Shown here: one piece after another, positions 1 to 64,000 of the stretch
How the letters are laid out: each line of letters begins with the position of its first letter
Position numbering within the stretch: position 1 is the first letter of the stretch
Assembly (NCBI GenBank): GCA_963576475.1
Contig: OY754977.1
Coordinates: 13,144,743 to 13,208,742 of the forward strand
DNA: 64,000 bases
Source of the DNA: Molanna angustata
Taxonomy: Eukaryota > Arthropoda > Insecta > Trichoptera > Molannidae
Reading direction: 5' to 3'
Translations under genes and position numbers: made by a program
The notes under the pieces: generated by a model
Seen by the model: only the letters and a program-made list of their open reading frames with translations
Databases searched by the model: none
What the model was told of the DNA's origin: nothing

Positions 1-71
1 TGAGACTGGTACTGGAACGCCCACACGACAAGGCGATATCCGTCGCTGCCTATTGGAGTGGCATGGTGTAA
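1..71 (+). pseudogene. LINE ORF2 C-terminal tail fragment
   Basis: The window opens inside the end of a non-LTR retrotransposon reading frame. The frame ending at TAA 69-71 reads DKAISVAAYWSGMV before the stop. The same ending, DKAISVAAYWSGKV, occurs at 21005-21054, where it follows a C-terminal CxCG...HLLxCP zinc-binding motif. Two copies with the same terminal residues and stop show a shared LINE family. The fragment continues beyond the left edge, so its length and upstream integrity cannot be judged. Confidence 0.6.
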
Positions 72-848
72 AGTCCGGACCCGTTAAATAAGTAAGTTAT
101 AAAAATATTTTTGAAATAACCTCACTATATACTTCATTATTTATTCTTCAATTTATGGTTGTGTCAAAGACGTACTATAATGAATCTTTGATGGATTATA
201 AAACAAACAAATTTGTTTTTGATACCTAAAGCTGCCCGCACACTAACGGATTGGCAAAAAAAATTGATGCGTGTGAGTAAAACTGTGATTGCGACAGCGA
301 TTGTGCGTAGAAAATAAAAAAAATATATTCAGATCGTCCGAGTGTGGAGTGGACTTTGGATAAATATTTAAACACTCGTTAATGCGTGCAATAAATTTTC
401 ATACTTTGAAATGTGTGGACTTGACCAATGTGCTATAGATTTCAAACCTTTTGTAATAATATGGTGTTTTTGGAACGCTGCCAACAAAAACATCTAACAA
501 ATTATTTAGATCTCAGATTTGATGACCATGAAATTGGATAATGTTATTATGTTTGAAATTCAACGAATTTTCGTTTTATGGCAACACAATCTATTTAATG
601 TAAATATATGGAAAATTATATGACCCTGTCTATTTGAATGAAATCATAAAATATCTACATTTTTTATGGGTGCCAACTGCACGAACAACCAAGTTAAAGT
701 TATTAATTTAGCTACTTCGGTCTGAAAAAAATAGCATAAATTCATTAAAAATACACGATTTGGCGTTGAGACGGCATTTAAATAGTTTTGATATTTATAT
801 TGTTGCATTTACGCGAATAAGAAGGCATAATTGGTGAACGTTGCGGAA
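72..848. other. Unassigned AT-rich stretch
   Basis: No coding region, tandem array or family repeated elsewhere in the window was recognised here. Confidence 0.4.
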
Positions 849-849
849 G

Positions 850-947
850 CGCATGAAGTGATCACGTAAACCAGCCGATGACAGATCATAAGCCCTGTCT
901 CCTATAATATTCCAACTTCGTCTCTATTAAGATGTTAAAAATTTGTT
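850..947 (+). repeat. Repeat V, copy 1 (GTGATCACGTAAACCAGCC unit)
   Basis: This unit carries GTGATCACGTAAACCAGCC, then GCCCTG and a CTCCTATAATATTCCAACTTC-like end. It recurs at 4133-4252 in the same orientation and at 3818-3934 in reverse. This copy lacks about 30 bp found in the other two (the GTAGGTGCC...GGTT part). It is a dispersed non-coding repeat of unknown class. Confidence 0.7.
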
Positions 948-2425
948 CTAAAATAATTATCGTAATTATGATGAATAAAATCTTTATTAAGGAGCGGGCT
1001 CGTAGGATGATAGAGCAATAGAGCTGACCAACTGGAGAATACTGACTGAAGACTGAGGTATGGAGTCAATACCTCGAGGAGGCCAGGATTCGCAGCGTAC
1101 TGCAGCGCCAATTATAATGTTAAGTTATGAAGCACATTTCTCTGCTATTTTTATATGTAGTAACTTTAAACTGTCTCTCGCTACACATGAAGTTCCTATT
1201 GGGTCTAAACATTCACCAGAAATTCCAGACTATACCGACGTAACTTTTGGAAGTGGTCCACACTTTTTGATTCAATTTTATTTGAAATCGAATGAAGTGT
1301 CCTCGCTCTCAGTACGGTTTTTTTAACGCGGAGAATTATTTGGTAATTTTATAGCATGTTTACGATCTTCAATCTTTCAATTGTGACGGCTTCCGATTTG
1401 TAGAATTATTCCTTTCAACAAAATAATGTCTACAATATATTTTTTTCTAAAAATCAGTGAAGGACGGAAGCTAAAGCCATTCATTTGAGTTTAAACCGAT
1501 GCTTTCCTATTTTGTTTAATGTCCCAAACTGCCTATGCGTCTGATTAATGTGATGTTATAAATATAGTGTTTTCGACTTATCCTTGAACGTTTTATTAAA
1601 CAAACATTTGAAATGCAATTCTAATGTTGAACAAGTTTACTTACAATTGTGATAACATTTCGACTAAATTTTTATACATTTTAAAAACAGCTGTGTGTAT
1701 CCCAATGTTGCCGATTTTGTTTACACAGACATATGCATATATGAATGTAGAGAGTCGTTTGTACATGAATGTAGCATTGATGATAGTTCAGAACTGTACA
1801 GAACCTATATACATACATACATTGCAAATCCAATTATCTTCTCTTCTGAACATGGTGTGTGCATTATTCCGATGGCCATTTCGACTGGCTATCAGATGAG
1901 AATGTTTCTATAACTTTACGTCACATGGTTCCAAATAGTGTCTACTTTGTTTTCATACAAAATTCATATGTTGAGCAAACGTAATTACAACAAAAATCAC
2001 GTTTATACCGAGTTATAAAAATGCTTCAATGCAGATTAAAGATGCATTTCAAGATAAAAAGGGAGCCTCTGCTTAAGTTATTGGTTAACCGTGCAAAGTA
2101 TTCTGAAGCTATTGGCTGAAGGAATCTTAGCTCTTCGTTTGTCAAGTAATAATTCGTATATATTTATAGCCTATTCACAACCAAGATCTATATCGACTAT
2201 CTGTAAAATTGGTGCTCTGTGATCCAGAAAATCTCGATACTCTTTTAATGGACACTTTTTGGTGTAGTTCTTGAATTTAGTGTACAGCTTATTCAGGTAG
2301 TCTAAATTACATTTGATCTACCTCAGAACCTACTAGTTCTGAACACCGTTTGTTTAGTTTACTAAAAAGAGGTATGATGTGACATGTCTGGTTACATCAG
2401 TTGAAATTATTAAAATGAAAACAAT
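948..2425. other. Unassigned stretch with small ORFs
   Basis: Short open frames exist (for example 1060-1326 and 1624-1899 on +), but they are AT-rich and show no recognisable motif. The frame over 1055-1110 reads EVWSQYLEEARIRSVLQRQL before a stop and could be a transposon remnant, but no family was assigned. Confidence 0.35.
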
Positions 2426-2574
2426 ATCTAATTATTCCACTTATTTATTTTGTTGACTACGACTAGTTTCATGCAAAACACATTTACGAGCAAAACACAA
2501 ACACGACTACTCGTTAATGTGTTTTGCACGAAATTAGTCGTAGTCAACAAAATAAATAAGTGGAATAATTAGAT
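2426..2574. repeat. Foldback element, 65-bp arms
   Basis: The arm 2426-2490 is the near-perfect reverse complement of 2510-2574, separated by a 19-bp spacer. The inner part contains a GACTAGTTTC/GAAATTAGTC block like the GACTAGTTTC/GAAACTAGTC pair of the foldback at 39212-39416. Both are followed by a TTTCAAATGGAGTTC- or TTTGAAATGGAGTTC-type flank, so they belong to one family. Class is unknown; Penelope-related or MITE-like origins are possible. Confidence 0.8.
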
Positions 2575-2944
2575 TTTTGTTTTTATTTGAATAATTTCAA
2601 ATGGAGTTCCACCAAGAATTATCTATCAATAAATTAAATATAATACATGAGTTGTATAACTGCATCTAATATCGTTTGAAATCTATCAAGTGAAAACACT
2701 AAATATATATTTCGATACAAATGTTATTCAAATCTAGATATACAAATTCATTTAGTGATAAGAATCTGACAGAAAGGAGAAAAATAAAATCAACAACTCT
2801 TTTTTGTCTGAAGAGTTAACACATTGTTACACAACAGATTCTGATTTAACGTTTATTTTCATGACAGAAGACGTTTTGATTTAGAAAAAAATAAATTGTA
2901 AATGTCTGTCTATGTTCATTTAGGAAATTAAATATTATCGGTTT

Positions 2945-3230
2945 TTACGACGTGATCCAGAACTTATTGTTTCCAGTCCGTTTACTCGTGTCTTTTTTTG
3001 CCGAGTTTGTAGTTTCCTTGTTACGGCAGGACATAAAAGTATAATTCAACGTTCTGCGGTCTTTCTTGGGGACATTTTGGTGAACGATGACGTCACGCAG
3101 CTTATTAACAGCCCCCAGTGCGGTACTGAAAACGTTTGGAGTTTGGTTCATATTGTTCCAGTTGCTGGATCTTCACGAGCCAATCGCTTTTCCTCGAGAT
3201 AACAGTTTTCATTTGTATTTGTAACTTCCA
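2945..3230 (-). CDS. Possible coding remnant, unrecognised
   Basis: A locally GC-richer patch on the minus strand carries two short open frames. The first runs from an ATG near 3229 for 27 codons and ends in a TGA that overlaps the ATG of the second (2945-3151, 68 codons) as ATGA. The second contains VNKLRDVIVHQNVPKKDRR and a lysine-rich tail. Base composition and codon choice look more protein-like than the surroundings, but no domain was recognised. It could be an exon, a retrocopy or chance, and no function is proposed. Confidence 0.2.
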
Positions 3231-3479
3231 TTCTAGTGGTATCTGTTGATACTTAAAAGAAAAAAATATATATTTTAGGATAGTGAAAATCTACAAGGCC
3301 GGTAGAATAAGGCAATCAATCTTTCATCGATTTAAATCTCCATTTTAGAAATCCATTACCACTTACAATTTAATGTTTTTCATATATTTTATTATAGGTA
3401 CTTTGATGTATTTTCTAGTAAATTATGCAAAAGCTTGACTTTTTAAACTGTTTTAAGCCTATCTTTAATTATTTAGCAA

Positions 3480-3745
3480 AGAATCAGAATATACAATCCA
3501 AACGATGATTGACTAATCAGAATATATTGTACTAACTATAGTTGTCCGATCAATGTCAGAATATACTATCTTAACGATAGCTGAACAATCAGAATATACT
3601 GTCCTAACGATAGTTGTCAGATCTATGTCAGAATATACAATCCTTACGGTGGTTGACCAATCAGAATATATTATACAAACATAGTTGTCCGATCAATGTC
3701 AAAATATACTATCCTAACGATAGCTGAACAATCAGAATATAATAG
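3480..3745. repeat. Degenerate tandem array, TCAGAATATAC units
   Basis: Repeats of about 35-40 bp alternate two variants: TCAGAATATACTGTCCTAAC followed by GATAGTTGTCCGATC, and a version ending in GATAGCTGAACAATC. About seven units are visible. A further unit lies at 4257-4290 on the far side of the inverted-repeat element 3818-4252, suggesting that element split the array. Confidence 0.75.
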
Positions 3746-3817
3746 AATATTTTTATTATTGCATATGCGCAAACATTGGATTTTTTTCCCTGTCGGGAGT
3801 CAAAGATATTTTTTAAC

Positions 3818-4252
3818 AGATTTTTAATTATCTCAATAGAGACGAAGTTGGAATATTTATTTTAGGAGAACCGGGAAATCAAGGCACCTACAGGGCTTAC
3901 GACCTGTCATCGGCTGGTTTACGTGATCACTTTATGCGAATAAGTACTTTAGTCTATAATCGATAAAGTAAAATAAACACGCCGTACATAGCACGCAGTA
4001 CACAGCACATAGCACACACACACAGATACATTGTGATGAAACTTTCAGAATACAATCTCAGCATGATACTTGTTGATAATCTGCAATAAAAAAATACCCT
4101 AAAAAATTACGAATTAAAAAAATACGCGCATAAAGTGATCACGTAAACCAGCCGATGACAGGTCGTAAGCCCTGTAGGTGCCTTGATTTCCCGGTTCTCC
4201 TACAATAAATATTCCAACTTCGTCTCTATTGAGATAGTTAAAAATCTGTTAA
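3818..4252. mobile_element. Long inverted-repeat (foldback) element
   Basis: Repeat V is present in opposite orientations at both ends: 3818-3934 is the reverse complement of 4133-4252, giving about 117-bp near-perfect arms. The interior 3940-4120 is a piece of repeat X, also found at 4950-5120 and 55260-55390. Units of one tandem array lie on both sides. This fits a MITE or foldback transposon that captured or grew around another repeat. Confidence 0.7.
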
Positions 4253-4384
4253 AAAAATCAGAATATACGTTCCTAACGCAAGTTGATAGTTTACTTACGT
4301 TATCAAGACGATAATCTTGATAAATATCGTCTTCATATTAGATTTAACTTTTTGATCGTCAGTTGTTGATGGAATTCCATTTAA

Positions 4385-4515
4385 ATTAATTTATATTTTT
4401 AATAAATAAAAATAAAAACACTTGTTTAAAATTAATTCCACTATTTATTATTTAAATAGTGGAATTAATTTTAAACAAGTCTTTTTATTTTTATTTATTA
4501 AAAATATAAATTAAT
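4385..4515. repeat. Foldback element, 63-bp arms
   Basis: 4385-4447 and 4453-4515 are near-perfect reverse complements (one mismatch seen) around a 5-bp spacer. The interior TAGTGGAATTAATTTT recalls the AAGTGGAATAATTAGAT of the foldback at 2426-2574, so the two may be related. Confidence 0.8.
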
Positions 4516-4567
4516 CGTCTTCGTATGATATAATCAAGACTATCGTTACTTATTTACTAATTTATAA

Positions 4568-4712
4568 AGGTGCATCTACAGACATCCAGCTTACATTTTT
4601 CAATAATATTTGTTATTAATATGAGGGTGGTGGTTGTCCAATTATGACTGCACACAAAATTATAAAATTAAATGAGCTCATATAAAGTTACATACCTACA
4701 TAAATTACAAAT
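4568..4712 (+). repeat. Repeat Z, copy 1
   Basis: Contains GACATCCAGCTTACA, then AATTATGACTGCACACAAAAT and GAGCTCATAT. The same order recurs at 42979-43142 in the same orientation. It is an interspersed non-coding repeat of unknown class. Confidence 0.65.
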
Positions 4713-4889
4713 CGATATCGTTTTAAGTTACATAAGTAAGAAAAAAAAATTAAATTGAATTTGTGATTACACTTAAATAGCATATGTAAATAGCATGGAG
4801 ACGTTCAAAACGCTCAGGCGCTACTATTTTCATAGTACTGATTGATAATTTCAAATAAGTAGAATTGTGTACAAATTGTTTGTTTTAAA

Positions 4890-5370
4890 AATGGCGCAAA
4901 CACTTTTTACTCCTCACTAACCCAAGGGGAGTTATGATTTCGTAATTTTTTAGGGTATTTTTTTATTGCAGATTATCAACAAGTATCATGCTGAGATTGT
5001 ATTCTGAAAGTTTCATCACAATGTATCAGTGTGTGTGTGCTATGTGCTGTGTACTGCGTGCTATGTACGGCGTGTTTATTTTACTTTATCGATTATAGAC
5101 TAAAGTACTTATTCGATTCTTTTCAAATTTGGCATATTTATAAACCTGATACTCACTTAGACCCCATTAGATTTTGAACGATATCTGAATAGTACGTCTC
5201 AATTTTTTTAACTATCAAATATTTTATAATTAGGTATAAAGTTTTCAAAATAAAATATTTAAATAAAAAATAATTTAACAAGCTCATTTCATGAAAATGC
5301 TGAATATTTTCGATATAAAATTTGAATACTTTAAAGAATGACTTGTTAGTGAGGAGTTTAGCGTTGGCCA
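4890..5370 (-). repeat. Repeat X, copy 1
   Basis: In reverse orientation this matches 54960-55440. Shared landmarks in order are TTTCAGCATTTTCATGAAATGAG, a GAGTACTTTAGTCTATAAT-like block, CAGAATACAATCTCAGCATG and a GAGGAGTAAAAA end, the middle part with A/C-rich CACAGCACATAGCACACAC variants. It is a dispersed element of several hundred bp with no coding capacity seen; transposon class is unknown. Confidence 0.65.
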
Positions 5371-5465
5371 CAACCCACTCGTTTTTAAATCTCTCGTTGA
5401 GCTTAACTTTTAATCTTATATTTTTCCCTCATCCATAAGTAAATATCGTATTGATCTCATTCATT

Positions 5466-5600
5466 GTATTTATTTATTTTTATTTAATTATTTTTCACAC
5501 CTTGATCACAAAGACTATTATGAAGATAACTGCTGCCCAACTAGGTAACCCTGTTCTAGGGCTAGTAGTTTACAATTTTACCAAGCCAAATATTTGACAT
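5466..5600 (-). mobile_element. LINE 3' end with hairpin (CTGCTAGCCC family)
   Basis: On the minus strand this reads CTAGCCCTAGAACAGGGTTA, then CCTAGTTGGGCAGCAG, then an (AAAT)-like tail at 5466-5485. The same 3' end occurs on + at 23264-23360 and 63766-63870. Hairpin 5529-5569 pairs ACTACTAGCCC with GGGCAGCAGT with one mismatch and one bulge. No ORF remains. Confidence 0.7.
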
Positions 5601-5639
5601 TTTGGTTTAACATAGTTAATATTCATATCCCCCTTAGTT

Positions 5640-6796
<1,157 letters not shown>

Positions 6797-6809
6797 ATAT
6801 ATAATTTGA

Positions 6810-7780
6810 TAATTTATATTATGATAATTAGAGAGTATATTATTATTGTCTATCGTGTTTCTAAAAATGTCTTAGTATATACTTTGACAATTATCATTTT
6901 ATGAAAACAAAAATTATCTACTTATTCAGATTTTCTTATAGATTGACGTATACTTAAAACACAGACGGACTTTAGTACGAGTATTTATTGAGACTTTACA
7001 TTACCTACATGTTATTAGATAATAACATTCTATCATTGTTATCGAACAACTTTACAATGGAAATAAATAAAATATTGTCTTTGTGAATCTAAACCTATAA
7101 CTCACACAACACATACTTGTAGATATGAAGAAACTTAGGAATTTCATTTTGTCTCTTTCCTATCAAGGAGGGGTGTGATGTTTCTCACCAATAGACATTG
7201 TACGATATAAGAGCTCTCTTAAGCAATTCGAACCGTTTCTATGGATTAAAAAAAAACAACACGTTCGGAATCAGTGGAAAATAAATCAAAAGAGTGAATG
7301 ACATTTCGTTTTATTAAAAAAAATCTTTGTCTCAGGCAACTAGTATGTGGTATGCGAAATATTATTAATATATTAATTAATTATAATGTTGGCCATTTAG
7401 ATATGTAGAATACAAGAAAAAGATAGACTGGATACTGGATATACAGTCACACTGTAGCCGCCTCTGGAACAAACAATTCACGAATGTTCTAGATAATTAT
7501 CCAGAATATATTAAAATCTATTCTTCCGCCTAACTTCACTCGCTTTCCCGCCGCGCCGTCAGTGAATAAGCGTGCAATCAGTTCTTTTTAAATCATTGTA
7601 ATATTTGTTATAATTAAATCACCTGTAAGCAAACTCTTTTATTTGAAATATATCAACCTTTATTGCATATTTTGACAGAGACAATATTGTATTTTTCGTG
7701 GTACTTTCGTGGTTTTAACGATTAGAACACGCAAAATATAATTAAATATTTTCATAGTAAATAATCAATTAAAAAAGTAC
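6810..7780. other. Unassigned stretch
   Basis: No recognisable coding region or repeated family was found. Confidence 0.4.
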
Positions 7781-7784
7781 CCTA

Positions 7785-8030
7785 TGAGGCAGAGAAAAAA
7801 GCAAGACAAAAAAGGGCATGGGAAGGACACATAGCAAGATAAAAGAAGGACTAGGAGACCGAGAGGCGAAAAGAGAGCACAAAGGAGGTCACCTAACATA
7901 AGTATGGACGACATCAAAAGATTCGTTTGACTCCAGTGGCTGGGAATCGCATAGGAATGTGTGGTGTGGAGTAGTGGGCAACACGGGTTGGCTTTATCAG
8001 GTCCGAACGTTTTCTCCAAGAAAATTTGGC
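7785..8030 (+). pseudogene. Degenerate RTE-like ORF C-terminus
   Basis: The plus strand retains W-GHIA-R, a TRRPRG-type stretch and then MDDIKRF, matching in order the GHIAR...RSRGRPxxRWxDDIKR block at the end of RTE-like retrotransposon proteins (compare GRPRMRWLDDIEGNIR in the intact copy at 24941-26314). Stops and frame breaks are frequent. The opposite-strand ORF 7765-8034 is its shadow. Confidence 0.5.
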
Positions 8031-8771
8031 ACAATTCATTTTTTTACTGTATTTATCTTATTCTTGACCTTTAGAGCAGTGCCTATACATATACATTAAA
8101 AAATATTTTTCTTCATACAAAAGATATCAACGCAAGGTTAAATATATTATCAAATTGATGAAAGTTTGCAACTGTTTGCATAAACAATATAACTATAAAC
8201 CAGAACAAAAATTTAATATTATTTATATAAATCGTTTCAGCATATAGATGACTAAAATATGGAAAAAGGGAGTACGGCGGAAGACTATTAATAATATTTG
8301 AAATACAAATAAACCTCCCCTCTTTTGGTAGCGATGAGTTAACAAAAAAGAAAAAAAAATAAGCTTTGTTTAATAATTTATTCATATAAATGACACGACA
8401 GGTCTAACGTAAGCGAGAAATGTGGTTGCAAATTTGCATATTATTTTTGTGTTTATTCAATGGAAACTCAGCGCACAATGAACAAGCTACAAATAAGATT
8501 TTTATGAAAAAAATATAATGAAACTGTATCAATCCGCAAGTCACCCCTTTTGAGGCCAATATATAGGGTTGCCAATGTATATTTAAAAAAAATGTACATT
8601 CTGATTCAACCTTTGAATTAAATTTTGTTACGTTATAGGTAAGGATACCGTGTATAAGAATATTAAGTTTGACTTAAAAAAGTACATTAAATAATATGTT
8701 TTTGTGTTTTGACATTTAAGAAAAATTATTGTACTATGAACCACAGACTCCATATGGACAAAAAAAGTGCT

Positions 8772-8975
8772 AGAATGGTAACCTAGTACGGGCAAAAGAA
8801 GTGTTGGAAGGCCTCAAACAAGGTTGTCTTATGATATAAGACGAGTGGCTGGAGGTGAATGGATGCGGTCTGCTTAGAAAAGGGAGTTGTGGAGGTCTCA
8901 GGGGGAGGCCTATGTCCATTACTGGATGAAGGAAGGTTGAAGAAGAAAAAGAAGAAAAAAAGAAGAAGAAGAATA
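8772..8975 (+). pseudogene. RTE-like 3' end with (GAA)n tail
   Basis: One plus frame reads GKRSVGRPQTRLSYDIRRVA, then GGEWMRSA, a stop and WRSQGEAYVHYW, followed by GAAGAAAAAGAAG. This is the C-terminal GRPxTRWxDDIRRVAGxxW...EAYVxxW block of RTE-type retrotransposons with their GAA-rich tail. It is strongly 5' truncated and carries at least one stop. Confidence 0.7.
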
Positions 8976-10490
8976 TACTATAATGAAATAATTGCGTTCG
9001 CATATGGTGTTAATTTTAACAAAAAAAAAGAAATTCGTTTAAACGTACTCGAAATAAAAAATCAGAGAATTTTAAAGGATCATTTCTTTATTAAAAAATA
9101 TTGTTCGAATTATTTTTATTTATTATATCAATGGAATAATACGATATTGTAGATACGATAATACGATACGATAAGATATTATATTGTTTTCTTATTTTTT
9201 AATACAAAACTTATGGTAACCCTACACTAGCTGTCAAGGTATGTTCATAAAATCACATAAATTGGAATCACAGTTTGATGGCATATTCGAAAAAGCTGGA
9301 TAAGAAATTGGCATTTCTGGCATTTCCAAGAATATAAGCACTCCCGTCCACAACAAAAGATAACTGTCAACCGCAGACAGATTGGATGAAACCCATTCAT
9401 CGCCTGAAACTCGTTGGAAATAATAATAATAGTGTGTGGGATTAATTCTATGGAGCTGATATTATTAATTTATCTCTTAATATTTGTCTCAATGAACCAA
9501 ATAACGTAAATATTATACCTACGCACAAAACATTTTCTGTGAAAAAGAAAATGGGGCGATAATAAACAACGAAGAATACATAGAATACGGTACAAATCAC
9601 ATTAAAGAAAAGAAAACAAAAATTATATAAAATAATATTTATTTTCGGCTTTAAAGAAAAATGATATTTTATTAGAATCAAATATTTGTTTCGAATTAAA
9701 TCTTACAAGAAAAACATGTTATTAGATTTTCTGGGGATATTTTCAAATAGAGCACTATAACATATGATTGAAATAAGCATCAATTACTTATTTGTTTTGA
9801 AAAATACACTGAAACAATAAGAAATCTCGCCGAAAGATTTTATTTATATATGATAAATAAAATCAAGATTTATATAACATTCCTATGACACATGACAATG
9901 GCGATTTCGAAATCTAGTTGAGAGATACATCCTAATTATTAATGTATGCAATCCGCCCAAAACATCGAGTCAAAACGATTTTTGATTGTAAAACCATGTC
10001 AGAGTCAACAAAGATATATATTTAAGAAAATTCTAAAACCCTTAACAAAATGCAACAAAAGAGTAAATTAAAACAAAACGATAAAACTACACTTACTATA
10101 CATTCATTATTCAATGTTGTTGGATTATATTTTGTCAAAAACGAGCCATTATAGGCAAGTAGCAACCTTGAAGGAACATTTTGAGTAAAACACTTTTTGT
10201 GCATCTAGTTTTTTTATTTGTATGGCAATTCACCCTTGTGCCTTGAATTAAAATATAAACAAAAACGGAAGGTAAGAAGTAGTTTTAGGAGAATATAAGT
10301 ATGTAAATTACATAAAAATTAAGTTAGAGTTCAATGTTGTGTATTTATGAAATTTTAACATTCTGACAACACTTTTTGATTCATCAAGAGATAACAGGTG
10401 GGAGATATTAAAAGGAGATGTATGAACAGTGTCAAGTCAATCAAGGAATGATACAAAACATTGATATTAGATCAGGTAACTGCTACAATT
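8976..10490. other. Unassigned AT-rich stretch
   Basis: Contains a GATACGATAATACG simple run near 9150-9175 and short ORFs without motifs. Nothing else was recognised. Confidence 0.4.
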
Positions 10491-10520
10491 AAATTAAACT
10501 GAAATATTACAATGGGATTT

Positions 10521-10646
10521 ATTACCTCACAAGGTTAAGCCTGTTCTGAGGTAATACTAACAATAATTTCATTTTAGCGCCCTTGAGGTGAGATATTCAC
10601 GAAAACGGCGCTATATAAATCATCCAAATTTATTATTATTATTATA
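10521..10646 (+). mobile_element. LINE 3' UTR with (ATT)n tail and adjacent hairpin
   Basis: GCGCCCTTGAGGTGAGATA, then AACGGCGCTATATAAATCATCC and (ATT)n at 10576-10646 match the minus-strand LINE ends at 48975-49030 and 49883-49945. Just upstream, 10521-10555 forms a perfect stem ATTACCTCA/TGAGGTAAT. Read on the minus strand its loop is AGAACAGGCTTAACCTTG, resembling the loops of the other LINE hairpins, so this hairpin may belong to a second element in opposite orientation. Confidence 0.6.
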
Positions 10647-10885
10647 ACAGAAACTCAAGAAAAGACTTAAGCAGGGATATCTCTCCGAAAATACCTGACC
10701 CCTCTCCTTTTCCTTCCTTCCCTTTGCTATGTAATATTTACTAAAGAAGGAATATTTATCCCTATACACCTGATCTCGATTTCCTCTTCTTGTTCTCTCA
10801 CAATTAAGTACTACTTTTTTGGTATGATGTATATTTTCTTTGTTCTTTTATAACTTTATTTTTTTGTTGATGTACATATGAATAT

Positions 10886-11106
10886 GTCGGCCGCCGTGGC
10901 ACAGTTGGCAAGCCGTTCGGTTTCTGTGCGGGCGTCCTGGGTTCGATTCCCAACAGAGGAAAAATTTATTGAAATTAATTTCGCACGCAAATATTGCTTC
11001 TCTGGGCTGGAAACACTGGTTAGTTGGAAGAAATTGCCATACGGCAATAAACTCGCCACTTGCGCAGGGTGCAAGGAAGTGTTCATTTTTATTAAATAAA
11101 TAAATA
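10886..11106 (+). mobile_element. SINE-A copy 1 (tRNA-derived)
   Basis: The 5' head has a pol III A box (TGGCACAGTTGG, 10897-10908) and a B box (GGGTTCGATTCCC, 10939-10951), spaced as in a tRNA. The body contains GCCATACGGCAATAAACTCG and CCACTTGCGCAGGGTGCAAG, and the tail is TAAATAAATAAA-like. Copies at 16700-16880 (-) and 60099-60320 (+) share head and body, which shows a SINE and not a tRNA gene. ORFs over it are chance. Confidence 0.9.
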
Positions 11107-12360
11107 CAGTTAAAAAACATGGTTCAGATGATTCTCCTCCACACTTACAGATGGGGCTGCTAATTACATGTAATTTAAACAGGTGCATAGCCACAATATA
11201 GTGACCAATTATTCTCATTCTCGTTAAACAGGAAATATCTCCCCTGGAAAACCTTTTTCCCTGAAACCAAGGTTTTGAGGGGGTGGTGGGCTGTATTCCA
11301 TCATGTTTTGAAGTTAGTTACTTGATCGGCGATTTTTCGAAAAATAAAAGTGCACGGCTTTTGTAATGGAAACTCTTAAAAGCTCATGAGCTTTTCTTCA
11401 TGATAATAATAAGTATATCTAAAGTAATAAAGCAATCAAAATGTTAGTGTATGTGTGTGTGTATGTGTGTGTGTGTGTGTTTGTCTCACGCCTTCTGAAA
11501 AACCAAGAGCATCTAAAAATCTAATTTAAGTGCGAACATGTACCAGTATACCTGATGCAGTGTCACGCTAAAAAGAATACGATAAAAATGCTGAATTTTA
11601 AAAATATTTAAATAATTATTTTTTTCATACAAAATTTTCCAAGTCATATCTGTCAAAAAAGTGTACATTTTGCACGCAAATATCTGTTAGTTTAAAAGTT
11701 AGAAGTAGGTATTTACACAAAAAAAATATATTTTGAAGTATAACTTAGCGTTTAAGTGAAAAACATGGTGAATATTTGGTATAATTATAATGTTTAACTT
11801 ATTTTTAAAGTAAGCCTTTTGTACATAAACGCCGCCATTTTAATATCTTTTCATACAATATTTCATTTTCCCACCGAATGAATATGTTCTTGAAAATAAT
11901 AAACCTTTGAAATAAATGTAATTATGAAATAATAAAATGAAACACAAGACATTACGGCAAGTTTTAAGACATATATTGTAAAAATGTGTTATTTATTAGT
12001 AAAGATATAGGCATAATAAAATTGCATAATTTGTAAATAATATTTGATTTTTCTGACAATTTTCATTTTTATGGCATCGAACAAACCAATGTAGGTACCT
12101 ACATATTCAAAAAATGTATCCGAACAATTCGATATTACTTACGTGTTCGAATCGTTTCCATGGCTACAGAAAGAATGTGATATTCAAATAAAATTTGTTA
12201 GGAATCGAATTTATTTAGAAGGTTGTTGTAGGTAGGTACCTACCTAATACTATTTACTTACAAATCAACAATAATATACCTATACTGATTTCCTATAGGA
12301 AAATTATTTTATTTATTTATTTATCAACCGTTTGTCCGATTATAATGAAACTTTGGTGAA
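11107..12360. other. Unassigned stretch with (TG)n and a long palindrome
   Basis: A (TG)-rich microsatellite lies near 11450-11481. Palindromes GTAGGTACCTAC (12091-12102) and TAGGTAGGTACCTACCTA (12229-12246) are present. No coding region was recognised. Confidence 0.6.
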
Positions 12361-12379
12361 TTGTCGAGCGTATGCCCAG

Positions 12380-13005
12380 GATGGTTTTTGGATTTAAACT
12401 TTTTTCTTATTCTTCTTCTTCTTCGTGTATTTGGTCGTTTTACCTATGAAGGGGGAGTATCCTGGGAAAAGAAGGTCCGACTGTCCCTCCATCTCTTCAC
12501 AGGTCTTCCAGGACGGGTTCTGCATATAAACTTTTTTCTTCTTTTTCTTCAACGTGTACTTGGTCATCTTACCTATGAAGATGAACTATCCTGGGAGATG
12601 AAGGTCCAATTTTCCTTCCATCTCTTCGCAGGTTTCTGGATTTAAACTTTTTTCTTCTTCTTCTTCATCGTCTATTTGGTCATTTTACCTTTGAAGGTGG
12701 ACTAACCTGGGAGAAGAATGTCCAATTTTCCTTCCATCTCTTCGCAGGTATCTGGATTTAAACTTATTTCTTCTTCTTCTTCTTCATCGTGTATTTTTGG
12801 TCATTTTACCTATGAAGTGGGAGAATCCTGGGAGAAGAAGGTCCAACTGTCCTTCCATCTCTTCGCAGGTATCTGGGTTTAAACTTTTTTCTTCTTCTTC
12901 GTGTATTTAGTCATTTTACCTATTAAGTAGAGCATCCTGGGAAAAGAAGGTTCTTTCATCTCTTCGCGGTTCTTCCAGGATGGTTTCTGGATTTAAACTT
13001 TTCTT
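12380..13005. repeat. Tandem block 1, about 112-132-bp units
   Basis: A GGATTTAAACTTTTTTCTTC landmark recurs at about 12390, 12522, 12637, 12753, 12876 and 12988. Each unit carries a (TTC)n run, TTGGTCATTTTACCTATGAA, CCTGGGAGAAGAAGGTCC and CTTCCATCTCTTCGCAGG. The ORF 12361-12645 is a by-product of this periodicity. It borders three other blocks of different unit. Confidence 0.85.
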
Positions 13006-13009
13006 AACC

Positions 13010-13185
13010 GACTGATGGGACGGGATGTAATGAAGGGAAGGGAGGCACTAAAGGGCCTGAAGGGACGGGAGGTATAAAACTGCCTGAAGGGACGGAAGGT
13101 ACTGAAGGGCCTGATGGGAAGGGACGTAATGAGGGATTAAAGGGACGGGAGGTACTGAAGGGCCTGAAGCGGCGGGTCCTGGAGT
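13010..13185. repeat. Tandem block 2, purine-rich GGGACGGGAGG units
   Basis: Repeats of about 25-32 bp based on GAAGGGACGGGAGGTACTGA and AGGGCCT. All G-rich runs are on the plus strand, a strong local strand asymmetry between two T-rich blocks. Confidence 0.8.
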
Positions 13186-13189
13186 CTAA

Positions 13190-13690
13190 TTCTTTTTCTT
13201 CTTAATTTTATGTAGACCTTTAGGGCAGTTTTTATACAAACTATTTCCTATTGTCTAATTCATCTTCTTCTTCTTTTATGTATACATTTGGGTCATTTTT
13301 TTATAAAAATTATTTCCTTTAGTCTAATTATTATTCTTCTTCATTTAAGTACGTAGACTTTTGGGAGAGTTTTAATACAAACTATTTCCAATAGTCTTAT
13401 TCAGTTTCTTTTATGTAGACCTTTTGGTCAGTATTTATACAAACTATTTCCAATAGTCTAAATATTCTTCTTCTTCTTCTTTTTTGTAGACCTTTGGGTG
13501 AGCTTTTATACAATCTATTTCCAATAGTCTAATTCTTCTATTAGGTATATGTATTTTTACTTATTTTATGTAGACCATTGGAATAGTTTTTTATACAAAC
13601 TATTTCTTATAGTCTTATACTTATTTTTCTCTTTTTTATTTAGTCTTTTGGGTTAGTTTTAAGTCTAATAGTCTATTGTGCAGAAATATT
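13190..13690. repeat. Tandem block 3, about 60-65-bp units
   Basis: Units carry (TTC)n, TTTATGTAGACCTTTGGG and TATACAAACTATTTCCAATA followed by GTCTAATTC. About seven or eight copies are visible, with moderate divergence. Confidence 0.8.
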
Positions 13691-14420
13691 ATTAACGATA
13701 TGCACACTTGATGAAAATACATATGAAATGAATGGGATATGGGATGTGACGATATAACCTGCACTAGAATCTTTTCAATACTTTTGTTTAATTAAATTTA
13801 AACCATTTATATCATCCTATTTTGAATAATTTTCAACACCTAATATTTAAAGAATGGGGGTTGTGGCCATTACTGAACTCTTCACAACATTTATATTCAA
13901 ATTAAAAACTATTTACTATAGTTCAAGTCTTCTTCTTCTTCGTTAATGAAGACTTTCAGTCAAATTGAGCAAAAATATAATGCACACTTGATGAAAAAAT
14001 ATAAAAACGAATGGGATGTGACCAATACTAGATCTTTTCAGTACCTACGTTTGTTTAATCAAATTTTAACCACATCCCAACATCCAAAATTACTAAATTT
14101 TCAATAGGTACACATTACAATTTGTTTTCGATGATAGTATTTAAAAATGGGGGTTGTGGCCAAACCAATCTCTTTAGAACGTTGATAAACAGTCATATTT
14201 AAAACCATTACGCATAGTCCATGCGAGCAGAAATTGTATAAATATTATACTTCATTCACACTTTATAGCAATATATAAAAAAGAATGGGTTGTGGCCATC
14301 ACTTGAACATTTTACAATACTTAAACTCAATCAAATTTCAAACCACTTTTCATAGTCTGATATTGCAAAATAATTGGGTGACAATATCATAAAAATGATT
14401 GCTTTTTCTTTCACAATTTT
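13691..14420. repeat. Tandem block 4, long degenerate units
   Basis: A GAATGGGGGTTGTGGCCATT-like motif recurs near 13853, 14143 and 14283, alternating with a GGGATGTGAC...CTAGATCTTTTCAGTAC motif near 13740 and 14012. Unit length is about 130-150 bp, or twice that as a higher-order repeat. Confidence 0.6.
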
Positions 14421-15480
14421 ACATTCTTGGCCAACGGCGGGACATAAAAGCTAGTTTACAATATAATACCATGTTTTGAATCTTTTACGTTTAATTTTGC
14501 TGGTAAAGATAAAATTCAATTCAATACGAATATATGTAATGACCAAACTATGCATAGTAAATGTATCAAGATCGTAAGGATTCCACTCAGAACGATTTTC
14601 GATAAAAATTGAAAATTTATTTTTCAAGGTTTGACAGGTAATGTCATATATTTCGCTATTTACAATGCTCACGTTTAATATTTCGATCCTTTTCTAGTCT
14701 AACATGAAAGTAGTATTTTTTTGTATATTACTGGAAATTTACGTAAATTCCTTAGCGGGTTACAAATCATAAAAATAATATTTTGAAATTACACGAGTTT
14801 CAAAGTTAATTTTTAAATTTAAAGTATAATGAATGACCTTCAGATTATGTAAGACACACACGTCCACTGACAAAAAAATCTTTGCACCCCGAACAAATGG
14901 CGAGTTCATTGTTCGGTTCTTCTTACGTACGTATGAAGAACCGAACAATTGTGTCCAACCTAGAGAAGCAAGGATAGCATGATAAATATTTTTTTCCTTA
15001 TCATCACGCCATAACTTAAAATAAATTGTATTATATTTAATTAAATTTGAATAAATTCATATTCTATTAAGGAAAGGCCAGGATTTTTTTGTAAGGCAAG
15101 GCTTTTCATACAATAATGTAATGTGAATTTACGTCATGTTTAAGGTATGCTCTTATTAATAAGTAACTGAATAAACCTTGGAATGTTTAAATCATATAGA
15201 TTTTATGCACTGTGCTCACGAATGTCTAGAGTTCTAGAGAATGAATGTTTAAAGTATGACGTGAAAGATGACATAAGTTTTAATCAAGTGTAGAATTATG
15301 GCAGCTCATCCACAGCAGAAAGCATTTTGAAATAGCAACATTCATACATATATCTGGTGAAATAATATATCTGGTGAAATGTCACGACATATTTTTCCAG
15401 ATGTTTTTGTCTTCTTTAATAAAAAAAATATGTTTCTCTACGCCTTGTAGTTTATTCAAAATATTTTTTTTACAAGAATT
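14421..15480. other. Unassigned stretch
   Basis: An imperfect palindrome TTGTTCGGTTCTTC/GAAGAACCGAACAA lies at 14910-14948. No coding motif or repeated family was recognised. Confidence 0.45.
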
Positions 15481-15487
15481 TATATAG

Positions 15488-15663
15488 AATTCTGGGGGAT
15501 TGAGGAGGCAAGCCCCCCTGGCTTGCCTATATATATATCCCCACCAACAACGAGCAAGTCAGTTCTCTCGGGCCGTCGAATAATAAACAACTTGCATACC
15601 GAACACGCTTATTCTATAACTCCACAAAATAGGTAGTCTCAATATGACTCAAAAACATTATAG
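15488..15663 (+). mobile_element. LTR of a Ty3/Gypsy-type (CsRn1/Kabuki-like) element
   Basis: The stretch directly upstream of a perfect tRNA-Trp primer binding site contains, in order, a GGGGGATTGAGGAGGCAAGC segment, a TATA box, an arthropod initiator and an AATAAA signal at 15582-15587. This is the order expected of an LTR. The right boundary is set by the primer site. The left boundary and any target duplication were not resolved, and U3 may begin further upstream. No gag or pol frame follows, so this is a truncated or LTR-only remnant. Assignment to the CsRn1/Kabuki clade rests on the primer choice alone. Confidence 0.75.
15528..15564 (+). promoter_or_regulatory. LTR core promoter: TATA box plus initiator
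   Basis: TATATATATAT at 15528-15538 is followed 31 bp after its start by TCAGTT at 15559-15564, which fits the arthropod initiator TCAGT at the usual distance. Confidence 0.65.
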
Positions 15664-15681
15664 TGGTGACCCCGACGTGAT
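15664..15681 (+). other. tRNA-Trp primer binding site
   Basis: TGGTGACCCCGACGTGAT is complementary over all 18 nt to the 3' end of eukaryotic tRNA-Trp including CCA. Use of tRNA-Trp is known for the CsRn1 group, including Kabuki of silkworm. Confidence 0.85.
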
Positions 15682-15689
15682 ATACTTAT

Positions 15690-16150
15690 CTACTGGGGTG
15701 AAAATTAAGGAAAATTATTCTTTATTAATACCCAAACTATCTGTTGTTTTTTTCAAAACGATTTGAATAGTAGAAATGATGGTATATCAAATTGAAAAAT
15801 AGGTACGCTGGCAGCAGTCGTCCTATTAATACGCATTGCTTCCACGCTGTAATGTTGATGAGGTACAAAAGATGACGAAACAAAAGTATTTAAAAAAAAC
15901 TCGGTGTCTGGGGAAGGAACGGTCCTTCCATCCATCTCGCTCCCAGGAATTCCACCCCTTTTCATGCAGCTTTTCGTGTAGGCTTAAAACTTGAATGACG
16001 CCGGATTTATTGAAAATTATTTCAGCAGCTGGAAGGGGACCTTTGATGAAGGTAAAAGGCGGAAATAAATCGACAGAGAAAAAGTTGGGAGCCTTTTATA
16101 TGTTACGTCGCAAAAAAATAATGTCCTACAGAATTTTGACGAACAATTGA
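15690..16150. other. Unassigned, possible LTR-element interior
   Basis: Immediately follows the primer site but has no recognisable gag or pol frame. ORF 15753-15965 (-) shows no motif. Confidence 0.35.
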
Positions 16151-16156
16151 CATTTT

Positions 16157-16413
16157 GATAATTCAAACAAAGTTTCACATTGAGCTTGTGATTATAAAAT
16201 CCAGGCGAAAGTTTGAGTTATCGTCATTCAAACAAATTGAGCTTGTGATGTTAAAATTCTGGCGAAAGTTTGAGTTATCGTCATTCAAACAAAGTTTCAC
16301 ATTGAGCTTGTGATTATAAAATCCTGGCGAAAGTTTGAGTTATCGTCATTCAAACAAAGTTTCACGTTGAACTTGTGATTATAAAATCCTGGCGAAAGTT
16401 TGAGTTATCGTCA
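16157..16413. repeat. 65-bp tandem array, four copies
   Basis: Units read TCATTCAAACAAAGTTTCAC, then ATTGAGCTTGTGATTATAAA, then ATCCTGGCGAAAGTTTGAG. The second copy has an internal deletion of about 8 bp. High identity suggests recent expansion. Confidence 0.9.
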
Positions 16414-16699
16414 TTTAAATTTTGGCATGAGCAATGAGCACGTAAATTGAATTCATAATGAAATAAATGATAGAGAATGAAATGACAGAAACATGTGTAT
16501 GATATGAAGCATCACCCATGATGAAATATTCAATGGAAAACTTTACATATTGTGAAATCGTACGATACGAGAGTCTTCGCCCCAATGGGTAGGTACTCGA
16601 ATCATAAGAAATATTCCAACAATACAATTCAGTCTGCTCTTCTTAACGCATGGTTTTTCTTATAGTTCATTTCGTATTTTGCAATGGCAAACATAATAA

Positions 16700-16880
16700 T
16701 AATACTATTGAACACTTCCTTGCAGTCTGCGCAAGTGGCAAATTTACTGTCGCATGGCAATTTCTTCCAACTATCCAGTGTTTCCAGCCCGGAGAAGCAA
16801 CATTAGCATGAGAAATGAATTTAAATAAATTTCTCCTCTGCTGGGAATCGAACCCAGGACGTCCGCACAGAAACCGAACG
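16700..16880 (-). mobile_element. SINE-A copy 2
   Basis: The minus-strand B box (reverse complement GGGAATCGAACCC, 16843-16855) and body (TTGCGCAGACTGCAAGGAAG) match SINE-A. The A-box end is disrupted near 16875, where the tRNA-like head is replaced by GGTAACGGTAAACA. Confidence 0.85.
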
Positions 16881-16899
16881 GTAACGGTAAACATAGGTT

Positions 16900-18190
16900 C
16901 CATTTTATTCGAATCAGCACAAAAACGTAGTTAATTGTAAAAAAAAAATATTGAAATAATTCAATATTTAAAATATCAGTGGATTAATGTGTGTAATAGT
17001 TGACATTAAGTAGGTTCTAAATATTTATTTAAAAGTAATTTGTACAATATGTTTGTTGTTCTCTTTATATTTATGTAGGTACTTATGGGCCTGACCACTT
17101 GTTTTTTCTATTTATTTTAATTTAATGTTTATAAACAAAAGAATCTTTGTTTATAGTATAATTGTTATATCCCATACAGGCTGAGCAGTGCGTGGGATTT
17201 TTGTGTGCATGGTTGCTTTGTTATGTTTGATATGTATTAATCTGGTACTAAATCTTTAATAAATAACTTAAAAGGAATCAAACTCGGGACTTTCGATTCA
17301 CTATGGTACTATGATATCTGAAATACGAAGTAACATATTTCATTTTATATCAGACAAAGAGTACAAAATGTTTATTTTGAAAGAAAAGAATAAAAATAAA
17401 ACAAAGTACCTATAGGACAACAATAAACAAGAGTATAAAACTGACCTATTATTTGATACATTATTCATCCTGTGAAAATAAAATGGGAATTGTTCGTTAT
17501 TTTCATAAAAGATTAATAAATTTTACATAAGCCATGTTGCCTCGGATTTTAATAGTTGGGATCAGGAGAATATAACAGTGAGTAGGAGCCCGCTTTAAAT
17601 ATTTAATACGAATCATTAATTACGAGATATCGCCGAACAGAATGATTAATGTCGAATAACCCAGCTTCACAAGCTGCTTTATCTGCTCATATATTATTTA
17701 TACATAGACGGGCCAAGAGTTTTTTCATCGTGTAAATTATTAGATAATACAGAAAAGAAAAAAGTTCTCATCGCGCTAATTACGTGACGAAAAAAAAAAA
17801 ATGTAAACACAAAGTTTCAGAAAATCGACAATTTATCAAAGAGTGAATAACAATTCGCTTTTCGTAGTTAAAAAACAACATTTAGGAAAGTTTGTTATAT
17901 AGTTATTTGTAACAAAACCTAGAATTTAAAAATACATAAAATAATTTATATCCAGTCAAACGATTTTCTACACTATGCCATGGAGATTTGTTTATTTATT
18001 AAGGTCGTTTGAAATATTTTGAGTTTTTTACAGCCAATACATATTCATTGGCGGAAAATTGCTAATGCCTTTATTAATTTTTTAGTTTTGTTTTTAACGA
18101 AAATTCAACAAACTGTGAAAGACTACCAAGAAGTGCGAGTATACTTGTTCTAGTCTTTATCGTTTTTTTTGTATTGGCATTATAATTATT
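16900..18190. other. Unassigned stretch with a possible LINE hairpin
   Basis: 17169-17198 can form ATCCCA/TGGGAT with an internal ACAGGCTGAGCAGTG, resembling the LINE 3' hairpins. No coding region was recognised. Confidence 0.4.
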
Positions 18191-18290
18191 TGTAGGCATA
18201 GCACAGGATTCCGTGGAGTCAATTGGAGGAGTCCTCCGTTCAGAAGTGGATGGAAATAGGGTAAAGAAGACGAAGAATTGTACTGTCTCT
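18190..18290 (+). pseudogene. RTE-like 3' end fragment
   Basis: One frame reads AQDSVESIGGVLRSEVDGNR before AAGAAGACGAAGAA, resembling the AQDR...LRSxMDG ending with a GAA-rich tail of RTE-type elements. It is short and diverged, so the call is tentative. Confidence 0.4.
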
Positions 18291-20779
18291 AGATTTATAA
18301 AAATGTATCCAATATTATTTTACAATTATAAAATAAATTAAAAATACATATTGTTGACTAATGCTTATTCACCAAACCCGCTTATTATTAAATAAAAAAA
18401 TCGTTACCCTTATAATATAACCAAAGAATTAAAAATAAAAACATTTGTTTAAAATCGCAAACACCGGAATTAATTGTTATTTTCAAATTTAACTGGCGTG
18501 TTTATAACTCATATTGCTGTATTGTGTTTATTTTTATTAACTCACACAAAAAAATAAAGTAATTATTTTTCATATGCTTTGAATAATTTAGCTCATTATA
18601 TATTTTATTCGATTAAATTTTGATAAATGAACGGCAATAATCGTAAATCATCAAACAACTATTTGATAAACTGCGTATTTTTGGTAACAATTCAAACTTT
18701 ATGTACTGCAATACGTAAAATCAGGTTTTGTCGTACTTAAAAATTATAATAATCGTGCGTGAAATAGCTTAATTTATACACATCAAAAATTGCAAAAAAC
18801 ATTGTGAACTGGTCAACTAATTTAATGACTGTTTCAATTCAAAGGGTATTTAAATATTGTATCAAACTAAAAAATAAATTGTATATTAAATTATTTGCGC
18901 CGTTAAAAAAATTAAAATATCGATCAACACGAAAGCTATAATGAAATGTGTAAAAAAAATACTTTTTTTAAATAAATTTTCTTCTGTTCACTTGCATTCC
19001 GTTTTCATAAACGGCAGATATTAAAACGAAGGAATCGACAAAGACAGCAATTATGAAAATTAAGTGGGTAGGGGTAGGTATATTATATTTAAAAATCTTC
19101 TTTAAAAGGTATAATTTAGCCTATATTGTTAGAATGAAAGACATTAAGTATACAGTGGTGTTGATGAATGTTTATTTTTAAAAACATGAATTCAAAAATA
19201 ATAATTATCATGTGCGTAGTTTACATTTTACTCTAAATTGCCTATATTTAAATCTAAATATATCTACATATTAAACACAAAATTATTTTAGAAACCCCAT
19301 AAATATTTAGTACGTAACGTAATCGCTGTAATCAACTACATATAAAATTCAACTTTGGTAAGAAAAGAGTAGGATAAAGTGTTTATTAATAATGTACTTA
19401 TCACTATTAAACTCTTTCGTGTTTTACGGCTATCCAATCGTTCCTAGCCATATGCATGTACATATGTGCTTATCAAAATAACTATAACAAAGAGATGGGA
19501 ACTTTGAAAACATAATGGTTCAAGAAAATATCTTGATATCAGCTAAAGACCTGAGTATACTTTTAAACCCGTTTAAATTTTTCAATTCACTATTATGAAC
19601 GAAAACGCCTGAATATTTGCAATGCGTATAACTAAAAAAACACCTTTGAGAATTTTTTTGTTATTTTTTTTTTGTTTATCATGCGTTTGATTATTAATTT
19701 GTTATTTACAAAAAAAAATTGTCTTCTTTGTGCTTTAATTGGTTTTTTCTTGGTTTGGTCGTGATACAATAAAACTTTATTTCTACCAGATATGATATTT
19801 AAAATTGTTTCGAATTTATCAATACTGTTTCACATTGTAACGATTACTTACCGAACCCCTTAAAATTGTAGTTGCTTTTCCCGTCAAAAACAGAGCAACG
19901 AAATGTCAAACTTCAAAATTACTAATTTAAATTTTCGCAACGAGGTCCCCGTTAACAAACTTTTAATCAAAAACAAAAGTAAAAACAAGTAGGTACCCAG
20001 AAAAAATTGTAATCGATAATCGAAAGTAAATAAAAAATTATGTTATTTAGTTCAAAAAATGAGACTGGCTCTATTGTTATCTTTTGCTGTTCAATATACG
20101 AATATATAAAAAAGAGACTTCTAAAGGTCAAATAACTTCTGGGTTAATCACATTTTATTTTACAATTTTTTGCTTTGTTTAATATTTTTAATTAAATTTA
20201 ATTTAATTTATATTTTAAATTGGATTTTTTTCATTGTTAAGTGTTTTTATTGTTGTTTTTGTTGTACTTTATATGTATGTATTTCATTTCAATAAATAAA
20301 ATAAAAAAAGCCCATTTAGGGCGTTTTACATAAAATAAATACGTTAAAACTTTCCTTAAACCTTCATCCTTTCCTTATCAACGCTTTCCTATATCCATTA
20401 CCCTTCCTTTTCCCCCACATACACTCAACATCATACAATAACTACCCAACATCAATATTAATATATAATAATTTAAATATGTGAAACTTTATAATTGGCT
20501 ATTTCTTTTGTATTCTTATTTACAATTAAGCATAATAAATGTATAGCTGTTAAGTTCTAAACAAATAAAAAAATACAATCAATAAAAATAAATAATAAAC
20601 GTAGATTCCGACATGATGAAAGAGCTCTAATAACTGAAAAATAATTGGTAAAAATAAAATCAGTTTTTCATTAAAAAACCGAGAATGGACATTATTTAAA
20701 AAAATATTATAAGATAATATCATTTTAATTCATCATCACGGTATAGAGATGATCTATGTATACTTAAAGGCAATAACTC
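18291..20779. other. Unassigned AT-rich stretch
   Basis: About 2.5 kb without recognisable coding motifs or families seen elsewhere. A pyrimidine-rich patch at 20340-20430 may be an old LINE 3' region. Confidence 0.4.
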
Positions 20780-21054
20780 GACAGGAGACTCTGGATGGCA
20801 CCATCTGAGGAAGTGAACACCGCGTGTGGTCTAGACTTTCCGACATGAAGGACCTTTAACAGATTGAGAGTCTGGGTGATTAGATGAAAAAAGAACCAAC
20901 AGAGATGGGGTTTCTGGAGATCGAAGATACGCGCTGCGACTGTGGAGGCGAGCAGGATGACGCACATCTACTAATATGCCCACGACTGAAGACGATAAAA
21001 ACAGTGAACGACAAGGCGATATCCGTCGCCGCCTACTGGAGTGGCAAGGTTTAA
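20780..21054 (+). pseudogene. LINE ORF2 C-terminus (CxCG...HLLxCP)
   Basis: The frame ending at TAA 21052-21054 reads CDCGGEQDDAHLLICPRL and closes with DKAISVAAYWSGKV. The CxC...H...C arrangement is the C-terminal zinc-knuckle-like motif of jockey/CR1-type non-LTR reverse transcriptases. Upstream frame segments HRVWSRLSDMKDL and MKKEPTEMGFLEIEDTR fit the usual preceding region but contain stops. The same family ends at position 71. Confidence 0.7.
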
Positions 21055-21136
21055 GGTTAATTCATATTTTTGTTTATTTAATTTATAATACATATATAAA
21101 AAATAAAACAATAAAAAAATATAGAAAAAGATATAT

Positions 21137-21622
21137 AAAAATATATTTCCCTTTACCAGAGAGCAAGAACTCGTGTGTAAAGGAGACATTTAAATACAAA
21201 AGACACAAAATATTGTGTATACATAATTATTATCTATACAAAAAGAAGTTTATCTAATTTATAAATTAGATAAACTTCTTTTGTATAGACAGTTAAATTT
21301 TATAAGTTCATTTAACTTTTAAAATGTTCAAATTGAAGTGATAAAGCATCTAGCTTACATTCATCTGTGTTTGAAAAAGATACAGTAAGAAAAAATATAT
21401 TTCCCTTTACCAGAGAGCAAGAACTCGTGTGTAAAGGAGACATTTAAATACAAAAGACACAAAATATTGTGTATACATAATTATTATCTATACAAAAAGA
21501 AGTTTATCTAATTTATAAATTAGATAAACTTCTTTTGTATAGACAGTTAAATTTTATAAGTTCATTTAACTTTTAAAATGTTCAAATTGAAGTGATAAAG
21601 CATCTAGCTTACATTCATCTGT
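21137..21622. repeat. Direct duplication of a 232-bp module with a palindrome
   Basis: 21137-21368 and 21391-21622 appear identical over 232 bp, separated by 22 bp (period 254). Each copy holds a near-perfect palindrome with arms of about 28 bp (21233-21289 and 21487-21543), TCTATACAAAA...TTTTGTATAGA. The module begins about 80 bp after a LINE stop codon. It may be a tandemly duplicated MITE, a pair of tiny direct terminal repeats, or an assembly duplication. Confidence 0.9.
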
Positions 21623-22179
21623 CGATGGGAATCTTGAGCTCCGGAAACCAGTTAAATTGAAACGAGAAATAACTTATGTTTATTGGTACCATAAAGTAAC
21701 CCTCTACGTCTATCAAAAAATCTAGTTATCAAAAATTTCCTTTTTTATGGTTCGTACATAATATATTTGACCGGTACTGCTCATATACTTTTTATAAATG
21801 AAGATTGATAGATGCAAAGTTTGTCCCTTTGCTTAGTCTTTCGCGTCGATTAAATAATACACTGTTGAAACATTTTGATGATGATAAAATAGGAAAAATC
21901 ACTCAACTGGTCTAGTTTTGTGTTTGAATGGAGACATTTGTCATTTAAATAATTAATTTGACTGATTCACCAGAATTTGAGATAATAATTATTTTAAATT
22001 AATATTAATGCCGGCAATACAAGCCATGAGTTTCATCTTTCGTTCGTCTCATAATTATAAATAAGAGCCTGTTAATGAGTTGGACAACTTCGAAAAGACT
22101 CGTCCAGGATTATTTATTTTTAACAATTTGCTTACTCGTTAAATTTTATCTTACGAAAAATATGATGAAAAAATATGAC
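21623..22179. other. Unassigned stretch
   Basis: No feature recognised. Confidence 0.4.
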
Positions 22180-22320
22180 CCAGGCTGTTTAGTGTTTAGT
22201 ACAGTTCAAGATAAAAATTTTAACCTTGGTAATCCTGCACTTAAAGGGTTGTTGACGGACTGGTTGCTAAAAATGGGAAGAAAGGAAACTGAAAAGATGC
22301 TAACCTATGTCCCTACCTAG
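22180..22320 (+). pseudogene. CR1-like LINE ORF C-terminus
   Basis: The frame ends LLTDWLLKMGRKETEKML before a stop, similar to FKDLVTRWLKQIGREG in the LINE fragment at 62225-62400. This resembles the FKxxLxxWL...GR tail at the end of CR1-like reverse transcriptases. A GTGT-rich microsatellite follows at 22330-22420. Confidence 0.45.
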
Positions 22321-22459
22321 TACACATGAACATGATGTGTTTGTGAGGGTGTATGAGGGTGTGTGTATGTGTGTGAGTGTGTGTGCGCGTGTATGAGGGT
22401 GTGTGTATATTGGTGGGAGTGTGTAAGCAAAACAGGCCATAATATGTGCCGACACCATT

Positions 22460-22860
22460 ATGGAAAAACTATGTTTAGCTCAACGATGTATAATAAAAAT
22501 AATACTCAGCAAACCCCTTGACTACCCCACTAAAGATTTTTACAGTGAATTTAAAGTTTTTGATCCGAAACAAATCTTTTTACATTATGTACTAACAAAT
22601 TTTCATAAAAATAAATTAGTTTACCCGAAAACACAACAATCTATAGCTACACGAGCCAGCACCGCTGCAAACTATGCAATTCCACACATGAGAACTACTT
22701 TTGGTCAAAGAAATTTTATTTTCATTGCCCCCAGAATTTAAAACATGTTGTCTACATCATTAAAAGAAATAGTATCGCTGAAATAATTTAAAAGAAAATG
22801 TTCCGAATACATCATGAACTACGGGAGAACTAAAATATATCAAATATTCGACATCGTAGT
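22460..22860 (+). pseudogene. Non-LTR reverse transcriptase C-terminal fragment
   Basis: ORF 22460-22741 contains LAQRCIIKIILSKPLDYPTK, then a TKQS...IATRAS segment and IPHMRTTFGQRNFIFIAPRI. This is the LQxRxIRxI...TR...RTxxGxxSFxYxAPxxWN pattern that ends CR1/jockey-like ORF2 proteins. After the stop, the same frame continues MLSTSLKEIVSLK, the usual LPxxLKxxxSL continuation. The catalytic RT motifs are absent. A 5'-truncated, mutated copy. Confidence 0.65.
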
Positions 22861-23263
22861 GTAAAAGGACATCATTTATATAATTGTTATTTTTTTTTTC
22901 TTTATTTACTTTTTACAAAAAATCCTAATTGTTTTATAAATTTTGTGCTGTCTTGATTTGATTTGAGGCGCGACTGAATAAAGATATGACTGACGGATCA
23001 TATTTATGGTCTGTCAGTTCAGTATTCCCAAGAAATACTATTTCAGTTTATTTTGTGCAATTAACAAATAAAATTACAAGATACCTACTTTTACAATACT
23101 ATGTATAATATGCATATCATGATGACTCAAATTCCATTTTTTCTATATGTGTTATAGTTAAGTTTATATTGTTTTGATTCTTTTTAAATAGTTAAGTTTA
23201 TATTGTTTAGATTCATTTAAAAAAATGCAAATAGTTACTCCTGTGAAATGTAATAATATGTAC

Positions 23264-23360
23264 ACTGCTAGCCCTAGAACAGGTATACCTAGTTGGGCAG
23301 CAGTTATCTATTTTAATAAAGATTATTTAAATGGTGTGACAAATAAATAAATAAAAATAA
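23264..23360 (+). mobile_element. LINE 3' end with hairpin (CTGCTAGCCC family)
   Basis: Hairpin 23264-23304 pairs ACTGCT(A)GCCC with GGGCAGCAGT around TAGAACAGGTATACCTAGTT. It is followed by AATAAAGATTATTTAAATGG, GTGTGACAAATA and an (AAAT)-like tail. Identical layout at 63766-63870 and, on the other strand, 5466-5569. Confidence 0.75.
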
Positions 23361-23529
23361 AATAAAATATGTCTGATATAACTTCCAAGTTTTGTTTTGT
23401 GTTTTTATTTATTGTTTCATATATTTTTTTAGATACATATAAATCATGTTGCTATATAAAATACGCATTTTCATGGAAACTTTACGAAATACGATGGAAA
23501 TATTGTATATAGACGTATTGATGTGATTG

Positions 23530-23645
23530 TGAAATATTCCACCTCGGTACAGGCAAAGCCTAGTGAGGTGGATATAATATGTATAACGATATGTAAAAAA
23601 TGATATTGTTAATTTTTATTTATAAATAAATAAATTTATGAAGGG
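23530..23645 (+). mobile_element. LINE 3' end with hairpin (TCCACCTC family)
   Basis: Hairpin 23538-23572 pairs TCCACCTC with GAGGTGGA around GGTACAGGCAAAGCCTAGT, with an inner AGGC/GCCT stem. An AATAAATAAAT-like tail follows at about 23620-23635. It is the same architecture as the neighbouring family with a different stem. Confidence 0.6.
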
Positions 23646-24599
23646 ATGAGACAGTTCTTTAAAACGCAAAATAATATCAATCAGCTGATTTTAAATCAGG
23701 GTTTTAGAGACCCACGGTATTACTAAGGTAAATTTTAATACACGTTGTTTATTTGGGGTCAAAACTAAATATTGGCATCCCTCAGCGTTTCAACTCAAAA
23801 CACGGAACAATGGAAAATACATATTCTTCTTTTTTTCATTTCATCTTTATTTATATGAGTGGTTGAGAATGGTGGGAAACGAAAAATCAAATTATTAATT
23901 TATTGGTCTGAAAAGGAAGCTAAAAGTCGGAACGGAATTTGATTTCCGAGAAAAAAAGAAATAAAATTGCTTTTAAAATGTTATATCGGAAGCACATAGA
24001 GCAATTTGTCTTTTGCAACTGTATGGATTTGGTAAAAACTTCCGTGAAAGCTTTATCCCATGTGGGTTGAGAGACGAGAAAGAAAAATGACAATTCCTAA
24101 GTTTCTCTTACTTAAAAAGGGGCTTGAATTGGACTCTTCATTAAATTAAAACTATCTTGAAAGATGTGGTTGATTAACTCATTTTATGTTTTATGTGTTC
24201 ATTTCTTTACCATCAAAGATATACACAAACAAAGAAATAAAATTTTTATATAGTTCTGGTCATTGAGATTTGATTTCAATATTTATTTAAACTTAGCTGT
24301 ACTTGGTTATTGCATTTTTCAAATTACAATTCACATTTTATAAGCCGAAACGTTTGTTCCATAAATAAATCTTTGTTGAATTTGAAGCATATGATTTCAT
24401 CAAATCTATATTACTCAGTAAAAAAAAAACATCATTATATAAAAAAATGGCATCATGTCAGGTTAAGATGAACAAAAAATAATAATAAAGGTTATACTAA
24501 AGAAAAAACGTACAGTTCCCACAAAAAACAATTTGTGATACATTCAAAGTTCCTAAAAAAGAGGATATTTATAAAAAACGTCAATTTTACAAATTTCAA
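23646..24599. other. Unassigned stretch
   Basis: No feature recognised. Confidence 0.4.
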
Positions 24600-24923
24600 A
24601 AGATAATGTATTGCAAAGGTTGAAAAATATTTATCACTACGATTCCGCAGCGATTTTAAAATTCATAAATTTTGTACTAGACAAATTCAAAACAATTACA
24701 TCTATATGGAAATAAAGAATTTCAATTACTTCCCAGATGAAATAAAACAGATTAATGATTTTAAAATGTTCAAATAAAGACTGAAAAAACATTTCACAAT
24801 ATAAACTGGTGTATGTAATGATGCATGTATTGGATATGACCAAAATTGTTTCGAATACCCGTTTTCTATTGTTTTTTTATGTATATTTGTTTTTTTTTCA
24901 CCGTTGTATAACTATGTATTTAT
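24600..24923 (+). pseudogene. CR1-like LINE, 5' part interrupted by an RTE element
   Basis: The plus frame around 24705-24800 reads KNFNYFPDEIKQINDFKMFK, a stop, RLKKHFTI, typical of the LPxEIKxxxxxxxFKxxLKxxF ending of CR1-like ORF2. The 3' UTR resumes after the nested insertion, at 26395. The frame has decayed. Confidence 0.55.
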
Positions 24924-26394
24924 CATCATCAGCAATGGCGCTACAGCCCGGTGCGAGCCTTGGCCTCCTCAAGAAACTGCCTCCATCCCGCCCTGTCGAC
25001 AGCAAGTCTCCTCCAGTTTGTCTGTCCGATCGCTCTTATATTGCCCTCGATGTCGTCCAGCCATCTCATCCTAGGTCTCCCTCTGCTTCTTCTTCCTTCA
25101 GGACAGGTGTCCAATACTTTCTTTGGGACCCGGTTATCCTCCATTCTACAAACGTGTCCGAGCCAACGTAGACGTTGTATTTTGATGTAATGGACAACGT
25201 TTGGTTCGCCATACATTATTTCTAGCTCGTGGTTAAACCGGATCCTCCAAGATCCTCCTTCACAGGTAGGACCAAATATTTTGCGAAGTATTTTCCTTTC
25301 GAACACCAACAATGCATTTTCGTCCTTCTTGGTCAATGTCCAGCATTCTGATGCATATGTCATGACCGTTCTAAGAAGAGTTTTGTAAATGAGGGTTTTT
25401 GTTTTACGAGAGATGAGTCGTGACCTTAAGTGCTTTAGCAGGCCATAATAGCATCTATTTGCCGCGGCAAGTCTTGCCCTTATTTCCGCACTGGTGTTGT
25501 TGTCCGCTGTAACAAGAGATCCCAGGTATGTGAATGATTCAACGGCTTCTAGCTGATGGGTTCCCACTGATATTGATTCGTTTCTTACGGTGATGCTATT
25601 CAGTGATGCTTTTCTTGTTGCCATATATTTTGTCTTTGAAGCGTTGATCTTTAGACCCATGTTATTGGCTGCAGACTCAAGTCTCAAGAAGTTATCCTTC
25701 ATGCAAGGCAACGTTCTAGATATAATATCGATATCGTCTGCATATGCAAGTAATTGACTTGACTTTCTGAAAATTGTTCCTGTTGTCTCTATGCCTGAGT
25801 CTCTAACAGCTCTTTCCAGGACAATATTAAATAACAAGCATGCCAATGCAGCGCCTTGTCGGAGCCCTCTATATGTTGTGAACTGTTCCGAGGTGCTACA
25901 CTGTATTTTTACACTGCAGTATGTATTGGACATGGTCATTCCGACAAGGCGCACAAGTTTAGGGGGGATGGCCAACTCCATCATTGCCTCGTGGAGCTTA
26001 ATTCTGTTGACACTGTCATATGCAGCTTTGAAGTCCACAAACAGGTGATGTGTTTCAACATTATGCTCCAGCGTTTTTTCGAGTATCTGCCGCAGTGTGA
26101 ATATTTGATCAATGGTTGACCTACCCGGTCGGAATCCACTCTGATATTGTCCCACCATTTCCTCCACAAATGGGAGTAATCTCGTGAATAGGATTCCAGC
26201 AAGTACTTTGTATGCTGTGCACAACAGTGTGATACCTCGGAAGTTTGAGCAGTTCAGAGCACCCCTTTTCTTATGCAAGGGACAGATCAGGCCATTATCC
26301 CAGTCTCTTTGCATTATTTCGGCTTCCCATATTTTATGGATGATTTGATGAAGACTTGAAGCTGCCCTGCTGCCACCATATTTTAATAGTTATT
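24924..26394 (-). mobile_element. 5'-truncated RTE-like retrotransposon, nested
   Basis: It lies on the minus strand with a very short 3' UTR and a (GAT)n-type tail at 24922-24932. The left flank TGTATTTAT (24915-24923) repeats at 26395-26403 on the right, a candidate 9-bp target-site duplication. It splits an older LINE. The body is almost entirely one open frame, implying recent insertion. The endonuclease half is missing through 5' truncation, as is usual for target-primed reverse transcription. Confidence 0.85.
24941..26314 (-). CDS. RTE-like reverse transcriptase, C-terminal 457 codons
   Basis: An uninterrupted minus-strand frame encodes the RT domain and C-terminus of an APE-type non-LTR retrotransposon. 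Visible in order are CPLHKKRGALNCSNFRGITL (fingers), FVDFKAAYDSVN with the first catalytic Asp near residue 94, GLRQGAALACLLFNIVL near 150-165, LLAYADDIDII with the YADD pair near 191-194, then INASKTKYM and TYLGS. The C-terminal block has SECWTLTKKDENALLVFERK, LRWLGHVCRMEDNRVPKK and GRPRMRWLDDIEGNIR. Homology continues upstream of the first Met through about 26385 (KYGGSRAASSLHQIIHKIW), so the Met is not a true start. The APE endonuclease region is absent. All motifs are intact, but the truncated copy cannot move by itself. Confidence 0.9.
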   Translation of the reverse strand: MQRDWDNGLICPLHKKRGALNCSNFRGITLLCTAYKVLAGILFTRLLPFVEEMVGQYQSGFRPGRSTIDQIFTLRQILEKTLEHNVETHHLFVDFKAAYDSVNRIKLHEAMMELAIPPKLVRLVGMTMSNTYCSVKIQCSTSEQFTTYRGLRQGAALACLLFNIVLERAVRDSGIETTGTIFRKSSQLLAYADDIDIISRTLPCMKDNFLRLESAANNMGLKINASKTKYMATRKASLNSITVRNESISVGTHQLEAVESFTYLGSLVTADNNTSAEIRARLAAANRCYYGLLKHLRSRLISRKTKTLIYKTLLRTVMTYASECWTLTKKDENALLVFERKILRKIFGPTCEGGSWRIRFNHELEIMYGEPNVVHYIKIQRLRWLGHVCRMEDNRVPKKVLDTCPEGRRSRGRPRMRWLDDIEGNIRAIGQTNWRRLAVDRAGWRQFLEEAKARTGL

Positions 26395-26580
26395 TGTATT
26401 TATGGTATTATCAAATATCAAATGATTCCCTCATCAAGCACAATGCTTTAATCTTTTTGATGAGGTAAAGCAATAATTTTACCATAGTATATCATTATGT
26501 ATTTAATTAATTATTTTGTAATATTATTATAAAAACAGATGTTAAATAAATAAATAAATAAGTAAATGTTTTGTTAAAAA
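26395..26580 (+). mobile_element. Interrupted LINE, 3' UTR and tail
   Basis: Resumes the LINE of 24600-24923 after the RTE insertion. It holds a hairpin CCTCATCAA/TTGATGAGG (26429-26465) and ends in an (AAAT)n tail at 26546-26568. Confidence 0.6.
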
Positions 26581-28800
26581 AGCTGGTAGATAATATTTAA
26601 ATATATTGTTTGATTTCCATCGATAATGAACCATATTATATGAGATATAAACATTTTTAATATAAAACTTTTTTTATTTATTTTTTCTTTGAATAAATCT
26701 TGAAAATATGTACGAGTGAGATTTTCACATAGAAGGAGTTATTGCGATGTTACATGGAGCTAAAGAGAAAAAATATTTCTGTGAGTTAATTGGGTTATTA
26801 ATCTTACACCCGTTTTAAGAATATCACATTTTTCCTTCACCCTTATAATCTTACATTTCAATTATCAGGATATCATAAGTATTCTCCCAATTACATGGGT
26901 TCATGGATACTCGTAATGTAATATATATTTGCCGGATGTGTAAGCTTCTTGTCTGACCTTTCTTCTTGACAAATTTTCAAAGAAATGTTTTTGGGAGAAT
27001 TACATTGATTTTATGTTCTCTTATAATTTATCCTATCCTAGCAGTCTCGATGATTATTTTTTAATTAGAAATAAGGTCGACGAAAAAAATTAATTTTACA
27101 AAGACTTAAAGTAAATAAATAGAAAACCATCAAAGTATTAAACCAGATTGCGATCTTGAATAAAAAATGTTGATAAAAATATATAAAATCATAAGAGTAA
27201 ATGTTTTTTGGAAACAATTTTTTTTGTGTTTTAAACCTCATAGAAAGATAAATTAAATACGTGATAAATTCTTGAACCCGTGTTTTCGATTTCCGCGAAA
27301 AATCTTAAAAACGTATAAATCAGTACTCGATTATAATCTAATCTTAATCTGTATTCATCCAATCATAAAAATTCGTAAAGACCAAGGTAGCATGAAATTG
27401 TATAAATTTTCGTATGAATTAACATAATTAATTAGTTAATTTTAACCAAAAGCTTTATGTACAGCTCTGCTGAATAGATTGTGAATAGAATGAAGAAATA
27501 GTGACTCACGTAGGAAGAATGTTAAGCTAACATGAAATTATATATCCTGCTTATTTCTCATCTCTTCAACATCTTTCTTCCGCGCATTGACATAGTCATT
27601 TCTAATCCGTCCTGGAGTACGTTCACAGAGAACGCCGAGTGCACTTAGTGACTCTCTTAGCCGTTCATAATGACCGGAAACAGACGCTCTCAAGACACTT
27701 TATCGTGTTCAGATTGAAGGTCAAATATACGCTCCAAATGCTCTGTAAAATAGTCGGATAAAAAACGCTCTGACAGTTAGAGTATCTGTTGATCTCTTTT
27801 TTATCTGTGGTCAGATAGCTTTGTTTTTTTCTGTAGAGTCTGTTATGTCAGTTGACGTATCTGATAATAATATGCATTAACTAAATTCAATTTAAAAAAT
27901 ATCACTCAAAAGTTTCCAATAAAAGGTCAGAGAGCATTATTTACCCCACTGCCCCATTATTGTTTATCGATGAAAATATAACCTAAAAAGACACATGGAT
28001 GATAAATGACATATGGCATCTAAAACGCTCCATGCTGTGTTTAGATTCAAATGCCGCTCGAAATCGTTCAGTGAGATTGGTGTGAAAAATGACATAATCT
28101 GCAACTTTAGGTACATCCGACACTCAACTTCAAGTGTTCTATCTGAACGCCCGGATAATGAAGTGCTTGCTTTGAAATAATAATATATACATATCTCGTC
28201 TTAAAAAACTCAATTGTGATTTTTAACAAATTACATAATAGCTTTCTTTATACAATTTTTGAAGCAGTTTCAAATAATTCAGCTTAAATTAAAAATATTT
28301 ACAAATATTTACAAATATTTGCTTAAATTAATAATTGAAGAATGATTTGAAATATCAGTTTAATTGAAATAACCGAGGTAGACACAATTTTATATCAACG
28401 GAAGCATGAATATTATATTAAAGTGTTTAAAAAGTATTTTTATTATTTCCCACATTTTTTATGATAACAACATTAAAATATAAAAGATCTCACCAACTTA
28501 ATAAGGTAATGGGTTTCTATGGCATAAAAATATAATTATCTAAACTTATCTGTCTAACAATGGAAAAGATATAAACATTACAATTATCACATACAAAGAC
28601 AACAGAACCGAACAAAATTAGGATAAAAAAACAATAGCGACACCTAAAAAAAATAGTAAAAGGAATAAAATAGAAACAGAAAGAAGATTGAATGAAACAT
28701 TATTCGCTAAAAATGAATGATTGTTAATTTGATAAGAATTGAATCCAATAAAGTATTGGGGCAAGTGATTAAAAATATAATATTTTAAATAGGTTCCATT
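26581..28800. other. Unassigned 2.2-kb stretch
   Basis: 27560-28150 is less AT-rich, with several ACGCTC and GCTC motifs, possibly an old MITE, but no inverted termini could be fixed. No coding motif was recognised. Confidence 0.4.
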
Positions 28801-28804
28801 TTAT

Positions 28805-28870
28805 AAGGTCATGGACAGGTCTTTCGCTGGTGAACCCACATTGTGGTATATGCCGTGATGGTATGAATGA
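28805..28870 (+). mobile_element. RTE-like (TATG tail) 3' end
   Basis: CACATTGTGGTATATGCCGT followed by GATGGTATGAATGAAT matches the terminal GGGACATGGCGTGATGGTATG of the copies at 50318-50550 and 50786-52515. It is a very short 5'-truncated copy. Confidence 0.55.
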
Positions 28871-29513
28871 ATAATACCTACATTCATTTGAAGTAGGTAT
28901 TCTTTTTTTATATTTTGGGTGAGTAAAATAGATCAGTAATATACAATGAATATTTATATTTGTAGATAGGTATCTGTATCCTTACTCGAATATTCACTCT
29001 GAATAAATTCCTCTTTCAAAGATTGACAAAATCCTTGTCCTATTTCCCGGAGAGAAAAATATATTATCAGTTGTCATTTCCAAAGGTTGACATTAAAATA
29101 TGAGAATTCTCCTTCAATAAATTGTCCAAATTTATGGTTCGTGTTAAATATAAAATAGGAATAAACCTACTTTGAAGGAATATTTGTTTTCCTTATTTTA
29201 TATGTACATGTTGACTCATACGAAACATTACCCATCATGTTGAGTAACTAGGATAGTGTACAAACAATTCACGACGCATGACGACTAATAAATTATATAA
29301 CATATATTATGAAGGTACTTCGTAACAGATAAGATACGTATTTGCTTTCTATTCACGTTTCACATAGTTGTTGCAAATGCCAACATTTGTTTTTAGTCAA
29401 AAAAGCGGATATCTGTAAAATAAATAACTTTCTCGATAAAATTGATTAAAAATCAAAATTTATACTTTTAATTACATAAGTCATAGTATAAGTCATATTA
29501 TTTGTCGGCTTTT
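28871..29513. other. Unassigned stretch
   Basis: No feature recognised. Confidence 0.4.
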
Positions 29514-29711
29514 GTGGCTCAGTTGGTTTGGGTATCTAACTGCTGATCCAAAGGTCCCGGGTTCGATTCTTGGTGGAGACACAGTTTTTAATTGTATTTT
29601 CAGTCTGGATCTGTGAGATGATTAATATCGCAAGCCTCCAGAATGTGGCAACTTGTTATTGGATCCGTGTCAAATAAATATTTGGCTAAAAGGCTGTTTT
29701 TTAATAAATTG
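29514..29711 (+). mobile_element. SINE-B copy 1 (tRNA-derived)
   Basis: Starts GTCGGCTTTTGTGGCTCAGT, with an A-box-like TGGCTCAGTTGG and a B box at 29559-29571 (GGGTTCGATTCTT), then GGTGGAGACACAG. The body has ATTAATATCGCAAG and CCAGAATGTGGCAACTTG, then TTATTGG and CAAATAAATATTTG. Four further copies occur at 35482, 42359, 47163 and 57925. Confidence 0.9.
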
Positions 29712-30489
29712 TTGTCTTTTTACAGGTGTCTGTCGAAGGCTTTTCACCAAACAAAGTGTCAAAAAAAATCGCTTTGTACTATTTATCGCTTAGTACTTTA
29801 ACACATTAAAGGCTGTTATCTCTGAAAGCCACCACAAATCAGGGTTTCTAATCATCTAATCATTGATACCTGCTGTGTTTGATTATTGTAGTACATCTAA
29901 AAAAAACTGAATTTAGAGACATACAATTTGTATGACGATATACATTGGGTATACAATATCTATGGGGACTCTCAATAGTTTGATACTTAATCTCCAAACA
30001 TCCGTAAATACCATCGAGCTGTTTACATATTCGGGGTACAAAAAAAGGAATGTCCTCCACAATATCCTGACTTGACATAAATGTTTTGTAAAGAAAGCTA
30101 AATATCTTAAAATATTCAATTAATAAACAAAGGGGGTTTTATTATTATTTTTTGAATTTATTAATAGAATCATTTACAATGAACATATTAATAAAAATAA
30201 ATAAGGTAAACAAGTTCCATGATATATTTTAAAATAACCCTCTTTAATTGAGATAAAATCTCGTGTTAAAAAGGGGAGTATATATATATTGTAATTTTGC
30301 ATTCACCAACCATTGCAGATCTACTAAATAAAACATAAAGCATCTTATCACTAAGGTTAACATTTATTTAAAGACACATAAATAATTTACATGTAAGGAT
30401 TGTGTAAAAAGGTTAAATATATTTTCAAAAAAAAAATAAAAAGCTACACAAAGACAAGAATGAAATAAACAAAAAAATAAATTAATACA
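29712..30489. repeat. Diverged piece of repeat Y, otherwise unassigned
   Basis: 29930-30090 contains GGGGACTCTCAATAGTTTGA, TACTTAATCTCCAAACATCC and AATGTCCTCCACAATATCCTGAC. In either orientation these match segments of the repeat-Y loci at 33010-33140 and 47040-47160. Confidence 0.45.
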
Positions 30490-30650
30490 ATCTTTTGATT
30501 TTATTCATCAATGAATTTTAATTTTTTTTTTTTGAGTCTAAGACTCAAAGGGAGTTCATTAAACCACTTAGTACCTTTATAATTATAGAAATGTTGTGAG
30601 GTAGTTGTACGTAAAAGAGGGATGGTAATACATCCTTATGAATTTATTCT
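30490..30650 (-). pseudogene. LINE ORF2 C-terminal fragment
   Basis: The minus frame reads GCITIPLLRTTTSQHFYNYK, then GTKWFNELPLSLRLKKKKLK before a stop. This is the YKGxKxWNxLPxxLR ending of CR1/jockey-like proteins. No catalytic region remains. Confidence 0.6.
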
Positions 30651-31616
30651 GCTACTTATAGAAAATGACAATTGGTGTGAATTTGTAAGAATATATTTAT
30701 GAATTTGATAAGAACGACATTTTTTATAGATATTTACAACAGTTGAAACATTGAATTCTTGAATAGCATTGTTATTTTGGAATGTATTCTTCAACTATTC
30801 ATACTGTCGCTATCGATTATGCAATTACTAATATAAAAATGATTGAAATTTATTAATAGTGTAAGTGAGAACTAAAGTGTAAACGGATCATTTTTTTTAC
30901 TTCAATATTTCCTGCAATTTTGATACCGTCATTATAAAATTTCAAAGCTGTCTATTGAATTCAACAACAATATCATAAATTTGACATAGTTTGCTCAAAA
31001 ATGTGTTTTTTTTTTGTCTAAGGAAACATTCGTTTTTAACATATAATATGGCGCAATATCGAATTCCGATAATGCAATTCTCTATATTACAGAAAAATAA
31101 AACACAAAAGATTTCTCATAAAGAGAGCTGTGAGCATCCAATTACATTCAGACGCGAAAAGGCATTTCGCCATCTTGCCATTAAGTTTCCACTTAAAAAT
31201 AAATTTCATCTTGCGCGATATGAAGGACTCTACGAAAGCTGGTTGATTTACAGTAGTTGAAATAAAATCATTAACTTTATAATATCACATGAGGTTGTAT
31301 AATTCAGGTTCTCGATGAGCATCGTTCGTAATAAAATAATGGAGATTTAGCTCTAGGTTTTGTTAAATTTAAACCAAGAGAAATAATCTTCCAAATGAGC
31401 ATACATATATTATTGACATTGTGCTATAACAAAGTTAAGATATGCATATGATTATGCAATTAGAAAACATATTTAATTAATATTTTTTTATTATTATTTT
31501 GGGGTTCTGGTAGAGGGTCAAAAGTAGCAATGAATATTTTTTTTTTTAGAGTAACAGTATCCAAATAAGCAACTTTTATAATTCCTTTCATATGTGGATT
31601 CGAAAAAAAATTGTAC
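30651..31616. other. Unassigned stretch; possible right end of repeat Y
   Basis: 30785-30815 (TTCTTCAACTATTCATACTG followed by TCGCTATCGA) resembles the right terminus of the TIR element at 47447-47509. ORF 30991-31260 has no recognised motif. Confidence 0.4.
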
Positions 31617-31650
31617 GGCCCAGCCTAATGTGAGGTGATGGTATGAAAGT
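31617..31650 (+). mobile_element. Possible RTE (TATG tail) 3' end
   Basis: CCTAATGTGAGGTGATGGTA followed by TGAAAGTATG resembles the terminal part of the TATG-tailed RTE family. It is too short for certainty and directly precedes the MITE. Confidence 0.3.
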
Positions 31651-31664
31651 ATGAAAACCAATAA

Positions 31665-32078
31665 AGGCCTCTGCATACGGGACGGGGCGACGACGTGGAC
31701 GGGACGGGGCGACGACGTGGACGGGACGGGGGCGGGACGTGGTGTTACGAAACCATGTATGCATACTGCATACGCTCCGTGACAGCGACGTGGACGTGAC
31801 GTGCTAGTGTTGATAACACAACACGTACGTCACTACTCAGCTCTCCGGAGCAACTGTAATTATTGCCATGCATACGCAACGGGGCGTGGACGGAGCATGG
31901 CGGGACGGGGCGGGGACGTGCAAAACATCGTCCGCGACGATGTTTTTTCCCGCTTCGTCCTTCTTCGTCCACGCCATTTCGTACACGTTCGTATACCTAC
32001 ATTTTATATGAAACGATGTTTCAAAAAAACACGTCCCGTCCCGTCCACGTCGTCGCCCCGTCCCGTATGCAGCGGCTT
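31665..32078. mobile_element. GC-rich MITE with TAA target duplication
   Basis: The left end CTGCATACGGGACGGGGCGA continues CGACGTGGACGGGAC, and the right end is its reverse complement, giving terminal inverted repeats of about 45 bp with few mismatches. TAA flanks both sides (31662-31664 and 32079-32081), as in PIF/Harbinger elements. The 414-bp element is strongly GC- and CpG-rich in an AT-rich region. The left end repeats the GACGTGGACGGGACGGGGCG motif in tandem. No transposase is encoded, and the overlapping ORFs are artefacts. Confidence 0.8.
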
Positions 32079-32081
32079 TAA

Positions 32082-32876
32082 ATTAGATATTGATGCAGAA
32101 AAATTAGGTAGGTATCACATTTCAAAATCATGAATAATTATTATGATAGCGCTGATTATGAAACACTTCTAAATAACGGCTCTTACCCAAAATGTCTATT
32201 ATTAGAATTTCATTTTGAAATTGTCGAGAGAATTATCTCATTTGAAAGTTTTATTTATTAGTAAATATTGATGCAAAACAGGGTTCGTACCGCCTATTGG
32301 AGCTTACCATGAATAACTAAGTTTAGCCGTCACAGTCTAATATTATTTGGCGAGTTGGATTTATTCATCATTTCGGTTAAAGTAGCCACCCCCCCCCCAC
32401 CCCACACCTTGTCTGAAGCCAGTTTGGGTGGGATTCTCTAATGGCACCCCATCTTTACTTAACCGTCACAAGTTGACTCCGAGTAACTAGTTACAAACTG
32501 CGATTTATAATATCGCCCATATGGTTGGTTGGCTTCCTCGCTAAATACGTCCCGACACTCAAGAAGTCAAGGCGTGTATTATCTCGTAAATTTAAATAGT
32601 TCATATTTTTAAAAACTAATAGCTTAACGTTGTTAAGAAAATGATTTTTTGAAAATATTTTTACTCTGCTAATTACTTGATGTTGTCAAAACATAATTTT
32701 TAATTCAGTTTTATTTTCACTGAAGTAATACATATTTTTCATTCTGCTCAAGACGTGTATAGACGTTGTACAGTACAAAACTTCGCTTATAATTTACAGT
32801 GGTTCAAACTACGTATTTTGAAAATTATTTTACTGTATAAAAATGTTGGTAAATACGTCGTGCTGTATTAACCGCT
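32082..32876. other. Unassigned stretch with poly-C tract
   Basis: An 11-C run is at about 32390-32400. AGACGTGTATAGACGTTG at 32752-32769 matches the ACGT-type palindromes at 34103-34251. Confidence 0.5.
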
Positions 32877-33760
32877 GGTTGCATGTAACACATGAGATCC
32901 AACTGTCGATGGCGAATAGCTGAAGAATACTTTTCAAACTATAAACTCTTAAATCCAAATTATTGAATTATTTAAAAATATTTTGTTTTCTATACAAAAC
33001 ATGTAGGTATGTTTGTCAGGATAGGATAGAATGGAGGTCAGTAGTTTTTTCCTATCCAGAATATGAAAACAGATTGATGGTATATGTGTATGTTTGGAAA
33101 TAAACTATCAAACTGTTGAGAGTCCCCGTAGGTATCGTGTAGTGTATACTGTCATATAAATTGTCTGAAACGATGCCGTCACCAAATGAAATTTTTATAA
33201 AAATGTTAAAATAATTGAGCTATACTACTATCGTGTGCCTATTTTCAATTGACAGCTGGAGACCCAGATAACAAGAAGCAGTCTGCGACTGAAAAAAACA
33301 GGTCTTCGGCCTAAAACCAAAGGAAGAAGAAGAAGAATTAAATTATCTTGTTGGAGTGTTTCGGCGTTTTTCGATATTTTTATTAAAATTGGAAATATAG
33401 GCAGTTGAACACATTAATTAGTAAAAAAGTGAGAAACCCTGAACTGATAAAAAAAAGATAATAATGTTTTTAGGCATAAAATTTTTTATACTTTCTGAAA
33501 TTTTATGCTCTGTGCATTGAGTAGATCCAAAGTATAAAGGAGGGACGGACACACACTCACTCAATTTTCTACTCTGAATTTTGAGTTAATGCATATTTAT
33601 AACATACGAGTATATGGCGCGAAGCTTCTATGTTGGGGTTTTTTGACTTCAAAGTTGAATAAAACATGAATAAATCTCGCAGATCTTGGCTTGAAACTTT
33701 GTCGACCTCTTATGAGAAATACATTCTCTTGAACCAATCGACAGTTGGACTATATAAATA
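32877..33760. mobile_element. Repeat Y copy (CAACTGTCGAT termini)
   Basis: The left end TTGCATGTAACACATGAGAT continues CCAACTGTCGATGGCGA as in the element at 46403-47509. The right portion, ending CCAATCGACAGTTGGA near 33755, matches 47785-47835. A GAA-tailed RTE end lies inside at 33243-33340. The match in order to the 46.4-47.8 kb locus shows one family. Confidence 0.65.
33243..33340 (+). pseudogene. RTE-like 3' end with (GAA)n tail, inserted in repeat Y
   Basis: One frame reads TAGDPDNKKQSATEKNRSSA and a stop, then (GAAGAA)n. It is a short 5'-truncated copy from an RTE-type element. Confidence 0.5.
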
Positions 33761-33785
33761 CTCAAAATAAACACCTGATGATGGA

Positions 33786-34060
33786 CTCTCCAACCCGAGT
33801 GCCTGGTTTTGACCTGCCACGGAGGGTTTGGGTACAGAAAAACAGAGTGAGAACCGAGCAGTGCTGCTGCAAATACTTATTCTGAAGGAGGGGAAATTGG
33901 GATATTCCTGACTATGAGTGTGGAGCTGAGCTATCGGTAAAACACGTGGTGCAAGACTGCAAGCTTTAGAAATGTATTGGAAGCCTCCAAGACATCCACG
34001 ATGCGAAACCAGAGGCAGTGAACTGGCTCTCAGTGCTGGAACCGAAAAATTAAACATTGA
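33786..34060 (+). pseudogene. LINE ORF2 C-terminus, second family
   Basis: In one plus frame: VWVQKNRVRTEQCCCKYLF, a stop, then DIPDYECGAELSVKHVVQDC and GSLQDIHDAKPEAVNWLSVL before the final stop. This is the RTGxxxCxxxLxxWG...CxCGxxxxxxHxxxxC...GSLQDLHxxxPEAVxW ending of jockey/CR1-like proteins. Two in-frame stops show decay. It differs from the 20780-21054 family. Confidence 0.7.
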
Positions 34061-34102
34061 TATAAAACCATACGAAAAGTAAAGTAAATTAAGTATCTAA
34101 GT

Positions 34103-34251
34103 GACGTGTATAGACGTTACCACACGATAAATGTATTCGGCGCGAGACGTGTGAGGACGTCGTATAGTATAATTCAAATGACGTGTATAAACGTCACCAT
34201 TTGTTAATAACATTGTGTCCAAGTGGGTTGACGTCTATAGACGTCAAATTA
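34103..34251. repeat. Cluster of ACGT palindromes
   Basis: GACGTGTATAGACGTT (34103), GACGTGTATAAACGTC (34180) and a perfect GACGTCTATAGACGTC (34229-34246 region) occur within 150 bp. A fourth copy is at 32752. Function is unknown. Confidence 0.6.
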
Positions 34252-34261
34252 AAAAAAAATA

Positions 34262-35481
34262 CAATTTTTATAAAAAAACAATGCCACAAATAAAAAATAA
34301 ATTAGTTAGCACAAAAAAACAGCAGCTATCGTAATGTATCTTAAATATTTCTAAGACGACAAACTTAAACGTGTGTTTTTCTTGACGGCACAATCTTAGG
34401 TAGGATATGGCAACTTTGTGTCACAAACGCATTAGTCTAATATAATGCAAGACATTTGCTCAATTCACCTAATACTGCAATACGTCTTTCCTTTAGTAAG
34501 ACGGCGAAGTATTTCAGGCGAAGATTGGGTGCTCAGTTTGCAAAGTAAAGTTTGCTAGAGACTGGTTGCTATATTTGTATTTCCTACTTGGGAAGGAACA
34601 ATGCTAAACTTTCTTGGTGGCCATTGGTCTTGATAAATTACCATAATGCATGTTAAATATGTACCGATTCATATAAATAAATTTGAATTCAAATAAGGCT
34701 TAACTTCCGACAGATGTGATTGAGTTAGAAACATTGGAGACAAAATAATAGGTACCTTCTAACTTATTCTACATATAATCTAAACAACCCAATTTGAAAT
34801 ACCTAATGTTTCTCATATACATATGTATGATTAACAGTGTGCTTAGTGTGTACAAAAAAAATTCCATAATTATTAACAACATTTCTCTAGTGAGGGTACG
34901 TGTTAATTTTTTTAATTTAGCATTAATTCCCCTAAAAATATACATTTAACAGCATTTTTTTAAATTGCCTACTTTTGAAAAATAATTCAAAAATATTTGA
35001 ATTATTTTTTGTTTTGGGCATTCGTATGAATCACACCATATTTACTATCGAAACAGTGTGTACACATCTTTTACGTAAACCATAATACGTCTATATGTAT
35101 GTTGATAGCCACATTGCATGATTGTGTACATTAGATTAATTTGGAGATACGGCAGTTCATGCTTTGATATCTTAATGTATTAAAGAAATAATGTCAATGA
35201 ACATTCATTCGTATGCGAGAGTTTTAAACAGCTGAGTGAAACACGAAAAAATCAGATTTAGTTTAATTTAAATACGGAATATTAATTTTGCCTCGTTGGC
35301 ATAAAAAAAAAAGACACGCAGACATGTTGTTATACCTAACAAGACGGTCATGAATAATCTACATATAATATTAATATGTATATAGTTTTCTTCTTCATCT
35401 TCTGCGTATCCTGGTGTAGGCCGTTCTTCAATCTATCTTGCCCATCAGCAACAATTCGAGAAACTCATATTTCGAGGGAAT
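34262..35481. other. Unassigned stretch with small hairpin
   Basis: 34978-35009 forms AAAATAATTCAAA/TTTGAATTATTTT. Nothing else was recognised. Confidence 0.45.
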
Positions 35482-35685
35482 GTCGGCCTTCGTGGCTCAG
35501 TTGGCTAAGTATCTGCCTTTTGATCCAAGGGGGTCCCGGGTTCAATTCCCGGTGCAGACACAGTTTAGGTCTGTGAGACGATTAATATCGTTAGTTTCCA
35601 GTATGTGGTAACTTGTTATTGGGTGCGTGTTCAATTAATATTTGACACAGTACCTGTTAGTTGCCCGAGAAGTAATAAGAGTCTT
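35482..35685 (+). mobile_element. SINE-B copy 2
   Basis: GTCGGCCTTCGTGGCTCAGT head, B box at 35538-35550 (GGGTTCAATTCCC), and the full SINE-B body to GTTAGTTGCCCGAGAAGTAA. It lacks the internal TTTTTAATTGTGTTTTCAGTC segment of other copies. Confidence 0.9.
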
Positions 35686-35871
35686 TGCGGATCTTACGCA
35701 TTTAAAGAGCTCTCTGCTGCTGTTAGCTGTTCTTTATTTTTAGGTATACATTCATCTGCATTGTAAGATAATGGAGTATATCTTGCGCTTTAGATAATTT
35801 ATTTACAAATAAACATATATTTCCGCTTAACTAGAAACAGGATGACAGAGAAAAAAATGTATATGGGCCGA

Positions 35872-36445
35872 TATTACAGTCTCAGTTTAAGAGCTAAACT
35901 CAAGTTTTACAAAAAATATAGCGTATTACAGGGTCCGTTTAGGCCTAATCTTCCCTAAAATACGTCACTAAAACGACAAATATTTAACTCAACATTTCTG
36001 TACGACAAATATTTAACTCAACATAACGGTGAGTCAACTGTCATTTCTTGACTCGTTGCTAGGCAACGCGTGTAGTTTCAGTGTTCTATCACTAGAGGCG
36101 TTGGTTGTATCGACTGTGGCGCCACACAACCTAACAAACTGACAGCCATATTGAAACGAACATGGATATTTAAAAGCATTATTTTGGTGAAAAAAATTAA
36201 ATTTACCATGTTGGATAGTAAAAAAATAGTATTTCAAGTCGTAGCGTCCCGTTTTGTAGTTCGTATTATTTGAGGTTATTTAAAATTTGACAGATAATAA
36301 CCACATAAAAAGTAAAATACGTCTATAATTGAAGATTTAGTAACTGACATGTCATATTGCACTGTAATACGGAAATGGATTCAATCTCCCCTTAACATTT
36401 ATCTTGAGTTTAACAAACTCAATAAGTTGAGTGCAGACTGTAATA
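35872..36445. mobile_element. TIR element (MITE) with TA target site
   Basis: TATTACAGTCT at 35872 and AGACTGTAATA ending at 36445 are inverted. The similarity continues inward for about 35 bp (AAACTCAAG motifs). TA at each end fits a Tc1/mariner-type TA duplication. A short direct repeat ACGACAAATATTTAACTCAA occurs at 35976 and 36002. The ORF 36034-36237 has no motif. Confidence 0.65.
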
Positions 36446-37104
36446 CCAACCCTATGACATTTTTTATTTTGTCAATGTTGACGGCATTCTAATTGTAGAA
36501 TTAAATAAAGATAACAGGCTTAATCAGCTAAAACGATCGTCCTAGCAAAGCAAATAAATCTTTGTGGAATAGAAATAGAAATTTCACCTAAAAAAGACAT
36601 TAAAAATAAATATTTATATGCAAGTTCTCTTTGATAATTCAGTTACAGTCCATGGTGCGATAATACATTTTTATGTAGGTACTATCTGTATATGTATAAC
36701 GGCTGTTCATTTAAAAACCAACGTTTTTTATTCATTACGCTTATTGTTCAAATATTTGATGCGGCGCATAAATGATGATAAGTTTCAATACCCCAAAGGG
36801 AGATTAGTGATTAAAACAAAACAATATTTAAAAGGCTTTACTAACGGGCGAAAAAAGGCGATGTTAACGGAAATATCCGTGATATATGGGAGTTGTTGGA
36901 CATGAAAATGTATGGCCGAATATTATGCGGTAAACCATTAAAATCAAGGGTGCTCAAAAACAAATTAATTAAATTGATTATTTTTATTTGAATTACAAAA
37001 ATTTAATTCAGACATGGTATTATAAAAATGGAAAAATAAAGTGTATATGAATAATATGATCATCGCAATTGATATTTTATTTGTGTGATACATCATTTTT
37101 AGTA
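36446..37104. other. Unassigned stretch
   Basis: ORF 36618-36905 has no recognised motif. Confidence 0.4.
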
Positions 37105-37616
37105 CAAGGTGTCTCAAAAGAAAGTTTATATTTGAATACAGAGCGTTATGTGGAGAGACGACTTCTTGGTGCCTGAACTGTGAAAATTTCCTGGCTATAA
37201 CCAAAGAACATAGTTCACACACGTTCAATACACCTCTGCCACGAGTTCGTGAAATTTTCTCAGGCAATTTGATCTCCAGGAGAGGTGACATAAATCGGCC
37301 ACCACGCAGTCCTGATTTAACCCGTATGGACTTTTTCCTATGGGGTTATCTTAAGTTTAAAGTTTACGCCAGTAAACCGACTTCCCTGGCGCATTTGAAA
37401 GAAAATATCCATCACGAAATGGTAGCCATCACTGAGTCCACTTGCCGAGCTGTCATAAGTAATTTTACTGTTCGATTAAATGAGTGCTGCGAACGCGAGG
37501 GTTTAAGAAATAAATAACTAAATCGTGTGATTTAATAATTGATAAACATTTTTTCGATACACGGCTTACTTATTTTAATCGATCCACTAAATAGAAACTC
37601 TCTTTTGAGACACTTT
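37105..37616 (+). mobile_element. Internally deleted mariner-like element
   Basis: GTGTCTCAAAAGAAAGTTT (37109-37127) and the reverse complement of 37595-37613 differ at one position, giving 19-bp terminal inverted repeats. TA flanks lie at 37103-37104 and 37617-37618. The 512-bp length against about 1.3 kb for a full element, with only the C-terminal transposase inside, shows a large internal deletion. Confidence 0.8.
37170..37517 (+). pseudogene. mariner-like DDE transposase, C-terminal third
   Basis: The frame retains PRVREIFSGNLISRRGD and then INRPPRSPDLTRMDFFLWGY, followed by LKFKVYASKP and a CRAVISNFTVRLNECCEREG end. The PPxSPDLxxxDFFLWGxLKxKVY block is the region carrying the third acidic catalytic residue in mariner-type DDE transposases. 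Upstream the frame is recognisable only to SSHTFNTPL, and the N-terminal DNA-binding and first two catalytic regions are missing. It cannot catalyse transposition. Confidence 0.75.
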
Positions 37617-37618
37617 TA

Positions 37619-38920
37619 ATTTATCTTAGCAACGGATTGGTTATAAAAATATCGCTAATAGATATGTGTCGAATATATTCAAGACAGATTTGATAGGTAT
37701 GTAGTTGAGAAACAAGCATTATCTAAGTAAACAAAGAAATACCAGAGCTGCTATAAATAACGAAGCATAAAAATATCAGCTATTTTGTCACACCCAAAAC
37801 TGACAAAAACTGATAATTAAAAAAATATCAACAGTCAAAAATGTTACATGAGGTACATGACACTGTAAGAAAAATTAAATTATTTAATAGTTGATGAAAT
37901 TTAAAAATTAAATAACAAATATTTTTAAAATTCATTGTTATTTTACGAATAAATGAAGTCTTCGTAGAAAGGTATTTATATTTAATTATATCTCTTTCAA
38001 GATGGAAATTCTTAGGTTTAAACAATATTTTACACAGACCATTGGATTTCTAACCCTAGTCGAATTGGGGTAGGTACCTACATCACGTTTCCGTCAGCAA
38101 AATTGAAATTATAATGTGAACGCTGTTGAATTCATAAAATTTGTACGAGATTCGAGACAAACTTTGTACGAAATCATAGGCTGGTCCGTAAAATACAGAT
38201 AACAGCCTTAGATGAATTTTGCATAGACGTAAATTGAAGCAAAATTCCTAACAATAAAACGGGCCAAACTAGGCCAAACATATTGTTATTTTAAAACATT
38301 AGCGGTTTGGATTTTATACGAAGGCATCCGAAGATTTCAAACATTCCAAAGCAGCAGAACCTATAATTAGATCACTTCACACTTGTTGGAAATATAATCG
38401 ACTTATTAAATAAGTTTCTTGGGCAGAGATGAAGAGGGAGGAATCCGCTTATTTTGTTTTCATCGGAGAATTTTACTTTGTGAACTGCCCAGTTTAATTA
38501 CGCTTTATTAAATTTTCCCCTCTCTTGACTGTTCGGGCATCCAGCTTCCAGCGAATCAGTTTATTTTTTCACTCGTCTGAAGACAATCAAGCAAAATATA
38601 TATGACTGTAATTACTGAAAAAGAAGCGAGATTTTTAAAACACTGCCTACCTATAATTTATTCAACTAACTAGTCAGTAGGTGCTCTTTATAGTCAGTAA
38701 TATTACTTTCTTTACGTTTATAAACTATATTAGAAAGGAACACAAGATTTTGTTTTGATGTCATTATCTATTTTTCAAGTATTGTTTAAACGAAGGTTAA
38801 ATATATAATTAGAGGAATTAAGAAAAATATATTTAAATTTGAGTAAATTTAGGATAAATATGTTTACTTAATTCACCCTGTGTAAGTGGTGTTTTATCGA
38901 GGATATAATGATTGGTGTTT
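37619..38920. other. Unassigned stretch
   Basis: Palindrome GTAGGTACCTAC at 38070-38081. No coding motif was recognised. Confidence 0.5.
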
Positions 38921-38924
38921 TGAG

Positions 38925-39000
38925 ATACACGCTCGTGTCGTGCTTTGTGCGCACACCTGTCGCTGGTTACCCCACATTAAGGGATATGCCGTGATGGTAT
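38925..39000 (+). mobile_element. RTE-like (TATG tail) 3' end
   Basis: CCCACATTAAGGGATATGCC followed by GTGATGGTATAGG matches the end of the 50-52 kb RTE family. It is a 5'-truncated copy. Confidence 0.55.
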
Positions 39001-39070
39001 AGGTGAATGAATTTTGTAAAAAAATGTTGGTATTTGAATGTCAGAAAATTAATTGAAAATGAGAAATATA

Positions 39071-39213
39071 AACACAAATAATTCTACAATCGATTTATTA
39101 CACTCTCGACGACCGTTTCGGCTTACAGGGCCATAATAAACTGGTCTGGCCTTGTAGCCTTGTAAGCCGAAACGTCGGGAGTGAAATAAATCGATTGTAG
39201 AGTTATTTGTGTT
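39071..39213. repeat. Foldback element with GTTTCGGCTTAC arms
   Basis: 39071-39132 and 39148-39213 are inverted copies with small differences, including GTTTCGGCTTACA / TGTAAGCCGAAAC and ATCGATTTATTACACTC / GAGTGAAATAAATCGAT. It abuts the next foldback. Confidence 0.8.
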
Positions 39214-39416
39214 TCAAATTATAAATAAATTTGGTATGGTAAAATAAAACCAAAGTTTTCAGTTCTACTACTTTAATGACACTGACTAGTTTCGGTCATC
39301 CAGTGACCATTTTCAAAGTGTGTCACTGGATGACCGAAACTAGTCAGTGTCATTAAAGTAGTAGAACTGAAAACTTTGGTTTAATTTACCATTCCAAATT
39401 TATTTATAATTTGAAA
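39212..39416. repeat. Foldback element, about 95-bp arms
   Basis: 39212-39307 and 39322-39416 are near-perfect inverted repeats around a 14-bp loop. The core is GACTAGTTTCGGTCATCCAG and its complement. The right flank TTTGAAATGGAGTTCTACCA matches the flank of the foldback at 2426-2574. Confidence 0.85.
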
Positions 39417-39439
39417 TGGAGTTCTACCAAGAATTGTCC

Positions 39440-41984
39440 GTAGAAAAGTTAAAAAAAGTTATATGTGTTTATATGTATTTCTCGTTTTCATAACGGAGTT
39501 TTACAAATTAGAAGCCGTTGAAATGAAAATAATGAAAAGTGCGCAGTAAATGAATTATTATCAAACCATGATTTGACAAAAAAATGAAATAAATCATTAT
39601 TATGAACAAGCTATGATAATTATTAAGGATAACCCCTAGTTATTTTTCAAATGAGAATTACATTGACAAGGAACCGGAACATTTGTGCGACTATTCAAAC
39701 AAACAAAAAAAAATGTTTTTCTCAAATATCTAATACCTACGGCAAGCAGAACGTGCCAGGAAAAATAATACTGTTATTCATATCCGTAACAATAGCTGAA
39801 CTACATAATATTAATTCATATCGTGTCTCTATACTGTAGTCTTGTCAAATGAGAAAAAAAAATTTTTTTACGTGATTATAAATGTTAATACAGGTTTTCT
39901 TTGTACAGTTTTATTTTCCTCGGCATATTTCCGAAAAATTATTAAACAATAAAAGATCTTCCTGGTCGATCCACGTATCCTGCAGGCATAATTTAAAATG
40001 ACAACAAAACTTGCCTCTCGCTCGAATCGCAATATTCCTTTGGAAGTTATATTGCTGTTTTGAAACATCTCACCGCACAAAAAACAAATCAGGGCGGAAT
40101 CCGAGACTAAAATTTGTTTTATTTATTATTAAAACCAGGAGTGAAATAAGATACAATAAGAAGAGCAAAGATACAAATTGTTGAAAAAGATGGCCGCGGA
40201 AACTCAGGGGCGGGGTTGTTAATTTAATATAATTCAAATAGGATTCGGTATAAATTTATCGCCGACTTAAAATAAATAAATGTCGAATGAAAGTTTTCCA
40301 TGCAGAAGTAATCAAGCTGAGTTTTCAGCGGGCTATAACCGAGTAGGTGGGCTTCTTGTTGTAAGAAGATATTAGCATACATTTACTCCGAACATATTTG
40401 CATTTTCTGCGAAATTTTGCAGCTGTCACTTTAGAAATGTTGCCGACACTAGTCGATGAATAATATATGAAATTACTCGCGTCTAGGACGAAAACTCGCA
40501 CATCGCTTGGCAGTCCACATAATGAACACCTGAATTTGGAATTTACATTTTACGAAATAAATTTGATGAAAATCCCACAGAATAAAGGTTTTACAATATA
40601 CGACTTCGCAATGTTTACTTATTGATACAGTTTAGTTTTGGGGATTTAAACGTAGTTGAGTTAATAAAGTAAAAGTTATTTAATTTTATAAAAAAAATAG
40701 TGTTAATAATTCAATATTTTAGATAGGTAGTCAATAAATATAACAGTTATAGGTAATTAAAGAACTTTTACTAGAAAAACCTGTTGAAGGACTTTGATTA
40801 ATGAGCGTATAATCTTACAAACATATTTTGTGTTCCGCAAGCATAAAGGTAAATTTTCACTACATTAACCGTAATGATTTATTATGAATTTCACCATACA
40901 CATCATTCACAATTCGCTTACCTATTTATTTCAAGACCAGCTATATTCGTTGTACATTTATTTCGAATGTTATAACACTCTGATCCAAATGCTTATCAAT
41001 ATGGAATGGAAATGATAAAAGTGGTCAAGGAAGTTACAGCTTTAATCTAGGAAAAGAGATAAAAAACAGATTTATGTTTGGTACACTGTTTAAACATTAG
41101 ATTTACATTATAGAGCACGAACACAAATTGATTAGAAAAAAAATATAATTTGCTTCGTTTACATAATTCGAAAAAAAAAGAAAATGTTAAATATTTCAGT
41201 AAAAGTAAGATGATGAAAGTATTTCAATAATATTGTTGGTATTTATACGTTAAGAATATAACAGTCCTTTGAATAAAACGTGTGTCAAAGGAGAAATAAC
41301 TTTCACGGGCGTTCTTAACGCAAATAGGACGGAAGGTTTATGGTTTACCAGGAGCGCATAAAGGAGTATTATCAATCTGTCTAACAATATCGCGTAGATG
41401 GTGATCCCGTCCAAGTCAACTCATGTTGGAGTAAATCATTAATCACACATTCTTGGACATTCTCATGCTATCCTAATACCATTTTGAAGGAATAAATTGT
41501 AACCTCTATAGTAATTTTACATTTTTAGGGTTTTTTGTTTTGAATTTAGACAAATGTATTTACACTCCTCAATGTCTTGAATTATCTGACGTAAATCGAA
41601 TTTTTTACAGATTTTTGATTAAGGCAATCTTGAGCAAAATATAACTTTCATTTACAGACCAATTACATATGAATTCTCATCGACATCAGATCCGTTGTGT
41701 TTTTATATACTTGTATTCGAAGCTTATTTTTTTAATTATAGAACACAATATTTAATATTGGTACAGTCGCAATACGAATCTCTGCGGACAGCACGAGAAA
41801 CTTCGAGGAGAATCGAGTTATTTTCTTTTCATGAAATTTTCATTTTCTTTTGTAATATGATTAAAGTATGACGTTGTTGACATACACATTGAGTAAACTA
41901 TGAAAAATAAAGATTTTAGACCCAGATCTCCGTGAATAGTATAAAATAAAAGTGAATCAAAAGGAATCTTGGATAATACCTTTG
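39440..41984. other. Unassigned 2.5-kb stretch
   Basis: AT-rich, with small ORFs that lack motifs. No repeat family was recognised. Confidence 0.4.
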
Positions 41985-42180
41985 CTATATTGGAGACCGC
42001 CATTGACAACCAGATGTGCTGGGACACAGCCAGTGATTTTGAGGGATGACAATAGCCGTCATGCTGGTGTTAATAAATTGGATTCTAAGAGCACAAAATG
42101 GAGCGGCTTGGAAGGAGCTGGAAGAAGCCTTCGTCCGGGAGTGGAGGGGATTAGCCAGAGAAGAAGAAGGCCGTACAGGT
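41985..42180 (+). pseudogene. RTE-like 3' end with (GAA)n tail
   Basis: RPPLTTRCAG and then, after a frame change, NWILRAQNGAAWKELEEAFV followed by REWRGLA and GAAGAAGAAG. This is the NWIxxAQxRxxWKxLEEAFVxxW ending of RTE-type elements. The 58488-58618 fragment belongs to the same family. Confidence 0.7.
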
Positions 42181-42358
42181 AATCAAATGTGATAATTTGC
42201 ATCGTTGTTTCCTTATTTATTCAGCATACATACTAAGAATATCGTATTGAAACTAAACCTAGACAGGGAGGGATAAATCACAAGTATTGTGTACAGCTTG
42301 AGAGTTACAGGATCACAATATTTGAAAATCGGCAATCGGGAATATCAATACTTGAATT

Positions 42359-42590
42359 GTCGGCCTTCGTGGCTCAGTTCGTTAGGTATCTGAGTGCTGA
42401 TCCAAAGGTCCCGGGTTCGATTCCCGGTGGAGGCACATTGTGTTTTCAGTCAGGATCTGTTTTCCGATTAATATCGCAAGTCTCCAGAACGTGGCAACAT
42501 GTTATTGGGTGCGTGTTAAATTAATATTTGACATAGTTCCTGTTTGTTGCCCGAGAAGTTATATTAAAAAAAATAAAATAAAATAAAAAA
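42359..42590 (+). mobile_element. SINE-B copy 3
   Basis: Head GTCGGCCTTCGTGGCTCAGT, B box 42413-42425 (GGGTTCGATTCCC) and complete SINE-B body. The tail is an (AAAAT)n-type repeat to 42590. Confidence 0.92.
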
Positions 42591-42978
42591 TTCTGTCATG
42601 AAAAAATATTCCAAAAGTTCCTCTGAAATTTGCAGGATTCTCTCATTATCCGTATAATTTGTCAAATGTAAAACTCTTAATTACTTTTGTTTTTATTCAA
42701 ATTGAAGCTAACAAAGTACGAAGTAAAAAAAAATATATATTTATAAAATACCATAAAATATTGATAAATATGATGTTAACACTTTGACTGCTTTAGATTT
42801 TTCAATTTGTGTCTTGATTTTTAAAATGAGGCATAATTCATTTTGTCACTTACGTATGGCGGGACTAACCCTACCGCTACAACTCCAGTAGGTACGAGAA
42901 ATGGTGTTCAACTCTCAGTGACTGTGTAGACTTATGTATGTCAATAATATTTATTTTATATTATTTCATTTTATTAAA
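42591..42978. other. Unassigned stretch
   Basis: No feature recognised. Confidence 0.4.
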
Positions 42979-43142
42979 AGGGTACATCGACAGACATCCT
43001 GCTTACAATTTTCATAAAAAGAAAATAATATGAGTTATTATTATGATTGCTGGACGTTCAATTATGGATGCACACAAAATTACATGAGCTCATATTCAAT
43101 CACACACGCAAGTTACAAAAGTAATAGTTACATACATAAATA
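42979..43142 (+). repeat. Repeat Z, copy 2
   Basis: GACATCCTGCTTACAATTTT, ATTATGGATGCACACAAAAT and GAGCTCATAT occur in the same order as in 4568-4712. It is followed by a degenerate run of GTTACATAAGTCAAG-like units to about 43270. Confidence 0.65.
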
Positions 43143-43734
43143 ATGGAAAATTCGGTTAAAAAAGTCAAGTAAAAAAAAATAAGAAAAAAAAATAGTTACA
43201 TAAGTCAAGCAAAAAAAAATGTTACAGAAGTTACATAAGTCGAAGTAAAAAAATAGGTACATAAGAAGTTGAAAAAAGTTATATACGTTAGAGAAAAGAC
43301 AATTTCAAACAGATTACAAGCAAATAGCACAATCAATAGCGTATTGGTCTATATTATAATACATCATAACAACGCAATAAAATATTTAAATTGGATGTAG
43401 TTCTTCTTTATGTCAGTATTGAACTATAGGTATATATTGTAAAATAATCTTAACTCTTAAATCAATATTGAAACCTATTCGATCTTAGTTTAATCGTGAA
43501 TGATTGACATCTGACACATAATAGAGAACAATATCTAATTAATTGTAACTAACTATTACACACAATTAGTGATTAATCCATAAATTCCAATTATTTAGAA
43601 CAATATCTTGATTACATAGTGGATGGTATAGAATTTGATGAACAACCAAACATATAGGAGAATTCAACATATTAATTTTATTTAGTTAATGTTCAAAGTA
43701 TTAAACGTTATTGCTATGAGGTAAATAAATAGAT
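43143..43734. other. Unassigned, with GTTACATAAGTC units
   Basis: 43140-43270 contains several loosely repeated AAGTTACATAAGTCAAG / AAAAAAA units. The remainder shows nothing recognisable. Confidence 0.45.
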
Positions 43735-43913
43735 GGGACGATGGCAGAGCGGTTAGCGCGCTGGGCTAGTAATCCAGTGGTCGCGAGTTCGAATCTTGCC
43801 TCGACCGATTTCGTTCACCTATAGCACAAGCATTTATGCTTATTTTAGGGAACGTAGGAAGATGTTTATGTACTTGTTTAACAAGGACATATTCATTTTT
43901 TATAAAAAAAAAA
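43735..43913 (+). mobile_element. SINE-C copy 1 (tRNA-like head, AGU anticodon loop)
   Basis: 43735-43807 resembles a complete tRNA: A box TGGCAGAGCGG at 43742, B box GAGTTCGAATC at 43785, and an anticodon arm CTGGG-CTAGTAA-TCCAG with AGT in the anticodon position. The acceptor stem pairs poorly. A body with CACCTATAGCACAAGC and ATTTATGCTTATTTTAGG follows, and the same head-plus-body junction recurs on the minus strand at 55559-55640. A SINE is therefore better supported than a tRNA gene. Confidence 0.8.
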
Positions 43914-44085
43914 TCTTTATATTATTTGCATAAAATCTAAAATCAGTAGGTATAGCTTTTTAGTGCCCTTCTATATTAAGTCAATCGCTGTGAGGCGCCG
44001 ACTTAGAATAGTACTTCCACTCTATTCTATATCATCGTTTTTTGGGTGTCCTGTTAGAGCCGGGTAATCGAAAGTACCTACAACA

Positions 44086-44136
44086 GGTAAAATAACATGT
44101 CACATTGATGTTGTCAATGTGACATGTTATTTTACC
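44086..44136. repeat. Perfect palindrome, 23-bp arms
   Basis: 44086-44108 (GGTAAAATAACATGTCACAT plus TGA) is exactly complementary to 44114-44136 around TGTTG. Confidence 0.9.
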
Positions 44137-44150
44137 AGAAGAACTCCTTC

Positions 44151-44197
44151 AAAAGTTGAGAAGGAGTTCTACATTGTAGAACTCCTTCTCAACTTTT
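44151..44197. repeat. Perfect palindrome, 23-bp arms, second of a pair
   Basis: 44151-44173 (AAAAGTTGAGAAGGAGTTCT plus ACA) pairs exactly with 44175-44197 around a single T. A half-copy GAAGAACTCCTTC lies between the two palindromes. Confidence 0.9.
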
Positions 44198-46402
44198 TAA
44201 TAAAATAAAATTTACCGATTAATTTTCCACAAAAATCAGTTGGCAAGGGCATCAACAGCCGAATTTTTTTTTTAAATAAAAATGAATATATGCTTGTTAT
44301 ACAAGTACATACAATTATTAACAGTAAATTAACAGAAAAACAAACAAGACACGTACCTCTTTCGTATTAATATCAAAATAAGACAGTAAAAAAGTGTGAT
44401 TCAGTGTGGGTGTGCGCATAAGAGAGAACAATGTGTGTGCATGTATGAAAGTGAGTTATATAAAGAGTGTATGTTAGTGGGTGTGTGTGTAGGTGTATGT
44501 ATGTGTATACTAAAAAAATGTTTATTATTTCTGGAATCTTTATTTTTTTTAATTTTAAAAAGTAAACTACTTAATATTAAATCTTACAAGCAATACCTTT
44601 TGAAAATTAGATGTTTATCTCCTGGCAATTTTTTTGAATAATGCAAAATTGGTTGGGTCATCACACAATCATTTGTAAACAGAAATTTTAATAAAAAAAA
44701 CCTTCATAATCCTAAAATTTTGTAAAACAGCTAGGGGGGGGAAGTCTGGTCAAACATAAAAAATCAAAACCCTTTTGACTACCCATATCATGGATATAAT
44801 TATCATATGGATTTCTATCTTAATATATTATAGAACTCCACATGAAAATAATATCCATAATAATATGAGTAATCGTGAGGGTTTTGTTTTCATCGTTTGA
44901 CGGGACTTGCCCCCCAAATTCTTCTTGTGTAGCGAGACTATTGGTTTTAATGGTGTCGGTCTTAAAATGATACATACTGATTTTGCTCATCACTATAACA
45001 CACACCAATTTAGAGCATTCAGCGTTTTTTTTTATTGTTGCCTAAAAACGAAACATTTTAGAGCGCTCTTTTTATAAATAGTAATTTTTCATTACCTCCC
45101 TCGTCGCCATTTTTGTGGGTAAATATGTGTATTTCGAATGTTAAACTGCGTTGAATTTATGTTCACGAGAGTGGTTAATGTTACAACTATGTAGGTACTT
45201 AAATATACGCGCTATATTTAAAAAAAATACACGCTTAGTTACAAAGAAAATAAATATGTTTCTAAATGTATGCTGGTGACAACGGGGCAAGACATAAAGC
45301 ACACGAAACAAAAAAAAATACTGAAATGAGGAAGACGAAAAATTGTGGAATGAGAGATAGACTACAAGATAGCTGTTGTGATTGCGATAATACAAGAAGT
45401 CGTAATTCCAAAAACTAGTATTTTTTTTCAATAACTTAAATGTATCTTCAATTTTGATATTCGTTGTTATTTTACAGTGTTTTTCATTTAGTGCTTGTTT
45501 GAATGAAAAATACTGTAATTGGTTATCGAAATGTTTTTCATAATTTGATCACAGATAAAGTTAATTTACAGACGTACAATGGACTATTTAAAGGTAGATA
45601 TGTACATTTGTATAGGGAGAAATCTTTCGATAATGCAAATTGTTTATGTAGTTATCAATAAATACATTTTGTTTTTAGTTATATTTAATTTATTATGGAA
45701 ACAGACAGTTAAATTTACTTACTTTACTAACATACATAAAATGACATGTGAACCAATTAAGTTTACAAATATTATCGTAATTATATTTACAAAAAGAAGT
45801 AGTTATGAGGAAGGGCGTAGGAAAGAAATGTAGGAAAATAGGAAAAGGGGAACACACGTACACCACCTAACCGCGAAGCAGTAACCTAGAAATCGAACAA
45901 TTAAATCCGTTTAAGGAGTCATTGAAAAGGTCTATTTCATTAAAGATCGCGTTATAGTAACAACACGTTCACGTAGGAGTTCTGTGCATAATTAGTACTA
46001 CAATTAGGTACAATTAGGTATTTTTTTTCACAAACGTTCCTTTGGATGATGTATAAGTTGAAAAAATGTTTATGCGAAACTAAATTTAATGTCATTGCTT
46101 TTATACTGATATTGTTTACATCGTAAGAATCGATAAATGCGCTTTTGGGAGAGGTTCTTCAAAATGTTATGTATGCCAGTACATGGAGTTTATTGAACAA
46201 TGGGCTCACGTAACGTACTTGAGTCTTGTCTTAGTAAGCCAGTCATGGAATTGATGTAAGGATTCGAAAGCTCCATCTAATCCCAGGGGAAGCTAAGCTA
46301 TGTCACAGGAGAAGAATATTGATTCCATGCAGGGGCGATACTAGGACCTTCGAGCCACGCAACCATGGACATGGATTTTTTTTTTTGTGATTTAATATAA
46401 CT
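44198..46402. other. Unassigned 2.2-kb stretch
   Basis: A GTGTGTGTGTAGGTGTATG run is near 44475-44510. ORFs 45141-45431 and 45579-45833 are AT-rich and show no motif. A possible degenerate tRNA-like block on minus near 46270-46375 is too weak to call. Confidence 0.4.
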
Positions 46403-46638
46403 AGTTGCACGTAACACATGACATCCAGCTGTCGATGGCGATATTATGTATAATTGAAGAATGCGTACCAAACACTAAAACACAAGTTAATAAATATTTG
46501 AGGATATTTTGAGTGAGATATTGTGTTTTGTGTAGTGCATACTGTCATACAAATCGTATGAAACGGTGTCGTCACTGAATTCAATTTTTATAATAAATGT
46601 TATGAAAAGAGAAGTACTACTACAATGTGCATATTTTA

Positions 46639-46992
46639 CAACTGTCGATTTGTTCAGGAGAACTTTGTTCTCTTAACATATCGACAATGTTTCAAGCCAG
46701 GATACGCGAGAATTGTATGGAGAGGTCTACTTTTTTCACGGCTTTTCCAACTTTGAAGTAAAAAAACACCAACTTAGAGGCTTCGCAGCATATATGTTCC
46801 ATACACGGATTTATCCAACTGTCGATTTGTTCAGGAGAACTTTGTTCTCTTAACATATCGACAATGTTTCAAGCCAGGATACGCGAGAATTGTATGGAGA
46901 TGTCTCCTTTTTTCACGGCTTTTCCAACTTTGAAGTCAAAAAACACCAACTTAGAGGCTTCGCAGCATATATGTTCCATACACGGATTTACT
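46639..46992. repeat. 177-bp tandem duplication
   Basis: 46639-46815 and 46816-46992 are nearly identical, each starting CAACTGTCGATTTGTTCAGG and ending CCATACACGGATTTA. The start matches, in inverse, the TGAACAAATCGACAGTTGGA at 47812-47833. Confidence 0.9.
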
Positions 46993-47162
46993 CAGAATTT
47001 GGAGTAAAACATTTTGTGTGTCTGTGTGTCTGTGTGAAGACTTAATAGTTTGATATGTACTTAATATCCAAACATACATACAGAGCCATCATGCTGTTTT
47101 CATATTCCGGGTAGGAAAACAGGACTGACCTCCATACTGTCCTATATTGACATACATACATT

Positions 47163-47381
47163 CTCAGTTGGTTGGGTATCTGACTACTGATCCAAAGGTC
47201 CCGGGTTCGATTCCCGGTGGAGACACAGTTTTTAATTGTGTTTTCAGTCTGGATCTGTGAGACGATTAATATCGCAAGTCTCCAGAATGTGGCTACTTGT
47301 TATTGGGTGCGTGTCAAATTAATATTTGACATAGTACCTGTTAGTTGCCCGAGAAGCAATTTTAAATAAATAAATAAATAA
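47163..47381 (+). mobile_element. SINE-B copy 4, with target duplication
   Basis: 5' truncated at CTCAGTTGG, B box near 47205-47217, complete body to GTTGCCCGAGAAGCAA and a (TAAA)n tail. ATACATAC at 47152-47159 and 47382-47389 is a candidate target-site duplication. Confidence 0.88.
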
Positions 47382-47514
47382 ATACATACCAACATGTGTT
47401 AAAATTTTCAATAATTTGGATTTATGGGTTTGTATGTAGTTTGATTCTTATTCTTCAACTATACATACTATCGCTATCGACAGTTGGATCTCATGTGTTA
47501 CATGCAACTTGTTT

Positions 47515-47840
47515 ATAGAAAATTAAATTATCTAATTGGGGTGATTCGGCTTTTTCGATGTTTTTAAAAAACAATTTGAGTTCAGCGTTTTAACTTTCAT
47601 AGTTTTTGAGGTATATATGGAAAAATATAGTTAAAATTTAAAAGTTGATAACCCCTGGCAGAATGAAAATTTCAAAATTCTAAGTATAAAAATAATATAG
47701 GCCTATTATTTTCTATATATTCTGAAATTTTGGGCTCTGTGCATAGAGCGGATCAAAATTTATAAGGGAAACACACACATAGAGAAATAAATTCTTTTGA
47801 ACAAATCGACAGTTGGATTACGCCAGCAAAAAACTGTTTG
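47515..47840. repeat. Repeat Y flank piece
   Basis: TTGGGGTGATTCGGCTTTTT at the start and AATCGACAGTTGGATTAC at the end correspond to 33350-33760. Function is unknown. Confidence 0.6.
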
Positions 47841-48560
47841 CTTTTAATATCATTTACGAATAAAACGGCCCACTAGAAATATAAAAATATGAGCAGAATG
47901 TATTTTTTTAGAGATAATATTGGACAAGTATTTATATTGTCGTTCACATTATTTGCGAAATACAACGAAACACAAATAAACACAGTATTATAATAAAACA
48001 CGTATTCTTTTCTTGATTCAATTTGTTGTTTACCAAAAGAATGAAATTAAGCTAAAGAAATCAATTGATTTTAATTACATCGATTGGTGACGTTTTATAG
48101 AATTCAATAAAAATCCTGTACTATTCCAAACGGTGCGTTGGAAAAAAAAATTCCCGCAAGGAGTTTCGTAATTAGGACAACCCATTTGGTTTTATAAACT
48201 GAAATATTAAAATAACGTTTTTGAGACCTCATAAGTAAGATTTAAAATAGGTCTTGGTCTTAAGTTAGTAATTAATTTCTTTTCGTCATGAAATGATAGT
48301 GCTTCTAACCTCTTATATGAAATTATTTCCTGTAGACGTATCAACGAACTACAATTCATCATAACACTTTATCCATAATCCATAAGTATCCACAACAGAT
48401 TTATCCATAATGAAAATAAAAATATCAGAAGTAAATGAATACCAAAAATACTAGTAAGTATATAAAATACTATAATTATATTCACAATAACGTGGATTAA
48501 CCATACCATAACTTTAATGCAAATGTAAATAGACATGAACATCATGAAAAACATGAAAAA
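47841..48560. other. Unassigned stretch
   Basis: No feature recognised. Confidence 0.4.
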
Positions 48561-48564
48561 AAAA

Positions 48565-48925
48565 AGTTAGTTAAGTAACAGTACACAATGATAAAATTAT
48601 TTTAACCTATACTAACAATGCAATTTTTCCATGAACGCGCTAATTTTACCATTATTCTTTAAAACTGTATGAAAGTAACAGTACTTAAAGTCAAACTAAA
48701 GAATAAAATTAACTCAGAAAAGGTTATTTTATTATAACCTATAGTAACAATCAAAATTTTCTACGAACGCGCTAATTTTACATAGTATTGTTCAACACTT
48801 TATATCAGTTAGAGTAGGTACTTAACAATATTTATGTCAAAGTAATGAAAAAATAAAACTTTGAAATGGTAGTTTTATCGTAAACCATACGAATAATATT
48901 TTTTCTATGAACGCGCATATTTTAA
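48565..48925. repeat. Degenerate tandem repeat, about 135 bp, three copies
   Basis: TATGAACGCGC or ACGAACGCGCTAATTTTA recurs near 48632, 48765 and 48907, each preceded by an AACCTATANTAACAAT-like block and separated by GTAACAGTAC- and TCAAANTAA-like segments. Confidence 0.65.
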
Positions 48926-48974
48926 TGTACATACAATTTATTATTCTAGACGAACCCTGCTTGCAACTCCAGTA

Positions 48975-49030
48975 AATAATAAATAAATTAGGATGATTTT
49001 TATAGCGCCGTTTTTGTGATAACCTCACCT
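48975..49030 (-). mobile_element. LINE 3' UTR end, GCGCCC family
   Basis: On minus: GAGGTGAGGTTATCACAAAA, ACGGCGCTATAAAAATCATC and an A/T tail, matching 10576-10646. Confidence 0.65.
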
Positions 49031-49882
49031 CGTTAAATTGACACCGTAGTTAAATAGACTTTCGCTATTTGAAGCCGAACACATGTTATATATGTAGAGC
49101 GAGACTAAATCCCCGTAATGAAATGCTACTTGTGTGAAAGAGAAAGGAACTCTGCAATAATCAGCATATGAAGCACAACTAGCAACGTTTTGCTTCAAAT
49201 GGTATAAAATAATAATACAGTTGGTACCTATAGGGAATCAACAGGCGCGCGGTACTTACACGGCTGCTATAACGAACGTCTTATAATATTTAACAGGCGC
49301 GCGCAATATTTCTGCAATTTATATAGTAATTTTTATGCAATTTATTTATTTTTTATGTATTTATTTACTATATTTGCAGACGAATGCCAGGCTTTCAAGG
49401 TTCGTCTATAAATCCGCTACTGATTCCATGTAGTACGCATGCTATGGATCGACAATCTACTACCGACGGGGAAAACCACTCGTTTCTCGTGAAGCTTTCG
49501 CATCCTTTTGGAGCAAAAGATTGGAGAGTTCACACTGGAGCGGACGATTCGAAATACGAATTAGAAAATTGAGGTTAAAAGACCAGAGTCCATGAGGTCA
49601 TATTTTAATGATTTTTTCACATTACACGTAGTTTGAATCTAATTTACTAATCTATGTCAGTAAGTGATTTTATATAAAAGTTAATTATTTATAGTGTGAC
49701 ATTTTTTCAAAATGTTTAACTGTGGGCTATGATGATAATGGTTCTATATAAAAACACCAATACAGTAACGGAGAATATACTTATTTCAAAATATTTTATC
49801 GTTTGACTAACATTGAGCATTTCTTAAAAAATATTTTTCGTTGTTACAATGATTATATTATATTCAGTCTTATACATTATAA
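49031..49882. other. Unassigned stretch with small ORF
   Basis: ORF 49384-49572 is less AT-rich than its surroundings, but no motif was recognised. GGCGCGCG motifs occur at 49233 and 49292. Confidence 0.4.
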
Positions 49883-50205
49883 CTTATAATAATAATAATA
49901 ATAAATGGATAATTTCTATACCACCATTTTTGTGTATCCACCTCAAGGGCGCTTAACAATAATACCTGGAAAAAATAATAATAAACAAGGAAATAATCAC
50001 TTAATCACTATACGAGTTTTTGAAAAGATAAGTTTTTAACTGTTTTTTAAACACACTTTCACTGTCTATCGATCTTAACCTATATGGAAGCTTATTCCAC
50101 TGAACCAGACCCACTACAGCAAATGCTCTTTCACCAAAGTTCGTCATTCGACACGTATTTTGCTCTTTTAGTCGATGCATTGCATCAACAGTACTCACGT
50201 AGAGT
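49883..50205 (-). pseudogene. CR1-like LINE C-terminus and (ATT)n-tailed 3' UTR
   Basis: ORF 50001-50198 (-) reads MHRLKEQNTCRMTNFGERAF, then AVVGLVQWNKLPYRLRSIDS, then FKKQLKTYLF. This matches the RxxxxGxRAFxxxxPxxWNxLPxxLRxxxSxxxFKxxLKTYLF ending of CR1-like ORF2. Downstream on the same strand, CGCCCTTGAGGTGGATACA and (TTA)n at 49883-49905 complete the 3' end. It is strongly 5' truncated with an intact terminal frame, and links the GCGCCC-type 3' UTR to a CR1-like protein. Confidence 0.8.
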
Positions 50206-50317
50206 TAATATAAACATATTTTACGATCTATTTAATTACGTTAAACTATAGGTACTTCAATATATGTTTTTTCAATATGTATTGATTTTTTAAATTTTAT
50301 TAATTTAACTCTATCTT

Positions 50318-50550
50318 AAAATATACAGAGCGGAAAGGAATGGAATGAGAGGTCGGGGACGCCCAAGAAAGGGATGGCACGACCATATGAACGAAATTTT
50401 GAAAGACGGAAATGTTAGAAGTGTGAACAATAGACGAGCATGTATGAATGTGGACGAAACGAGGGATGCGTGCCAGGATAGAAAAATGTGGCGTTCGGTT
50501 CTCTCTGCCTACCCCGCAAGGGACATGGCGTGATGGTATGTATGTATGTA
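50318..50550 (+). mobile_element. Short RTE-like copy with 8-bp target duplication
   Basis: Open frame KIYRAERNGMRGRGRPRKGW...SVLSAYP...MA, the C-terminus of the same family as 50786-52515, with a deletion after RRACM. Tail GATGGTATGTATGTATG. TCTATCTT occurs at 50310-50317 and 50551-50558, fitting target-site duplications right at the homology borders. Confidence 0.82.
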
Positions 50551-50785
50551 TCTATCTTTATCTCTAAGCACATCTATGTTTACATTGTAACTTATCTATG
50601 GGAAATATTGTGATTGCACATATGAATCAAATTTATTATTTATAAAACGAAAATGTGTATGTGTGGTATGTAATTGTTTTTTCTCTTAAGAAATAAATAA
50701 TATAAAATAAAATAAAATAAAATAAAGTTCGCAATTCGCACTGAATATGTTCGTATTTGATTTAAATAGAACGTAAAGTATGCCA

Positions 50786-52515
50786 TGATAAAGATGATAA
50801 AGATGGATGTATGGTTATAGACGAGGAAAAAGTCAAGGAAAGATGGAAGGAATATTTTGAAGAGTTATATGAAAGTACACAGTGCGAAAGTCTGACGAAC
50901 AACAGAATACCGATAAATGAATGTGAGAATGACAGCGAGAAAATTTCAATAGAAGAGGTCAGAGAGGCAGTGAAGCATGCACGTACAGGAAAGGCTGCGG
51001 GATTTGATTGCATACCAACTGAATTCATCAAATATGGTGGCGAAAAGACGATGGAATGGTGTCATTGCCTCTTCAACAAATGTTGGGAGACAGGACATAC
51101 TCCGTCAGATTGGAGAAACGCAGTGATTGTGCCCCTCTTTAAAAAAGGGTCAAAATTAGACTGCAAGAACTACCGAGCTATCAGTCTGCTGAGTTCAGTT
51201 GGAAAATTGTATGCTAGGATACTAGATCAAAAGTTGAGAAAGGCTACAGCAAGCAAGGTATGGGATGCACAAGGAGCGTTTGTTGGAGGTAGAGGATGCA
51301 CCGACCAAATTTGTTCCCTTCGAATGGCGACTGAAAGGGTTCTGGCAAAAAACCAAAAGCTTTTCTGCGCTTTCATAGACCTGGAAAAGGCCTATGACAA
51401 AGTAGACCGTGAAAAACTCTGGAACGTGCTATCAGTGTATGGAGCGGGTAGCAGGCTGATAGGGGCAATATCATCTCTATATGAGGAAAGCCAAGCCTGT
51501 GTGAGAATTGAAAACTCTCTCACAGGATGGTTCTCCATTAATATGGGAGTGAAGCAAGGGTGCGTACTATCACCGTGGCTCTTTAATCTATACATTGACT
51601 ACTGTGTGAGAGCACTAAAGAATGAGAACATTGGGCTGAAACTGGAAGGTGTGACTGTATGTGATCTAATGTATGCGGATGACAAAGTATTAATGGCTGA
51701 AAGCGTGGAAGACTTGGAATGTTTGGTTAAAATAGTATTCGATGGATGCATGCAAAATGGATTGAGAATGAATGCAACTAAATCTAAAGTAATGGTATTT
51801 GAGAAGAGCGAAAGACAAACAAAATGCGAGATACGAGTGGAGAATGTACAATTAGAACAAGTGGATGAATATTTATACTAAGGAAGCATGTTTCAGCGTG
51901 ATGGAAGATTGGAAAAAGATATTGAAAGGAGAGTAACGGCAGGTAATAGAGTGAATGGTGCATTAAGACCGGTAATGGCTGACCCAATTATTTCGAGGCA
52001 AGCAAAGCTCGCGGTACACAATGGTATCGTCGCACCGACTCTAATGTATGCTAGTGAGACATGGACATGGCAGAAGACGCATGAAAGTAGAATTAACGCG
52101 GTTGAAATGAGGTCACTAAGACGAATGTGTGGTAAAACGATGTATGATAGAATAAGAAATGAGGATATTAGACGAGAATGTATGATTGAAAGAAATATCG
52201 TAAGTAAGATGAAAATAAATGCCCTAAGGTGGTTCGGCCACATAGAAAGAATGAGTGATGACCGTCTGACAAAAAAAGTATACAAGGCTGATAAAAGAGG
52301 AATGAAAAGTAGAGGTCGGCCAAGAAAGAGTTGGCACGATCACATAAATGGGATTTTGAAAGATGGAGATGTTAGAAGTAAGAATAATAGAAGAGCGTGT
52401 ATGAGACGATTTATGGACGTGAATGAAGCGAGGAATGTATGTCAAGAGAGAGGAGTCTGGCGTTCGGTTCTCTCTGCCTACCCCAAATAGGGAAATGGCG
52501 TGATGGTATGGTATG
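50786..52515 (+). mobile_element. RTE-like retrotransposon with 13-bp target duplication
   Basis: GTAAAGTATGCCA at 50773-50785 and 52516-52528 flanks the element exactly. The copy is 5' truncated within the ORF, has a very short 3' UTR and ends GTGATGGTATGGTATG. Perfect duplications and a nearly open frame imply a young insertion. Confidence 0.92.
50811..52490 (+). pseudogene. RTE-like reverse transcriptase with one in-frame stop
   Basis: A single frame of 560 codons is broken only by TAA at 51879-51881. The first part (356 codons) has KAAGFDCIPTEFIKYGGE, VPLFKKGSKLDCKNYRAISL, FIDLEKAYDKVDR with a catalytic Asp near residue 180, GVKQGCVLSPWLFNLYI near 246-262 and MYADDKVLM with YADD at 288-291. 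The second part (51888-52490) has the usual C-terminus: YASETWTWQKTHESRINAVE, RWFGHIERMSDDRLTKKVYK, GRPRKSWHDHINGILKDG and SVLSAYPK. The stop falls in the EYLYxGSMF motif. Homology extends upstream to about 50786 without the endonuclease domain. Both YADD aspartates are present. Confidence 0.92.
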
Positions 52516-52528
52516 GTAAAGTATGCCA

Positions 52529-53161
52529 AATCTCAAACTCGTCCGTGCGCCCATTTATCCGGAAATTGTACTTAACGTTTTCGCTTCACGTATTAATATA
52601 TAGAAGATTAGTTAATATTGAAATTGTCTCAATAAATTTTTTCAATTAGCTATCCAAGTGAAACTTCACTTTGACAACATTATAACTTTGTTAAAATGTG
52701 TAAATTCGCCTCATTATATAAAATTGACATGTCACATTGTGAAACAGCCCGTGCACATACATATGTATTATATTAAACAACAATGAGGCCAAAGTTTTTG
52801 TTTGGTATCGTTTTGTTATCGAACACAATACAAACAGATTGTTGACGACAGATTGTTTTTCCTATTTCCATCACCTTCCAGGAAACATCATCTCTCCTTC
52901 TCTCTCCATCTACTCCTCTGTTGTTGGAGTGGGAGCACACGTGTATCTAAATGTAACATTAACCATTTACCTGATTGGGCGGGTGGCGCTTTCTCTGTCT
53001 ACGTATTCTCCTCAAAGCCGCGCACAACTAATGAAGAGATTATGGTCCGGTGTTGCGATGGACTCTTTATTTGTTATGTTACTTAAAACAACATAGCTCA
53101 ACGTTTAAGGGAGACTAAGTTTTATAAGTAACTATTTGTATTAGGTAAATCAAATCAAGTC
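52529..53161. other. Unassigned stretch
   Basis: Overlapping ORFs at 52802-53096 are locally less AT-rich, but no motif is recognised. Confidence 0.4.
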
Positions 53162-53247
53162 ATACATACCATCAAGCTATGTCCCTAATGAGAATCCATG
53201 TCTATAACGAGGTTGATAGAGAGAATCGAACGCCACACTTTTTTATC
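53162..53247 (-). mobile_element. RTE-like 3' end, opposite orientation
   Basis: On minus: GTGTGGCGTTCGATTCTCTC, then GGGACATAGCTTGATGGTAT and GTATGAC, the same terminal block as the copy ending at 50550. It is diverged and truncated. Confidence 0.65.
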
Positions 53248-53701
53248 CTGACACGAAACGATTGCCTTATCAACATTCATACATCGTATCATAATTAGAA
53301 TACTTTACATATTAATAAAGACAGATATTTTTGGTGAAAGTCTAGTGACATTCAGAAGAAACATTTCCTCACCTATAAACTAGCTTTTTTGTTTTTACTA
53401 GCTATTATTTTGTTTTTACTCTTTTTTATCTGTTTGATGATAAATGTATCTTTTATAGTAATGTTTTTCTTTTGTTAACATCTTTCACTTTTTATCTTTG
53501 TTGTGATCTTAGTTTCTATTGTATCTATTCATTTTATATAAATTCCATTTTACATATTTTTATTTTCTTATAGATTTGTACGCCAATTTTTATTGCAGGA
53601 TGAGGCCGCATGTAATAGGTTGTCCAGTTTTGTAGGAGCTTGCTCTTATTTTATGGAACTATTGATGTATAATAACTTGTTAGCTGTACCTAAGTTGTCC
53701 T
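53248..53701 (+). other. Possible old LINE 3' UTR
   Basis: The T-rich stretch ends with TTGTACGCCAATTTTTATTG, GATGAGGCCGCATG and AACTTGTTAGCTGTACC directly before an (AAAT)n run, as expected of a LINE 3' end, but no ORF is readable. Confidence 0.4.
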
Positions 53702-54068
<367 letters not shown>

Positions 54069-54339
54069 ACATGTTCGTCTGATGTTCAAGGATCTTACAT
54101 TTCCCACTTTCAGAATATAGTTCAAATTGTCGAGTCATCCCTTTCTTGGACGGCTCCGTCCTCACATTCTATTCCTGTTCGCAATGTTTATTTTCTTCGT
54201 CATTTATTCTCCCCATTTGGCCAAACCATGTCAATGTGTTCACTTTCATTCTAGTAATGAAATCTTACATTCTTTCTTTGTGTCCTCATTTCTTATCCTA
54301 TCATACATCGTTCTTTCACAAGAATTATCAAGTTTTCAT

Positions 54340-55440
54340 AGTAAAATATTTAAATCAAAAACAACTTAACACACTCATTTCATGAAAATTCTGAAAAGTT
54401 TCCATAACAAATTTGAATACGTTGAGGAGTGCATTAGTAGTGAGGAACAAATATAAAATTTTAAGTTATGTTTGTGAATATACGAAGAAAATAAAATTGA
54501 CTTAAATGAAAGGATGAAAGTATTACCTACATTTCATTCTATTGATGATCAAGGCGTTATCTATTAAAAAAAGTTGATATGGTGTAATGATATCTTATGT
54601 ACATACATATCAACACGGAATAATAGGGGGGGAGGATCAACCACCAATATTTGAGCGGGTGTGCATTATCTTATTAAAAGAAGCACATCACATGAGTTTA
54701 TGGTCACACATGTCGTCTCGGCTCAACTAAAACGACAACATTTAGAATGGGTGGTGAATCACATTTCTGAACTTATCGTGATGTTGATAATTCTGTTTTA
54801 TTAACGATTACCCAGAAACGATGATGATAGAAAATAGTTGAAGTACTTCTACTTAACCAATGTCATTATATTGTGTTCCTAGATTAATGATTAACAAAAT
54901 CAGAAAGAAATGGAAGCTGTTCATATAAAACGATCGCAAATAATAATAAAACGACTTCACTACCAAGTCACTCCACAAAATATTCAAATTTTGTGTGGAA
55001 TATTTTCAGCATTTTCATGAAATGAGTTGATAAAATTATTTTTGATTTAAGTATTTTATAATGAAAACTTGATAATTCTTCGATGGCATTTTGTGAAAGT
55101 AATGTGTCTTTTTAGCATTATGAAAATGAAAATATCAAATTTTATGTTTCCTGAGTTTGGGGTCTCTTTGAAATATTTGACAGTTAAAAAAAATGAAAAA
55201 CACTGATCAGATATCCTATGAATAAAATTTTAAAATACGATACAATTTGAAAAAAAACGAATGAGTACTTTAGTCTTTAATTGAACACGACATACAAAGC
55301 ACACAGCATATACATTTTGATGAAACTTTCAGAATACAATCTCAGCATGATACTAGTTAATGAAAAAATAACCTTAAAAATAGCGAATTACTCAGTATAT
55401 TCCATTGGGGTACAGAGGAGTAAAAAAACAATTTGTTATA
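54340..55440 (+). repeat. Repeat X, copy 2, with inverted outer piece
   Basis: 54960-55440 matches 4890-5370 in reverse. In addition 54345-54450 is an inverted copy of 54960-55070 (TCATTTCATGAAAA and AAATTTGAATACG landmarks), so this locus has long inverted repeats enclosing about 500 bp. No coding capacity was seen. Confidence 0.6.
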
Positions 55441-55558
55441 ATGCCTCCTGATTCTGATATTTTGAAAGAAAACAACCCCGCGTGACAAGATAATTGACTT
55501 TGGTCAGTTCAAGTGAATTGTTAAGGAAATTCGAGCCGATGTGCGTGTTTTTTTTTAA

Positions 55559-55640
55559 TCCTACATTCTCTAAATTAAGCATAAATGCTTTAGCTATAGG
55601 TGAACGAAATCGATCGAGGCAGGATTCGAAATCGCATCGT
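55559..55640 (-). mobile_element. SINE-C copy 2, partial
   Basis: On minus: TTCGAATCCTGCCTCGATCG, TTTCGTTCACCTATAGC and AAGCATTTATGCTTAATTTA, matching SINE-C at 43735-43913 from the B box onward. The A-box half is absent. Confidence 0.75.
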
Positions 55641-56202
55641 TGTTTCTGTCAACCTCATTACGGGTATTATGTGATTTAATATGTGTACCTATTCGTATAA
55701 ACAAAGCGTGTTTGACATGATTTAAAATGAGGTGACTCTGTTCTTATTTTTTGAAATTCCTATTATTAGAGCACGATGAAGGCACTCTTAATTTGGAGAG
55801 TTGGACCGAAATACGCACTTTGTTGCTAAACTCGTATTTTTTAGGAACCCACTGTAATACCGGGACTAAGATTTGAACCTTCATTAAATCTGATAGACTG
55901 ACCCAAACGATGAATCTCCACGAATTATTTTGCTTCTGCCTTTGTGATTCTTTTGGGTTTCGCAAAACAGAGAAAGAGAGAAAAAGCTGTAATTACTAAT
56001 GATTATTTTTCCATATTACGTAAATGGGTTTTTCCATCCAATTTGAATTTAAATACGGCGTTCTTTTCATCATTTGGATTAAATACAGACAAAGGTAAAT
56101 ATGCTACATATTTTGTACCTACCTAGATATTATACCCGCCTATAATAATTTGATAAAAGGAAAAATTCCCAGAAAGGATTGAATATAATCTGCGTATGCT
56201 GA
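55641..56202. other. Unassigned stretch
   Basis: Small ORFs at 55744-55965 (-) and 55944-56126 (+) lack motifs. Confidence 0.4.
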
Positions 56203-57339
56203 TTTTTTTTAAGCGGTTTACGGAATGGATCCCACTTACCTATCCGATATTTGCATATATAATTTTTTTAAGCGGTTTACGGAATGGATCCCACTTACCT
56301 ATCCGATATTTGCATATATAATTTTTTTAAGCGGTTTACGGAATGGATCCCACTTACCTATCCGATATTTGCATATATAATTTTTTTAAGCGGTTTACGG
56401 AATGGATCCCACTTACCTATCCGATATTTGCATATATAATTTTTTTAAGCGGTTTACGGAATGGATCCCACTTACCTATCCGATATTTGCATATATAATT
56501 TTTTTAAGCGGTTTACGGAATGGATCCCACTTACCTATCCGATATTTGCATATATAATTTTTTTAAGCGGTTTACGGAATGGATCCCACTTACCTATCCG
56601 ATATTTGCATATATAATTTTTTTAAGCGGTTTACGGAATGGATCCCACTTACCTATCCGATATTTGCATATATAATTTTTTTAAGCGGTTTACGGAATGG
56701 ATCCCACTTACCTATCCGATATTTGCATATATAATTTTTTTAAGCGGTTTACGGAATGGATCCCACTTACCTATCCGATATTTGCATATATAATTTTTTT
56801 AAGCGGTTTACGGAATGGATCCCACTTACCTATCCGATATTTGCATATATAATTTTTTTAAGCGGTTTACGGAATGGATCCCACTTACCTATCCGATATT
56901 TGCATATATAATATTTTTTAAGCGGTTTACGGAATGGATCCCACTTACCTATCCGATATTTGCATATATAATTTTTTTAAGCGATTTACGGAATGGATCC
57001 CACTTACCTATCCGATATTTGCATATATAATTTTTTTAAGCGGTTTACGGAATGGATCCCACTTACCTATCCGATATTTGCATATATAATTTTTTTAAGC
57101 GGTTTACGGAATGGATCCCACTTACCTATCCGATATTTGCATATATAATTTTTTTAAGCGGTTTACGGAATGGATCCCACTTACCTATCCGATATTTGCA
57201 TATATAATTTTTTTAAGCGGTTTACGGAATGGATCCCACTTACCTATCCGATATTTGCATATATAATTTTTTTAAGCGGTTTACGGAATGGATCCCACTT
57301 ACCTATCCGATATTTGCATATATAATTTTTTTAAGCGGT
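56203..57339. repeat. 59-bp satellite-like array, 19 copies
   Basis: The unit contains CGGAATGGATCCCACTTACC, TATCCGATATTTGCATATAT and AATTTTTTTAAGCGGTTTA. The landmark CGGAATGG occurs first at 56221 and last at 57284, giving 18 periods of 59 bp plus one extra base. Copies are almost identical. The only changes noticed are an ATATTTTTT variant near 56911 and a GCGATTT variant near 56981. The ORF 56815-57030 results from the period. Confidence 0.97.
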
Positions 57340-57366
57340 TTAAAAAAATTATATATGCAAATATCG
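57308..57366. repeat. Palindromic terminus of the 59-bp array
   Basis: 57308-57334 and 57340-57366 are perfect 27-bp inverted repeats around GCGGT. The array thus ends by turning back on itself for half a unit. Confidence 0.92.
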
Positions 57367-57479
57367 CATTAGAAAGAAGGTGTCTTCTGATTTGTTCCAT
57401 TTGAATTTGGTCAAGATCTGATCATGGGATCTGAGGAATCCATTAAATTCTGAAATTTTCTTGAATACCTTTGGCATGT

Positions 57480-57800
57480 ATGTCGTACAGATTTCATAGA
57501 TTACAGACAAATGTCGTACAGATTGCATATGTAGATTACAGGCGAAAGTCGAACAGATTTAATGGATTACAGGCAAATTTCGTACATATTTCATAGATTA
57601 CAGGCGAATGTCGTAAAGATTTTATAGATTACAGGCGAACGTCGTATAGATTTCATAAATTACAGGCAAATGTCGTACAGATTGCATAGATTACAGGCAA
57701 ATGTCGTACAGATTTCATAGATTACAGGCGAAAGTCGTACAGATTTCATGGAGTACAGGCGAATGTCGTACAGATTTCATAGATTACAGGCGAATGATTG
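57480..57800. repeat. 31-bp tandem array, about ten copies
   Basis: Unit GTCGTACAGATTTCATAGAT followed by TACAGGCGAAT, with point variation and small indels. It starts about 115 bp after the 59-bp array but has an unrelated unit. Confidence 0.9.
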
Positions 57801-57924
57801 GAGTAGGTTTTTTTCACTTTTATTCAATCTTACTCCAACCACAATAATAATAAAAATAATAGCTTTAGTATTCAGTTGTCGTTAAAATGCCGAACACATA
57901 ATTAACTTAACTTTTTAATTATGT

Positions 57925-58086
57925 CAAATACTACTTTAACACATTCTGCCACATTTTGGACTCTTATGAGATTTATTGTCTCACAGATCTGGACTGAAAA
58001 CACAAATAAAAACTCGGCACCGGGAATCGAACCAGTGACCATTGACTCAGGAGTCAGATATCTAACTATCTGAACCACGAAGGTAG
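57925..58086 (-). mobile_element. SINE-B copy 5
   Basis: On minus: CTTCGTGGTTCAGATAGTTA head, B box near 58022-58033 (reverse GGGAATCGAACC), and the GTCCAGATCTGTGAGACAAT and CAGAATGTG body. It is more diverged than the other copies. Confidence 0.82.
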
Positions 58087-58487
58087 ATACATTAAAATTA
58101 TCGTACAAAAATTGTTGTGATGTATTTTTTTTTAATAAACTTAACCGTCGGTGTTCTAAAGTCTTAGACGGGTTGAAGGTAGAAGGGGAAATGAGAGATG
58201 CCACTGGTACATCGGTGGATGGAGCAATGAGGATACACAACATCATGATGGCGAAGTGAAAGGCTGGTCACGACCCTTAGCAATGACGAATTCGACACTG
58301 AAGATGATGACGATGAAAAACTTGTATAATTGGAGTTTACGTTCAATGATTACCCATTAGTTAATACATTACAGAATAAATCAAATGAAAAAGAGTTTCT
58401 TTCGGGTATAAGACATTACCATTGTGGTATTTTTTTTTTCAAATAAATTGATGATTATAATCGTTTACTAGTAGGTAATATTGGAAA
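58087..58487. other. Unassigned stretch, possibly LINE-derived
   Basis: 58140-58340 contains GATGACGATGAAAA-type sequence and small ORFs, but nothing was assigned. Confidence 0.35.
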
Positions 58488-58618
58488 ACTGCCGATGTCA
58501 TGGAGAATGACACCAGTATCAATTGGATGCTTAGAGCGCAAGATAGAGTGGCTTGAAAGGGGACGGAAGAGGCCTTCGTCCAGGAGTGGACGAGATTAGG
58601 ATGAGAGAAGTAGAAGAA
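58488..58618 (+). pseudogene. RTE-like 3' end with GAA-rich tail
   Basis: NWMLRAQDRVAW followed, after a frame shift, by a GRGLRPGVDEIRMRE frame, with GAGAAGTAGAAGAA behind. Same family as 41985-42180 (GCCTTCGTCCAGGAGTGGAC shared). It is frame-shifted and 5' truncated. Confidence 0.65.
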
Positions 58619-59399
58619 TTCGGTAGGAATACTTAAAGCCCTAATAAGTAAATGTGAGTCATAAAATTAATAACATCACGTAATTTCAAGGCGCTGTTAA
58701 TGATTCAGGATCATTTCAAGGGCGCTGTTTTTAGTATCTAGGAAAACCGCTAATGCTAAGGGCACTGTGGACCTATGAAGTATGAAGGCTAGGTAAGACG
58801 TATGGCGAAGAAATTCCCATCATCATCAATTAATAAAAGCATACATCTGAAGGGTGTGCATATATCAAAGTAATAATTATTATTTATCAAAAACACAATA
58901 GTTGAAAGAAAAAAAAAACGCTTTTACGAGGCGTTATTTAATTTTTATTACTTTGGTAATGAATGGAAGCAGCCACATGGGAAGCGGTTACGAAAATAGT
59001 TATTTCTGAATATTCGCGTTAAGAAACAACATAAAGAGTCAAATTATTGCTTCGAGGCAACAATTCACGAACAAAAGAAGAGAATGGACGTAATGGGGGG
59101 GACCTTACTTGTTGCTGAAATGGCAAATTTTGCGGAATAATGACCCACAGGTGAGTAATCCACAACTTGGAGTAATTTAAAAGAGTATTTTTGTTAGAGT
59201 ATTAAATAATGACATTATCATTTTAACTGTCCAACGAAACTCTACAGTTTATTTATCAATTTTGTACCAAGATATTATGTAGAATTTTTTCGTTGTTTCA
59301 AATTAAGGACACACTCATTGAAAGGCAAATAAATAATAGTTTTTTTTTAATATTTATTTATCTTTCTATATATAATATAAACAAATATATTGCATACTT
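58619..59399. other. Unassigned stretch
   Basis: Two copies of a TTTCAAGGCGCTGTT / TTTCAAGGGCGCTGTT motif lie at 58684 and 58713. Nothing else was recognised. Confidence 0.4.
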
Positions 59400-59770
59400 G
59401 CAGGCTTCTTGCCATTAGGCAATTTCGTGCAACAAACCAGATTATAAACTATAACAAAATTGTGTTTGTAGGTACATTAACAAAATAATGCAAAAAATAA
59501 AAATGCTTCATAGCAAAAAGAATTGGGAAAGGACATGGAAAAGAAATCGGGATCAGGTGTTTAGGGATAGATATACCATCATTAGTTTTTTTTTAAATAC
59601 AAAGCGGGTTAGAAAACGTAATATCCGAAATTAGGCTATTCCATAATTTTGCTGATTGTACTTGGAACTAAGAGTTGAGAAGTTCTGTATTATGAATAAG
59701 GATGGGTAGCGTTATAGGTTCAGCAGATCGGAGTGGTTGAAGATTGAATTAAGTACGTATAATTTAAGTT
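59400..59770 (-). pseudogene. LINE C-terminus and 3' UTR
   Basis: The minus frame includes YRTSQLLVPSTISKIME followed by a stop and PNFGYYVF, resembling the RTxxxxxSFIPSTIRLWNSLP ending of CR1/RTE-like proteins. Downstream on minus, TATCCCTAAACACCTGATCC and CGATTTCTTTTCC match 10755-10790 on plus, so two copies share this 3' region. The frame is heavily mutated. Confidence 0.45.
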
Positions 59771-60098
59771 TATAATAGATAACAATTTAATGAACTATTT
59801 AGCACATGAAATATATTTTTTTATCTCAAAACTTTCAGGATGGGTTTTTTTTTAATTGCAACTTATTATGCGTTCAAATACATTTTCGACAATCGTACGG
59901 CGAAAATAGGTGTACGTAAAATAAGATAAAATATTCCCTAGCGGCCGACAGGACTGCGTATAACCGCGGGCGGTTTTTTCTCGCGTAATTTTATAAAACA
60001 TAGAAATCAATGCAAGCGAAGGCAATGGCGGTTTTTTTTTTAATCTTAGGACAAATTGATTAATTGTGCGTTTTACAGTTTCCTTTTTCATACATAGT
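59771..60098. other. Unassigned stretch
   Basis: A short GC-rich patch at 59938-59990 (GCGGCCGACAGG, ACCGCGGGCGG) stands out. No feature was recognised. Confidence 0.4.
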
Positions 60099-60320
60099 GG
60101 GGTCGGGCACTAAGTTATATTATAGCACAGTTGGTGAGCCGTTTGTCTTCTGTACATGCGTCCTCAGTTTGATTCCCAGCAGAGAAGAAATTTATTTAAA
60201 TTCATTTCCCAAGCAAATATTTCTTTTCTGCACAGGAAATAATTGTTATTTATAAAAAAATGTCATATGGCAATAAACTCGCCACTTGCGCAGGGTACAA
60301 GAAAGTGTTAAATATTATTA
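60099..60320 (+). mobile_element. SINE-A copy 3
   Basis: TAGCACAGTTGGTGAGCCGT A-box region, degenerate B box near 60165-60178 (AGTTTGATTCCCA), and the body GGCAATAAACTCGCCACTTG and CGCAGGGTACAAG. It is more diverged in the head than copy 1. Confidence 0.82.
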
Positions 60321-61152
60321 TTAGCAAACAAGTTCTCTCTTTTTTTTAAATTGTGTTTAATTTAATTGAAAAATTGTAGTTGAACTATTCAAAATCAACA
60401 AACACCCTTAAAATTCCATCATACATATATGTTTACAAATTTAAGCTCTCTTAACACACCTAAGTTGTGGTAGTATTTTTTTTATCTATTATATCTATAT
60501 AGTTTGTCAATAGCTATGAACAATTTTACAAATAAACATTTTACATTAAAAGTGAGCTAATTATAGACGAACACTATAAAAGTAAATTATACACAAGTTA
60601 AGATTAGGTAGATACCATAAATGTTAAGTAAATTTATGTATGTTACAAATTGCTGAAATTATTTACCGGTTTTTATAGGGCTGTGAAGATCTGTATATGT
60701 CGTGGTTCACTTCATGGGTTAAGTACTTACTTAATTAGAACAAGTGTATAATTAAAAAAAATGTATTGTGACTACTTAAAAATCTGTCGGAAGAATGCAG
60801 GTATTTTTGCTGAATTATACAGGTATATCTTTAGAGAAAAACTGACGATGGTACAATGAAAATGTATGTAGATAGGTTTGGCGAGGTTATACCGACATTT
60901 TGCTAGGTTAATAGTATACCTGTGTACTATTAGTAGATACTTGGAGCATGTGGCAAAGTTAGACATTACGTAAGAATATCTGGGAATCTCAACTCCTTCT
61001 GTCACATTAGCCACAGAACCGAGATATTATCTGAAGTACCTATGTGTATACCTTCACCGTGAACTACAAGATACACTACAGCGCATGCCTTTTGCTTATC
61101 TTGTCTCCATGAAGTAGATGTTCATATCTTTAACAAGATATAATATGTTCTT
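60321..61152. other. Unassigned stretch
   Basis: No feature recognised; ORF 60772-61014 (-) lacks motifs. Confidence 0.4.
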
Positions 61153-61166
61153 AAACAAAAATTAAA

Positions 61167-61777
61167 CAAAAATACATTTTAAGTATTTGGGTAGGTAGTG
61201 TAATTACTGAGAATTTAGACCCTGACACTGAAGTAAAATGCAGAATAGAAGCGGACCGATCGGCATTTTTCAAAATGAAAAATCTTCTCCTCGACGACAA
61301 TATTAACTTAAAGCTGAGACAAAGAATGGTCAAGTGTTATGTGTGGTCAGTTCTGCTTTATGGGGTGGAGGCGTGCTCTCTCAAAGTTAATATTATAAAC
61401 CGCCTTGAAGCATTTGAAATGTGGATCTACCGCAGAATGTTAAGAATATCGTGGACTGACATGGTCAGTAACACTGAAGTACTGCGTAGAGCCAACACCA
61501 AAAGAGAATTATTCACCAATGTTAAGCTCCGTAAAGTGTTGTACTTCGGCCATATTCTGAGAGATGAAAAGTATGCCATCCTTCAGCTCGTCATGAAGGG
61601 GAAGATTGAGGGTCGTAGAGGGGTCGGAAGAAAACAGCTTTCCTGGCTGCGAAACATCCGCGAATGGACCGGTATATGAACTGTGGAGGAGCTGTTTCGC
61701 ACTGCACATGACAGAGAGGCTTTCTCTATGGTGGTCGTCAACGTCGGGGGGACCTGATATGACACAAGAAGAAGAAG
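61167..61777 (+). mobile_element. RTE-like copy with 14-bp target duplication
   Basis: AAACAAAAATTAAA at 61153-61166 and 61778-61791 flanks the copy. It ends CACAAGAAGAAGAAG, the GAA-type tail. It belongs to a different RTE family from the 50-52 kb copies and is strongly 5' truncated. Confidence 0.85.
61177..61757 (+). pseudogene. RTE-like ORF C-terminus with a frameshift and a stop
   Basis: Begins FKYLG, shifts frame at a tandem GGTA duplication near 61190-61197, then reads TEVKCRIEADRSAFFKMKNL and RQRMVKCYVWSVLLYGVEAC. It continues INRLEAFEMWIYRRMLRISW, KLRKVLYFGHILRDEKY and GRRGVGRKQLSWLRNIREWT. After TGA 61677-61679 the same frame continues TVEELFRTAHDREAFSMVVV to TGA 61755-61757. These are the C-terminal VKCYVWSVLLYG...RRMLRISW...FGHxxR...GRRxxGRxxxSWLRNxREW motifs of RTE-type proteins. 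The catalytic RT core lies upstream of the truncation. Two lesions only, so the copy is fairly young. Confidence 0.88.
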
Positions 61778-61791
61778 AAACAAAAATTAAA

Positions 61792-62224
61792 TTATCTTAA
61801 TTGGTCAAAAATAAAATCTGCATTTATAGATATGTGGAGTTTTGCTTAATCTATCAACGAGTAGAGAAAAGAACACATTTTGTTGTTATCATACTTGTTT
61901 TAAGGAATTCAGATCCTTCAAATAATTAAGTAAAAAACGTGCTTGTATCTGGACGTTAAAATACATAATATATTACGATTCAAATATATAATACATTGTC
62001 TATTTTGATTGCCCAAAATTTAAGGCTGAAAAACCTTGGAAAAAGATTGACAATTTCTGCTAAAATCGAAGTTGTTATTTTTTGCGATCTATAATAAATG
62101 TTTGAAGTCCTTAAATGATACCTTGTGAATAAATATAAATTTACCGCCAACCTGCTCGGCGATATTTGAAGTATTTGAAAAAATGAATAAACCACACTAC
62201 TGATACTGTCTCATTTGCATAAAA
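61792..62224. other. Unassigned stretch; starts with repeat-Y-like sequence
   Basis: AATTAAATTATCTTAATTGG at 61785-61804 resembles 33335-33355 and 47520-47540. Otherwise nothing was recognised. Confidence 0.4.
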
Positions 62225-62690
62225 ACATTGCTGAGTTTTTTCTACAGTTTTTTGGCACCAAGACTCTATAATAAAATAATGATGGATATTGAACAAAACA
62301 TATCGCATGATGGGAAAAATTTCAAAGACCTCGTTACTCGTTGGCTGAAGCAGATTGGAAGAGAAGGATCTGCCTCGGTACTCTTAGATTTTTTGAGATA
62401 GGTAGAGGTTTTAGAGTTTTTCATCCTGGTTGTCGATGTTCTAAGTGAATGGAATAAGTATGTGAAGAAAAAAAGAAAACAAATCATATGATCGCAGAGT
62501 AGCCATAGCAATTTTAAACTAGTACTGCCTCAGAACAGACTATGTCTAGCGAGGCAGTAAAATTTCCAAATGTGTGGAAAAAAATTATTGTAAAATTGTA
62601 ATTAGGTATAAATTAAATTGTATTTTGTTCCTTTGTAATATTTATCCTGTTGGAAATATATTATTCATTCATTCATTCATTCGCATGTGT
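62225..62690 (+). mobile_element. CR1-like LINE 3' end: ORF C-terminus, hairpin, (ATTC)n tail
   Basis: The frame FLAPRLYNKIMMDIEQNISH, then NFKDLVTRWLKQIGREGSAS, matches the FFxxAPRLYNxLP...FKxxLxxWLxxIGR ending of CR1-like proteins. The UTR carries hairpin 62523-62559, a perfect 9-bp stem TACTGCCTC/GAGGCAGTA around AGAACAGACTATGTCTAGC, with an inner AGAC/GTCT stem. The copy ends in CATTCATTCATTCATTC at 62665-62682. ORF, hairpin and tail are in one orientation, which fixes the sense of the hairpin. Confidence 0.72.
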
Positions 62691-63112
62691 TGTAGTCCTC
62701 AACTCTTTGATGGTAAAAATTAGGAACACAACATGATTGTCAAATAAAATATATTAGTCAAATATGTAGGTATTTAACATATTTACCCAGATTTAAAAAG
62801 AGAGGAATATTCTATACGATTGGAAGTTTCTTTTACTGCTTAGACATTAGGGACATGACATGAGTGATAATATAAGTATGTATGTAAGGTGGATTAATCG
62901 TTACGGTTAATTGTTTCGTGTGTAAATTAATACATAAGTTCTTTGGCCGGAAAATTTACATAATTACCATTGGGCCGTATAATTTGATTCAAATTCAGCG
63001 TAGATAAAATATGCGCGGTGTTTTGATTGATGGTCGGAAAAAAAAACATAATTGTAGGAGGAGTCCATAGAAAAAGAAAAATAAATACCAACGTGTCAAC
63101 AGAAAACTAAAG
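62691..63112. other. Unassigned stretch
   Basis: No feature recognised. Confidence 0.4.
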
Positions 63113-63238
63113 ACTAACGCTCGTATTACAAGAGTCATTTGAGAAAAATTTAAGAAAAAGAAAAGGTCCCGTACTGCGAGAATACTGCTTACGGGACCTC
63201 AACTTTATATTATTCTTAAATTACTCCCGTAATACGAC
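63113..63238. repeat. Small foldback element (GGTCCCGTA core)
   Basis: Inner stem AGGTCCCGTA/TACGGGACCT (63164-63173 and 63190-63199). Outer imperfect inverted repeat with CTCGTATTACAAGAGTCATT at the left and AATTACTCCCGTAATACGAC at the right. Size about 120 bp; MITE-like. Confidence 0.6.
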
Positions 63239-63749
63239 CCTAAAGCTCGCCAAAAACAATTTTATTCATTGAAATAATGAATAGAAAATGATATCATTAA
63301 TAGTACAAAAAATATGTAAGCAAAATCCTTTTTATATATAATATCTTATTATAAGACAAAGAAACTTAAAAACATTTCTCTTTTTTATTAGATTAATTTC
63401 AAAGAAGAAAACTTGATTTTGTATTTTATTTGATTTGTGACTCAAGTAAAATAATATTGTTATGTATTCTGAGTAGGTATATACGTTGGGAAGACCACAG
63501 AACAAATTTTTATGTCAAACTGCTACATGACATAAATGACAACAACGGATGTGCATATTATGGTAGAAATAATATTAGAATAATAACATATCAATATTTA
63601 CTGTATCGGTTTATACTTTTGTGTTTAAGATATTAGTAACAATGTAATATTGTAATTTGTTGTGTTGTGATATCTGGTGTCCGCTCTAATAATTTTTTTG
63701 GAAAAGACAAAATACATAACTATGTAAAACCAAAATGTCAAATATTTGA
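63239..63749. other. Unassigned, possibly old LINE body
   Basis: Lies directly upstream of a LINE 3' end in the same orientation. ORF 63430-63636 (RYIRWEDHRTNFYVKLLHDI) has no recognised motif. Confidence 0.35.
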
Positions 63750-63870
63750 CTTGGTAAAATTGTAAACTGCTAGCCCTAGAACAGGGTTACCTAGTTGGGC
63801 AGCAGTAATCTTCATTATAGTCTTTGTGATAAAGGTGTGAAAAATAAAATAAATAAATAAATATTTTTTT
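63750..63870 (+). mobile_element. LINE 3' end with hairpin (CTGCTAGCCC family)
   Basis: Hairpin 63766-63806 pairs ACTGCT(A)GCCC with GGGCAGCAGT around TAGAACAGGGTTACCTAGTT. It is followed by AATCTTCATTATAGTCTTTG, GGTGTGAAAAATA and an (AAAT)n tail. Third copy of the family seen at 5466 and 23264. Confidence 0.78.
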
Positions 63871-64000
63871 CTATATTTTTATTAAATTATCGAAATTTAC
63901 CGTTGACGTTTTTTTATAAAAAAGGGATTGATGACATATGGCGTAGACATTATCTACATAACATATTGATCAATATATTTCTGTTATAAAATGTTAAAAA

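What the first reader, a model, noticed from the sequence alone, without database searches (positions are those of the whole stretch)
62523..62559. Hairpin with covarying stem shared by several LINE 3' ends
Seen directly: five plus-sense hairpins (62523-62559, 63766-63806, 23264-23304, 23538-23572 and the reverse strand of 5529-5569), with less certain relatives at 10521-10555 and 17169-17198. Outer stems differ (TACTGCCTC/GAGGCAGTA, TCCACCTC/GAGGTGGA, ACTGCT-GCCC/GGGCAGCAGT, ATTACCTCA/TGAGGTAAT) but remain fully or nearly paired. The loop keeps ACAGR, a short inner stem and YCTAG or CCTAGT. Sequence changing while pairing is kept is the signature of selected RNA structure. Known: stem-loops in the 3' end of UnaL2-type LINEs and R2 are bound by the element's reverse transcriptase. 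Inference: this is the RT recognition structure of a CR1-like clade in this genome, with lineages that swapped stem sequence.
Basis: partly seen in the sequence, partly recalled or inferred. Interest (0 to 1): 0.8.

Follow-up and report, generated by a model that had tools for sequence, protein, structure and literature searches.

The report
Covarying RNA hairpin in LINE tails
Many distantly related retrotransposon (LINE) families in this insect genome end in the same kind of RNA hairpin, whose stem letters have changed in matched pairs while most of the loop stayed the same, which is what one expects of a handle that the element's copying enzyme grips; the principle was already known, this set of families is new.

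Summary
The hairpins are real. Six of the seven cited sites carry one motif: outer stem of about 9-11 bp, RACAGR, a short inner stem, YCTAGT. The 10521 site lies on the minus strand; 17169-17198 is at most a distant relative. The loop pattern occurs 9,232 times in the genome, its reversed form 15 times. Loci chosen by loop alone have complementary arms in 47 of 61 cases; chance matches in viral contigs in 9 of 119. Twelve stem types found without regard to pairing keep 114 of 119 pairs, more than any of 20,000 arm permutations or 10,000 neutral simulations. Within subfamilies most changes break the stem, so selection acted on source elements, not dead copies. A tail follows within 25-135 nt in 49 of 56 loci, and the hairpin follows the RT frame in 7 of 8 fetched long-frame copies (one deviant). 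Those RT halves are 38-52% identical between six families. Best reading: a "stringent-type" LINE 3' recognition stem-loop. The mechanism is known from zebrafish L2, and conserved loop plus compensated stem from a plant L1 lineage. RT binding is inferred. No SINE partner was found in a small sample; the clade was not assigned.

The parts
62522..62559 (+). Hairpin, family A: GTACTGCCTCA / GAACAG..GTCTAG / CGAGGCAGTA; inner stem AGAC/GTCT
   Evidence: fold z -3.5; model R2 E 9e-14, itself in the model
62204..62398 (+). C-terminal 65 codons of the LINE reverse-transcriptase frame that ends about 120 nt before hairpin A
   Evidence: profile of LINE proteins, E 2.2e-5, profile positions 933-982
62663..62682 (+). 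(ATTC)n tail of the family A copy
   Evidence: sequence
63766..63806 (+). Hairpin, family B: ACTGCT-A-GCCC with one bulged A, loop GAACAGGGTTACCTAGT
   Evidence: fold z -3.3; R2 E 9e-5, family not in the model; 5'-truncated copies with a common 3' end
63840..63863 (+). AATA-type tail of this family B copy
   Evidence: sequence
23264..23304 (+). Hairpin, family B2 (loop middle TATA)
   Evidence: fold z -2.7; R2 E 3e-6, family not in the model
22397..22831 (+). Broken C-terminal part of the LINE RT frame upstream of the B2 hairpin, 58.6% identical to the family B1 RT
   Evidence: tblastn E 5e-46; profile E 4e-25 for 22427-22738
23341..23368 (+). AATA-type tail of the B2 copy
   Evidence: sequence
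23538..23572 (+). Hairpin, family C: TCCACCTCG / GTACAGGCAAAGCCTAG / TGAGGTGGA
   Evidence: fold z -4.8; R2 E 5e-13, itself in the model; same stem, loop middle one base different, with its loop 452-459 nt after the stop of frames of 989-1,087 codons in L127, L129, L131
23621..23635 (+). TAAA-type tail of the family C copy
   Evidence: sequence
5529..5569 (-). Hairpin, family B1, minus strand, one stem pair mutated
   Evidence: fold z -1.3; R2 E 8e-4, family not in the model
10520..10557 (-).
   Evidence: R2 E 1e-11 on minus against 7e-4 on plus; another copy of family D is in the model
17169..17198 (+). Distant or unrelated hairpin: copy of another repeat family of which some copies keep ACAGGC..GCCT but not CTAG
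   Evidence: not found by R2; relatives, where R2 scores them at E 0.77 or worse

Best explanation
These are the 3' ends of many families of one group of LINEs (non-LTR retrotransposons with a frame of about 1,000 codons). Each family's RNA ends in a stem-loop shortly before a short-repeat tail. Shown: the motif, its place at LINE 3' ends, maintenance of pairing while stem letters change, and wide RT divergence between families with the same loop. Inferred: the element's own ORF2 protein binds this stem-loop, reading loop bases and stem geometry but not stem letters, and so positions the tail for target-primed reverse transcription. A substitution in one arm is then tolerated only when repaired in the other (often through G.U), so stems drift in matched pairs while the loop stays. 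Inserted copies are dead and decay freely.
For: Loop chosen without looking at the stem: arms pair at <=-9 kcal/mol in 47 of 61 loci, against 2.2% of 3,000 random arm pairs from the same stretches and 9 of 119 chance loop matches in viral contigs. Twelve stem types found without regard to pairing: 114 of 119 cells paired, permuted arms mean 92.3 and maximum 111 in 20,000, neutral simulation from a paired ancestor mean 67 and maximum 100 in 10,000. Thirteen-row alignment: 30 cells changed on both sides against 10.9 in shuffles, covariation score 0.442 against 0.227, 0 of 500 shuffles reach either; the inner stem also has two-sided changes. Genome-wide 2x2 at one stem pair: G..C 205, A..T 1,350, G..T 23, A..C 17. 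Position: tail-like run 25-135 nt downstream in 49 of 56 loci, against 6 of 56 upstream and 273 of 2,000 random stretches (5 of the 61 loci, chimeric, truncated or unclassed, left out). Family B copies share the 3' end and are truncated at variable 5' points. RT link: hairpin after the frame in 7 of 8 fetched long-frame copies; RT ends upstream of the A, B2, D, G, K, K2 and L hairpins. RT halves of B1, C, G, N, O, R are 38-52% identical. Mechanism: ZfL2-1 and ZfL2-2 need the stem-loop; stems can be exchanged, loops cannot; the EN-RT linker binds it (passages of PMC4176376).
Against: No binding or retrotransposition data for these elements. No SINE or other partner sharing the tail was seen. 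Representatives of stem types are the best-preserved copies, and types were sorted by eye, which favours pairing. Two of the five measures are not extreme (pairs with a two-sided change 9 against 6.3, 25 of 500 shuffles as high; further pair types 18 against 15.9, 89 of 500), and 7 of its 13 rows came from a scan that required pairing. Loop conservation is partly built in, because most loci were chosen by the loop. Family O (L130) keeps a long stem and ACAGGC..GCC but lost CTAG. In L125 the hairpin is only 61 nt after the stop and its tail was not located. L126 shows no hairpin (its frame end looks chimeric). The stop-to-hairpin distance varies from about 60 to 480 nt.
Confidence: 0.82

Rival explanations
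1. Simple common descent: all families inherited one UTR segment, and pairing is a passive leftover without selection on structure.
For: Upper-stem letters CCTC/GAGG and the loop are shared by most of the 13 rows of A3; related families share flanking letters.
Against: A neutral simulation from a fully paired ancestor, with the observed divergence, loses pairing (mean 67, maximum 100 against 114 observed). RT halves have diverged to 38-52% identity while B1, C, G and N keep ACAGG..CCTAGT. Copies within a subfamily lose pairing by one-sided changes (38 one-sided, 30 of them breaking, against 2 two-sided, of 516 cells).
Confidence: 0.05
2. The hairpin is selected RNA structure, but for another step than RT recognition: RNA stability, export, 3' processing, ORF2 translation or packaging by an ORF1 protein.
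For: Position in the 3' UTR alone fits these too; nothing measured here separates them.
Against: Analogy with zebrafish L2, where the ORF2 linker binds the stem-loop and loop identity decides retrotransposition (PMC4176376, passages). Closeness to the tail fits priming.
Confidence: 0.12
3. DNA-level palindrome: end of a DNA transposon, Helitron (hairpin plus CTRR end; recalled) or MITE.
For: Hairpin plus CTAG superficially recalls a Helitron 3' end.
Against: CTAG is inside the loop, not after the hairpin; RT frames upstream; variable 5' truncation; AATA-type tails.
Confidence: 0.01

Closest known systems
Stringent-type LINE 3' stem-loop, zebrafish ZfL2-1/ZfL2-2 and eel UnaL2 (PMC4176376, passages)
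   Same: Stem-loop near the 3' end before short repeats; loop specific, stem letters exchangeable if paired; protein with EN and RT. The paper also notes four L2 LINEs, about 60% identical in RT, with almost the same stem-loop.
   Different: ZfL2-1 and ZfL2-2 differ in loop; here one loop is kept by families (B1, C, G, N) whose RT halves are 38-52% identical, with different stems. The loop letters (ACAGR..YCTAGT with an inner stem) are not those that I recall for UnaL2.
Conserved-loop, compensated-stem hairpin of a monocot L1 lineage and its SINEs (PMC3747384, passages)
   Same: Same evolutionary signature: stem letters vary with compensation, loop and a flank conserved.
   Different: Other clade and host; there SINEs share the tail, here none was found.
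Avian CR1 3' hairpin plus octamer microsatellite (PMC8665684, passages)
   Same: Hairpin followed by a short-repeat tail, proposed RT recognition site.
   Different: Tails here are AATA-type, (ATTC)n or A-rich, not ATTCTRTG; membership of the CR1 clade was not tested.
Lepidopteran LINEs (Zenon/CR1, Daphne, L2) in PMC4016481, PMC6740152, PMC6685494, PMC1925062 (passages)
   Same: Likely host group: the only two of 120 listed protein matches that name an organism are Mythimna loreyi and Plutella xylostella.
   Different: The word 'hairpin' does not occur in the main texts of these four papers, nor 'loop' in the three where I looked for it; supplements were not readable.

Membership tests
Stringent-type LINE 3' stem-loop | Stem-loop in the 3' UTR close to the tail | tested here: met
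   49 of 56 loci with a tail-like run 25-135 nt downstream; hairpin after the RT frame in 7 of 8 long copies, one of them deviant
Stringent-type LINE 3' stem-loop | Pairing kept while stem letters change | tested here: met
   genome counts
Stringent-type LINE 3' stem-loop | Conserved loop | tested here: met
   In long-frame copies chosen by ORF: ACAG in 5 of 5 families (B1, C, N, O, R), CTAGT in 4 of 5, O lacking it. Its invariance in 13 of 13 rows of A3 is partly built in, since the loop was used to find them
Stringent-type LINE 3' stem-loop | Bound by ORF2p and needed for retrotransposition | not testable with these tools
   needs an assay
Stringent-type LINE 3' stem-loop | Tail shared with a SINE partner (frequent, not obligatory) | tested here: inconclusive
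   14 upstream stretches of about 1.4 kb showed no shared non-LINE head abutting the hairpin; small sample
CR1 clade | RT groups with CR1 in a reference tree | not tested
   no named clade references could be fetched; the tree holds unnamed relatives
CR1 clade | APE-type endonuclease plus RT in one frame | tested here: met
   by homology only: matches spanning most of P0049 (residues 9-981 in the best), a protein listed with PF03372 and PF00078; shared by other clades
CR1 clade | ATTCTRTG-type octamer tail (amniote CR1) | tested here: not met
   the tails seen are AATA-, ATTC- or A-rich

The most novel reading that the evidence does not exclude
One RNA handle is shared by LINE families whose RTs have become strangers: B1, C, G and N keep ACAGG..CCTAGT although their RT halves are 38-52% identical, and shorter RT ends tie A, D, K and L to the same hairpin. 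The loop would then define a compatibility group: any active member could copy RNA of the others in trans, and the loop is frozen by this shared use while stems drift. Families O (CTAG lost) and R (changed inner stem) would be lineages that left or are leaving the group.
Probability: 0.25. Interest if true: 0.7.

Novelty: new member of a known kind. Interest (0 to 1): 0.45.

Why it matters
It gives a natural, genome-wide counterpart to the laboratory stem-swap experiments on zebrafish L2: many stem types with a fixed loop in one genome that also holds uninterrupted long-frame copies. This makes the question of what a LINE enzyme reads in its RNA, and whether families can copy each other, directly testable, and gives a searchable model (ACAGR-inner stem-YCTAGT) to annotate LINE 3' ends and find SINE partners in insect genomes.

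Tried and rejected
A second helix between the hairpin and the tail (TTCCA..TGGAA) is visible in A, D and J and by eye in M and (as ACCAA/TTGGT) K, but not in B, C or N; it may be shared sequence, so it is not claimed. Model R1 was built with a miscounted structure string and was not used; R2 replaces it. In one search the rows for D and C were shifted by one base; one search corrects this. The set includes seven hairpins (A, A_L025, C, D, E, E2, F) found by a scan that required pairing, so the stem-blind set is the one to trust; O, R and two further model finds (L037, L045) were left out of that count. The crude single-linkage clustering merges types, and its permutation (p 0.003, 7 clusters, 3 of them chimeric, truncated or single loci) is weak. 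L125 was first labelled as lacking a hairpin because the search pattern demanded ACAG[AG]; model R2 found it (E 0.002). Two other LINE RT frames in the window, 24941-26389 (-) and 50766-52490 (+), were looked at by eye downstream and no such hairpin was seen; R2 gives only a chance-level match there (24696-24743 -, E 9.3). Rfam at gathering scores has no match in the window other than two tRNAs. The nearest solved RTs are R2 and L1, which does not place the clade. Helitron and MITE readings rejected.

Full report
What is there. The window lies in a 995 Mb genome of 131 contigs. The only two of 120 listed RT relatives that name an organism are from Mythimna loreyi and Plutella xylostella, so a lepidopteran is likely; this is inference. 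Six of the seven cited sites carry one hairpin motif: outer stem of about 9-11 bp, RACAGR, a 2-4 bp inner stem with a short terminal loop, YCTAG (CTTG in the window's family D copy), then T closing on the stem. In family B and its kin (G, H, I) one A bulges from the 5' arm (for example ACTGCT-A-GCCC). A covariance model built without any family B sequence finds the three family B sites, and puts the 10521 site on the minus strand. The 17169 site is not recognised. It belongs to a repeat family (115 places listed, 40 of 603 candidates scored); of eight stretches fetched, the L257 array reads ACCCACAGACAGGCTGTGCCTTGTGGGAT and others are close to it: ACAGGC..GCCT without CTAG. A distant relation is possible and unproved; R2 scores these at E 0.77 or worse.

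Is it more than chance. The loop pattern GAACAGGN4-6CCTAGT occurs 9,232 times in the genome, against 15 for the reversed pattern. I took the first 68 of the 100 listed places, in order along contig C1, without looking at the stem; eight of them are one tandem array, reduced to one copy, which leaves 61 loci. The 14-nt and 16-nt arms pair at -9 kcal/mol or better in 47 of 61. Random arm pairs at similar spacing from the same stretches do so in 2.2% of 3,000, and chance occurrences of the loop in viral contigs in 9 of 119. By my reading, at least seven of the 14 misses are 5'-truncated inside the arm (L059, L070, L097, L107, L110) or interrupted just after the loop (L061, L079).

Covariation. 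Twelve stem types that were found by loop or by ORF, not by pairing, keep 114 of 119 pair cells over pairs 3-12. Permuting 3' arms gives a mean of 92.3 and a maximum of 111 in 20,000. A simulation of neutral change from a paired ancestor on a tree of the same divergence gives a mean of 67 and a maximum of 100 in 10,000. Representatives are the best-preserved copies, which helps pairing. The tool count on 13 no-bulge hairpins gives 93.6% paired cells, 30 cells changed on both sides against 10.9 in shuffles, and a covariation score of 0.442 against 0.227 (0 of 500 shuffles each); the slid controls fall to 34-53% paired. Two other measures are weaker: pairs with a two-sided change 9 against 6.3 (25 of 500 shuffles as high) and further pair types 18 against 15.9 (89 of 500). 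Both the outer and the inner helix contain two-sided changes; seven of those 13 rows came from a scan that required pairing. Genome-wide at one pair of the outer stem: G..C 205, A..T 1,350, G..T 23, A..C 17; copies are not independent events, and the A..T count includes the eight-unit array. Inside subfamilies the pattern is different: of 516 pair cells 38 changed on one side (8 still pair as wobble) and 2 on both, so inserted copies decay freely and the compensation is a property of source lineages.

Where it sits. Family B copies share one 3' end with an AATA-type tail and are cut at different 5' points (20 stretches fetched, the window's own copy among them; 19 show the B hairpin by pattern, and the model finds it in the twentieth, L039). 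In the loop-selected set a tail-like run lies 25-135 nt downstream in 49 of 56 loci, against 6 of 56 upstream and 273 of 2,000 random stretches of the window; five chimeric, truncated or unclassed loci of the 61 were left out. The frame upstream of family B is an RT (665 aa part, RVT_1 E 1.7e-40). Parts of the same kind of frame lie upstream of the hairpins of A and B2 in the window and of D, G, K, K2 and L: of 14 upstream stretches fetched, 6 matched the profile at E<0.01, one of them (L116) more than 1 kb from the hairpin.

Long-frame copies. A search with a related protein scored the best 47 of 37,301 candidates; all 47 are open over 968-1,087 codons, as expected of the top of such a list. 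I fetched the 3' part of 8. Three (L127, L129, L131) carry hairpin C, its loop 452-459 nt after the stop; L132 carries hairpin B1; L128 carries a new stem (N, TCATCTC/GAGATGA); L130 carries a deviant hairpin (O, CCTCACCT/AGGTGAGG with ACAGGC..GCC but no CTAG; R2 E 0.015); L125 carries a new 11-bp stem (R, CTGGGTGATTC/GAATCATCCAG with inner stem AGTC/GACT; R2 E 0.002); L126 shows none, its frame end looking chimeric. Pairwise identity of the C-terminal RT halves among B1, C, G, N, O and R is 38-52%, and in a midpoint-rooted tree they fall on several branches among unnamed relatives. B1, C, G and N share ACAGG..CCTAGT letter for letter, so the loop has outlived most of the protein sequence around it. 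Because loci were mostly found by the loop, its constancy elsewhere is partly built in; the ORF-chosen copies are the fair test (ACAG in 5 of 5 families, CTAGT in 4 of 5).

How it most likely works. Established for zebrafish L2 LINEs: retrotransposition needs the 3' stem-loop, stems can be exchanged between elements, loops cannot, broken stems fail, and the region between EN and RT binds the RNA (PMC4176376, passages read). The pattern here, loop fixed and stem drifting in pairs, is what that mechanism predicts over evolutionary time. Relatives of the protein have a conserved kPWIT.Gl..cirkRd.LH stretch between EN and RT, a candidate for the RNA-binding region; this is a lead, not a test. The step from structure to RT binding is inference.

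Known or new. [quoted passage not shown] Four papers on lepidopteran LINEs and SINEs do not contain the word hairpin in their main text, and two library searches for Lepidoptera with hairpin or stem-loop terms listed none that describes it by title and start of abstract; supplements and subscription papers were not seen. I therefore call it a new member of a known kind. The less ordinary part is how far the RTs have diverged under one loop.

Limits. No R-scape was available; the neutral simulation is a simple stand-in. The clade is unassigned. No SINE partner was found, but the search was small. Only one genome was examined.

Noticed in passing
L054 (G000:C1:831500-832700): Tandem array of 87-bp units, each a family K LINE 3' piece with its hairpin (8 exact loop copies): a satellite seeded by a LINE tail.
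   Followed up: partly
window 17130-17270; G000 C23:8776757-8781584, C1:44500483-44502082, C10:22788834-22789835, C23:17947369-17949379, C3:42394661-42394990, C1:36782191-36783280: The repeat family behind the 17169 hairpin also forms tandem arrays with periods of about 110-140 bp at these six places.
   Followed up: partly
G000 C1:6864699/6864938, C1:16490277/16490519, C1:25057094/25057335, C2:1383096/1383335, C2:18407729/18407976, C2:25520207/25520441: Hairpins with the family K arms and loop repeatedly come in pairs about 240 nt apart, as if an element with a duplicated 3' end had spread (listed places).
   Followed up: no
L059, L070, L097, L107, L110: 5 of 61 loop-selected loci lose similarity inside the hairpin's 5' arm, which may mean that reverse transcription tends to stop at the stem-loop; not compared with truncation elsewhere.
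   Followed up: no
G000, 47 places: The 47 best-scoring matches to a related LINE protein (of 37,301 candidates) are open over 968-1,087 codons, in several families, so the genome holds young copies.
   Followed up: partly
62537-62669 and L053, L106, L083, L089: Possible second helix (TTCCA..TGGAA, or ACCAA..TTGGT) between the hairpin and the tail in families A, D, J, M, K; not seen in B, C, N (and by eye).
   Followed up: partly
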